The notes beneath the pieces were generated by a model. It searched no databases and was not told the DNA's origin. It saw only the letters and a program-made list of their open reading frames with translations. Shown piece by piece: positions 1 to 64,000 of a stretch of DNA of 64,000 nt. This stretch comes from Diphasiastrum complanatum (lineage: Eukaryota > Streptophyta > Lycopodiopsida > Lycopodiales > Lycopodiaceae). Location: positions 4,758,072-4,822,071 of the forward strand of contig CM055109.1 of NCBI GenBank assembly GCA_029204225.1, written 5' to 3'. A program made the position numbers and the translations under genes. How positions within the stretch are numbered: the stretch's first letter is position 1; every line of letters begins with the position of its first letter.

Positions 1-426
1 CTCTGCATCTTGTTTTGGAGGAGAGGAAGGAGCTGGTCTAAAGTACTCTACAAATTTGTCATATGTGTCCCGTAGCCTGAACACAATGTTGAAATCCTTG
101 GGCATGATGTTCATCCTCTTGGCATGGACAACTGCAACAACACTATCCGAAAAAAAATTCGCTTGGAAATCCTCATATGCAGTAGTGTGCAGCGCCTCAA
201 TTGTTGTTACAGTCCACCTCACATCTACATATAGACTTCTTGTAATTTGTTTGATGGATCTCTGTATGTGAGCTTTTGAAATCAAAAGATTATTGGTCTT
301 CTGTAGCTTCTGAATATCCTTCAGCCAGGGAGGGTCTCTTCGTCTACCCCTTGGCCTAAGAGGAGTTGGTGGCAGACGAGGCAGTGCTGGTGGATTGTTG
401 AAATTGAAAAATAATCCATCTTGACT
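1..426 (-). CDS. Divergent histone H3/CENH3-like histone-fold exon (partial)
   Basis: Reading the minus strand from 426 to 1, the frame is open for 142 codons and continues past the window edge. After a Pro/Arg-rich tail (PRGRRRDPP) it follows the H3 core in order: an alphaN-like helix (WLKDIQKLQKTNNLLI; H3 has REIRRYQKSTELLI), alpha1 (HIQRSIKQIT), a loop with VDVRWT, a long alpha2 ending in VVHAKR, then MNIMPKDF and RLR (H3: AIHAKRVTIMPKD). The alignment is nearly gapless, with one extra residue near the start of alpha2. RWT and FFSDS resemble plant CENH3 more than canonical H3. Unlike H3, the protein continues beyond alpha3 with an acidic, then Pro/Ser-rich tail. No in-frame ATG exists; TAA lies at 427-429, so the exon probably starts at a 3' splice site near 417-426. 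Histones package DNA in nucleosomes; any centromeric or specialised role is inference. Identification as an H3-family fold is firm, function is not. Confidence 0.72.
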
Positions 427-460
427 TTAGGCTTGCTACAAACTTTGTACTATGCAAGTA

Positions 461-1281
<821 letters not shown>

Positions 1282-1294
1282 TGGTGTCAGAGCC
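1282..1294 (+). other. Copia primer-binding site (initiator Met tRNA)
   Basis: TGGTGTCAGAGCC lies directly after the LTR end. It differs by one base from the plant Copia PBS TGGTATCAGAGCC, complementary to the 3' end of tRNA-iMet. It sets the element on the plus strand. Confidence 0.75.
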
Positions 1295-1818
1295 AAATTG
1301 AGCTTTGCATGCTAACATCTCTGATTGTACAAGAATTTGAGAGCTAATTCAAACAAAAAAGCAGTTATACACTTTTTCTTACCTTTCTCTGAAGTGTGTT
1401 TGGATCAAATCGGATTGAAACTGAATTTTCAGGTCTGAAAAGTGATAGTACGGAATTCTGGAATTTCGCACGTGTGAAAATCAAAGATTTCAGTCCCTTT
1501 TATTTCCTTGCTTGTTGATCCAAAGATAGTGGTCTTATAGCTTGATGGAAAGCTTATGAAGTGTACTTTCCATAGAAATTGATACCAAATCAATATGATG
1601 TGTCTATCAAAAGTTATAAGTTCTTAAAGAGGGTAGGGAGAGGTCCAAAATCTGAGTGACCACTTTTTGTTTTGATTCAACCTTGCTTTGTTCTGAGTCC
1701 ATTGTTTTGAGCATCCTACACAAGAAACTGAAGATCAAGACTAAGTTTGAAGTAATTGAAAGCCTTTTGAGCCTTCTGAGTATCAATAGTGTTTTCTTTT
1801 GAAGCATTTCACACATTT
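1295..1818 (+). other. Copia 5' leader remnant fused to Gypsy-like DNA
   Basis: This non-coding leader carries a GCACGTGTG motif followed by text like the leader of the Copia element at 13790-19688. It stops at 1819, where homology to the second Gypsy copy (9536) begins. No Copia gag follows, so the rest of this element was lost or replaced. No gene seen. Confidence 0.5.
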
Positions 1819-3952
1819 CATACATCGCAACACCTACCCTCCCACCGCTTCACTTCGCAACCATCTCCATCCACCCATCGAGACCACATTTCCATCGTTG
1901 CTACCATCTCCATCCGTTTTTGCACGTAGCAGCTGCATCCAACCCCAATCATACTGCCGTACGCCTACCCTCGGCCACCTTCACCACAACACACGGCCTC
2001 CACCTCCATCCGTTTTTGCACGTAGCAGCCGCATCCAACCGCAATCATACGGCCCTACGCCTACCCTCGGCCACCTTCACCGCAACACACGGCCTCCACC
2101 TCCATCCGTTTTCGCACATCGCAGCCGCATCCAATCGCACTTATCCGCCCTACACCTACCCTTGGCCATCTTCACCGCAACACACGGCCTCCACCTCCAT
2201 CCGTTTTCGCACGTAGTAGTCGCATCCAACTGCAATCATATGGCCCTACGCCTGCCCTCGGCCACCTTCACCACAACACACGGACACCACAACCACAACC
2301 CATTCGTCCACGGACGTAACCAACCGCATTCACAGCAGCTGACCGCACTACCACCACCTTTTCCCGCAAACACCACCTTACCACCGCACCGAGACCTTTT
2401 ACCCTCAACCTATCCCATTCCATCTGCAAACAGCCATCATCTAACCGTTATCACCACTGTAACCGTTATCGCCGCTACAACCGCAATTGTCCGCTGCAAC
2501 CGCCATTGCCCGCTACAATCGCAATCGCCCACTACAACAGTAATCGACCGTTGACACCGCCATCACCCATCATAACTATAGACATAGTAGAAATCACATT
2601 CCTCATAGCACATGAATCCGATCGCAATTGGGTCCTACACTGCATGCAAACACTTTGCCCAGCACACGACCTGCTTGCAAAAGCCCCACTACCACAACAT
2701 TCTACCCATGACCTGCATGTCTAGATGGTTCCCTACTCGGAACTCCAGACATCCCTCCATGACAAACACTACACCTGTACAACCCCAACCCTCCACGCAC
2801 CTCCCCAACCTTCATTCTGACCAGATCTTTCTCATGTTCTACTACTTTCCCATTTCTAACCACCTTGAGTAGTAACACAAGCAACTACCCGCACACCATT
2901 GCCCCACCCTTGCATCGTAGTGACATCCCCCACACGGCCACACACCCCTTATCTTACTGGACTCAGCCGACCACCTGCTAACTACGTCAACCCTTGAACC
3001 GTTAAAACCACATTACCGCCCTTCAATAGCCAACATGCCACCGTCTACCCACACTCGCATAGCACCGCAAACTATCACAACCTGTAGAGACTGTCGCCCA
3101 TCGCAAACCATTGCCATCCATCCCGAAACGTAGAATCCGTCCACCATCGCAAACCACCGCAAAACATGGTCATCCCTCGCAAACCATTTGGACCGCAAAC
3201 CACAGCAACATTCCACAATCCACTGATTTCCATCCTCGATTTGTGAAAACCGCATTAGACCAAATTACAACACCTACACACAAATTTAAGCGCATCCACC
3301 GTTCACCTGTAGCGACCTCATTCCCCTCCAACCCGAAAGTATTCGACCCACGACCTCCTCGATCCGTACTAACTACCCTGAACTATAGATTCCAACTAAT
3401 TGCCATCACAGAAACACACAGTATTCAAACCACAATCCACACTACCAACCGCATTCAACACGACTCCATCTCCATTTGCCCTTGACTACGTAATACACCG
3501 CATTAAACCGTATCCGCCCGGGAACGCTCACCCTGCCGTCCCACCGCTTTATTTCCAATCTTGCCCCGTGACCACCACACCCCACACGACCCGCCTTCAC
3601 CACAATCACCGCACCAGATCATAACTAACCCCAACAGACCGCATAACGCCACTATCTGCCATTACCCGTTGAAACTGCACGTTACAACCGCACATAGACA
3701 CGCATCCAGCCCCACCGAACGCAACTAACCGTGTCTACCCATCGAAACCGAATTCAAACGTTAACACCACATACAACCATCGAGACCGTGATCACAACGC
3801 CTCCACCACTGCCCACCATCACCCGCAATCCACCGTCACCGTAAACCGTAAATCCTAGGGACCGCAAAAACCTTAAAAAAAATAAAATAAATCCAAAAAC
3901 AGTTAACAAACACACAAAAAAATCCGACAGAAAAAAGACACAACAGTACCCA
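1819..3952 (+). other. A/C-rich, G-poor leader of Gypsy-like copy 1
   Basis: About 2.1 kb upstream of gag is strongly strand-asymmetric: the plus strand is built from A and C with few Gs, and words such as ACCGCA and CCACC recur throughout. Open frames here (Pro/His/Thr-rich) overlap in several frames and look like composition effects. The same text is at 9536-11690. I treat it as a long 5' leader rather than coding sequence. Confidence 0.6.
1912..2290 (+). repeat. 96-bp tandem repeat, about four units
   Basis: The anchor TCGGCCACCTTCACC recurs at about 1971, 2067, 2162 and 2258, a spacing of 95-96 bp. Because 96 is a multiple of three, the array gives parallel repetitive frames of about 32 residues. 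The same array is present in copy 2. Confidence 0.85.
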
Positions 3953-5305
3953 ATGGAACAACAAAAAGACCCTCAAATTCCAAACAATTATCCATACGAG
4001 GTCAGGTCCCCTGTAGCTGAACAAATCAGATGCCATAGGTTCTACCGAATGAGAGCCGAACTCCAAGAGCCATCCACAAACCCGTTCGATGGACAAGAAC
4101 CTGATAGAGCCGAGTCTTCACAAGCACGAGTCCATTTTTATGGTACTGAGCCCTCACGGGTCAGAACCAACCCTAATGGAGTTTCTGCTACCCATGGAGC
4201 TCATCTTGAAAGACGTACACCCAAACTAGATCTACCAAAGTTTGACGGTAGTTCGGACCCTCAAAGATTTTTGCAAATCTTTGAGAATGCATGTGATGTG
4301 TATGGTGAAACATCTCCCGATGCTATGGTCCAATTGTTTTCAATGACCATGATCCCTAAAGCGCGTGATTGGTTTTTCAACCTTGATGGTGACGAAAAGA
4401 CAGACTGGTCAATTTTAAAAGCGTCATTTGTCAAGTGTTTTAAGCCCTTTCGCTTGATCGAAAGCCCTTTTGTCAAATTGAGTAACATCAAGATGGCAAA
4501 GGATGAACGCATACGAGACTATATTGAGCGTTTCAAATGCCACAAAAGTTAGGTACAAGAACAGCCCTCCGAACAGATGCTCATCATCTGGTTCTTAGTC
4601 GGCCTTCCAAGATGGATTAGACGCGAGCTTAAATCCAATGATGAATACACGAGTCTAAAGTTAGCTATGTATGATGCCATCAAGGAAGAAGACGAAGGAT
4701 CAGATGATGACGCATCTAGGGAAAGACGAGCACTACGTGGTCCTGTCCATGAGTCAAAGCCGATCGAGGACACCCGAGATTAGCTTTGGAAATCCCAGTT
4801 GGAGTTGCTTAATAAGCAACATCAACTATAGATGGAGAAACTCACCAATGAGTGTCAAGCTACCCTGAAGTCTATCCAAAGCAATATGCCTGGTCAGCCA
4901 AACCCTGCACAGGTACCTTATAGACGAAAAACAATATGGTGCCCACACTGTCGGGCTACGCATCCTATTGATGCTTGTCCTTCATATCGACCTATCCATG
5001 CACATACAGTTCAACAATATGAAGAACACCCATCACAATCTGAAAATGCCTTGCCTTATCATGAATATCCACTAGAAAGTCCAGAACCACTAGCCATACA
5101 AGATGGCCACGCCGTTATACAAGGGCCACTGCACACCAGATGTTTCATCTGTGGTGAAACCGACCACTTCATGGTTGATTGTCTAGCTAAGAACCAGTAC
5201 CATGCTAAGTGTCCCGACTGTATCCGAAAACACAGATTCAAAGGCTGTCCAAAGCAACCAACTAAGATCCTATCTGCCCATCACATTAGTTATGACTCCC
5301 GATAG
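3953..5305 (+). pseudogene. Gypsy gag (capsid plus zinc knuckles), three stop codons
   Basis: One continuous frame of about 450 codons starts at ATG 3953. Residues ~85-195 carry a retrotransposon gag capsid signature (PKFDGSSDPQRFLQIFE, then AKDERIRDYIERFK). The C-terminal part carries CPHC...C, a canonical CFICGETDHFMVDC knuckle (CX2CX4HX4C) and a further CPDC...C cluster. Gag packages element RNA in cytoplasmic particles. The frame is broken only by in-frame TAGs at 4550, 4781 and 4829. Copy 2 has CAA, CAG and CAG at these positions, so these are substitutions, not frameshifts. No pol follows. Gag identity is firm; the coding state is dead in this copy. Confidence 0.75.
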
Positions 5306-6722
5306 GATCCTCACGACAACCACACGAGCACCATAGCACCAAATCGCTCAACCTGCTGCTCACTCGAGAAGTTTCTAGCAAAATTCTACATTACCGCACA
5401 ATATACCAACTCCAAAATGCCTAAAGACACTAATATGAAATGAGACATTGTCGCAGAAAGTGAAATCGATATTCCGTCATCTGCTACACTGTCCAACCAA
5501 GAGCAACCTCCACAGGGAATTGACAGTTTTCCTCCCCTTCCGCAACTCAAATCTATTTGTCTTTCCACAAGCTGATAAGATTTCCAATGTGCCAATACAC
5601 AATATTTCTCGGATTTGAAAATCCAGATAGAGATTCGGTTCTGAATCTCTTGGTCAGAGAGGTCCTTAGGACATAGTACCTCAACCATACCTGCATCTCA
5701 AGCTATATCTTACAACATCTGCTATCAATGATGGTAGATTTTTGTGTCACCAACCCTGCCTTGTTTTGACAAGGGCATATCAGATTATGTATCATTACTC
5801 TACAAAACAAATGAGCTATTCCAACTATCAAGGTGACTTATCAATGTTGATGAATGCAAGTTTTGTTCGACAAGTGCTATACAGTTCTCACTCTCTGTCA
5901 CGTTTGTTTATTTCCTTGTTTCTCTTCACCTATTTTGTGTGATTGATTTTTGCATGAGGAATAGCTTCTGCACGAGAGTCTTTTGTAGAGCATCTCCAGA
6001 ACACATTTTCATTCATCTATCCATCTTCAGATTACCTTGTACATCAGTTTCAATTTTTTGAGAACTATGAGAAATCCATGACAAGTTAGAGTTGATTCCT
6101 GCACCTCATTGCCATATTACTCTTCAAGTCAACTACAACAAGATCGAAACAAATTTAGTTAAAATTTGTTCAATCTTTAGTCCAGTCGCATGTTCACCGT
6201 GTTTTCAACTGCGTGTTCCACACACCGCTCCAATCTTGAACATGAACAGTTACCAACAACAACATCCCCACCAACAGATTTTTTGGAAGGGGAAGAGAGA
6301 GTGGATCTGCTTGGATCCACTGGAGCAGCCACATTGCCAGCAACAACATCAGCAAGGTCGATAGCCAAGGTCACAAGTCAAATATGAAAAAGACAAGGCT
6401 AAAGAAGGCAGATGGGTAATCCAAAAAGACTCAATCAGAAGAAGTACCCCAGTCACGATGAAGATCCTTCAGAAAGGGAAACTCAAGCATTGGAAAATCA
6501 GTATCCTTCTTCAACCAACTTCTCGTCATACATCTGCATCCATTCTCATGCCTATCGCCCAAACCATCTACCGATGTCACTACCACCCTTCCTTCCATCT
6601 GTTTGTTTATCATCAGTTTATATTTCTTCTGAGAAATCCCTAGTTTTTTATAGTCCTACCGAAGCAGTTGAAAGATCATTGCAAATGTATTGCGGCGACC
6701 AATTGCCACCTACAATGGTTGA
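5306..6722 (+). other. Post-gag region of Gypsy-like copy 1
   Basis: This non-pol internal sequence is shared with copy 2 (12686-13784, continuing at 19689-20011). Only short frames in several registers occur and none matches a retrotransposon domain. The TAAAG at 6400-6404 is the unoccupied counterpart of the Copia insertion site in copy 2. Confidence 0.5.
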
Positions 6723-6911
6723 TCAGTCAAACGAAGACCTAAGAAGCAAGCGAAGAAGCTAGAAGAACTAAAGAGGAAGATCCAAGAAGCTGAGGAGGAA
6801 AGGACAAAACTTAAGCAACAGATGAGTCAAATCAACCTTGATCAAAAGAAACTCTCTGGAGAAATGATAGTTGAATCTCATCTTATGAAGCCCAGAGAGA
6901 TCCAAAAGTAA
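6723..6911 (+). CDS. Short coiled-coil open frame (copy 1)
   Basis: A 62-residue open frame runs from just after TGA (6720) to TAA (6909-6911), without an initiating ATG at its start. It is Lys/Glu-rich with heptad-like spacing (KKLEELKRKIQEAEEERTKL, then QMSQINLDQKK), consistent with a coiled coil. The matching frame in copy 2 (20012-20200) is also open and differs by several substitutions but no indel. I do not recognise it. It could be a remnant of a longer accessory protein or a gag extension. Confidence 0.35.
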   Translation, partial: SVKRRPKKQAKKLEELKRKIQEAEEERTKLKQQMSQINLDQKKLSGEMIVESHLMKPREIQK

Positions 6912-7425
6912 GGGATCAGAAGAAAGAGCCACAAAAAAAAGAAAGATGAAGACAACGTGAACCTGCAAATAAAGTGAGCTCCTCACCTAGCGAGTGGTGG
7001 TCAAAGCTTGGCATTGCAAGGGTCCAAGGCTGCAACTATAGAACTATCAGTCCCCTCACCCTTCCACCAAGCCTTCATCATGTTTCCTTTCTGTTATCAA
7101 ACCGTCCATCCAAATTTGTTCCTACCACCAATTTCTTGATGATGAGTCCATCCCCTTGAGACTGATAACCAAAGTTTGTGCAACCTGCAGATCAAAGGGT
7201 TTCCTTGAGACTGGAAGTTCAACTGAGAGAATAACCACGGAGACACCCAGAGGCAAATGGAGGATACAGACCTCCCAGAAGATAGAATCTGCCAAGAAAC
7301 CAAAGATGAAACCGTCAATGGCAGATACAAGTGACAAAACAAAGAGACACATGGAAAGCACTCGAGCATACAAGTTGTGAAGTTGCTGAGAGCTCTCCAA
7401 TATTGAGAATGTCAACCAATTGCAG

Positions 7426-8769
7426 CAATAAGACATTCTGGTTAAACTGCGGCAATTCGTGAAATTTTTTTTTTGTGATAAAGATTGGTGACAATAAGCA
7501 CTTGGTTTTATGTAAGCAAATGAGGATCTACGCTTTTCCAAGTGACAATCGAAGATGCCAATGCAAACCGGAGCGACATCGTCCAATATGAGTTGTAGTG
7601 GATCCTGCAACACATTAGATTCTGTCGAATTCCCAAGATACTCGGACAGAGCAACTCAAGAGCACCTCTCACCTTAGACCAAGGAGGTCTCTGAGAAGAC
7701 GAGACTAATGAAGACTGAGAGCCGAGTATGAGAGACGAGGAATACTAGTTAGTAATGACAAGTAAGAACTGTGTAAGCCTCATGGTGAATCCCAGAAGAT
7801 GGAATGACCATGTATGAACTAGTATTTCTAGGCAAATGTAATAAATGCAAGTAGACCCCTCGTAAAGAAAGTAGAGTGAGCTACTTTTTGATGGTGACCT
7901 CTAGTGGAGAGCATTATTCCACTTGTAATTTGTGAAATGTGGAAATTCCACTAGGATGCCACCTAAGAAGCTCTCTTGCTTATTTAAGAGACTCCCTCTT
8001 TGTGTAGAGGAGCTTTTTGTGAATTGTATCAACTCCATGCTGAAATGAGAAGAGCCTTTACGAGTTTGGTTCTTCCATTGGGATCCTTGATCATGCTTGT
8101 TTCTTGAGTGATGCATTCATGATCTTGTCCTTCCCTCCTTTTGTGTGTGGTTGTGGACTGTAGAGTGGATTAGATTTGTTGCTTTCGTAGAGTAGATTAG
8201 TTTCTTTCCTTGTTTGTGGATTAACGTAGGAACCAGCATTAAGGTAAACTACATAGGCTGGATCTGTGGTGTAAATCTTGCATATTCTCTGACATTCCAG
8301 TTCTTGATGTTCTTGGGGTGTCCAAGAATCAAAAGGCTAGTTGGTTTCTTGATTCTTGGACTCCTAAAATGCTATAGATTAGTTCTTGATTCTTGTTTTG
8401 TCAATTTATGCACGTGTAGCTCAGTGTTAGTAAAATGCAGACTCTGATTTAGTCCGTTTTAAGTGTAGGTAGCTATAGAAACTACTGAACGTTCATTTGG
8501 GCTGCGTGTTGATCTGTGAATGAGCGTTCTTGGCTTGCATCTATGTAGAATGTAAGTGCGTTCAAGAGAGACGATCCTGAGTAGTCCTTTGACAGGCAGG
8601 ACATTTACTACATCGATATCAGTCCCTTTTGCCTGGTTTTGGCATTGAACTAAGAAGCTAACATTCAAGAAAATGCCAACAAGCCTCTAAACATGTAGAA
8701 AATAGTTCTTGTAAATGAGAAACAAGAAAGAACTAGTAAACATATTCTAGAGTGTAGAATCTGTCAACA
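7426..8769 (+). repeat. End of copy 1 and shared LTR of the Gypsy-like tandem
   Basis: The right edge is set by ...TGTCAACA at 8769, immediately before the Asp-tRNA-type PBS. A TATTTAAG element at 7981-7988 is a candidate TATA box. The left edge is not visible to me; about 7600-7770 is possible. If the two internal copies are a tandem, this one LTR is both the 3' LTR of copy 1 and the 5' LTR of copy 2. No gene seen. Confidence 0.4.
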
Positions 8770-8771
8770 TT

Positions 8772-8783
8772 TGGTGCCGTTGC
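8772..8783 (+). other. Gypsy primer-binding site (Asp-tRNA type)
   Basis: TGGTGCCGTTGC follows the LTR end after two T residues. It differs by one base from TGGCGCCGTTGC, the PBS seen at 21731 and typical of plant Athila/Tat Gypsy elements. Confidence 0.65.
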
Positions 8784-9006
8784 TACTTGAACTCCACCGC
8801 ATTCTACATACAGAAGAACCGCAACATTGTCCACGCTCAGATCTTTGCACACAAACTCCCCATCTTTCACCACCTCTCAGTTTCTACAAACTGGCCAGAG
8901 CCACATAAATGGCTGCATCATTGCCCAAACGCACGGGCTGATAGACTCCCACGCAGACCTGGATTCCCTTCTATCCAAGCTTTCACTCCAGTTTTCTCAC
9001 GCTTCA

Positions 9007-9475
9007 AATCTCAACCGGAGCCCAACCAAAATCTCTACCTACGGGATCCACTAAAATCTCAACCGATGGACTTTGCTCAGATCTCAACCGACGGGATCCA
9101 CTAAAATCTCAACCGACGGACTTTGCTCAGATCTCAATCGACAGGATCCACTGAAATCCCAACCGACGGCCACTGTCAAATCTCAATCGACGACCTGCTC
9201 TCAAATCTCAACCGACGACCACAGTCAGATCTCAACCAGCGCACTATATCAGATCTCAACCGACGGCCACAGTAAGATCTCAACCGACGGCCTACTCTTA
9301 GATCTCAATTGATGGTATTGCATCAGATCTCAGCCGAAGCACTTTTCTTAAATCTCAACCGACGCGCTTCTTTTGAATCTCGACCGACGCCCATCAGTTA
9401 GTTCTCAACCGAAGGAAGTCGTTCAGATCTCCACCGACAGGATCTGCTTCACATCTCAACCGATGCAATTCTATC
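9007..9475 (+). repeat. 25-bp minisatellite, about 19 units
   Basis: The word ATCTCAACCGACGG (with variants) recurs at 24-26 bp intervals: 9031, 9056, 9081, 9106, 9131, 9156, 9180, 9205, 9229, 9253, 9277, 9302, 9327, 9352, 9377, 9402, 9427, 9453. The remaining ~11 bp of each unit varies. It sits between the PBS and the A/C-rich leader of Gypsy-like copy 2. Confidence 0.9.
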
Positions 9476-9535
9476 CGTTCTAGACAGAAGTAGTTCCTCA
9501 CCACCGCAACTAACAACACTCCATTACACCAATTG

Positions 9536-11690
9536 CATACATCGCAACACCTACCCTCCCACCGCATCACTTCGCAACCATCTCCATCCACCCATCAAGA
9601 CCACATTTCCATCGTTGCTACCATCTCCATCCGTTTTCGCACGTAGCAACCGCATCCAACCATAATCGTATGGCCCTATGCCTACCCTCGGCCACCTTCA
9701 CCACAACACACAGCCTTCACCTCCATCCATTTTCGCACATAGCAGCCGCATCCAACCGCAATCATATGGCCCTACGCCTACCCTCGGCCACCTTCACCGC
9801 AACACACAGCCTCCACCTCCATCCATTTTCGCACATCGCAGCCGCATCCAATCGCAGTCATCCGCCCTACGCCTACCCTCGGCCACCTTCACCGCAACAC
9901 ACGGCCTCCACCTCCATCTGTGTTTGCACGTAGCAGCCGCATCCAACTGCAATCATATGGCCCTACGCCTACCCTTGGCCACCTTCACCACAACACATGA
10001 ACACCGCAACCACAACCCATTTGTCCATGGACGTAACCAGCCGCATTCACAGTAGGTGACCGCACTACCACCACCTTTTTCCTCAAACACCACCTTACCA
10101 TCGCACCGAGACTTTTTACCCTCAACCTATCCCATTCCATCCGCAAATAGCCATCATCTAACCATTATCGCCACTGTAACCGTTATCGCCCGCTACAACT
10201 GCAATTGTCCGCTGCAACTGCCATTGCCTGCTACAATCGCAATTGCCCGCTACAACAGGTTTCAACCGCTGACATCGCCATCATCCATCATAACCGTAGA
10301 CACATTAGAAATCGCATTCCTCATAGCACACGACTCCGATTGCAATTGAGTCCTACACTGCATGCAAACACTTTGCCCAACACACGACCTGCTTGCGAAA
10401 GCTCTGCCTGCCAATGAAACTACCACAACGTTCTACCCACGACCTGCACGTCTAGATGGTTCCCTGCTTGGAACTCCAGACATCCCTCCATGACAAACAC
10501 TACACCTGTACAACCCCGACCCTCCACGCACCTCCCCAACCTTCATTCTGACCAAATCTTTCTCACGTTCCACTACTTTTACCATTTCGAACCACCTTGA
10601 GTAGTAACACAAGCAACTACCCGCACACCATTGCCCCACCCTTGCATCGTAGTGATAGCCCCCACACAGCCACACACCCCTTATCTTACTGGACTCAGCC
10701 GACCACCTCCTAACTACATCAACCCTTGAACCGTTACAACTGCATTACTGCCCTTCAACAGCCAACAACCCACCCTCTACCCACACTCGCATAGCATTGC
10801 AAACCATCAGATTTTGTAGGGACTACCGTCCACCGCAAACCATTGCCATCCATCCCGAAACGTAGAATCCATCCACCATCGCAAACCACCGCAAAACACG
10901 GTCATCCCTCGCAAACCATTCGGACAGCAAACCACAGCAACATTCCACAATCCACTCATCTCCATCTTTGATATGTGAAAACCGCATTAGACCAGATTAC
11001 AACACCCACACACAAATTCAAGCGCATCCACCGTTCACCCGTAGTGACCTCATTTCCCTCCAACCCGAAAGTATTCGACCCACGACCTCCTCGATCCATA
11101 CTAACTACCCTGAACTGTAGATCCCAACTGACTGCCATCACATAAACACACAGTATTCAAACCACAATCCACACTACCAACCGCATTCAACACCAGTCCA
11201 TCTCCATTTGCCCTTGACTACATAATACACCGCATTCAACCGTATCCGCCCTGGAACGCTCACCCTGCCGTCCCACCGCTTTATTTTCAATCTTGCCCTG
11301 AGACCACCACACCCCACATGACCCGCCTTCACCACAATCACCGCACCGGACCATAACTAACCCCAACAGACTGCATAACGCCACTGTCTGCCATTACCCA
11401 TTGAAACTGCACATTACAACCGCACACAGACATGCATCCAGCCCCACCGAACGCAACTAACCGTGTCCACTCATCGAAACCGCATTCAAACGTTAACACC
11501 GCATACAACCGTCAAGACCGTGATCACAACGCCTCCACCACTGCCTGCCATCACCCACACATAACCGCAATCCACCGTCACCATAAATTGTAAATCGTAG
11601 GGATCGCAAAAACCTTAAAAAAAAAAAAATCCAAAAACAATCAACAAACACACAAAAAAATCCAACACCAAAAAGACACAACAATACCAA
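9536..11690 (+). other. A/C-rich leader of copy 2 with 96-bp repeats
   Basis: Same strand-asymmetric sequence as 1819-3952. The 96-bp array lies at about 9625-9985. No gene; overlapping Pro/His-rich frames are compositional. Confidence 0.6.
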
Positions 11691-12685
11691 ATGAAACAAC
11701 AAAAAGACCCTGAAATCCCAGATGATTATCCATACGAGGTCAGGTCCCATGTAGCTGAACAAATCAGATGCCCGTGACGAAAAGACAGACTAGTCAATTT
11801 TAAAAGCACCATTTGTCAAGCGTTTTAAGCCCTTTCTCTTGATCTAAAGCCCTTTTGTAAAATTGAGTAACATCAAGATGACAGAGGATGAACGCGTATG
11901 AGACTATATCAAGCATTTCAAACGTCTCAAAAGTCAAGTACAAGAACAACCCTACGAATAGATGCTCATCATCTGGTTCTTAGTCGGCCTTCCAATATGG
12001 ATTAGACGCGAGCTTAAATCCAATGATGAATACACGAGTCTAAAGTTAGCTATGTATGATGCCATCAAGGAAGAAGATGAAGGATCAGATGTTGACTAAT
12101 CTAGGGAAAGGCGAGAACACGTGCTCCTATCCATGAGTCAAAGCCGATCGAGGACACACGAGATCAGCTTTGGAAATCCTAGTTGGAGTTGCTTAATAAG
12201 CAACATCAACTACAGATGGAGAAACTCACCAATGAGTTTCAAGCTACCCTGAAGTCTATCCAAAGCAATATGTCTGGTCAGCCAAACCCTGCACAGGTAC
12301 CTTATAGACGAAAAATAATATGGCGCCCACACTGCCGGGCTACGCATTCTATTGATGCTTGTCCTTCATATCGACCTATCCAAGCACATACAGCTCAACA
12401 ATATGAAGAACACCCATCACAATCTGGAAATGCCTTGCCTTATCATGAATATCCACCAGCAAGTCCATAACCACTAGCCATACAAGATGGCTACGCCGTT
12501 ATACAAGGGCCACTGCACATTGTTTCATCTGTGGTGAAACCAGCCACTTCATGGTTGATTGTCCAGTTAAGACCCAATACCATGATGAGTGTCCCGAATA
12601 TATCCAAAAACATAGTTTCAAAGACTGTCCAAAGCAACCAACTAAGATCCTACCTGCCCGTCACGTTAGTTATGACTCCCGATAG
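11691..12685 (+). pseudogene. Gypsy gag remnant, capsid core deleted
   Basis: The start (ATGAAACAACAAAAAG, matching the copy 1 gag start) is followed after about 80 bases by sequence matching the region just after the capsid core of copy 1. Most of the gag domain is therefore deleted at about 11772. The downstream part includes CRATHSIDACPSYRP and a knuckle region truncated near 12517. Several stops and frame shifts remain. Confidence 0.6.
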
Positions 12686-13789
12686 GATCCTCACGACAAC
12701 CACACGAGCACCATAGCACCCAACCGCTCAACCTGCTGCTCACTTGAGAAGTTTCTAGCAAAGTTCTACATTACCACACGATATACCAGCTCCAAAATGC
12801 CTAAAGACACTAATATGAAATGAGTCATTGTCGCAAGAAAGTGAAACCGATATGCCGTCATCTACTACAATGTCCAACCAAGAGCAACTCCATAGGGAAT
12901 TGTCAGTTTTCCACCCCTTCTGCAACTCAAATCTATTTGTCTTTCCACAAGCTGATAAGATTTCCAATGTGCCAATACACAATATTTCTCGGATTCGGAA
13001 ATCCAGATAGAGATTCGGTTCTGAATCTCTTGTTTAGAGAGGTCCTTAGGACATAGTACCTCAACCATATCTGCATCTCAAGCTATATCTTACAACATCT
13101 GCTATTAATGATGGTAGATTTTTGTGTCACCAACCCTGCCTTGTTTTGACAAGGGCATATCAGAGTATGTATCATTACTCTACAAAACAAATGAACTATT
13201 CCAACTATCAAGGTGACTTATCAATGTTGATGAATGCAAGTTTTGTTCGACAAGTGCTATGTAGTTCTCACTCTCTGTCACGTTTGTTTATTTCCTTGTT
13301 TCTCTTCACCTATTTTGTGTGATTGATTTTTGCATTAGGAATAGCTACTGCATGAGAGTCTTCTGTAGAGCATATCCAGAACACATTTTCATTAATCTAT
13401 CCATCTTCATATTACCTTGTACAACAGTTTCAAAATTTTGAGAACTATGAGAAATCCATGACAAGTTAGAGTTGATTCCTGCACCTCATTGCCATATTAC
13501 TCTTCAAGTCAACTACAACAAGATCGAAACAATTTTAGTTAAAATTTGTTCAATCTTTAGTCCAGTCGCATGTTCACCGTGTTTTCAACTGCGTGTTCCA
13601 CACATCGCTCCAATCTTGAACATGAACAGTTACCAGCAACAACATCCCCACCAACAGATTTTTTTTTGGGGGGGGGGAAGAGAGAGTGGATATGCTTGGA
13701 TCCACTGGAGCAGCCACATTGCCAACAACAACATCAACAAGATCGGCAGCCAAGGTCACAAGTCAAATATGAAAAAGACAAGGCTAAAG

Positions 13790-14480
13790 TGTGAAAAGTA
13801 CAGTACTAAGGACCATAAATGGATCTTTGAATGATCCACAAGGTGATTGTATGCTTGTTAAACAATCTATCAGAAACTAGTCATCAGAAAACAAGATCTA
13901 GTTTAGCAGCTTGATAGGAAACAAGTAGAGACAATCAAAGCATTGATCAAATAGTCTAATCCAACTCCACACGTGTGGAAATAAGGCTGTAGTACGGCCT
14001 GCAGACAGTTTTTACAAAGTGCCAAAGCTGGGTTTCATTGGAAAAATAGAGTAATCACCATACAATGAGAGGAAACTCGAGTTTCTCCTTGAGGCTCCAA
14101 AAAGTTTCTATCTTCTCACTATGGAGAATGGAAATACATAGTAAAACACACTTCCTTTGCAAAGTTAGGTGAAAATCTAGCATGTAATAAGGAAGTAGAC
14201 TCCACTTTCTTGCCCTAATGTGAAAACCCTAGTCTAGATCCAAGAGTCATGCTTGGTAGGTGCATGGTAGGTACAAATCTCATCATAAATCATGGTCTAG
14301 ATCCTACAAAGTAGGAATCACTACCAAATAGACACAACCACTCCTCTTGACTCGTGGTAACCTACTTTAGGTGTGTATGTACAAGTGGCACTTTGGCCAT
14401 TCAAGTAACCAACAAACAATATTGACAAAATGTACAATATTCTACATGGCTAGATTTGCCAATGTAGGCAATTTTTCACA
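13790..14480 (-). repeat. Copia 3' LTR
   Basis: Starts TGTGAAAAGTACAG and ends TTTTTCACA; the polypurine tract (GAGGAGGAG read on the minus strand) abuts it at 14481-14489. It contains the palindrome CCACACGTGTGG at 13967-13978. Confidence 0.92.
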
Positions 14481-14506
14481 CTCCTCCTCAAATCTAGCCT
14501 TGGAGA

Positions 14507-17500
14507 TCACAATGCTTTTATCAATAACTCCAATTGAAGATCTAAGCTTGAAAAATGAATCTTTAGGTAAAGGTTTAGTAAAAAATCAGCCAAGCAACTT
14601 GATGATGGCACGTGTTGGAGCTTGATCTCTTTAGCTTGCACTTTTTCCCTCACGAAATGATGAGCAATTTCGATGTGTTTGCTCCTTGCATGGAATGTAG
14701 GATTAGTTGCAAGTGATTGGGCTGATTGGTTGTCACAATAGATGATAGGGATCTCCTCCTCCATGACATGAAGCTCCACCAATAGCCTTTTGAGCCACAA
14801 GACCTCCTTGCATGTTGATGTCAAGGCCTTGTATTCGGATTCTGTGGAAGATAGGGAGATGGTGTCTTGCTTTTTGGAAAGCCATGATACTACTCCATCA
14901 CATAGAAAGGTGGAAAAGGCACTTGTTGATCTTCTATCCACTTTGTCACCTGCAAAATCTGAGTCACTATAGGCTCTTAAGCCAAGATTAGTTCCTCTAT
15001 ACAAAATACCAAAATTCTTAGTGAATGAAATGTATCTAAGAACTCTTTTGGCCATCTTCCAATGTGAAACTAGAGGACTTTGCATGAATTGGATTAACTT
15101 TCCAACACTATAACTAAGATCAGGTCTAGTTATAGTTAAATAGATCAAGGAGCCAATAAGCCTTCTATATAATGTGATGTCCTCAAAGGATGCTTCATCA
15201 CAGCCAATAGATGCTTTTACATGTTGCTCCATTGGTGTCTCAATGCCTTTACAATTCTTCATTCCAAATCTATCTAGGATGGATGTAGCATATTTAGATT
15301 GACAAATGAAGCTAAAATCACATCCTCTAATAACCTCTATTCCAAGAATGAAGCTTAATAGGCCGAGATCTACCATCTTAAACTCTTTTGCTAAAGCAAT
15401 TTTTACATTTCTAATTCCATCTAGATCATTACCACTCAAGATAATGTCATCTACATACAAAACAAGAATAATGATCATGCCATCATGAAAACTTATATAC
15501 AATGATGGATCATAGGCACTCATTACAAAATTGATGGAAATGAGAAAAGAGTTTAGCCTAGAGTACCATGCTCTAGGTGCTTGCTTGAGCCCATAAAGGC
15601 TCTTCTTCAAAAAACACACCTTTCCTTCATGCTTTGACTTGATGAAGCCCTCGGGTTGCCTCATGTAGATCTCTTCCTCCAAATAACCATTGAGGAATGC
15701 ATTTGTGAAGTCAAGTTGGAATAGCTCCCAATTGAAGGTTGTAGCAAGACTAATGATCAACCTGATAGTAACAAGCTTAGCCACAGGAGCAAAAGTCTCA
15801 TCATAGTCAATGCCTTTGGTTTGTAAAAAACCTTTGGCAACAAGCCTAGCTTTATGCTTGCTTATTGATCCATCTTGATTATACTTCAATCTAAACACCC
15901 ACTTGCAATCAAGAGGTTTCTTCCCTTGAGGAAGATCCACAAGATCCCAAGTATGATTCTCAATAAGAGCATCATACTCTACTTGCATAGCATCCATCCA
16001 ACTTTTAGACTTACAAGCATCTTCATAGCATGTTGGCTCATCTAACATTGAAGTAAGAAAGGTGTAAGGTGTGAAAGATGATGAGCCTTCCCTTTGATCA
16101 CCTTGACCATCATAGGTGAGCCTCAATGGCTCGGATCTTGCCCTTGTAGATCTTCTTGGAGTTCTTGGAGTTCTTGCATCTTGAGGTGGATCCTCAAGTT
16201 CTTCTTCACTTGGAAGCTCCTCCTCCATCCTAGCATGATCCTTGGCATCAAGATGATTAGTAGCATTATCATCCAAATCACAAGCATGTCCTTCATAAAA
16301 AATAACATCCCTACTCACTATCACCTTGCTAGTGATGGGATTGAAGACTCTATAACCTTTGCTATTCTCACCATATCCCACAAAGATGCCTTTGATAGAT
16401 GTTGCATCATCCTTCCTTCTCTTATCCAAGGATTGGTGTACATAGCAAGTGGATCCAAAAACTTTGAGATCTTTGAGATTGGGCTTCTCTCCAAATAGAG
16501 CTTCAAATGGTGTGATTCCTCCAATGGCTTGGTTTGGCAATCTATTGCACAAATAGTTAGCACAAGTTATTGCTTCACCCCAAAATGGTTTGGATAGAGA
16601 AGCATCTAGCCTTAAGGCCTTAGCACACTCACAAAGAGATCTATTTCTTCTCTCACTCACTCCATTTTGTTGAGGGGTGTATGGACATGACAACTCCCTC
16701 TTTATGCCATTAGAAATACAAAAGTCAATCAACTTATTGGAGACATATTCACCTCCATTATCACTCCTTAATACCTTAATCTTGGTATTAAGTTGATTTT
16801 CTACCAAAGTCTTGAACTTTACAAAAGAATCAAACACCATTGATTTGCTAGACAAGAGGTACATCCAACAAAATCTAGAATAGTCATCAATGAAGATTAC
16901 ATAGTACTTGGCACCACCATTAGACTCATGTGAAAAACTATGAACATCCGAATGGATGAGTTCAAGAGGAGAGTTTGATCTTGATGTAGATCTTGAGAAG
17001 GGTAGCTTGTGAGCCTTTGAGAGGCTGCATGCTTCACATCTCTTCCCACACTTTGACAAATGCTTGGGGAGTCCAACTGCAAGCTCCTTTGTAGTCATAG
17101 ATTCCATGGCTTTGTAGTTGGGGTGGCCCAACCTTTTGTGCCACAGTTCCACCTTTGATAGATCCACCTTTGCCAAGTTAACACTCTCCACTGCAATATT
17201 AGCATCAAGCTTAAACAATCTACCTTGCTTAAAGCCTTTGGCTATACATTCATCATTTCTAAGGATGGAACAAACTCCATGCTTAAATTGTACATCTAGG
17301 CCATTATCCATTAACTGGCCAACACTAAGCAAATTCTTGGTTAACTTAGGAACATAAAGAACATTATCTAGATTCATCCTTTTGGATGATCCCACATACA
17401 AGGGAATTGTTCCTATTCCACTTATCTTACATTCTTGACTACTTGCAGTATAGATTGATCTATGTAAGTCATTGTAAGAAAGTAAGGTGGAGAATATGTC

Positions 17501-17596
17501 CTTTTGATATGTCATGTGGGAACTTGCCCCACTATCAATCCACCAAGAATAATTGGTGTTGCTCTTGGATGATGGTGATTTGTTGGAAACCATCAA
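14507..17596 (-). pseudogene. Copia pol polyprotein (PR-IN-RT-RNase H)
   Basis: A 1029-codon frame with domains in Copia order. Protease IDSGASSHM is near residue 20 and the pre-integrase LWHKRLGHPNY near 150. The integrase core has HSDVH, an FIDDYSR block, RSDNGGEY and YTPQQNGVSERRN (~215-320). Reverse transcriptase has [21 protein letters not shown] and YVDDIILSG (~600-730). RNase H has SSTESEYKAL and CDNQSAQSL (~920-970). The order IN before RT is diagnostic of Ty1/Copia. The last residues shift frame after LADFL: removing one T would restore the usual ADFxTKPL ending. The upstream gag-pol junction is also broken, so the polyprotein cannot be made whole from this copy, although pol is nearly intact. 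Confidence 0.9.
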
Positions 17597-18366
17597 GGAT
17601 GACTCTTCATCCTCCTCTTCCTCCTGATGTGCAATGTTGCTTTGTTTGCTCTCTTGTGCCTTCTTCTTCTTGAGACATTCTGATGCAAAATGTCCTTTCT
17701 TTCCACAGAAAAAACATTAGTACTTGGACTTGTCTTTGATCTTGCCCTTTGAGCTTGAAGCCTCATCCTCCTCCTTGGTCTCCTTGAAGTGCTTCTTCTA
17801 CTACACTCTTCAGCTACTAATACACTGTGTAGCTTTTCTATAGTAGGCAAAGTGTCTTGGATTGCAAAGCTTTGGACCAAATTTGTAAAGCCACTCCCTA
17901 GACCATTTAGGACAATCTGAACAAGCCCACTATCTTGAATCTTCTCTCCAATGGAAGCTAACTCCCTATTCAGAGACTTGATTCTTAGCACATAATCTTG
18001 TGCATTCTCATCACTCCTCTTCATGCTTTGTAGAATCTAGTTCCTAAGCATGAGAACCCTCGAAGTGTTACTAGACTCATAGATAGATTTTAAAGATTCC
18101 CAAGCCTCTTTAGCACTCTTACATGATGATACTTCCCTTAAAAGATCATTGCTTACATTCATCTTAATACAGTGAAGTGCAAGCCTAGACCTCTTCTTGT
18201 ATCTCACTAATTCCTGTGCACCTAGAGGTTCATCTTCATCATCTATTAGAAACTCATAAAGATCCTGGAGCACAATTAGTGACTCCATCCTCACTTTCCA
18301 AATAGCATAATTGGTAGAATTTAACCTCTCACTAGCTTCTAGAATGTAGGCTCCCACTGATCCCAT
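17597..18366 (-). pseudogene. Copia gag, broken
   Basis: The start MGSVGAYILEASERLNSTNY at 18366 and the block HCIKMNVSNDLLREV are typical of the plant Copia gag N-terminus. A stop near 18037 splits the frame; the second piece (18024-17593) shifts register after VLVAEECS. The zinc knuckle CFFCGKKGHFASEC is present in another frame near 17680-17725 and is preceded by a TAA. Gag would form the particle that holds element RNA. Confidence 0.8.
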
Positions 18367-18984
18367 CTTACTAGCAAGATTCTACACACAAGATATAGAT
18401 TTGTTTGGACCTGAAACTCACAAAGGTTTCAAACTTGCAGTGTTTCACTCAAATGTTGACTTCTAATCCAACAGATGGATTTGTAATCACAGTTCTATCA
18501 CTCCCTCACAAGCTGGAATGAAGATAAGATGAGATGAAAACTACACTCAAGCAAATCTTGCCAATCTTGGCTATTTTTGGACAAAAACTGACTCTATCTC
18601 TCTCATTCACTTTGATGTACTTTCAAGACCTGGTTTCCACTTTAAGAAGGTCTGAAATCAGCCTAGATTAATTAGTTTTCATGAAACAAATTCAAAACTA
18701 ATCAATGGCAAGTGATCTTGGTAGCTTATCCTAGGATTTGCACCAAAAATTACATCAAACTGACACCATATGAATTTTCTATGATCCAATGAATATGAGT
18801 TCTTAAATGCTGGTTCAGAGATGCCCACACGTGTGAACAGTACGGATTTTGATCCTGAAAAAGTTTGGGATCAAATCCCCTCACCAAAACCTGGATACCA
18901 GCTCGCCCTTCCAATACTAGCTTTTTGCACCAAAACCTGCTAAAACTGGATTAGATTCAAACACAGATCAATGGCCTTGTACTT

Positions 18985-18997
18985 GGCTCTGATACCA
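18985..18997 (-). other. Copia primer-binding site
   Basis: Read on the minus strand, TGGTATCAGAGCC directly follows the end of the 5' LTR. It is a perfect plant Copia initiator-Met tRNA site. Confidence 0.93.
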
Positions 18998-19688
18998 TGT
19001 GAAAAGTACAGTACTAAGGACCATAAATGGATCTTTGAATGATCCACAAGGTGATTGTATGCTTGTTAAACAATCTATCAGAAACTAGTCATCAGAAAAC
19101 AAGATCTAGTTTAGCAGCTTGATAGGAAACAAGTAGACACAATCAAAGCATTGATCAAATAGTCTAATCAAAGTCCACACGTGTGGAAATAAGGCTGTAG
19201 TACGGCCTGTAGATAGTGTTTACAAAGTGCCAAAGCTGGGTTTCATTGGAAAAATAGAGTAATCACCATACAATGAGAGGAAACTCGAGTTTCTCCTTGA
19301 GGCTCCAAAAAGTTTCTATCTTCTCACTATGGAGAATGGAAATACATAGTAAAACACACTTCCTTTGCAAAGTTAGGTGAAAATCTAGCATGTAATAAGG
19401 AATTAGACTCCACTTTCTTGCCCTAATGTGAAAACCCTAGTCTAGATCCAAGAGTCATGCTTGGTAGGTGCATGGTAGGTACAAATCTCATCATAAATCA
19501 TGGTCTAGATCCTACAAAGTAGGAATCACTACCAAATAGACACAACCACTCCTCTTGACTCGTGGTAACCTACTTTAGGTGTGTATGTACAAGTGGCACT
19601 TTGGCCATTCAAGTAACCAACAAACAATATTGACAAAATGTACAATATTCTACATGGCTAGATTTGCCAATGTAGGCAATTTTTCACA
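18998..19688 (-). repeat. Copia 5' LTR
   Basis: Pairs with 13790-14480 at the same length. Contains CCACACGTGTGG at 19175-19186. Followed by the TAAAG duplication and then Gypsy-like copy 2 sequence. Confidence 0.92.
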
Positions 19689-20011
19689 TAAAGAAGGCAG
19701 ATGGGTAATCCAAAAAGACTCAATCAGAAGAAATACCCCAGTCACGACGAAGATCCTTCAGAAAGGGAAACTCAAGCATTGGAAAATCAGTATCCTTCTT
19801 CAACCAACTTCTCGTCATACATCTGCATCCATTCTCATGCCTATCGCCCAAACCATCTACCGATGTCACTACCACCCTTCCTTCCATCTGTTTGTTTATC
19901 ATCAGTTTATATTTCTTCTGAGAAATCCCTAGTTTTTTATAGTCCTACCGAAGCAGTTGAAAGATCATTGCAAATGTCTTGCGGCGACCAATTGCCACCT
20001 ACAATGGTTGA

Positions 20012-20200
20012 TCAGTCAAACGAAGACCTAAGAAGCAAGCGAAGAATCTAGAAGAACTAAAGAGGAAGATCCAAGAAGCTGAGGAGGAAAGGACAAAACT
20101 TAAGCAACAGATGAGTCAAATCAACATTGATCAAAAGAAACTCTCTGGAGCAATGATAGTTGAATCCCATCTTATGAAGCCCAAAGAGATCCAAAAGTAA
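20012..20200 (+). CDS. Short coiled-coil open frame (copy 2)
   Basis: Counterpart of 6723-6911, still open over 62 codons to TAA at 20198-20200. Changes against copy 1 include K to N, L to I, E to A and R to K. The heptad-like Lys/Glu pattern is retained. Unknown product. Confidence 0.35.
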   Translation, partial: SVKRRPKKQAKNLEELKRKIQEAEEERTKLKQQMSQINIDQKKLSGAMIVESHLMKPKEIQK

Positions 20201-20714
20201 GGGATCAAAAGAAAGAGCCACAAAAAAAAGAAAGATGAAGACAACGTGAACCTGCAAATAAAGTGAGCTCCTCACCTAGCGAGTGGTGGTCAAAGCTTGG
20301 CATTGCAAGGGTCCAAGGCTGCAACTATAGAACTATCAGTCCCCTCACCCTTCCACCAAGCCTTCATCATGTTTCCTTTCTGTTATCAAACCGTCCATCC
20401 AAATTTGTTCCTACCACCAATTTCTTGATGATGAGTCCATCCCCTTGAGACTGATAACCAAAGTTTGTGCAACCTGCAGATCAAAGGGTTTCCTTGAGAC
20501 TGGAAGTTCAACTGAGAGAATAACCACGGAAACACCCAGAGGCAAATGGAGGATACAGACCTCCCAGAAGATAGAATCTGCCAAGAAACCAAAGATGAAA
20601 CCGTCAATGGCAGATACAAGTGACAAAACAAAGAGACACATGGAAAGCACTCGAGCATACAAGTTGTGAAGTTGCTGAGAGCTCTCCAATATTGAGAATG
20701 TCAACCAATTGCAG

Positions 20715-21725
20715 TGTGGAGTCTTATGATCTCACATTATCCAAAATTTGTCATATATTGTGAAACATTTTCAATTTCCATGTATATAAAATGTGCTGTA
20801 GTGCCTAAATACATGTAAAGACCTATTTCGCACTTTGTAAATTCATATTTTGAGTAGAAGTTGCGACGTACTAAAGAGACGCAATATTGACATTTGACGG
20901 TTCATAAGCGACATTGAGGTTGAAGAACATTCCTATAAGGATAGGACTATGTGCCATTGTACATACATATTTCTATGCAGAGCTGAGTATCAATAGAGAG
21001 CGAAGAGCAAGTTCTTACAGCTTGAACATTCTTTCCTTCTGTTATGTCTCATAGAATTACTTTTTATCATTTGTGCAAACACACTCTATATGATCTGTGA
21101 TTGATTGTGATACTGTTCTGTTTGCGTCACACACATTTCTTAAGTTATACTGAATTTTAGTTACTCTAACACGGATTTTTAGGCGACACCAGCAAGTAAT
21201 AATTCTGACTAATGTGTGCAGGGAATCAGCCGAAGCGGTAAAACATAACTTTTAGCAGAAACTCCTTCAACTCTAAATGAGCTATGTGTTCAGATAATGG
21301 GATTGATTGAGGCTCTGTCTTGTTTGCTTCCTGCGATAAAAACTAATTCTTTGTGTTTGATTAAGAAGAACTTTTAGCTAATGTGATTCTGCTTGATGAA
21401 TCTAATTGCTAGTTGCTGTCAGTTCTGACTGCTTTCCTGATGCCTGAAGAGCGTGAAAGATAAAGTTATTCTTACAATTATAGACCTTGACCAAATTGTT
21501 TCATCATTGGTGTTCCTGGATGCCAATTTACCCAAATATCTTTGGATAACCAGTTATGTCGCTGTAGTATTCATTGTGAACTTTATACACTCTAGTCTGT
21601 TTATCATCATACATACATTTACCATGCAAAAGATGAGATTATTCTCTCTCTTGGGGAACGATCAAACCTGTTATACTACGTAATTCATTGATTTTGTGGA
21701 AATCTATAACGACTAGGCCACCACA
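20715..21725 (+). repeat. 5' LTR of a second Gypsy element
   Basis: Starts TGTGGAGTC and ends GGCCACCACA, giving the inverted termini TGTGG/CCACA. It is followed by a PBS. TATATAAA at 20783-20790 is a candidate TATA box. It cuts copy 2 of the gag-only element at 20714. Confidence 0.75.
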
Positions 21726-21730
21726 TAATT

Positions 21731-21748
21731 TGGCGCCGTTGCCAGGGA
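21731..21748 (+). other. Gypsy primer-binding site (Asp-tRNA type)
   Basis: TGGCGCCGTTGCCAGGGA begins five bases after the LTR end. TTTGGCGCCGTTGCC is the characteristic post-LTR sequence of plant Athila/Tat Gypsy elements. Confidence 0.85.
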
Positions 21749-21832
21749 GATGAATTTCACCTTTTGCAATATTTTTAAGTGTATTACATCTACAAATCTT
21801 TCTCATGTAATGCATGCAAAGAACATACTCTT

Positions 21833-23318
21833 AAGCAATTATTGAACAGAAATGTTTAGAGTGTGCACAGCGTTTAGAAGCATATAGGAAGTCTAGAGAT
21901 TTGTATTTGCAGAATTTGCAAAACTCACCAGTTAGAGCAAGATTAACACCTAAAGCGTTTAATGATCTCTTACACGCTACTACAACATTTGTAGATTCAT
22001 TTGAGGAAAGATCCATTGAAACACCAAGTTCTACAAATTCACCTGAATCAGATTCGTCTGATTCTACTTCCGAACCAAGTTCAGACTCTTTGTCCGAGCG
22101 AAGTTTAGATTCAGATCCTCCAAGTTCATCTACTTCACCACCATCTGTTATATGGCTAATCCAGCGCCACCCACATCTACAAAAATCAGATATGATTTCT
22201 TTGAGGGATCATCATCTGAAGATGCGAATAGTTATATGTCGCAATCTGAATCCATTACCATAGCAAACAAAGAGCAGACAGACGAGAATAAAGTTAGAAT
22301 TTTGCCAGGTCTTCTGCGAAAGTAGGGTAGGATTTGGTACAGTCAATTAGTATCGAAAACAGTTAATACTTGGAACGCTTTAAAAGCAACATTCCTTAAA
22401 CAATTTAGGGAGATAGGATATTCCACTAGATTGTTGGCTCGACTTAACTCTGTTGAAAATAAGCCAAATGAATCACTTAGGAAATATACTCGTAGGGTTA
22501 AGAATTTAATAGAAAAGTTAAGAGCCCAGTATCCAGTTCCTATGCAAAATGAATGGTTCTTGGGTGGTTTGCCTAAGAAAATGGATCGTTATTGTCAACA
22601 GGGTCTAACGACTTCTTTGGAAGATGTCATTGCCTCTGCCGAGAATTACGAAACCTCTCAAATTTCTTGTAGACGGAGAAATGAAAGAAAAAGTAGTAAA
22701 AAACACAAATTTAAACAAACAGAAGAATCTGAAACATCTACTGAGTCTGAATCAAAATTTGATTCAGTGGATATGGAAGAATCTTTTGAGTATTCATCTT
22801 ATTCTTCTTCATCGGAAGAAAAATCTTCTTATAGAAAAACTAGGAATAGGAAATCAGAAAGAAAGAAAAAAAATGGAGAAATCCAAAAAGATTGATCCAT
22901 TAAGGAAAGTGTTGAGTTGTTAACAAGAGAAATGAGTGAGCTAAAGGTCCAAATATCTGATGTTAAAGCCAAGCGAAAGAAAGCGAAGCCTAACGCCAAT
23001 GTTTGGTGTACCGCGTGTGGGAAGGAAGGTCATTCTAAGACCAGCTCTCCCAGTTTACAGACTAATTATTTAGAAGAGAAACTATTCCTCTGTCTGATTA
23101 ATAATCATGAGGAGGTAACTTATACTGCAACTCCTACTAGCCAAAAAACTATGATACCAAAACAGAGTACTGGTCAACAGTACACTATTTTGCGAAGGGG
23201 CAGAACACGAGATTCCACTCCACCAACCAGAGTAAGGGGTTTGTGCTACAATTGCGGAGCCCCGGGTCACTATTCACCTGATTGCCCTAAACCCAGGAGA
23301 TCAGCAAGATATGTGCCA
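21833..23318 (+). pseudogene. Gypsy gag of the second element, truncated
   Basis: A Ser/Glu/Asp-rich N-terminal region (to ~22150) shifts frame into MANPAPPTSTKIRYDFFEG. It is then stopped by TAG at about 22322 and resumes as WYSQLV...TWNALKATFLKQF, the gag capsid block. The next block, LNSVENKPNESLRKYTRRVK, ends in an acidic/basic linker. A C-terminal knuckle CYNCGAPGHYSPDC (CX2CX4HX4C) lies near 23243, and a weaker CTACGKEGH near 23010. Sequence switches to minus-strand Copia DNA at about 23319, so protease and everything after it is missing. Confidence 0.75.
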
Positions 23319-24990
23319 AGACCTTGGTGCTTGTTTTAGTCCATAGAGACTTTTGAACAAGAGACAAACTTTTAATTCTTCACCTTCTTTCACAAAACCA
23401 GGAGGTTGCTCCATGTAAATCTCCTCCTCAAGGTAACCATTGAGAAAAGGCATTAAAAACATCAAGCTGGAGCATTTTCCAATTGTGAAAATATGCAAGA
23501 GATATGAGTATTCAGATTATTACCATTTTTGCAACTGGTGCAAAGTGTCTTCAAAGTCAAGGCCTTTGATTTGAGAGTAGCCTTTGGCACAAAGTCTTGC
23601 TTTATACTTATTGATAGATCCATCAGTATTACACTTGATTCTGAAAATCCATTTACATCCAATCACATGCATGTTGTTTGGTGGCTCCACAAGCTCCCAT
23701 GTGTTGTTTGACATCAAGGTTTTAAAATCTTGGGTCATTGCTTCAACCCATATCTTGGATTGAAGTGCTTCCTGGACATCTTAAGGCTCTTCATCTGATA
23801 TGAAGAGAGCATGATAGGAAGTTTCACCTTTCACTTGCCTTCCTTCCTCATCATATGTAAGCCTTCTTGGCTCAGATCTTTCTCTTGTAGATCTTATTGG
23901 TGTGGGTGCTTGAAGTTGCTCCTCCTCAAGCCTCGGACTCACCACTTCTTGAGCAACATCAAGATTGATGATTGTAGACCTTGCATGAGACTCCTTGATC
24001 TGTGTTTCATCCAAGTTAAACTTTTGGTCTTCATGGAAGATCACATCTCTACTAACAACATTCTTGTCAGTATAGGGAAGATATACTTTGTATGCTTTTT
24101 TAGTAGACACATATCCTACAAAAACTCCTTTAACAGCACTAGGATCTTCCTTCTTCCTAGTCTCTAGGGGCACATGCACAAAGCATACACAACCAAAAAT
24201 CCTAAGATGATCTGCCTTAGGCTTTTTCTTATACAACATCTCAAATGGTGTTTTTCCTCCTATTGCAAGATTAGGAAACCTATTACAAAGACAGTTTGCA
24301 CACACAACTACTTCTGCCCAAAATTCTTTAGGCAAAGAAGCTTCTAGCCTAATGGCTTTTGCACATTCACACAAAGTTCTATTTCTTTTCTCTCAACAAC
24401 TCCATTTTGCTGAGGAGTATATGAACAAGAAAACTCTGTTTGTATTCCCTCTCTCTCACAAAAGTCTTTAAATTTATTGGAGGTGTATTCTCCTCCACTA
24501 TCACTTCTCAAAGCTTTCAACTTGAAAGAAAATTGCTTTTCTACATAAGCTTTGAAAGTAAGAAAAACATCATAAACCATGGCTTTAGATGACAGCATAT
24601 AGATCCAAGAATATCTTGTATAATCATCTACAAAGGAAACAAAGCAATTTGCTCCTCCTTTGCTCTTGGTTGAAGAGAAATGAACATCAGAGTGCATGAG
24701 TTCAAATGGTTGCTTTGTTTTGATGCTTGATCTAGGAAAAGGCCTTCTGTGAGATTTTGCCAAAACACAAGCTTCACAAGGTTGAAGCTCCTTTGATAGT
24801 GTCTTTGGTAGTCCAACAAGTTTTCCTTCCTTGACCATAGATTACATGGCTTTGTAATTGGGATGTCCCAATCTCTTATGCCACAGATCCTCTTGAAGAA
24901 CCTTTCATTCCATAGGGATAGTGGACTTGTCCATTATGAATAATTATCAGATCACTAAGATCCAATATGTCCCTTTGATCTTTGGTTAAG
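23319..24990 (-). pseudogene. Copia integrase-RT fragment
   Basis: Minus-strand pieces in order: the pre-integrase/IN core (24838-24344, with ELMHSDVHF, FVDDYTRYS, RSDSGGEY, YTPQQNGVVERK); the integrase C-terminal part (24374-23781, with PKEFWAEVV, HLRIFGCVCFVH, RSTRERSEPRRL); and the RT start (23738-23301, with [47 protein letters not shown]). The frame is broken several times. It stops in RT at about 23319, joined to the Gypsy gag. LTRs were not found nearby. Confidence 0.82.
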
Positions 24991-25541
<551 letters not shown>

Positions 25542-25700
25542 TATTAATGTCTTTTTCATGCCAAAAGGCATATAAGACTGAAGAGGTAGTACAACAAAGT
25601 AGATGGAACTCGGATGGGACAGTGTCGTCAACAGAAAGCTAGACTAAAACTAAAACGTAAAACGTAAAACATAAATCACTATGTAAAGAAAGCTCATCTC

Positions 25701-26676
25701 TTACACAGGAGAGAAAATAAATGGCCATAGCTCAAAACATCTCTCACGTAGGAGAGGGAAAAAAATATGAAATTTTAAGTTCTGCAATTTTAACCAAGAT
25801 TGGGCATCCATCTCGAAAGAGATGGAAACCTTTGGCCTTAGCATCTGCAATAATTTCTTTCTCTCAGTCCATTGAATGGGAGTCAAGTCTTCATCCATAA
25901 AAATAGTAGACCCCTTCAGGCAACCTCTTTTACGCAAAACCTTTTGATGAAGCAAAGCATCCTTGAATTGCAGAAACACCGTGGTGGGTTGGAGCTTACC
26001 CACCCAAGCAACATATATGACATCCTCTTTGAGACCACATGTGGAATGAATAAAAGCATTTGCCTCAGCCACGAGGTCCTTACCCACAAAAGAAGCTCCC
26101 CTAACCCTGATAGTGAGGGCCTTGAGATCGAACCCTTGAGCACGTCGGCCCAAGAACTTTTTGATTGTTGAAGTTGCTGCTCCAAGGAGTGAACCCATTC
26201 TTGCAACTGCTTTGCCTTGTCTTCTAAATCTGTATTGCTGCTTTCTTCTTCTTTCTCTTCATCTGATTCTAGTTCATTCTTGAGGTAAGTAACATCAACC
26301 CCGTTCTCTAGAGTGGAGATTTGGAATGCTTGTTTCTTGATAATCACAAGCAAGGATGCATTGTCCTCATGAAGAGAATCAATGATATGGGAGAAACCAG
26401 ATAAAAATCAGTTGAAAGAGATGGAGACAATGGGGGGGATGAAGATGAAGGTATGAAAGAGGGAGAGGAGGAAGAAAGAGTAGAGGGGGGTAGTGGCAGT
26501 AGGAGAAGAGGTGGAGCTTGCAGGAGTGGAGGGTAGGGGTGAGGGAGAGGAAGCAGGAGAGGGAGGGGGCAAGGTAAAGGGATTTGGAGCTGTAGTAGGG
26601 ATGGCTAAGAAGACAAAGGGAGATGGGAGAGGAGTTTTCTTCTTTCCCTTTTGATTTGCAGATTGCCAATCAGCCA
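25701..26676 (-). pseudogene. LINE ORF1-like remnant (coiled coil plus RNA-binding region)
   Basis: On the minus strand, MADWQSANQKGKKK (about 26676) opens a Pro/Ser/Thr-rich region. After frame shifts follows an acidic coiled-coil stretch (ELESDEEKEEESS, KQLQEWVHSLEQQLQQ; ~26280-26180). Then comes a block ending LKGSTIFMDEDLTPIQWTER (~25890-25830). A coiled coil followed by an RRM-like unit ending in STxIFxxEDLTP is the layout of L1-type ORF1 proteins, which coat LINE RNA. No endonuclease or RT follows. Assignment to a non-LTR element is inference from layout and this motif. Confidence 0.45.
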
Positions 26677-27948
<1,272 letters not shown>

Positions 27949-29107
27949 ATGTCTTCATCTGGTTCACATTTTTTGGAGCACAGTGAGAGATTAACATCTT
28001 CCAATTATGCAATGTGGAAGATTAGAATGGAATCATTATTGATTCTACAGGATGTAATGGACATTGTGAGCAAAACTAAAGAAGAACCTGCAGCACCTAA
28101 TGAAGCTGTAGCATTTCACAAAAGAACCAGAATTGCCGTTCATTTCATAAAAATGAATGTAACCAATGAAGTGTTAAGAGAGATCAGTACACGCACTACT
28201 GCTAAGGAGGCTTGGGATACTCTAAAAACAATCTATGAAATCAAGAATACTTCTAGATTGTTTACAATTAGATACCAAATTTTTCTAAGTTATCAAAGAG
28301 TAGATGAGAGTGCTTCATCATATGTGATGAGAGTTAAGGATCTTCATCAAGAGTTAGCTGGTATTGGTGATGCTCTTAAGAACACCGAACTTGTTCAAGT
28401 AGTCCTAAATGGACTTAGAGATGAGTATGACAATATTGTGCAGACTTATGCTATCAGAGAGGATCTTCCATCGTTGGAAACACTGCAAGGTGTTCTCATT
28501 GCTGAAGAAAGTAGGCAAGAGAACAAGATGCTGAAGATCAACAGACTTTCATTGAAAGATGGTGGAGATGACAAAGCACTTTTCATTAGAGACAAGTCAA
28601 GAGGCAAGGGCAAAGGACAACAACACTTCAAGAAGGACAAAGCCAAAGAAGCTTGTGAGGATCAATCCTCACAAGCTGCAACATCTAGTGGCAAGAAGAA
28701 GTTGTCAATGATCAAGTGTTTTTTCTGTGGCAAGAAAAGACACTATGCAGCAAATTGTTTCAAGAAGAAGAACCAATCTAAGCAAGCTAACCTTACTAAT
28801 GAGGATGAGTGTGAGGGTGTTGAGAGTGAAAGAGAGGATCCTTTAATGATGTCTACTTTTTCATCTTTTCCTTTCAAGAATGAAGAAATTTGGTGGATAG
28901 ATAGTGGGGCTAGTTCCCATATGTCTAGTTTTAGACTCTTTCACTAGTCTCATGCCATATCTAGGTGCAAAAAGATCAATCTATACTACTAATGATGTAG
29001 AGTGTAGAATTGAAGGAATAGGTAGTATTCCACTACAATGCATCATCATCAAAATCTTTTTGCTTGCATGATGTACTTTATGTACCTAGACTAAACCCAA
29101 GTGTTTT
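27949..29107 (+). pseudogene. Copia gag and start of protease
   Basis: I start at ATG 27949 (MSSSGSHFLEHSERLTSSNY) because other Copia gags here begin the same way; an upstream in-frame ATG at 27919 is less likely. The gag block FIKMNVTNEVLREI is near residue 65. A knuckle-like CFFCGKKRHYAANC is near residue 255, and the protease WWIDSGASSHM near residue 320. The frame then shifts at about 28940, but protease-region sequence (IEGIGSIPL, LHDVLYVPRLNPS) can be followed in other frames to about 29107, where Copia similarity ends. The rest of the element is absent. Confidence 0.82.
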
Positions 29108-29310
29108 ATCATTGATTTTCTCTCTCTTCTTGAGAGCAGCCTGTTTTTCCCATACTGAGCAATTAGAATTATTTCTGACATTCATTCCTCATAGTAAGAA
29201 GTTAGATTTTTCAGTCAGATGTATGCCATTGTGCTCTTGCCATAGATTTTTCAAGTATATTGTTCTCTGATCAATCTTGTGCAATCACACCTCAGTAAGA
29301 TCCTATAGGG

Positions 29311-29931
<621 letters not shown>

Positions 29932-32134
29932 CTCCCTCTTCAACTAGTTTTGGCATAGTCTTAACCATACTACTTTGAAACTTTGATCCTAAGTATAGAC
30001 CTCCTTTCTAAGATTCTAAAGTAGCTTCCATAATTGATATAGAGAATAGTGTCCAAATTGGATGCTTCACTATTTCTTACATCAATTTTACGATGCAACT
30101 AGAACATGAAGAACCAAATAGAATGTAATAAAATTATTCCACCATGCATTCAGCTCTGAACTCTCTGAAAATAATAGCAACCAAACAATAAATGTTGTGA
30201 TGACCACTTTCTTGCTTGTCTCCTCCATCTTTGTCCTTTCTTGATATGTCTCCACCATAAAACTCCATGAATGAGCCTCCATCTCCATTTTGCCATAAGA
30301 AACCATCAAACCTTGGAAATCTATGAGTAAGAGAGTACAACAATGATGCTAATCTAGATCCATATGACTCCATATAACTAGTTGGTAGCACTAGTCCTTC
30401 TTGAGGATCCACTTGACAAAAAATAGAAGTTGATCTATATTTCTCAACAAAGATACATTCACAATGTTTTATAATCTGATGAATTGCAAATTAAGAAAAT
30501 GACCATAAATTCACCAAAAATTGACAATCTCCAAGCATTGGCACCACATAGTTCAAACCTTGAGAACTTATGCATGAATTAGTGATATAATGAACCTCCA
30601 ATAGCTTCATTTCCATCAGCAAAACCATTCAAGAATTTTAGTACAAATCCAACATCAAAATAATGTAAAACAATGTAGCTAGTTTCACCATATCTTGAAA
30701 ATTTGCATACAATCACTTGAATTGCTCAAACATGAGATAGAACAAGTAAAGTAAACTTGAAAAATACTTCCTTGCTGTTCCTTTGACCTTACTTGAGTCT
30801 TCAAACACCTACAAAAATAGATCCAAAATGCCTTGGCCATTTGACTCTCCTTTGAAGTTCTTGACTAGCTCCAATTTGCCAACTTCTCTTTTGTCTTGTT
30901 GAAGCCCTTTGAGACCAACCTCTTGATCTTCCTCTTGACCATAAAAGATATGAATATCTTCAGATCTAAACCTCTCAAATACTCCCTCTCAAACATATAA
31001 TCTAGAACCAACAAAATCTCACCAATGCTTGATCATGACCTTCTTTGTGGAAGGTTAGTGAAAACAATGACACCATCATAAAGCAAAAGATAGATTCCAA
31101 AATTTCCATCCAAATATGAGTTCATAACAAACCTCAATAAGCTCACTGATAAGATTTTCCTTGCCTTGAAGAAATTGCCTCTCGATTTGCTCCATGTAGT
31201 CTTCTCCAACCAACATTTTGTCATCTCGGCCTTGAGTGAACAATTCACCATAATCATAGAATCCTTTGAGTTGATGAAGAGATGTGAGATCCATGCCTTG
31301 GATCTTCCCAATTGCCCTTTCCTTCACAAGATTCCCTCTTAATGATTTCATCATAAGAAGTAGAAACCTCAAAGATATTAGAAGCCATGAAAAAAGTCAT
31401 TATTACCTTCTACATAAGGATGTGAAGCACTTTTTTTTTTTTTTCAAACAAGAACTTATACTCAATGATTTAGGTAATGACCCATATGATAATGATTCTT
31501 CCTCACTATGATTCATAATGACATCATTCAAAGTACATCCTACTTTGAATACTTTACATACTTCTCTTTTTCTTGACTTGTGACTATCTCCCCCACCAGG
31601 TCTCATGATAAAACCATTTGGTCTACTCTCTTTATGAAGACATGTGAACCCACTTGTTGCATAACAAAGAAATGTAGAAGAATCACATCCTTCATGAATG
31701 CACCTACTAGCAACATTTTTTTCCATATGATCAAAGAAATAATTAGCAACAACATTTTTCAAGGAAGAACCTTCACCACCTCCATTGATGAAGTTAGCTC
31801 TTTCCTTACCTTTTGCATGCTTGAACTTGCCATGAAGAACAATTGAAGAACCATCATTATCCTCATAGCTATCCAAGTTGGCACAAAGATGAACATATCC
31901 AAGAAGCATGTTAGATCTTGACCTAGATCTAGCATAAGGAATCTTGTTAGAGTTTGCATAAGATCCACCAATCTTATTGATGCTAAAAGAGAACTTTGGA
32001 AAGTTGAACCAATCTCTTTTTTCATTCCATCCTTTTTGTTAGTCATAACAAAAGCATCAAGCTTGAAAAGTATACCTTATCTATTGCCCCTAGCAACCAA
32101 GATTTCTTCCTTTGTAATGAAACAAGCATCACCA
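29932..32134 (-). other. Non-pol internal region of a defective Copia-like element
   Basis: Between the LTR at 29931 and the protease/gag fragments at 32135-33270 I see no integrase, RT or RNase H motif. An open stretch at about 31909-31403 encodes an unrecognised Cys/His-containing sequence (NYFFDHMEKNVASRC...HEGCDSSTFLC). It precedes a Ser/Gly-rich, basic segment. This may be captured host sequence or an accessory region. Confidence 0.35.
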
Positions 32135-33270
32135 TCAAACTTTACCATGTATCCTTTCTCTATCATTTGACCAAGTTACACTTAGCAAATTCTTTGAAAG
32201 TGAAGGAATGTAAAGAACACCATCAAGTCTTGCTTTCCTACTAGAAAAAAGACAAATAGGAATTGAACCAATACCTTCAATCACACACTCACCACTATTG
32301 GCCATGTGACTCACTTTCTTGGCTCCATCATAAGTGACCAAAGAATTAAGGATCTCCTTGTGACTAGTGATGTGTGAACTAGCTCCACTATCAATCCACC
32401 ATGAATCTTTGTCACCTGACTTGATATTGGACTTGAAGAACACATCATAAGAGAACCACAAACACCTAGATCCTCATCATTGGTAGTAAAGTTAATTTGC
32501 TTGCTACCTTTATCTCTTTGCTTCTTCAAACATTCATTAGAAAAATGCCCTTTGATACTACAATAGAAGCATTTTAGCTTGGATCTATCTTTCTTTTTAA
32601 AAAAAGAAGTAGTCTCACCTTGATCTTGCCCTTTAGACATCTATCTTTCACTTTTGCCCTTGAATTTTTCTTTGATGAACATGACCTCCTCTTTCTATTG
32701 AGAGGTTGATGTAGATCCATCTCTTGCTTGAAGCCTATATTCTTCATTCACCAAAATCTCTTGCAAATCCACCATGCTTGGAAAATTTATTTGAATAGCA
32801 AAGCTTTGAACAAGGTTAGTATGGTCATAAAGTAAGCCATTAAGTATTACTTGCACAAGTTCTACCTCATTAATGCTCTCATCAATGCATGCTAGCTCAT
32901 TATTCCATGCTTTAACTCTTCCTTCTTTTGCATAGATTGAAAGATTTTCCTTCTAAGAGTAAGTACTCTTGATGTAGACTTGGATTCATAAAGCTTCTTC
33001 AAAGCTTCCCAAGCCTCATTAGATGAAGTGCACTTACCAACTTCCTTGAGAAGCTCATTGGTGACATTCATCTTTATGATGTGTAGAGCTCTTTTAGCTC
33101 TTTTGTCATATCTCATTTGATCTCGTTGTGCCAAGGGCCTTTCCTCCACTCCTACAACAATGTCCATCAACTCTCAAGGAGAGACTCCATTCTCACCTTC
33201 CAAGTAGAATACTTGGATGAGGTACGCCTATCATTGCTTTCCAACATAAAGCCTCCATTTGTAGCCATGT
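32135..33270 (-). pseudogene. Copia gag and protease fragments
   Basis: Gag begins MATNGGFMLESNDRRTSSKY at about 33268 and shifts frame near 33175. It continues through HIIKMNVTNELLKEVGK (33170-32892). A knuckle CFYCSIKGHFSNEC is at about 32570, and the protease WWIDSGASSHIT at about 32400 with IEGIGSIPICLF after it. The integrase expected next is missing. The far side (33271-33635) is 5' leader without a recognisable PBS. Confidence 0.75.
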
Positions 33271-33635
33271 TGAAATGACTTGATCCTCTCTTTCAACCTA
33301 TTCCAATGAACAAAGCACTCTCTTGAATGTCAACAACTGAACTCAAGAAGAAATCACAAAGATATGGAACCTCTCAAATCTTTTTCTTGCACCAAACCTA
33401 GCAAATCAACACATAGAATGGAAGATACTTGATAAACCTACAATCTCAAGAACTTTTATACTTTTTAAACTTGAAACACACTCTGGAAAAGTCCAGCAAC
33501 CTCAAAAAAAACAAAGAGATTCAAACAAATTTAGGGTTTTGACAAAAAGTACAAAACATTGAATCATCCAAATTCTATATGCAAATGCTACAAACTTGAT
33601 ATAGAATCTTGTAGTCTTCAATAAGACCTTTTTAA

Positions 33636-34348
33636 TGTCATGAAACTTTGTCGTTTTCATTTTCACATTCGTGAACGATTTTGTGTCTTTGAATTTTCTT
33701 TTGCACGGAAGCTTCACAGGAACCTAGATACGTGACTGCACATCACAACACACATTCTATTCTTGCAATCAAGACAGATGACACAAGACAAGGAGATACA
33801 CGAAATTAGAGCAACTGTATTATAAGTTTAATTTCTAGAGCGAGATCGTCAGTGTCTCGCTCATTTGTGGAATGACACTTTGCTCTTTCACGGTGTTCTG
33901 CTTGTTGGCAGACTTTCATGCACAGCTCTTACATTTCTAGTATTTTTCTTTTCTGCTCTACTCGCTACGTCTCTCTCTGTCTCTTACAATTTTTTTTTCT
34001 ATTTTTTTTTATATTTTTGTGATCCAGAAAGGATAGTCATTGCCACTTGTTTCAGCTGGGCGTGAAGTCTATGACTCCAAGCCCGTTGAGTTGCCAGCTG
34101 GCAACGCAAAAGATTCCCCTTCGTTTGTTTTATTTCCTTCGTTTGCTTTCATTCTTTTGGTGTCTTTTGTATCTTTTCGTCTTGCGTCCCTTTGAGGTTT
34201 GCGGTCTCGGAGGTATGTTTACGATTCGTGAATGATATTCACGAATCGTTCGTCCTTCGAGTCAAGGCACGTTGACTTTTGTGAATTGTTTGACCTTCAC
34301 TTCGTGTTCGTGTTGCGGTAAAGTTGCAGGAGTTCACCATTTCTAACA
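33636..34348 (-). repeat. LTR of a second Copia family
   Basis: The right edge TTTCTAACA at 34348 abuts CTCCCTCTTG (polypurine tract read on the minus strand). The left edge at TGTCATGAAAC is set by alignment to the LTRs at 58143 and 60094, with which it shares long blocks such as GAGATCGTCAGTGTCTCGCT. Confidence 0.6.
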
Positions 34349-36857
34349 CTCCCTCTTGAACCTTGCAACTTTGCACGTTTAATCCAATTGCATTTCTTTG
34401 CTTGGCAAAGAGTGGCTTGTCGAGCGGCTTCATGAGCAGATCTACAATCATGTCTTTTGATTTTATATATTGGACCTGGAGCTCTCCTTTCGAGATTAAA
34501 TCTCGAATGTGATGGTACTTCAGAGGTATGTGTTTTGTTTTTGAATGGAAGATAGAATCTTGGGATAGATAGATGGCACTCTGAGAGTCCATCAACATTG
34601 TGCTTGGCCCTTCTTGTGGTATTCCGATTGCCTCCAGCATCATCTGCAACCACACTACCTCATTCACCACCTTTGAAGTTGCAATGTATTCAGCTTCGCA
34701 AGAGGATTGATCCACCAAGGTTTGCTTTTTGCATATCCAGCTGATTGCAGTTTCGCACGCTATGGTACATCATCCTCCAGTTATGAACTTGATGTCATCT
34801 TTGCAGCTCACCCAGTTTGCATCGTTGAAGTGGTGCAGCTCGAATCCTTTTTCTTCGTTTTCAGCTCTATAGGTTAATCTCATATTCTGGGTACCCTTCA
34901 GATACTGTAGGATTTGTTTTGCCATTTGCCAATGTGCCAGGCTAGGATTGGAAGAGCATTGGCTCAAGGCGTAAACAGAGAAAGCTAGATTGGGTCTGGT
35001 ACAAATTGTGAGGTACATCAGATTACCAATTAAGTTTTGGTAGGATATACCTGCCATCTTCTGTTCTTCCTCTTCCATTTTTGGGCAATCCTGCTTCGTG
35101 AGCTTGGCTCCAACTATCATTGGTGTGGCTTTTTCTTTGCAGTCCATCATGTGGTACTGCTTGAGCACCATTCTGGCCTATTCTGACTGACTCAAGTGCA
35201 TTTCATTTTGTTCGATCTCTTCTGATCTCCAACCCAAGGCATTTCGTTGTTTTTCCAAGATCTGTGATCTCATAACTTTGAGAAAGCTGACTCTTCATGT
35301 CTTTGATCAGCATCAAGGAATCTCCTATCATTAGGGAATCATCTACGAAGATAGTCAGTATCACAAAATCTTTTCCTACTCTTTTTATGTAGACATTATA
35401 GTCCGGTTGTGTAGGATTGAGGTCTAGAGTCTTCAGAAGACCATCGAGCTTCTTATACCAAGCTCGTGATGCCTATTTTAGACCATAAATGCATCTTTGC
35501 AACCGACAGACATATTGTCAATTGTCGGGGTCTTCAAAACCTTTAGGCTGCTTCATGAAGATTTTTTCCTCTAGATCTTCATGGAGAAAGGTTGTTTTAA
35601 CATCAATCTGGTGAATTCTATGCTCGAAACAACCTTCTTCGTGGTTGGGTTGTAGAGCCTGTACACTTGTGTTCCGTTCGAGTAGCCGAGCATGATCGTT
35701 TTTTTTTATTTGTCATCAAGCTTGCTTCTTTTTTCTTTTGGAATGTGCTTATATGCTGCACATATGAACACACGTACGTATGATTGATCAGGCTTTCTAT
35801 TTGTCCACATTTCGTACGACGTCTTGTTATCCAACGTTGTCGTTGTTGATCTATTTTGCAGGTGTATAGCTACAGCTATTGCCTTAGCCCAGAATTGATT
35901 TGGCAATTGAGAGATGATACATTCTCCTATGCTAGAGCTGATCTTTATTTTTTGACGCATTTAATATGCAATCAGATTTGCTGATTATCTTGGCTTGGTA
36001 GAGATTTCCTTCTCTGGATCCGACCGCCAACAACTTGTTTGTCATTTTCTTGATCATACGACATGTGTTGCCGTCGAACAAAACTTGAATGCCAAGATCT
36101 GCCATCTTAGAAACAGATCACAGATCTTTTCTGAGTGAGGGCACATAGAGTGCCCCTGGCAGATCTGCTTGGCCTGACAGTGTTTGCAGCTGTAAAGTGC
36201 TGATGCCTTTGACATCGTGTCTACTCCCATCACCTAGAATCACTGCTTTGTTGTTTTTGAGCTCCCTGAAGTCAATCAAGATCTTCTTGTTGCAGGTGAT
36301 GTGTGATGTTGCTCGTGAATCAATGACTACATCGTAGTCATGTTTAGTGTAGCTCGTTGAAGCTTCATCGAGTATCGTGAAGGCTTCGTCACCTCTATCA
36401 ACATCTTTAGATGACTCTGCAACATTAGCCTTTTCAGCTTTGTTTTTTCTTTTTGGGTTGAATATGCAATCGTATGAAGAATGCCCCTTCTTCTTGCAGT
36501 GCATGCAAGGTATTGCTGGATTGAAGCAGCATTTGTTGGTCGTATGGCTTGGTTTGTGGCAGTGATCGTAGGAAGAAGATTGTTGATTCAAGGACTTCGT
36601 CTTCTCGAATCTTGGCTTGTTCTTGTTCTTCTTCTTTCCTTTCATGAAGAGAGCCTTCTCTTGATCACTGCTTCCCTCTCCTTCATCCCTCATCAGTCTC
36701 TCATCAGCGACGAGACTGATTGCTTTGTCAAATGTCATATATGGTAGACTAAATATGAGCATTCTCAGTGGCTGATAGGACGTCGGAGAGATTTCATGAA
36801 GTACATCAACTGCCGTGGTGCTGGGACCTGGTGCTTCTGTCCTGATGCAACGAGTTG
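34239..36857 (-). pseudogene. Copia gag-pol remnant, internally deleted
   Basis: From the gag side: MLIFSLPYMTFDKAISLV (36762), knuckles CHKPSHTTNKC and CMHCKKKGHSSYDC, then a protease whose active motif reads IDSRATSHIT, with Gly replaced by Arg in D-S-G. An integrase C-terminal piece is at 35960-35706 (INGDLEEK-type RT follows in broken frames). RT continues to 34770 (LMYLTICTRPNLAFSVYALS). RNase H is at 34718-34239 (SSCEAEYIA, LMDSQSAIYLS), running into the LTR. Most of the integrase core is deleted between about 35960 and 36117. The element is cut in gag at 36857; the family member at 58143-60879 keeps the missing gag part. Confidence 0.8.
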
Positions 36858-37334
36858 AATTACATGAAATTTGACAACAGTATTATATTTTCTCTCTCTA
36901 CAAATGAGATTTAAGAACATTGTCGGGTTTTTCACAAAAACTCGACACTGTCATCTTTTTGCAACACTGTCGCCTGTGGCAGTTTTAGTTCATTTCTGCA
37001 GAGTGACAGTTCTAGTTCATTTATGCAGACAGTTACAACCAATTTCCACCGCTTATCAGCAATTAATGAGAAGGAACTGGATGAATGCCAGTGGACACTA
37101 GCCAACTGTGGACACCAGCCAACTAGCAATTGCATTTGACGACCTAATTACTTAGTATAAATCAGCTGTTCGTACATCTCATTATCAATGATAAGGTCTA
37201 GTGAATTGTAAAGGGCCTGAGTGTTATTACACGATGCTTCTTGCGCTCTTATCAAGCAGATCATTCACAATCAGAAAGTATTGTTGTTAGCTCTCTATCA
37301 AGCTTTCAAGCTTGAGCTCTCTTGAGCATTCTAG
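36858..37334. promoter_or_regulatory. Unassigned LTR-like/promoter-like DNA
   Basis: This follows the break in the Copia gag. It contains ACTTAGTATAAATCAGC (TATA-like, about 37150-37165). It may be part of an LTR from an element I cannot name. No gene. Confidence 0.25.
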
Positions 37335-38160
37335 CTCAATCTTTTAGAAATTTATTTTAGAAATGTATTTTAGAGTCTCTATAGTGCTACTGCTTATGAG
37401 CAGAGCTACTTATTATCAGACTTATTCTCAGTTACTCAGAGACACCTTAGAGTGCGCGGTATTGTTTTGCGCTCATTAGCATCTGATTTTATTTTTCTGA
37501 GTCAATACTATCTTCTTATTGCGTTCAGTATATGTCAGAATGCATGCATCTCTGTATTGCTTTTGTAACTGATAGAAATTGTCTGAGAATTCAATACTTT
37601 ATGTTTGGCTACGTAATCACTTAGTATCTAGCAATTTCAAAGCTAGTTGCTAAAGATTGGACATGATTTCCATCACTACCGCTTTGTTCAATTTTTGATA
37701 GGCGTAGTCATGCATTGGAAGTAGAAAATTTTTGCTGCTATTTCCTATCCTATTTTCGACAGTCTTTTAGAGATTTATTTTAGAGTTGCTATAGCGCTAC
37801 TGCTTATCAGCAGAGCTTCTTAATATCAAACTTATTCTCAGCTACCCAGAGACAGCTTAGAGTGCGCGATTTCTATTGGCTATTGTTTTGTGCTCATTTG
37901 CATTTGATTTTGTTTTTTTGAATCAATACTATCTTCTTATTGCATTCAGTATATGTCAGAATGCATGCATCTCTATATTGCTTTTGTAACTGATAGAAAT
38001 TATTTGAGAATTCAATACTTTATGTTTGGCTACGTAATCACTTAGTATCTAGCGATTTCAAAGTCAGTTGCTAAAGATTGAACGTGATTTCCATCACTAC
38101 TGCTTTGTTCAATTTTTAATAGGCATAGTCATGCATTAAAAGTAGGAAGTTTCTAATAAA
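37335..38160. repeat. Tandem direct repeat, two ~400-bp units
   Basis: The block starting at the TTTATTTTAGA words near 37345 (then GCTACTGCTTATGAGCAGAGC) recurs from about 37762 (GCTACTGCTTATCAGCAGAGC). Both units carry CAGTATATGTCAGAATGC, TTGGCTACGTAATCACTTAG and GATTTCCATCACTAC in the same order. Small differences show the duplication is not recent. No coding frame. Confidence 0.8.
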
Positions 38161-38174
38161 ATTTCTATTTTTAG

Positions 38175-39000
38175 GACATTAATGATTGTACTTAACAATC
38201 ATAGAGAGTTATTGGTTGCTTAATCAATGGATCTATCAAGTTCTACACTTTAGATCTTGATCTAGATTCACTACACTTAGATTTAAGCAAGATCAAATCT
38301 TCATAAACAAGTAAGAGCGGCCTCACACGTGTGGAACACTGTCCATTGTACGACCTGCAAACAACAAGTACATTGGTTCTTGATAGCAATCATTCAATAA
38401 AAACACAATTCTATTGACTTGAAATCACAAAAGTGTAGAATGCAAAAGTCTCATCAATCTCATTAGCAAAATGATGATCCTTTTATGGATCAAGTACATC
38501 CACGAGTCTGGTACAGTCCAGCAGGTCTTCACACGTGTGAAGAGTGCCGCATCACTCAGATTTATCCATTTGATCCATCCTTGATCCTTATCCAAAGTTG
38601 ACCTTCTAGAATATGGCTAAAATCCAAAGAGCTAGTCTCCTAGAATATAGGAATATTCCCTACAAAATAGTACCTAAGAAAAATGGTCAACTCTTATCTT
38701 CTAGAACTCTATACGCACGTGTGAACATCCACTTGCCATGTGGGAGCATTTACTCATGCACATGCAAGGATAAGCTAGTTTCTAGGTGACTAGTCAACTT
38801 TACTAAAAACTAGTCATATCATTTTCACACTTAACTTGATTGATACAAAATCAAAGTAGATATTTACAAGTGTAAAAAGTACTTTCTTTCACACGTGGGA
38901 ACAGGCTCCACACGTGTGAAATCAGATCATGGACATTGTACTCATGATTGATCTTTATTTACAATAAAAAATGACAAGTGAGAAGTGACAATTTACAACA
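38175..39000 (-). repeat. Copia LTR
   Basis: The right edge ...TTTACAACA at 39000 abuts CTCCTCCTCAC (polypurine tract on the minus strand). The left edge is approximate. It contains CACACGTGTG at 38324-38333, 38530-38539 and 38909-38918, plus CACACGTGGG at 38890-38899. Confidence 0.6.
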
Positions 39001-39013
39001 CTCCTCCTCACTT

Positions 39014-40209
39014 CTAACTTGGCAAATCTAATGTACATCTATCTACAATTACAAGAGCATATCTGAACTTGAAAAATGGATTTTTGGACAATGGCTTGGT
39101 TAAGATATCAGCTATGCATTTGAATGATGGTACATGATGTAGTTGCACCTCATTGGATTGTACCGTCTCCCTCACAAAGTGGTGAGCTATCTCAATATGC
39201 TTTGTTCTAGCATGGAAGATAGGATTGGAAGCAATTTGTTGAGAAGCTTGATTGTCACAATATATGTAAGGGATCTCCTCGGCCTTTAGCACATGTAGCT
39301 CCATCAAGAGTCTTCTTAGCCATAGGAGCTCTTTAGTTGTTGAAGTCAATGCCTTGTACTCGGCTTCACAAGAAGATAGTGAGATAGTATCTTGCCTTTT
39401 GGAAAGCCAAGATATTACTCCTCCACAAAGGAATGTTGCAAATGCACCAATGATATTTCTATCCATCTTGTCACCTACAAAATCTAAATCCGAGTAGGCT
39501 CTCAAGTGCAAGTTAGATCCTTCATAAAGTATGCCAAAAAATCTAGTACTAGAAACATATTTAAGCACTCTCTTGGCACTTTTCCAATGATGCACTAAAG
39601 GAGCTTGCATACTTTGACTCAACTTGCTTACACAAAAACTTAAGTCAAGTCTAGTGCTGGTTAAATAGATTAGGGAGCCTATAAGCTTTCTAAAGAGGGT
39701 GATGTCCTCAACGGATGCTTCATCACCTTCATTAGTTGCTTTCAAACAAAAAGCTCCATAGGGGTGCCAATCCCCTTACAATCTTTCATACCAAACTTTT
39801 CAAGAATGGAAGTAGAATACTTAGATTGACTTATGAAAGTACAATTGCTACTTCTAGACGCTTCTATCCCAAGTATAAACTTTAGGAAGCCTAGATCTAC
39901 CATTTTGAACTCACTAGATAAATCAACTTTTACTTTGCCTATGCCTTGATCATCATTTCTTGTCATAATTATGTCATCAACATAAAGCACCAAAATGATG
40001 ATCTTTCCTTTATTACATTTGAAATATAAAGAAGGTTCATAAGCACTTAGTACAAAGCCAAGGGAATAGAGAAAATCATGCAACCTAGAGTACCAAGCTC
40101 TAGGTGCTTGCTTCAAGCCATATAAGCTCTTCCTTAAGTAGCACACTTTTTGCTCCTCACCAACCTTGATGAAGCCCTCGGGTTGCATAATGTAGATTTC
40201 CTCTTCTAA
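39014..40209 (-). pseudogene. Copia RT-RNase H half (3' half of an inverted element)
   Basis: Read on the minus strand from 40209: [36 protein letters not shown] (RT), then RNase H with SSCEAEYKAL, YCDNQASQQIASN and ADILTKPL, ending before the LTR. The two pieces (40242-39742, 39745-39014) differ in frame at about 39744. It begins exactly at the RT codon where the plus-strand half at 40210-43153 stops. Confidence 0.85.
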
Positions 40210-43153
40210 CAGGAAGAGAGCTAGAATGGCTCTACATTTCATTAAGATGAATGTATCTCATAAAATTTTGAGAGAGATAGGATCTTGCACCACAGCTAAA
40301 GATGCTTGGGATGCACTTAAATCCATCTATGAAGCAAAGAATACTTCTAGAATACTCACTCTTAGGAATCAGATTTTCCAAGTTTTCAAAGAAGTGAGGA
40401 GAGTGCATCAAACTATGTTCTGAGAATATAAGATCTTTATAGAGAGCTTTCTTGTGTTGGTGTTATAATTAACCCAGATGAGCTAGTACAAGTCATTCTA
40501 AATGGCTTGAAAGTTGACTATGATACTAAGCTAGGGTTGACCTGGTCTATTGGAAAGATGCATATGCTTTCCATTATTTGCACAATGTTCTCAAAGTTAC
40601 GATCGTAGTAGAGCTTATATTCTTCTTTAGTTGTGTCTCTACCATAAATTGTAGTATGTAGACATATCAAAGAAATTTGTTAGTAGTTAAGCTATGAATA
40701 AAACCTAGTTGACAATCATATAATGAGATTTAGTATTAAAAATTACTCACAAAGAAATCTACAAAATGTTGTTTTTCTCCCAAACTAGGATGATTGATAC
40801 TTTGCTTACTTAGTCTGATGGAAATTTTGAAGAGATGAGATGTTCTTCCACCTCACGCTCTGATACCACTGTTGGGATCTGATCAACCCGCTTTGTCTCC
40901 ACTGATGGTGATCTGAGAGATGAGGGAAGGCAAAGTTAAAAACTTTCTAGGATGAACAAACTCGAGCATGGTGGAAGTGACAAAGCCTTCTATGTCAAGG
41001 ACAAGCATAAAGGAAGGAGTAAGAACTAGTTTTCTCAAGCATCCAACAAAGACAAAGCCAAGGATCGAGACAAAGATGGTGAAGAGGATGATTCATCTCA
41101 TCCTTCTACTTCAAAGACCAAGAAGAAGAAAGTGAAGTGTTTCTTCTGTGGCAAGAAGGGGCACTATGCCTCTAATTTCTTCAAGAAGAAAAACCAACTC
41201 AAGCAAGCAAATCTCTCCAAAGAGATTGAAGAAGATTTTGTTGCAAGTGATGGAGAAGGATCACTCATGGTGTCAAGTTTTTCTTCATCACCTTTCAAGA
41301 AAGATGGAGCTTGGTACATAGATAGTGGAGCTTCTTCACATATGTGCTGTTCAAAGGAGTCTTTTGACTCAATCGTACCTTACAAAGGACTTAAGAGATC
41401 TATTTACATTGCAAATTATCATGAGTGCTCTATTGAAGGAATTGGCAACATTCCATTGAAACTTGCTTCTTCTAAATTTCTTGCACTATGTAATGTTCTT
41501 TTTATTCCTCAACTTACAAAGAACTTGATTAGTGTTGGAAAGTTGCTTGATAGTGGTTGTGATGTAAAGTTCAATTCCAATACTTGCTTTATCAAGAAAA
41601 ATGATGAGGTCCTAGCTAATGGATCTAGATATGGTGGAATTTTCAAGTTGAATTCTTATGAGAATGCAAACTTTTGTGAAGCTGCTCTTTTATCTAAGGA
41701 GGAGCCGTGGCATAAAAGGTTTGGGCATCCTAACTTTAAGTCTATGTCTCCTTTGGTCAAGAAAGAGAAGGCTATTGGCCTTCCAAAATCACTTTCCAAA
41801 GATTTCAAGCCTTGTGAGGCTTGTGCTATTGCAAAATCACATAGAAAGCCATATCAAAAGTCTTTTATCAAGACTACTCATCCTTTGGAGCTTATACACT
41901 CCGATGTTCATTTTTCTTCTTCTAAAAGTATTGGTGGTGCAACATGTTTTGTCACCTTTATTGATGACTTTACAAGATATACTTGGTTGTATCTACTTTC
42001 TTCAAAAACTATGGTATTTGATCACTTCCTAATCTTCAAAGCTTATGTTGAGAAACAATTTTCTTTCAAAGTTAAAGCTTTAAGATGTGATGGAGGAGGC
42101 GAATACATCTCCAACAAGTTTTATGAATATTGTGAAGGTGAAGGAATAAAGAGAGTTTTCTTTTGCTTATTCTTCATCTCAAAATGGAGTTGCTGAGAGA
42201 AAAAATCGCTATGTGAATGTGCTAAAGCAATTTGAGTTGAAGCTTCTTTGCCTATTGAATATTGGGGTGAAGCAATTAACTGTGCAAACTATTTGTGCAA
42301 TAGATTAGCTCACAATGCACTTGCTGGAAAATCACCTTATGAAGTCTTGTTTAAAAAGAAACCTAAGGTAGATCACCTCAGAGTTTTTGGATGTGCTTGC
42401 TTTGTTCATGTATCCTTGGAAACAAGGAAAAGAGATGATCCTAATTCTATCAAAGGGATCATGGTTGGATATTCATCAAACAAGAAAGCTTATAGAATCT
42501 ATGTTCCCTCTACCTCAACTACAATTGAGAGTAGGGAAGTTATATTCCATGAGGATCAAAAATACATTCTTGAGGAGTCCGAGTTCAAAGATTCTCAAAA
42601 AGATACTCCAATCATCACCCTTGAAGACTATCATGGAGAGATGGGGCCGATAATTGAGGAGGAGTCACCTCGAATCTTTTCACTAAGGAGGTCTCAAAGA
42701 GAAAGATCTGAGCCTAGGAGGCTTACATATGAAGATAAAGGCAAGCAAGTGGAACTCAACTCCACTAATTGTGCTTATTTTATTTCACATGAAGAGCCAA
42801 AGGATGTATATGATGCACTCAATTCGAAAGAATGGTTTCTTGCCATGAAGGAGGAATATGATGCTTTGATAGCCAACAAGACATGGGAGCTTGTGGATCT
42901 TCCATCCAACAAGCACACCATTGGTTGCAAGTGGGTTTTTTGAGTCAAGTATAATCAAGATGGCACAATCAATAAGTACAAGGCAAGGCTTTGTGCAAAG
43001 GGTTTTGCTCAAGTTTATGGACTTGATTATGAGGAGACTTTTGCTCTAGTTGCAAAGATGGTATCAATTAGAATCATAATTTCTATTGCTTGTTTTTTCA
43101 ATTGGCAAGTTTTTCAACTAGATGTCTCTAATGTATTTTTAAGTGGATATCTA
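40210..43153 (+). pseudogene. Copia gag-PR-IN-RT half (5' half of an inverted element)
   Basis: Gag resumes in mid-domain (KRARMALHFIKMNVSHKILREI). It is interrupted by a foreign insert at 40527-40944, then continues from KLEHGGSDKAFYVKDK with a TAG at about 41028. The knuckle reads CFFCGKKGHYASNF: the last Cys is Phe. Protease YIDSGASSHM, pre-integrase PWHKRFGHPNFKSM, and the integrase core (HSDVHF, FIDDFTRYT, RCDGGGEY) follow to a frameshift near 42150. Integrase C-terminus and RT start (42248-43153) have one TGA and end at LDVSNVFLSGYL. The 5' LTR and gag start are missing. Confidence 0.85.
40527..40944 (-). mobile_element. Insert in Copia gag with another Copia PBS and LTR end
   Basis: About 418 bp replaces continuous gag. 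Read on the minus strand it holds an LTR end (...GATCCCAACA, 40944-40870), one base, then TGGTATCAGAGC (40868-40857), then leader. A short open stretch follows with TTKEEYKLYYDRNFENIVQI (~40640-40570), which I do not recognise. It is therefore a fragment of a different Copia family, or a chimera. Confidence 0.55.
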
Positions 43154-43703
43154 TTGGCTCTTTCAAAATGCTCCACCTTATGAAAATGTTTTGAATGAAC
43201 AATTATCTCAAAAGAAAAATTTCGTCTTTACGATGCTTAAATAGGACAAGAGACTGTAATAATTGCCCTCATACACGTTTTTTAATGATGTCCATTTAAT
43301 ATTTGTTTATTATTTGTTTAATGATTATTCGGAGAGGCTAGTAATAGACTATTTAATGTATTCTGGCACATGTATAAATTTTAGGGTAAGAGCTAATGAT
43401 GATTTGGAGAATCTAGTGATAGACTATTTAATGTATTCTAGCGTAGGTACAAATTTGTCTCACTCTGATTGGTGGATAAATATAGGCTGCACTCCTCAAT
43501 TCATTATTTGACAAATGTATGGATGTGATCAACATGAATAGGCTATAAATATGGGCACCATTTTCCATATTTCGATTCCATGATCTTTTATTTGGAACCC
43601 CCTCGTCATTTTGTGATATCAGCCTCTTCTGACGTGTGCTCGCACTGTTGTTCAGTCCTCGACCAAAATCATTCAGTCGCGTTGAACCGATATCAGGTTC
43701 CAT
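43154..43703 (+). promoter_or_regulatory. AT-rich upstream region with TATA box and short direct repeat
   Basis: A direct repeat of about 46 bp (core GATAGACTATTTAATGTATTCT, shown in part as TAGACTATTTAATGTATTCT) occurs near 43346 and 43420. CTATAAATA at 43543-43551 is a TATA-like box about 155 bp upstream of ATG 43704. Similarity to Copia stops at 43153. Confidence 0.4.
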
Positions 43704-45181
43704 ATGGCTAGTTCTTCCATGTCCTCAGATAATAAACTTCTGGAAATTTTGAATGCCAGTGACATTTTATCTAAGAAATTAGAGTATTTTTCCAGTATTT
43801 TTTTTGCTCCCTTCGATATTGATAAGCTAGTTTATGAGAATCGTTATAATTTAATTTCTCTTCTTTTTTCTCAAATTATTAGTACTCCTGTTCAGGCAAT
43901 AGATAGTTTTTGTTTTGTTCATTTTCAGGACCTTGTGCATTCCCGACCATACTCTAAGCATAAACACAATAGAAAGTACTCTAACCTGCATGACCATTTC
44001 AAAAGAAATATATATTGTGGTATCCACAAAAGAATATGTCGCCTATGGCTTTTGTCTTTTACATATCTGCTAAAATTCTAGATGATGAGTCTGTTGAATC
44101 TTCTACTGTTCCATTGATCGAAACATCTACATCTGCTCTAGTTGATATAGATGATACAGATACTGATATAGGAGTTGAAGCTGAAGCATCTATGGCTTCA
44201 AATTATCTGCATCTCCTGTTAATCAATTAACTCTACTCGATGTTACCTTATATCTTATAAGTAATGAGAGTTATATTTCATTTAATGATATAGAAGATGT
44301 TTTGAATTTGAGAGAGGATAAAATCCTCTCGATTTTTGCACAAAAGTTATCAGAATTTTTTGACATTGTTGATTACACATGATGACCTTGAAAGTGATAG
44401 ATTATGATAAAGATGGCAATTGGGAATTTGGCAATGAGGCCTTGGAGGCCATGATTGAAAAATCTAAAGCCTATGAAAAAACTTTGCCTACAGAGGAAGA
44501 ATTTTTGGAATTCCAAAAAAAATATCCCCCAAGGACTCGATATATCCCCTCCAAAAATGTAGAGGCCATTGGAGGACATGACATTAGCAAAGCAAACGTC
44601 GTTGAATACGATGATTATGATATGGTACGTAGATATTATATTGGTATTGATATTGTTCAGTTTTCTTATTTCAAACATTGTGTTAAAGTATGAGTTTGTA
44701 GTGTTATGTATTATTCTAAATTTATTTTCTTTACTCGTTTACATGATGCTATTAAAATAGATGCCTTTGGTATGAGACATGGAGGCGTCCGAGGTGTATC
44801 ACCTGGGAGAAAGGATGTGTCTCTATCTCATTATCTGAAAAACTTTCAAAATAATGAGATTTGTATATATCATTCATCTTTTAATCCATATGCAACCATT
44901 GTCATTATGGCCATCAAATCATTATCAGTTTGTTTAGGAGGCCATAAGTACGCAAGAAGAACATATAAAATAATTTTTGTGAAAAGGGATTTGGTAATTT
45001 AAATATTGGGTTATACTCCCAATGAGACTACAAAAAGATCATCTGCAATAACCTTTTATTCAAGTTACATTGATATGAGCAAAAGGAAAAATTTAGATTT
45101 TTTGGATCCATATGAAAGGAGATTATTCCTTTATGACAATACCATCCGTCCAATTCTTGAAGAGGATGATGATTATAATTA
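43704..45181 (+). CDS. Unrecognised AT-rich coding locus, several exons or frameshifted
   Basis: Open segments lie in different frames of the same strand. 43704-44081 starts MASSSMSSDNKLLEILNASD. 43998-44230 carries YPQKNMSPMAFVFYISAKIL and an acidic tail. 44208-44387 has LTLLDVTLYLISNESYISF. 44379-44693 starts MMTLKVIDYDKDGNWEFGNE and is rich in E/Y/P. 44759-45000 has DAFGMRHGGVRGVSPGRKDV, and 45004-45181 ends in DDDYN and TAA. Putative GT..AG signals occur (GTACGTAG after 44624; TTCAG near 43930), but I could not build a frame-consistent splice model, so decay is equally possible. Codon use is uniformly A/T-rich, unlike the Copia neighbours. It faces the transposase-like gene at 45190-47785 and may be its partner. 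No family recognised. Confidence 0.35.
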
Positions 45182-45475
45182 AACAATTTTCTGTTATAGG
45201 TTTTTTATATATTACAAGGATCTCTCTTTTTTTATGAATTTGACGAGTTTTTAGCTAGATATCTAAATTGTGCTCTTCTATAAAACCACTGAAAAAGTTG
45301 AACTAAATATTTATTTCTTGAATTGTGTCCTCCATGATTTGTAGCTCTATGAAATGCTCCCCTTGCTTGCCAATGAGATTTTTCCATGCCTTGTGATGAT
45401 CTTTGCAAAATAAGTTCATTGATGAAGAAGGATGTGCTGCAAACAATATTTTTGATTAGTTACATCAATAGAAAA

Positions 45476-47785
45476 AAAATATAAGCCTGAATGAGATAAC
45501 TACCAAATAATGATATAGATTAACACCATGTAATGAGTAACGTTGTCTTTTCCCCAACAATCATGTACATATTTTGTGGTGCAATGATTTTGCAAAGTCC
45601 TCATATCTTCTGAGGATAGGTTTCCTTTCCTGATAACACCTATGAGTTTGTCTAAGTTGGTTCACACTTGTCCCTTTTCCACTCGATTACTTCCTTCCAG
45701 TGTTCGTGTGGCTTGAACAATTTCCCTCCAAATTTTGTATCTGACACTTGATTCTTTGCATGTGTGATTGGATAAGAATCTTCTTGCTTTAGTACTTCCA
45801 ATTGATGGCTTATTAGGAACATTTCTTTTTTTCTCGGAGATTCTGTCATTGTTTTCAATTGTGAAGTTCCCTTTATGTAGTCCTGCATTTGACAGAACTA
45901 TTTCCAACCTCCTAATTGCTGCTTTAGCCACAAACTCCAGTTTATGATTCCATGCTAGTAGAATATGCAGGTAAATAAGTTTTTCAACAATACGAACCTC
46001 AGCATGCAATGTGCATATGTGAACATTTTTTTATGGAATTGGTAGAACACTTTTCATATTTGGATCTTCAGCTTTTCGTGTTGGGCCAATGTTTGTTGAT
46101 AGTCCCAAATTCATATTGTAGCAATCCTTCATGCAATAAAGACATGGATGCTTTGATGTTGCCCCATGAGAGACACTATACATACATTTTGATGTTTTCA
46201 AATCCCCTGCAAAGTGCCATCGAATTTGAAAACTTCCATGGTTTTCAACTGTAAATTTCTCACCCTCCAAATGTCTCTTTATAATTTCGCCATAATTTGT
46301 TCTTGAAAATAACCATGAAAGTATTTTATGGTCATCTTTCAAGACCTATAGAGAAGCAAGTAATGCATGACATGTCAATAAAAACTAGCAAGGTATGACA
46401 TGTTAATAACGATATTCTAAATGAAAATTGAAATGTATACCTAGAATGCCGCCAACCACCATATGTGATTTTCCGATTGATAGTAAACGTTCGATCATCT
46501 GTATCTGAAATTTAATTCATGTAAGTGACACTCACTCGTTCCAACTTTTGACCTTTGATGATTTCAGATTCATCCAAAATTATCACAATAACGATCTTTC
46601 CATTTACTTGATGTTCGTCTAGTTTATAGAATCGAATAATGTATTTTAGAACATTTTCAATATCAAGAAAAATATCATTGCAATCATTGTAATTGAGCTC
46701 ACCATATTCTGATTCGTATAATTCAGTTATATGAAGTGGTTGGCCAACTACTTTGAACATTCCGGCATTATAATAATTTCTTGCTAATCTTATTCGATAT
46801 GGACGTGGAAGATAAGTTTTCTTCACCATCACTTGGGAAAAAGCTTCTTTAACTATTCTAAAAAAAGTAGAATAAGCATTTCTGCTAATTCTAGAAACAT
46901 CACATGCACCTTGTATCACATTTGCATCCAAGTATGATTGAACCTTAATCAAAAAATTCTCTACAAATTCATTTTTCATTTTTTCAAACCGAGCATTTTT
47001 CATCATTTCCTTTGCTGACTTTCTTGTTAAAACATGACTTAAAGATGATCCAATGCATGAATGATCTGTTAAATAGTTCTTTGCCACCAAACACGATCTG
47101 CAACAAACATATGAAACTCAAATTATGTTTAATAAATAAATAATCCATGTTATGAAGTGCAAATTAAACTTAAATGACATATACAAATCAAGTAAATAGT
47201 TTATATGAAAACATACTTGAATGCTCGAATTCTTTTTTTCTGATTGCCGCTATGTGTAAATAAGTCATCAATATTCTTCATCGGTACTATCTTTCTTTTC
47301 CTCTTCATCATTGCCTTTTTGATAACTTGTATATCAACAACAGATTTTAAACTCTCGGATCGCACCTTTTCCATGGATTCTAACATTTCTTGGTTTGATC
47401 CCCGAAGAGTAGTGACTGTAGCATTCAACTCTGACATAGCATTCTTGAGTGCATTGTTTTCAGCACCAGTGTGTTGCACATAATGAAGCAATTGCTGATT
47501 TGCACGTTGCAATTGTTGATTAGCAAACTGTAATTGCTGATTAAGACAAGATATGCTATGCATTCCAATATCACACAACCTTTGACAATATCCAAGTAAT
47601 CCGCTATTTCCTTCACATACAAATCTGAGAAGATGAGTTACGGACCTAAAATCTGGACACAAATTGGTAGCTGGATCATTAGGATAAATTGATCCATTCA
47701 CCCACAAATCTATATTCATATGATTATTCATTCTCAATTCTCTAACTATTGCAGCATCATTCTCTACAACTTTCGAATTTTTCTT
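45476..47785 (-). pseudogene. Transposase-like gene, unclassified family, with introns
   Basis: Exon A (47785-47217) encodes an N-terminal domain with NMNIDLWVNGSIYPNDP-like text, a Gln/Asn-rich coiled coil (QQLQFANQQLQRANQQ) and a basic end. An intron at 47216-47098 has GTATGT..TTGCAG borders and joins in frame to exon B (47097-46440, helical, with IVIVIILDESEIIKGQKLE). A second intron (about 46439-46350, GTATAC..CTATAG) leads to exon C with FAGDLKTSKCMYSVSHG, KHPCLYC and LHAEVRIVEKL. The spaced Asp residues with a CxxC and LHxxxR recall zinc-containing DDE transposases (RAG1/Transib and KDZ proteins have comparable layouts), but I cannot assign a superfamily. In-frame TAAs near 46530 and 46030 and a TGA near 45662 show decay. 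Confidence 0.5.
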
Positions 47786-47846
47786 CTCTCTCTAAAGTGA
47801 AATTTCTTAAAGGGCCCATTTTGAGCCCATATTTCCCGTAATGAAA
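47785..47846. repeat. Shared terminal sequence of the transposase-like unit (copy 1)
   Basis: CTCTCTCTAAAGTGAAATTT followed by text through TTGAGCCCATATTTCCC and TAATGAAA is nearly identical to 63845-63906. Homology between the copies ends at the same base (…TAATGAAA), suggesting an element terminus. The inverse partner was not found near 43200. Confidence 0.5.
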
Positions 47847-50800
47847 ATGTTGTGCTTGTGTTGGTGGGTGTTGGCGGATCCTTGTCCATGCAGATTTGTG
47901 TTGGTGGGTGCCTGTGATTTCTATGCCCCAACAATTTTTTCACGAACATTGAGATGACTCGAGTAGTGACCTAAGCAGTGAAGCCACATGTCACATCCCA
48001 AATGCACCTTACTAATAGGTGCATGCGTGCAAGGCCCATGGTGGAGGCATCGGGGAAGGAAGTTTAGAAGTTACCTTTTGCGGGTATGCAACAAGGTTCA
48101 TGCAAGATTGTGACATGTTTCTAGTGAATTTTCTCTATGATCAACTACGTGCAGATTTTGTGTTTCAAGGTATGTGCATAAACACCTACTTTCTGGAGGC
48201 AATATAGGAGAATAAAATCAAGGTCTTTTGCCATGATTTCATTAGGCGGGTGAGCACTCAAGAGTCAAGTGTGAGTATGCAGATGAGTCAATGCTCGGGA
48301 AAAACATGCATTTTGTAGAACTTCTCAGTTTTTTGAAGACTAATAAAAGGGTGTAAATAAACTAAAAATCATCAGACATTTTATGATGCCGATTTTTGCA
48401 AAAACTTGTCGATTCCATTCCTACTAGTTTGCCATTTTTCCAAGCACTTAGATGCGTCATTCAAGGAGGAGGGGAATTCTTTGAGGAGCCCAAACTTCAA
48501 AGTGAATATATAATGAGCTTTTGACATGGAGATTCTAAGTTATAGTTTTCTAGTAAAGGTTGTCAAGTTATAAAAGTACAACCAATAAAATACAAGGAAA
48601 TATAGCTTTTAAGTAGTTTGGGAAGGGCAAGATTAGAGGAGTCAATTCCTTCATAAGACAATGATGATTAGAGACTAGAGCAATGTGTTACGTGATGATA
48701 CTATGACAATGTTCTGGTCTTGACTCTTGAGTGGTTGAGTCAGTGTTTGGGAAACCTCTTTGAACCCTCTAATTTTTTGCATTTTTTTGAAGTTGTCGGT
48801 TTTTAAACGTTTTTGCCGTTTAAATCTTGCATGTCAATTTTTTTGCCCCGCAAAACATATACAAATGTAAAATTTACTGCATTCGAAAAAAGTTGTCGAT
48901 TTTTTGAAAATCAACTTTGTGTGAAGTTTTTATGAAATTGATTTTTGAAAAAAAGATGGCCTTGACTTGAGTCGTTCAACTTCAAAGGAGAGAAAACCAA
49001 ATATGCTTCGGGACTCTGGACTCTTGGAGTACATAAATATGAAAAAAAAATCGTAGACTGGAGGTTTGAGAAAGATAGTACGCATGTCGGCTTTCGTAAC
49101 TACCATGGAATCCGATTGCTTTAATCCATTGTTCAGGGGTTCCCAACTTCCCACTGGTACTGCTGCACTAGCTAATAATCAAAGCCGTGTGCTACGACGG
49201 ATGTAACGACGATTGCGAATAAAAGCTCTCTCACGACTCACGACCAGCGCTTGCGGAAACATTTTTTTCAACTCACTGGGCATTACACCCATTAGGCTTT
49301 TGAAAATGTAGAAAGCTCAAAACCTAAAAAAAAAAATTTTAGGCGGCCAAAAGCTTAAAAGTGAAAAATTTAAGACGGCCAAAAGACTATAACTGAAAAA
49401 TTTTAAAGGTCGCTAAAAGCTTTTAATATTAAATTTCTAACATATTGGATGATTACAGTGTCAAACGTTGCGGAAATCCGAGTAAAGGTTTTTTTCAAAT
49501 CCAAAATCTACATTGTTCGGTGCTCTAAAAAATAAATATTTTCCAACAATTTTAACTCACAAATAACCTAATCAGAATGATATCATTGAGCTTCTAATGT
49601 TTTGAAAATTATCATTATTGATAACACAATGTAACATAATGCGAAATATCACATATATAGATATTGGCCTCAGAAGATCATTGATTATGTATGTGAAACT
49701 TAGATATCATGTTCAATTCAAAAATTTCAGCTCAAGCCTCAAACATTATTGACTCAAGTCTCCAGAAATCAGCCAACTAACAATAATCATATGAATGTCA
49801 AACAAATAGGGAATACAAAATTGATAAGACATTAGCTAACAAAAATATGAGAAAAGAAAATATTAAATATTTTATTAGAGTGTTAACTGCATTGCATATA
49901 GAACTCAAATCCACTATAAGTAATAATTAAAATGTCAAAATCTAATGAAATTTAAATGTGACACTAAGATAACCACTTACATTATTCAAATCAATTTTGA
50001 CAAAGTAGTCAAAATGTTAGATGAAAAATTTGTTTGGATTTTTCCTTGGTGGCGGACCCTTGTGTACAATCCTCTTATGAAAAATTCTCAAATTGCCCTA
50101 AGAAATGTGCCTAGGCCCTAATCCTTCTGAATTTTGCCTTCCAAATCTGAGGGGAGTCTTCTCTATTTAACATTGAAATTTTATCTGTTGGGATCTTATA
50201 AGATACTTGCATGCACGTTTTTAGTCTTTGACCATGAGCAGAAATCAGATTATTCTGTGTACAAAACTCAGCCAGAGCCTATAAGTATCAACCTTTGTGA
50301 TTCATACTTTGCATGCAAGTTTTATCTAGAAATCTTGAGTTGCATGTAGAGTTTGTTGTCAGACCTTTAGGAGATGGAGACGGTTGTCTTGGGCAAAAGT
50401 CAAGTCATCCACCTACTATCTTTCTCATCCAAATCCACATTGAAAATTGAAGCAAAAGCATGTAAGATATCCTGCCTAATTCCAGCGAGTTCCTTGGCCC
50501 AATTATAGGCAATTTTCAGCAAGATTTCTGTCCTTAAATTAGAGCGTCAGTTGGCCACCAAATCCTTCATTCTTCAACACGTACAGGTAAGGAGAATAGT
50601 GATTTAAATTCAGCAAATTCAGGTCCCTATCTAGCATTTGGAATCAGACTAGAATTCAGTCTCCGTAGTGTATACATTCATAACATCACTTGACGTACCT
50701 AAAATGTGTTTTTTTAATGTTTTTCACAGCATATAGTTTTAACTTTTATAGATCAAATCAGACAGGATGAGGAGGAAAAAGCATTGCCTACAATCTTGCA

Positions 50801-51332
50801 AGCTTGGCTAAAAATCAGACTCAAAATTAGATTTGTTGTGCATGAAAAAGTCAGAGAACTATGAGTGCTTTATAGCTCTGTTAAGATTGTCTTGTGTGGC
50901 GTTTGAATTCAACTACTAGTTACTAGAGACTTTCACAATGTGTACCGGCTTGGAGGCAAGGCCAAAATCAAGTACTTGTCGGACACCCAAACAAGCATTT
51001 ATGAATTGATAGACATCAAGCTTGCTATGTGTCATCTTTGAATGTACTAAGATAACCACTTACATTATTCAAATCAATTCTAACAAAGTAGTCAATGTTA
51101 AACTTTTTAAATAGAAAGTTAAACAATGAATCATACTATGAAATGCTTTATAAGAAAAACAAACATATATAAAAACAAAAATCACAATTTATATTAATCA
51201 TCATGTGTACACAAAATACGTACACCAAAGATCTGATCTCATCATAGGCCATTTATAAATTTTACATGTTTAAAAATTTGAAAAACTATAATGATGAAAA
51301 GTTGTATTTTTACATAGCATAATGTAAAGAAA
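47847..51332. other. AT-rich intergenic DNA
   Basis: I see no supported gene here. Short imperfect repeats of AAAATTTTAGGCGGCCAAAA-type text lie at 49330-49430. A ~50-bp direct repeat (ACTAAGATAACCACTTACAT and on) occurs at about 49961 and 51044. Isolated short frames (e.g. 48019-48207) lack any recognisable domain. Confidence 0.5.
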
Positions 51333-52831
51333 TCATACCTGGATTGAAGAACTAGGTTCACAATAACCATATATATGTCGGCTTGTTGACGTATCTTTTT
51401 TCCACAATGTGATAGCGTGAGAAAAATCCATGGAATCGTCTAATGGACGGCCTTCTATGCATATACGCATAAGAGCATCAACATTTGAAGTAGACAAAGA
51501 ATTACGTAATTTATCTTTGATCCATTTTTTCATACTAAACCCTCTCTCACATGCTGCAGTGCTAGAACATTGTAACAAAGCAACTTTAGCTAATTTTAAT
51601 ATATTAGGGTATTTTTCTCGCCAAGTTTCATTAGATCCAATGTTCAACCAAGTTTCTCTCAAACTCTTACCTTTCCATTCATTTGAAACTTGCATTTTAA
51701 ATCTGGTCAACTCTCGTCTAAATGATAAACTATCTATAAAAGGTTCTATAGTTTCATTATTGTTGTCCTATTTTTTAGATTTTCCATAAAAGTTTACCAA
51801 GTTATCAACATCATCATCACCAAAGCTTTTCAACTCACGATATATACCCAAAGGAAAAACCCAAAGAGATAAAATTTTCAACGATCAATGAATAGTAGTA
51901 ATGAATGGAGAATGTTTCTTGAACAAAGTAGCAACTCCAACCCTAGATCCAACCATGGATGATGGACCATCAGAACCAAAACCAACGCAATCAACTAAAG
52001 ACAATCCGTTGGGCTAATAATAGTTTTTTTACAACTTCAAATATGCCTAAACCTTATCCACATCACATAACTCAAAAAATGTCACACAAGGATAGCTATT
52101 TTCCATGAAGCAAACATAGATTATAAGGTGTTTCTTAGAAGAATGATCTGTGGACTCATCTATCATGACACTATAATATTTACTAGATTTAATTTTAGTC
52201 AATATAGACTCTTTAAGCGCAATACTAAGATACTTGATAAAAATAGCACATGGTTTACCATTCTCATATATACCACGAGGGACATCGGGAGCACGAGATG
52301 CCCGTAAATAGATCAGAATATCTTCAAAATATGTGAAAGCAAAATTATGTTTAGCAATAAAATATGCCGAACAAAAAAGATGTTGTACAGAGGTATCCAC
52401 ACTTAGAGCTTGCTTCTTCATTCCTTCTTCAAAAGATTTCCTGCCATCCTTCACAACCCAGTTAGAAATCTTATGTGATTCAGACTTTGCATGATTTTTA
52501 ATAGCACTAAGTTTGATATTTATAGAACCATTTCTACCATATTTTGTACGATTATTAGGATTTTTTTCACACCATGTACAGAAAACACGACCAATGGTTT
52601 TATCGAATCTAACCCATGGAAATGTGTCCTTCCAACTAGGACATTAAGCTTTGATAGCTTTTTTTATTTGATCAACTTCCTCTATGGATTTTCCATCTAA
52701 ATTAATATCAGTTAAATGAATAGGATTATTAGTAGAACTACCTACTACACTTGGAACTTTTAGATGTATCAGGAACATTAACTTTTTCAAAGCCAGGAAT
52801 ACTGAAAAGAGTCTTTTGACGTTTAGACATG
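51333..52831 (-). pseudogene. hAT-type transposase with TTF zinc finger, decayed
   Basis: Starts MSKRQKTLFSIPGFEKVNVP (52831), then stops and frame shifts. A TTF-type zinc finger (FDKTIGRVFCTWCEKNP, then IKNHAKSESHK) lies at about 52620-52480. The frame 52454-52047 carries YYSVMIDESTDHSSKKHL, the usual hAT catalytic-Asp region. Only part of the middle follows (VGFGSDGPSSMVGSRVGVA-like text near 51990-51930). The C-terminal dimerisation domain is at 51710-51333 (AACERGFSMKKWIKDKLRNS, NVDALMRICIEG). The product would bind and move a hAT DNA transposon. The middle is shortened and stops are numerous, so it is inactive. Family assignment is confident; terminal repeats were not found. Confidence 0.78.
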
Positions 52832-54479
<1,648 letters not shown>

Positions 54480-55110
54480 TTGGAAAACAAGAAGCATTAT
54501 GGGAAAGATCTCCAAGAGGGTTGGCTCAGTTGGTGAGCTTGACATCCAAAGTTTCTTTGGTCCCAAGTTCGAGACTCCCCTTGAAAACCAAGAAGCATTA
54601 TGGGTAAGATGCCCAACGGAGTTGGCTCAATTTGTCAACTTGACATCCAAAATTGCTTTGGTCCCAAGTTCGAGACTCCCCTTGAAAACCGAGAAGCATA
54701 ATGGGAAAGATGCCCAACGAGGTTGGCTCTGTTGGTCAACTTGAAATCCAAAGTTTCTTTGGTCCCAAGTTTGAGACTCTCCTTGGAAACCAAAAAGCAT
54801 TGTGAAAAAGATTTTCAATAGAGTTGGCTTCATTGGTTAGCTGGCATCCAAAGTTTCTTTGGTCCCAAGTTTGAGCCTCCTCTTGGAAACCAAAAAACAT
54901 TATGGGATAATCTAAGGCTTGGCTCAATTGGTTAACTGACATCCAAAGTTTCTTTGGTCCTAGGTTCAAGCACCTCTTGGAAATCAATATGTATTATGGA
55001 AAAGATTACAATCATGTTGGTTACCTTGGCATTCAAAGCTTCTTAGGTCCTGAGTTTGAGCCTTCTCTTGGAAACCAAGAAACATTATGGAAAAGATTGA
55101 GAAAGTAGTT
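54480..55110 (+). repeat. Tandem array of seven ~100-bp tRNA-like (SINE-head-like) units
   Basis: Units begin TTGRAAACCAAGAAGCATTA-like at 54480, 54581, 54682, 54783, 54883, 54977 and 55068, a spacing of 101, 101, 101, 100, 94 and 91. Unit 1 has an A-box-like TGGCTCAGTTGG at 54522-54533 and a B-box-like GTTCGAGAC at 54567-54575. Similar pairs occur at 54623/54668, 54724/54769, 54825/54869 and 54920/54964. GCTCAGTTGGTGAGC can form a D-arm, and CCAAAGTTTCTTTGG a second stem. Later units decay. These are pol III promoter-like tRNA-derived repeats, not functional tRNA genes. Confidence 0.72.
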
Positions 55111-55491
55111 TCACCCTAATGTTTTGCCCTCAAAATAGGTGCATCAAAATTGGTTTGAGCTTTTGCTCTTGTTCTTGCTCTATATCAGTATTTCCATCGT
55201 AAAGCCAAGTTCAAAAATTATTTTAATATTTTGGGGGTGCTTCCAAAAGCAAAATGTATTAGGTAATGGCCATTGGGAGGGCCATTACCAAAAATAACTG
55301 GGGACCCGAGTAGCGAGTGGCGGAGGCCACGAGCTCCTCGGGGACAAAATTATTTGTGGTAATGTCCCGACCAATTGACCATTACCTGACGTAATTGTCA
55401 TTGGGTTGATTTTATGGGTGCTCTCTCTTTTTCTTGGCAAGCCTCAGGGTGTTCTCTCCCCCCCCCCCCCCTCAGGCACACGAGTGCTCTC

Positions 55492-55557
<66 letters not shown>

Positions 55558-56251
55558 CCTCTCTCTCCCTCTCTCTCTCTAAGCAACAGAGCTCTCTCTC
55601 GCCCACAGGCAGTGAAGCTCTCTCTCGTTATGCATGAGAGCTATCTCTCCCTATCTATGAAGCAGAGTGCTCTCTTTCCCCCTCTCTCATGGAGTAGTTC
55701 GCAGGCAGATCTTCTTCTCTCTCTATGAAGCAGATCTCTATCCCTCTGTAGGCAGCAGAGCTCTCCTCTCTCTCTGATGCAGCAGTTCACAATGAGAGCA
55801 GATCTCTATCTCTCTACGCAACATAGCGCTCTCTCTCTCTCTCTCTCATGCAGTAGCTTGCAGGCAAATATCTAAGGTTTGCCTTGTATTGGAGCATTCA
55901 AACTATAAAAATAAAGACATTGATTGCATTACAGGAAGAAAAAAAAAGTCATTTTAATGCTCAAACTCACTTAGGAGTGACACCTTAGATTTTAGCAAAT
56001 CATCACAATAGCTTACTACTATGGTAAAGCTAAAAAAAGAGGTTTTTAACGCTCAAAGTTAAGAGGTAAATATCAAGAGAAAAAACAAGTTGAGAAATCA
56101 ATACACAATATAATTGTAAAATATATAAGCTAGCTAATATTACTCAACTCTTGTATGGAATAAATGAAGTTGGAGAAGCTAGAATACAAAGGAATTGACT
56201 CTTATGTAGCTGGGTGTAAAAAGACTTAAGTGGCATAAGATTGCTAGCTTA
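55111..56251. other. Low-complexity C/T-rich and AT-rich DNA
   Basis: Contains a 14-bp poly-C near 55458, the CT array at 55495-55553, and repeated CTCTCTCTATG..GCAG phrases to about 55870. Then AT-rich sequence follows. Open frames here are simple-sequence artefacts. Confidence 0.5.
55495..55553. repeat. (CT)n microsatellite
   Basis: CT run of about 59 bp, continuing as CCCTCCCTCTCTC-type degenerate sequence. Confidence 0.95.
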
Positions 56252-56331
56252 TCTATATTATATAAAATAATAGTGCTTCGCGGGCAGCTCACGTTGTCCG
56301 CCAACGCGTGATGGGAGTATGAGCTGCCCGT
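56252..56331 (+). mobile_element. Possible Helitron 5' end
   Basis: TCTATATTATATAAAATAAT preceded by A resembles the conserved 5' start of plant Helitrons. It is followed by a perfect 11-bp inverted repeat (CGGGCAGCTCA at 56281, TGAGCTGCCCG at 56320). A matching CTRR-T 3' end with hairpin was not found. Helitrons often carry gene fragments, and a tubulin fragment lies 1.3 kb downstream. Tentative. Confidence 0.3.
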
Positions 56332-56373
56332 GAACCCTCTTTTTTTTTTAATTATTTTGAATTGATGAATTGA

Positions 56374-56376
<3 letters not shown>

Positions 56377-56420
<44 letters not shown>
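56377..56420. repeat. (GA)n microsatellite, 44 bp
   Basis: GA run upstream of a short open frame. Confidence 0.95.
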
Positions 56421-56422
<2 letters not shown>

Positions 56423-56530
56423 GAGCTTAAAGAGAACATCTTCTGTTGCTGCAGCAAGAGCACGCCATGGCAGTGACAAAGAGGACAAGAGAAGTAGGCT
56501 TTTATTTCAACCCCAACGACGATTGTCGTC

Positions 56531-56956
56531 ATGGCATGCTCTTCTTCTTGTTCCTCTCTGTTGATCGTTCTTCTCCTCTTCCGCCTCATCGATCTCTACT
56601 CCTTTTTTGCCCTCCTCGCCTCATCATCAGACCCAGAAATGAATACGCCCTCTTGTCTCCTTCTGTTGCGCTCACTTGTAGTACTGCTGCTCTTCTTCAC
56701 CCTTCCAGAGGTCGTCCTGGGATGGACGTCACCATACAGGAGGCATTGTGGATCAACAACCCATAAAGGAGGCACTGTGGATCAACAACAATCGGTTCAA
56801 TTCTCATTGGGTTCGTGCCAAGCTACCTGTCATGCTACAATTTCAACAACGGAAGCCATCTGCTTTTTCAACACCTCGGGGCTCGGGTATGCTTATTATT
56901 TCTATCATACTCTTTTTAACTCGCCAGCACTCCGTGGCTGGCTGAGGGGGAGATGA
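56531..56956 (+). CDS. Short open frame with signal-peptide-like start (doubtful)
   Basis: A 141-codon frame from ATG 56531. Residues ~45-65 (LLLLRSLVVLLLFFTLPEVV) form a hydrophobic segment ending in LGWTS, like a signal-peptide cleavage region. Another hydrophobic run precedes it. The rest includes several Cys and a small internal duplication (GGAGGCATTGTGGATCAACA at 56740 and again at 56768). No family recognised. It may be a captured exon or chance. Confidence 0.2.
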   Translation: MACSSSCSSLLIVLLLFRLIDLYSFFALLASSSDPEMNTPSCLLLLRSLVVLLLFFTLPEVVLGWTSPYRRHCGSTTHKGGTVDQQQSVQFSLGSCQATCHATISTTEAICFFNTSGLGYAYYFYHTLFNSPALRGWLRGR

Positions 56957-57529
56957 ATTTGTAGAGATGCTTAAATCCACATCGACAATCCCTAACCATG
57001 TTTCTAATGCATTTTGGTTTACCCTTAGGCATTCAGACAAACTGGTTAGAATGGAGCAGCTGGCAGGAGTTTTTCTTAGATCCATCGCAGTGGTGGGACA
57101 ATAGATTGACTAAGGTGCACCTCATTTCAGGCTGCACTTGCTTTGGCTAATCACCTCTTACTTGAATTTTATTGTTGCTATGATATTATGGGTATGAAGG
57201 CGATTGGTTTGTGTAGTCGTTTTTCTTAAGTTGAAGCTTTGACTGTGATCTATATAATTATCATTCAGAAAAGTCCGGTCGCTTGAGGGCCTATGAGTTG
57301 ATGGTTGGCTCAATCCCTCCTGGGTAAAAGAAAAGATGGCTTCTATGACATTGGGTCAGATACAATCTAGTGATGGATTGAGATCACGATATGGTTTTAA
57401 TCTGAAGTGTGCGGGTGTGAGATTACCACATGTCCTCCTTTTTCTCGCTCTTTCAAAATTGACAAACGCGTCATTGCCAGATACTCTCTGCTCACGATCT
57501 CCATATTTAATACCGTACTGATTTTGCAG
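56957..57529. other. Unassigned DNA before tubulin fragment
   Basis: No clear gene. The end TGATTTTGCAG at 57519-57529 matches a 3' splice site before the tubulin exon, so part of this may be tubulin intron. Confidence 0.35.
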
Positions 57530-57962
<433 letters not shown>

Positions 57963-58142
57963 AAGATACTTCCCGGTTTCAAAGGTGCCAATGTGTTTGA
58001 TGGGGCATAGGCTATAGAATAAATATTCCATATGGACGCTTGCACAAAGTAACTTGCAGAGTACGTTAACAAATACAGAGGAAACATGTGTGAGAATACC
58101 TTTTAGTTTTGTGGTGGTGATGACTGCCATACTTGTGGAACA
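57963..58142. other. Unassigned DNA between tubulin fragment and LTR
   Basis: No feature recognised in this short stretch. Confidence 0.4.
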
Positions 58143-58907
58143 TGTCGCAGAAGCGAGATTGTTTCGTGTTCGTCTTCTCCTTCTCTGTTCGTGAACAATT
58201 TTTAGTCTTTGAATTTTCTTTTCATGTTGAAGCCCTTACTGGATCTTGGACACGCGACGACGCATCACAAAACACATTCTATTCTAGCAATCAAGACACA
58301 AAACACAAGATAAAGAGATACACAAAAATAGAGCGACTATATTGTTAGTTTGGTTTTGGAGTGAGATCGTCAGTGTCTCGCTTGTTGGCGGATTGACACT
58401 CTGCTCTTACGCTGTGTTCTGCTCATTGGCAGACTTTCATGCACAACTATGGTGTCTTTACTTTCTTACTCTATTCGCTACGTCTCTCTCTGTCTCTTAT
58501 AGATCTATGTATTCTCATCACATCGTTATGATCTAGAGAGGATCGTTTATACCTCCACTATGTGGAGTTTACAAGATAGCTAAACATAGAATCACAAGAC
58601 TAGTTAACGCTAATCAACTAGTTAGTTAATCTCTGTCGTTGCTACTCATTTCAGCAAGGCGTGAAGCCGTTGAGCTGCCAGCTGGCAGCGCGAAAGATTT
58701 TTCTTCGTTTGATTCGTAATCTCCCGTTTGCTTTCGTTCTTTTCGTAGTTTTTGTTTTGCGTCCCTTTTGCGGTTTGTGGTCCTGGTGGTGTGTTTGCAA
58801 TTCGCGAATGATTCGTGAATCGTTCGTGCTTCGAGTCAAAGACACGTTGACTGTCGCGAATCATTCTCGTTTGACCTTCGTGTCTTGTTCGTGTTGCGAC
58901 AAAGTTG
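58143..58907 (-). repeat. Copia LTR (3', truncated)
   Basis: Aligns through CGACAAAGTTGCA with the right LTR, then jumps into RT sequence, so the LTR end and the RNase H region are deleted. Confidence 0.8.
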
Positions 58908-60028
58908 CAGTCAAGGAATTTTCTATCATCAGCGAATCATCCACGAAAATGGTCAGTATCACAAAATCCTTTCCTACTCTTTTGATGTAGACATTACAGT
59001 CCGGTTGAGTAGGATTGAATTCTAGAGACTTTAGAAAACCATCAAGCTTTTTGTACCAGGCTCATGATGCCTGTTTTAGACCGTAGATGCATCTCTGCAA
59101 TCGATAGATATATTGTCTGTTCTCGGGGTCTTCATAGCCTTCAGGTTGTTTCATGAAAATTTCCTCCTCTAGATCTCCGTGGAGAAAGGCTGTTTTCACG
59201 TCAATTTGATGAATTTCCAGATTGTACTATGTGGCGTATGAAAGGAGTAGCCTTATGCTTGTCATCTTGACCATGGGCGAATGTGTGTCAAAATAGTGAA
59301 CACCATATCTCTGAGTGTAGCCCTTCGCGACAAGCCTTGCCTTGTAGCGGCCAATGGTGCCATCTGATTTCAGCTTTTTCTTGTACACCCACTTGCAGTC
59401 GACCACTTTTCTGTTTTCTGGCAGTGGCTCTAATGTCCATGCTGCTTCCCTCTCCTTCGTCTCTCATTAGTCTCTCATCAGTGACAAGACTAACTGCTTT
59501 GTCGAATGTCATATGTGGTAGACTTAGTATGAGCATTCTCAGCAGCTGATAGGACGTCAATAGAGATTTCATGAAGTACATCAATTGCTATGGTGCTGGG
59601 ACCTGGTGCTCCTGTCCTGATGCAGCGAGTTGAGCGAAGATCGTTCTGATCTTCTCAACGTGCTGATCCAACTGGTTGCCATCCCACCATATTGATTGCA
59701 GCTGATTGTGAAGGTGCATGACTGAAGTTGCAGTCCTCACTTCATACTTCTGCTTCAATCTTTCCCATGCTGCATGGCTGCTTTTGCAGTCTTCAATATG
59801 CATGAGTAGATCTTCATTTATGGACGAAACGATGATCACCATTGCGCGCTCATTCTTTTTGATCCATTCAGCTCTCCTCGGGTCTCCCTCTGGAGGCTGC
59901 ACCTCTGAGAGCTCGGTCACCGACCAGATGCCTTCGCCCTTCAAGAGTGTTTTGATTTTGAATTTCTAGATTCTATAATTTGCGCCATCAAGACTGATTG
60001 CTACTCTGGTTTGGATTGTCGTAGCCAT
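58908..60028 (-). pseudogene. Copia gag and RT fragments joined by deletion
   Basis: Gag starts MATTIQTRVAISLDGANYRI at 60028, with a TAG replacing Trp. It continues to 59588 with EWIKKNERAMVIIVSSINED and LHNQLQSIWW, a UBN2-type gag domain. Near 59440 the sequence jumps to RT ([64 protein letters not shown]) until 58908. Integrase, protease and RNase H are missing. Confidence 0.8.
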
Positions 60029-60079
60029 ATTGTGTTGTCTGAAAGAATCATTGCTGGGATATCAGTAGTGATAACCTGT

Positions 60080-60093
60080 TGGCTCTAATACCA
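60080..60093 (-). other. Copia primer-binding site
   Basis: Minus-strand TGGTATTAGAGCCA directly follows the LTR; one mismatch from the Met-tRNA consensus. Confidence 0.8.
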
Positions 60094-60879
60094 TGTCGTA
60101 GAAGTGAGACTGTTTCGTGTTCGTTTTCTCCTTCTCTGTTCGCGAACAATTTTTTTCTTTGAATTTTCTTTTCGTGTTGAAGCCCTTACAGGATCCCAAA
60201 CATGCGACTACGCATCACATAACACATTCTATTCTAGCAATCAAGACACACAACACAAGACAAAGAGATACATGAAAATAGAGCGACTATATCGTTAGTT
60301 TGGTTTTGGAGTGAGATCGTCAGTGTCTCGCTAGTTGGTGGATTGACACTCTGCTCTTACGCTGTGTTCTGCTCGTTGGCAGAATTTCATGCACAGCTAT
60401 GGTGTCTTTAATTTCTTACTCTATTCACTACGTTTCTCTCTGTCTCTTACAGATCTATGTATTCTCATCACATCGTTATGATCCAGAGATGATCGTTTAT
60501 ACCTCCACTATGTGGAGTTTACAAGATAGCTAAACGTAGAATCACAAGACTAGTTAACGCTAATCAACTAGTTAGTTAATCTCCGTCGTTGCTATTCATT
60601 TCAGCTGGGCGTGAAGCCCGTTGAGCTGCCAACTGGCAGCGCGAAAGATTTTTCTTCGTTTGATTCGTAATCTCCCGTTTGCTTTCGTTCTTTTCGTTTC
60701 TTTTCGTAGTTTTCATTTTGCATCCCTTTTGTAGTTTGTGATCCTGGAGGTGTGTTTGCGATTCGCAAATCGTTCGTGCTTCAAGTCAAAGACACGTTGA
60801 CTGTCGCGAATCATTCTCGTTCGACCTTCGTGTCTTGTTCGTGCTGCGACAAAGTTGCAAGAGTTCACAATTTCTGACA
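60094..60879 (-). repeat. Copia LTR (5')
   Basis: 786 bp, TGTC..GACA termini, adjacent to the PBS. Confidence 0.85.
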
Positions 60880-62371
<1,492 letters not shown>

Positions 62372-62639
62372 TTGCCCGAGTATTAAAATCTACCTTAATA
62401 TCTCTCTCATTGTTCTCAAGGGTAATCTTTTCATAGTCATAGTCATGTCTAATTGTTTGGCCATTTTTAGCCATGGTCTTTTGAACCATAAGTGACAGGA
62501 GTTAGGTGTATTAATTAAGTATATGAATGTAAAGAATATTACAAATTGCAATCCAGTTGGCAAGTTGGCCTATCCCAATCACTTATTTTAAAAATTAGAA
62601 TTGAAATCATGCAAAGTTTAGAACCAAACCACATAGATA

Positions 62640-63680
62640 TTGATAGCTTTTAGATCAACAACAAATTTTAAACTCTCGGATCACAACTTTTCCGTGGATT
62701 CTAACATTTCCTGGTTTGATCCTCAAAGAGTAGTGACAGCAGCATTCAACCCTGACATAGCATTCTTGAGTGCACTATTTTCAGCACTAGTGTATTGCAC
62801 ATAATGAAGCAATTGTTGATTAGCAAACTGTAATTGTTGATTCAGACAAGATATGCTATGCATTCCAATATCACGCAACCTTTGACAATATCCAAGTAAT
62901 CCGCTATTTCCTTCACACATAAATACAAGTAAATTTCCATAGGCGAAAAAGGCAACACTGTATTTTCACACGTGATTTGTGATAGGCGAAAAAGGCGACA
63001 CTACCCTACAAAATGCCAAAGGTGCCCTTATAGAAAAGCAAAGTCACCTTGTAAAATCAAATCTTAAGGCATTTGTCAGAGTGTCACATTTTTTGCGTCT
63101 TCACCAATGTTCATTTCAGCAAAGGCTGACGTCGCGGCCTTCTCACGCTCATCCCATGCAACTGTGCAAACAGATTTGACAACAGCAGCAGTCACCCATG
63201 ATCTCCCACAAACATCATATCCACTTTGTACTTTCTTTACCTACATACATATTTGAGAAGATGAGTTACGGACTTAAAATCTGGACACAAATTGGTAGCT
63301 GGATCATTAGGATAAATTGATCCATCCACCCACAAATCTATATTCATATGATTCTTCATTCTCAATTCTCTAACTATTGCTGCAACATTTTCTACATCTT
63401 TCGCATTTTTCTTAATAATTGGAGTGCATTCCATCGGAAGAGCAACATGCAAATGGAACATTGCCATTGTTAAAGCTACAATCATGTAAATGAATCTACC
63501 TACAGTAAATCAATATGAATAGATCTAGCATTCCTTACTTTTGTAATGTTTATGTCACATTGAAAAATTGTCATGCCTCATATTTCACTATAAGTATACA
63601 GTGATTTCAAAAGTTTTGCCTCTCCCGCTTCAATTTTTGCATTGAGCACACCAAGATCTTCAATCTTAAAGCTCTAGTCC
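62640..63680 (-). pseudogene. Second copy of the transposase-like gene, 5' part only
   Basis: From 63485 the frame MIVALTMAMFHLHVALPMEC leads into the same N-terminal domain as 47785-47217 (NMNIDLWVDGSIYPNDP-like, LCPDFKSVTHLL). After a ~306-bp insert the coiled-coil part resumes (LLGYCQRLRDIGMHSISC, NQQLLHYVQYTSAEN) to about 62640. The catalytic half is missing. A further short open stretch upstream (63672-63587, IEDLGVLNAKIEAGEAKLLK) may be an earlier exon. This copy preserves the 5' region that copy 1 has deleted. Confidence 0.55.
62930..63236. mobile_element. ~306-bp insertion in the second transposase copy
   Basis: Absent from the equivalent place in copy 1 (near 47622), where TTTGTATGTGAAGG is continuous. 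Flanking TATGTATGT and TTATGTGTG could be a target duplication of about 8-9 bp. The insert contains ATAGGCGAAAAAGGC twice (62941, 62983) and an open stretch on the minus strand (SGYDVCGRSWVTAAVVKSVC). Not identified. Confidence 0.45.
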
Positions 63681-63844
63681 CAAATTTTGGAAAGAGCATG
63701 AAGGGAAGTTATTACATCTCATGCTAAACTAACTATTGTCTAACCATACTAGTTAAACGTCGAGCAAGGCCGGAAACTCCGGAAACGACGACCAGAAGCT
63801 ACCGATTTTCATTCTCTCTCTACATAACCTCTCTCTCTATGTAA

Positions 63845-63906
63845 TCTCTCTCTAAAGTGAAATTTATTAAAGCGCTCATTTTGAGCCCATATTTCCCCTA
63901 ATGAAA
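63845..63906. repeat. Shared terminal sequence of the transposase-like unit (copy 2)
   Basis: Matches 47785-47846 with few differences and stops at the same TAATGAAA. 63681-63844 between it and the possible first exon is leader with a TCTCTCTAT-type repeat. Confidence 0.5.
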
Positions 63907-64000
63907 GTCTACTTCTTTGGTTTGCAAGAACCCCTTTGCCACTAGCCTTGCCTTGTGTTTGTTGATGCTCCCATCTTGATTGTACTTCAATCTATAGATC
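63907..64000 (-). pseudogene. Copia RT fragment at window edge
   Basis: Minus strand reads IYRLKYNQDGSINKHKARLV then AKGFLQTKEVD, the Copia RT N-terminal block. It is close to the nested element at 13790 (RLKYNQDGSISKHKARLVAK). It continues beyond the right edge. Confidence 0.85.

Follow-up and report, generated by a model that had tools for sequence, protein, structure and literature searches.

A 142-codon open frame at the left edge of the window, by which we mean the whole 64,000-nucleotide stretch of Diphasiastrum complanatum DNA analyzed here, holds an H3-type core histone fold. Judged by its sequence, this histone-fold exon is a genuine, very divergent member of the H3 family, as the preliminary description of the DNA had proposed. 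Our tentative reading is that it forms the last or an internal exon of an H3-family gene that is strongly diverged and specific to its lineage (an "H3-like" variant) and probably not centromeric. The features of the exon and its flank are as follows.

1..426, minus strand: 142-codon open frame that encodes the H3-type histone fold (ORF, Pfam and phmmer)
70..357, minus strand: H3 homology from alphaN to alpha3, protein residues 24–119 by Pfam and 25–119 by phmmer
1..69, minus strand: open frame past alpha3, 23 residues to the window edge, putatively coding (ORF; GT at 51 and 46)
355..426, minus strand: stretch rich in Pro and Arg ahead of the core, with AGs resembling acceptors immediately before 386 and 355
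427..429, minus strand: in-frame stop TAA directly upstream of the frame
427..1804, no strand: flank free of repeats like those found from 1805 onward, apart from (CT)n at 933–1046

Read on the minus strand, positions 426 to 1 contain no stop in this frame, which is still open at the left edge of the window; its 3′ end falls outside the window. Homology left aside, the probability of an open frame of 142 codons at the stop frequency of the flank is ~2e-4. The H3 core that had been described on this strand was confirmed by the Histone profile search proposed along with it: the 142-residue translation matched Pfam PF00125 over residues 24–119 with an E-value of 3.3e-13 (50.4 bits, where the cut-off is 26.4). 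A phmmer search of the PDB returned 173 distinct sequences at E ≤ 0.001 (best E 1.6e-13), the best 60 of which are H3-type chains, one among them being named merely a histone-domain protein; for most chains among the matches listed, the alignment spans residues 25–119. Two further Pfam matches of the translation, CENP-S (E 0.0048) and DUF1563 (E 0.011), fell under their own cut-offs and were set aside. The NCBIfam search gave a single match at chance level (E 0.046), the PHROGs search gave none, and no second copy of the histone exon was found within the window.

The protein was compared with nine cellular references, three H3s and six CENH3s, of which three were confirmed against solved chains. 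AlphaN, alpha1, loop 1, alpha2, loop 2 and alpha3 could all be aligned to these references. Loop 1 has the length of that of H3, and the one extra residue lies, as previously noted, in alpha2 instead, aligned between the matches of H3 Ala96 and Glu97, although it could be placed anywhere in about H3 93–97. The frame retains His113, Ala114, Lys115, Arg116, Pro121, Lys122, Asp123, Arg83, Arg69 and Asp106. The statement that the invariant positions are kept did not hold, as the nine references share 26 invariant columns and 13 of these were matched, compared with 20 of the 69 variable columns matching plant H3, a marginal enrichment (one-sided p 0.048).

At the nine H3 positions that we take to be contacts of the H3:H3 bundle, four residues are identical (106, 113, 116 and 123) and the other five are hydrophobic or small replacements. 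Eleven positions presumably contact DNA (42, 45, 49, 63, 64, 69, 72, 83, 115, 118 and 122); six of them are identical (42, 64, 69, 83, 115 and 122), two carry Lys for Arg (49 and 72), and three are lost through Thr45 to Pro, Arg63 to Ser and Thr118 to Asn substitutions. The hydrophobic core and the H3:H3 contact residues are largely kept. The change of Leu100 to Gln and the extra alpha2 residue could disturb the fold. None of the titles and opening lines of abstracts listed by the literature searches described an H3 with an insertion in alpha2.

The residues before the core had been described as an Arg/Pro tail. The Pro/Arg-rich stretch is present, but only as a putative tail: no in-frame ATG lies between the TAA at 427–429 and the histone core, and 2 of the 15 AGs listed around the exon start, those before window bases 386 and 355, are acceptor-like. 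Being near the start of the H3 homology, these two AGs fit an internal exon. The stretch may be a tail or partly intron; it is unlike an H3 tail and may not be the true tail of the protein, and the canonical H3 tail (ARTKQTARKS...) is absent from the 142-codon frame. The proposed C-terminal extension stands insofar as no stop occurs between alpha3 and the window edge, but it is only putatively coding because of the GT dinucleotides at 51 and 46. No convincing first exon was seen in the 1.4-kb flank (427–1804), where none of the 15 ATG-led frames of at least 12 codons was H3-like by eye and a donor pattern (three were tried) occurred only in one nested pair, starting from 1318 and 1282. H3-tail motifs were likewise absent from the minus strand below 20 kb, and the first exon itself was not located.

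BLAST placed the exon at similar distances from H3 and CENH3, with 62.4 bits against plant H3 (36.5% identity over 85 residues), 61.6 bits against Arabidopsis CENH3 (40.7% over 86 residues) and 58.9 bits against human CENP-A (37.9% over 95 residues); maize CENH3 was the lowest of the nine references (37.4 bits), the other eight giving 49–62 bits. PMC7052976 gives four criteria for cenH3: an insertion in loop 1, absence of the alpha1 glutamine, and divergence of both the tail and the histone fold. Each of the six CENH3s has a loop 1 longer by one to six residues (alignment count), whereas our protein lacks even a single inserted residue there. It also keeps Gln at H3 position 68 in alpha1, which is lost in all six CENH3s used. 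Its fold is divergent, scoring 55.6 bits with an H3 profile that gives 194–204 bits for its own three source H3s and 104–146 bits for the six CENH3s.

The residues cited for a lean towards CENH3 are there: Trp at H3 84 is shared with five of the six CENH3s and none of the three H3s, and Ser107 is found in two of the six. Thr75, Ala65 and Phe124 are also seen in four, three and one of the six, respectively. Eighteen columns are discriminating, with one letter in all three H3s and a different letter in four or more of the six CENH3s; among these, the protein carries the H3 letter at three (64, 68 and 81; at 64 and 81 this letter is also present in some CENH3s), another letter seen in some CENH3 at ten, and neither at five, a count that leans to CENH3 by construction since the CENH3s hold many letters per column. 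A profile of the six CENH3s scored 63.2 bits, a gain of 7.6 bits over the H3 profile. In the same comparison, left-out CENH3s gained 0.3 to 26.2 bits and left-out H3s lost 39 to 43, and the viral H3-like controls described below gave +7.1 (L002), +4.1 (L004), +3.4 (L003) and −9.0 (L001). As three of these four viral controls also gain, the broad profile would favor any outlier, and we give this lean little weight.

The placement in a tree of H3s, CENH3s and viral histones that had been called for was carried out with 14 rows. The exon sits on an end branch of 1.68, in a part of the tree where the branching order is left open; one open fork (57/84) joins it with plant CENH3 but also with the viral L003 and L004, with long branches. 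None of its three groupings was rejected by the AU test (plant CENH3, p 0.352; H3, p 0.256; viral, p 0.437). For uncharacterized divergent H3s, according to the survey PMC2939574, tree position cannot assign an H3-like or CenH3-like function. With two of the four published criteria failing and a tree that cannot assign function, the exon was not filed as a CENH3, and the claim of membership in that class is not supported, although the exon may still have a CENH3 function, as Trp84 and Ser107 are present and the tree favors no grouping.

The history of the sequence was compared with simulated neutral decay, using one simple mutation model without indels run down to the observed identity. Starting from plant H3, the open frame survived in 62 of 2000 runs. 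The mean BLOSUM score of the mismatches (observed 0.13, simulated −0.63) was reached in 1 of 1500 runs, the number of hydrophobic sites kept (28 of 30, simulated 21.7) in 4 of 1500, and the number of positive-scoring replacements (19, simulated 12.6) in 50 of 1500. Starting from Arabidopsis CENH3, the conservativeness of the replacements was reached in 46 of 1500 runs, the other two measures in 577 and 190 of 1500, and an open frame in 88 of 1500. Such conservative replacements do not fit neutral decay from H3, while with a CENH3 ancestor the constraint test is weak. The histone sequence looks shaped by selection; the simulation bears on constraint across the history of the sequence if the ancestor was an H3, not on present-day function.

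The window has a G+C content of 39% and a CpG observed/expected ratio of 0.44, and it carries Retrotrans_gag, Copia gag and Copia pol domains, elements that suggest a land-plant genome. No tRNA was found in it and Rfam gave no match at the gathering score. The account of a retrotransposon-dense region holds from 1805 onward, where repeated retroelement DNA begins, but not for the exon itself, which none of the repeats seen in the window covers. The main elements are listed below.

1805–7425: LTR-type element, copy one, with Retrotrans_gag (frame 3845–4552)
9522–13789 and 19689–20714: LTR-type element, copy two, split by the Copia element
13790–19688: Copia element with a 1069-codon frame, its 691-bp repeats 99% alike
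1904–2290 and 9621–9997: tandem repeat with a unit of ~96 bp, in both LTR-type copies
46512–47791, minus strand: two adjoining long frames with no Pfam match above cut-off
52047–52643, minus strand: frame encoding a zinc finger of C17orf113 type (E 3.4e-15)

The two LTR-type copies are 91–99% alike by segment. Parts of 46512–47791 recur at 62640–62924 and 63243–63413, which makes this region probably a repeat family, and the zinc-finger frame is presumably a remnant of a hAT-like transposon. Unusually long (CT)n/(AG)n tracts were also observed at 933–1046, 25265–25537, 27018–27301, 29332–29607 and 53351–53536, perfect tracts of at least 20 bp totaling 1326 bp.

Searches for relatives of the exon yielded 2 and 41 pattern stretches in viral contigs and 44 in bacterial/archaeal contigs, and none was confirmed in these collections. 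With H3 as the lead query, four viral H3-like loci were retrieved (L001:1205–2476, L002:343–1446, L003:2001–2387 and L004:1803–2315); in L001 and L002, judged by eye, the H3 part seems to follow further histone-like parts in a fusion. A BLAST comparison of the exon with these four loci matched only L001 (22% identity, 26.2 bits). The suggestion that the histone belongs to a mobile element or an endogenous virus accordingly found no support: the nearest relatives were not viral. We regard it as very improbable, even though the surroundings are dense in retroelements, the open fork is shared with L003 and L004, and the grouping with all four viral loci is not rejected by the AU test in a tree whose branching is left open.

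Among the readings of the exon, that of a variant H3 gene, which we hold tentatively, has as its closest competitor a relic, i.e. an H3 or CENH3 gene copy, shortened or decaying, which has lost its first exon and now lies among retroelements. This is possible but less probable. The stop at 427–429, the lack of an in-frame ATG before the core, the flank with no visible first exon, the retroelement repeats from 1805 onward, a divergence far beyond that of the six reference CENH3s and the weakness of the constraint test with a CENH3 ancestor all speak for it. Set against these are the 142 codons without a frame break, though a recent loss could leave no stops, the replacements too conservative for decay from H3 and the acceptor-like sites close to the start of the homology. 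Since the frame lacks a start codon ahead of the core, the adjoining 1.4 kb shows no first exon and the 3′ end falls beyond the window, a recent relic is conceivable. Rather unlikely is that the exon belongs to the CENH3 of this lineage, or to a duplicate of it, in which the loop-1 insertion was lost or never present; the five shared residues, the identity to Arabidopsis CENH3, the fork with plant CENH3 and a profile gain inside the range of the left-out CENH3s, unlike that of the left-out H3s, point to it, while the H3-like loop 1, the retained alpha1 Gln, a similar gain in all viral controls except L001 and the limits of tree placement argue against it.

A variant H3 would pair with H4 and enter (H3-H4)2 tetramers in the place of H3. 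Its nucleosomes might have altered or missing tail marks and, given the substitutions of Thr45, Arg63 and Thr118, would probably grip DNA more weakly, possibly serving a specialized chromatin state, for example in reproductive cells, rather than the centromere. A bolder version, which we consider improbable, is a working H3-class histone, of a type that our searches did not turn up, with alpha2 lengthened by a one-residue bulge, a canonical loop 1 and a C-terminal extension, forming a structurally distinct nucleosome and maybe acting at the centromeres of this lineage although it lacks the loop-1 mark by which cenH3s are recognized. Few known proteins are as conserved as H3. If constrained, a copy at ~36% identity with an insertion in alpha2 would therefore reveal the extent to which the nucleosome core is free to drift; a role as centromere histone would mean that the usual CENH3 sequence criteria are too strict; and if it were a relic, it would be ordinary.

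Compared with known histones, the exon shares with the viral H3-like proteins the histone fold and a strong divergence from H3, its distance from the H3 profile being close to those of L001 (70.9 bits) and L002 (53.8 bits), whereas direct similarity to the four is nil or marginal. With plant canonical H3 (H3.1/H3.3) it has in common the fold, the length of loop 1, Gln68 of alpha1 and the HAKR and IMPKD motifs; it differs in its 36% identity over 85 residues, in showing no canonical tail, in the additional alpha2 residue and in the frame that stays open after alpha3. Arabidopsis CENH3 shares RWT, Ser107, Thr75, Ala65 and KDF with it, but has the loop-1 insertion, lacks the alpha1 Gln and has an alpha2 one residue shorter. 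Human CENP-A shares Trp84 and an alphaN start like RRR..WLK.I.KLQK, a likeness we infer to be probably convergent, while loop 1 of our protein is two residues shorter and the alignment makes its alphaN region longer by one or two residues. Finally, plants carry heterogeneous H3-like genes whose N-terminal parts are absent or degenerate, as reported in PMC4357034. The exon may be far more divergent than these genes, going by their description there, and like them it has a degenerate or missing canonical N-terminal part and departs from the H3.1/H3.3 signatures.
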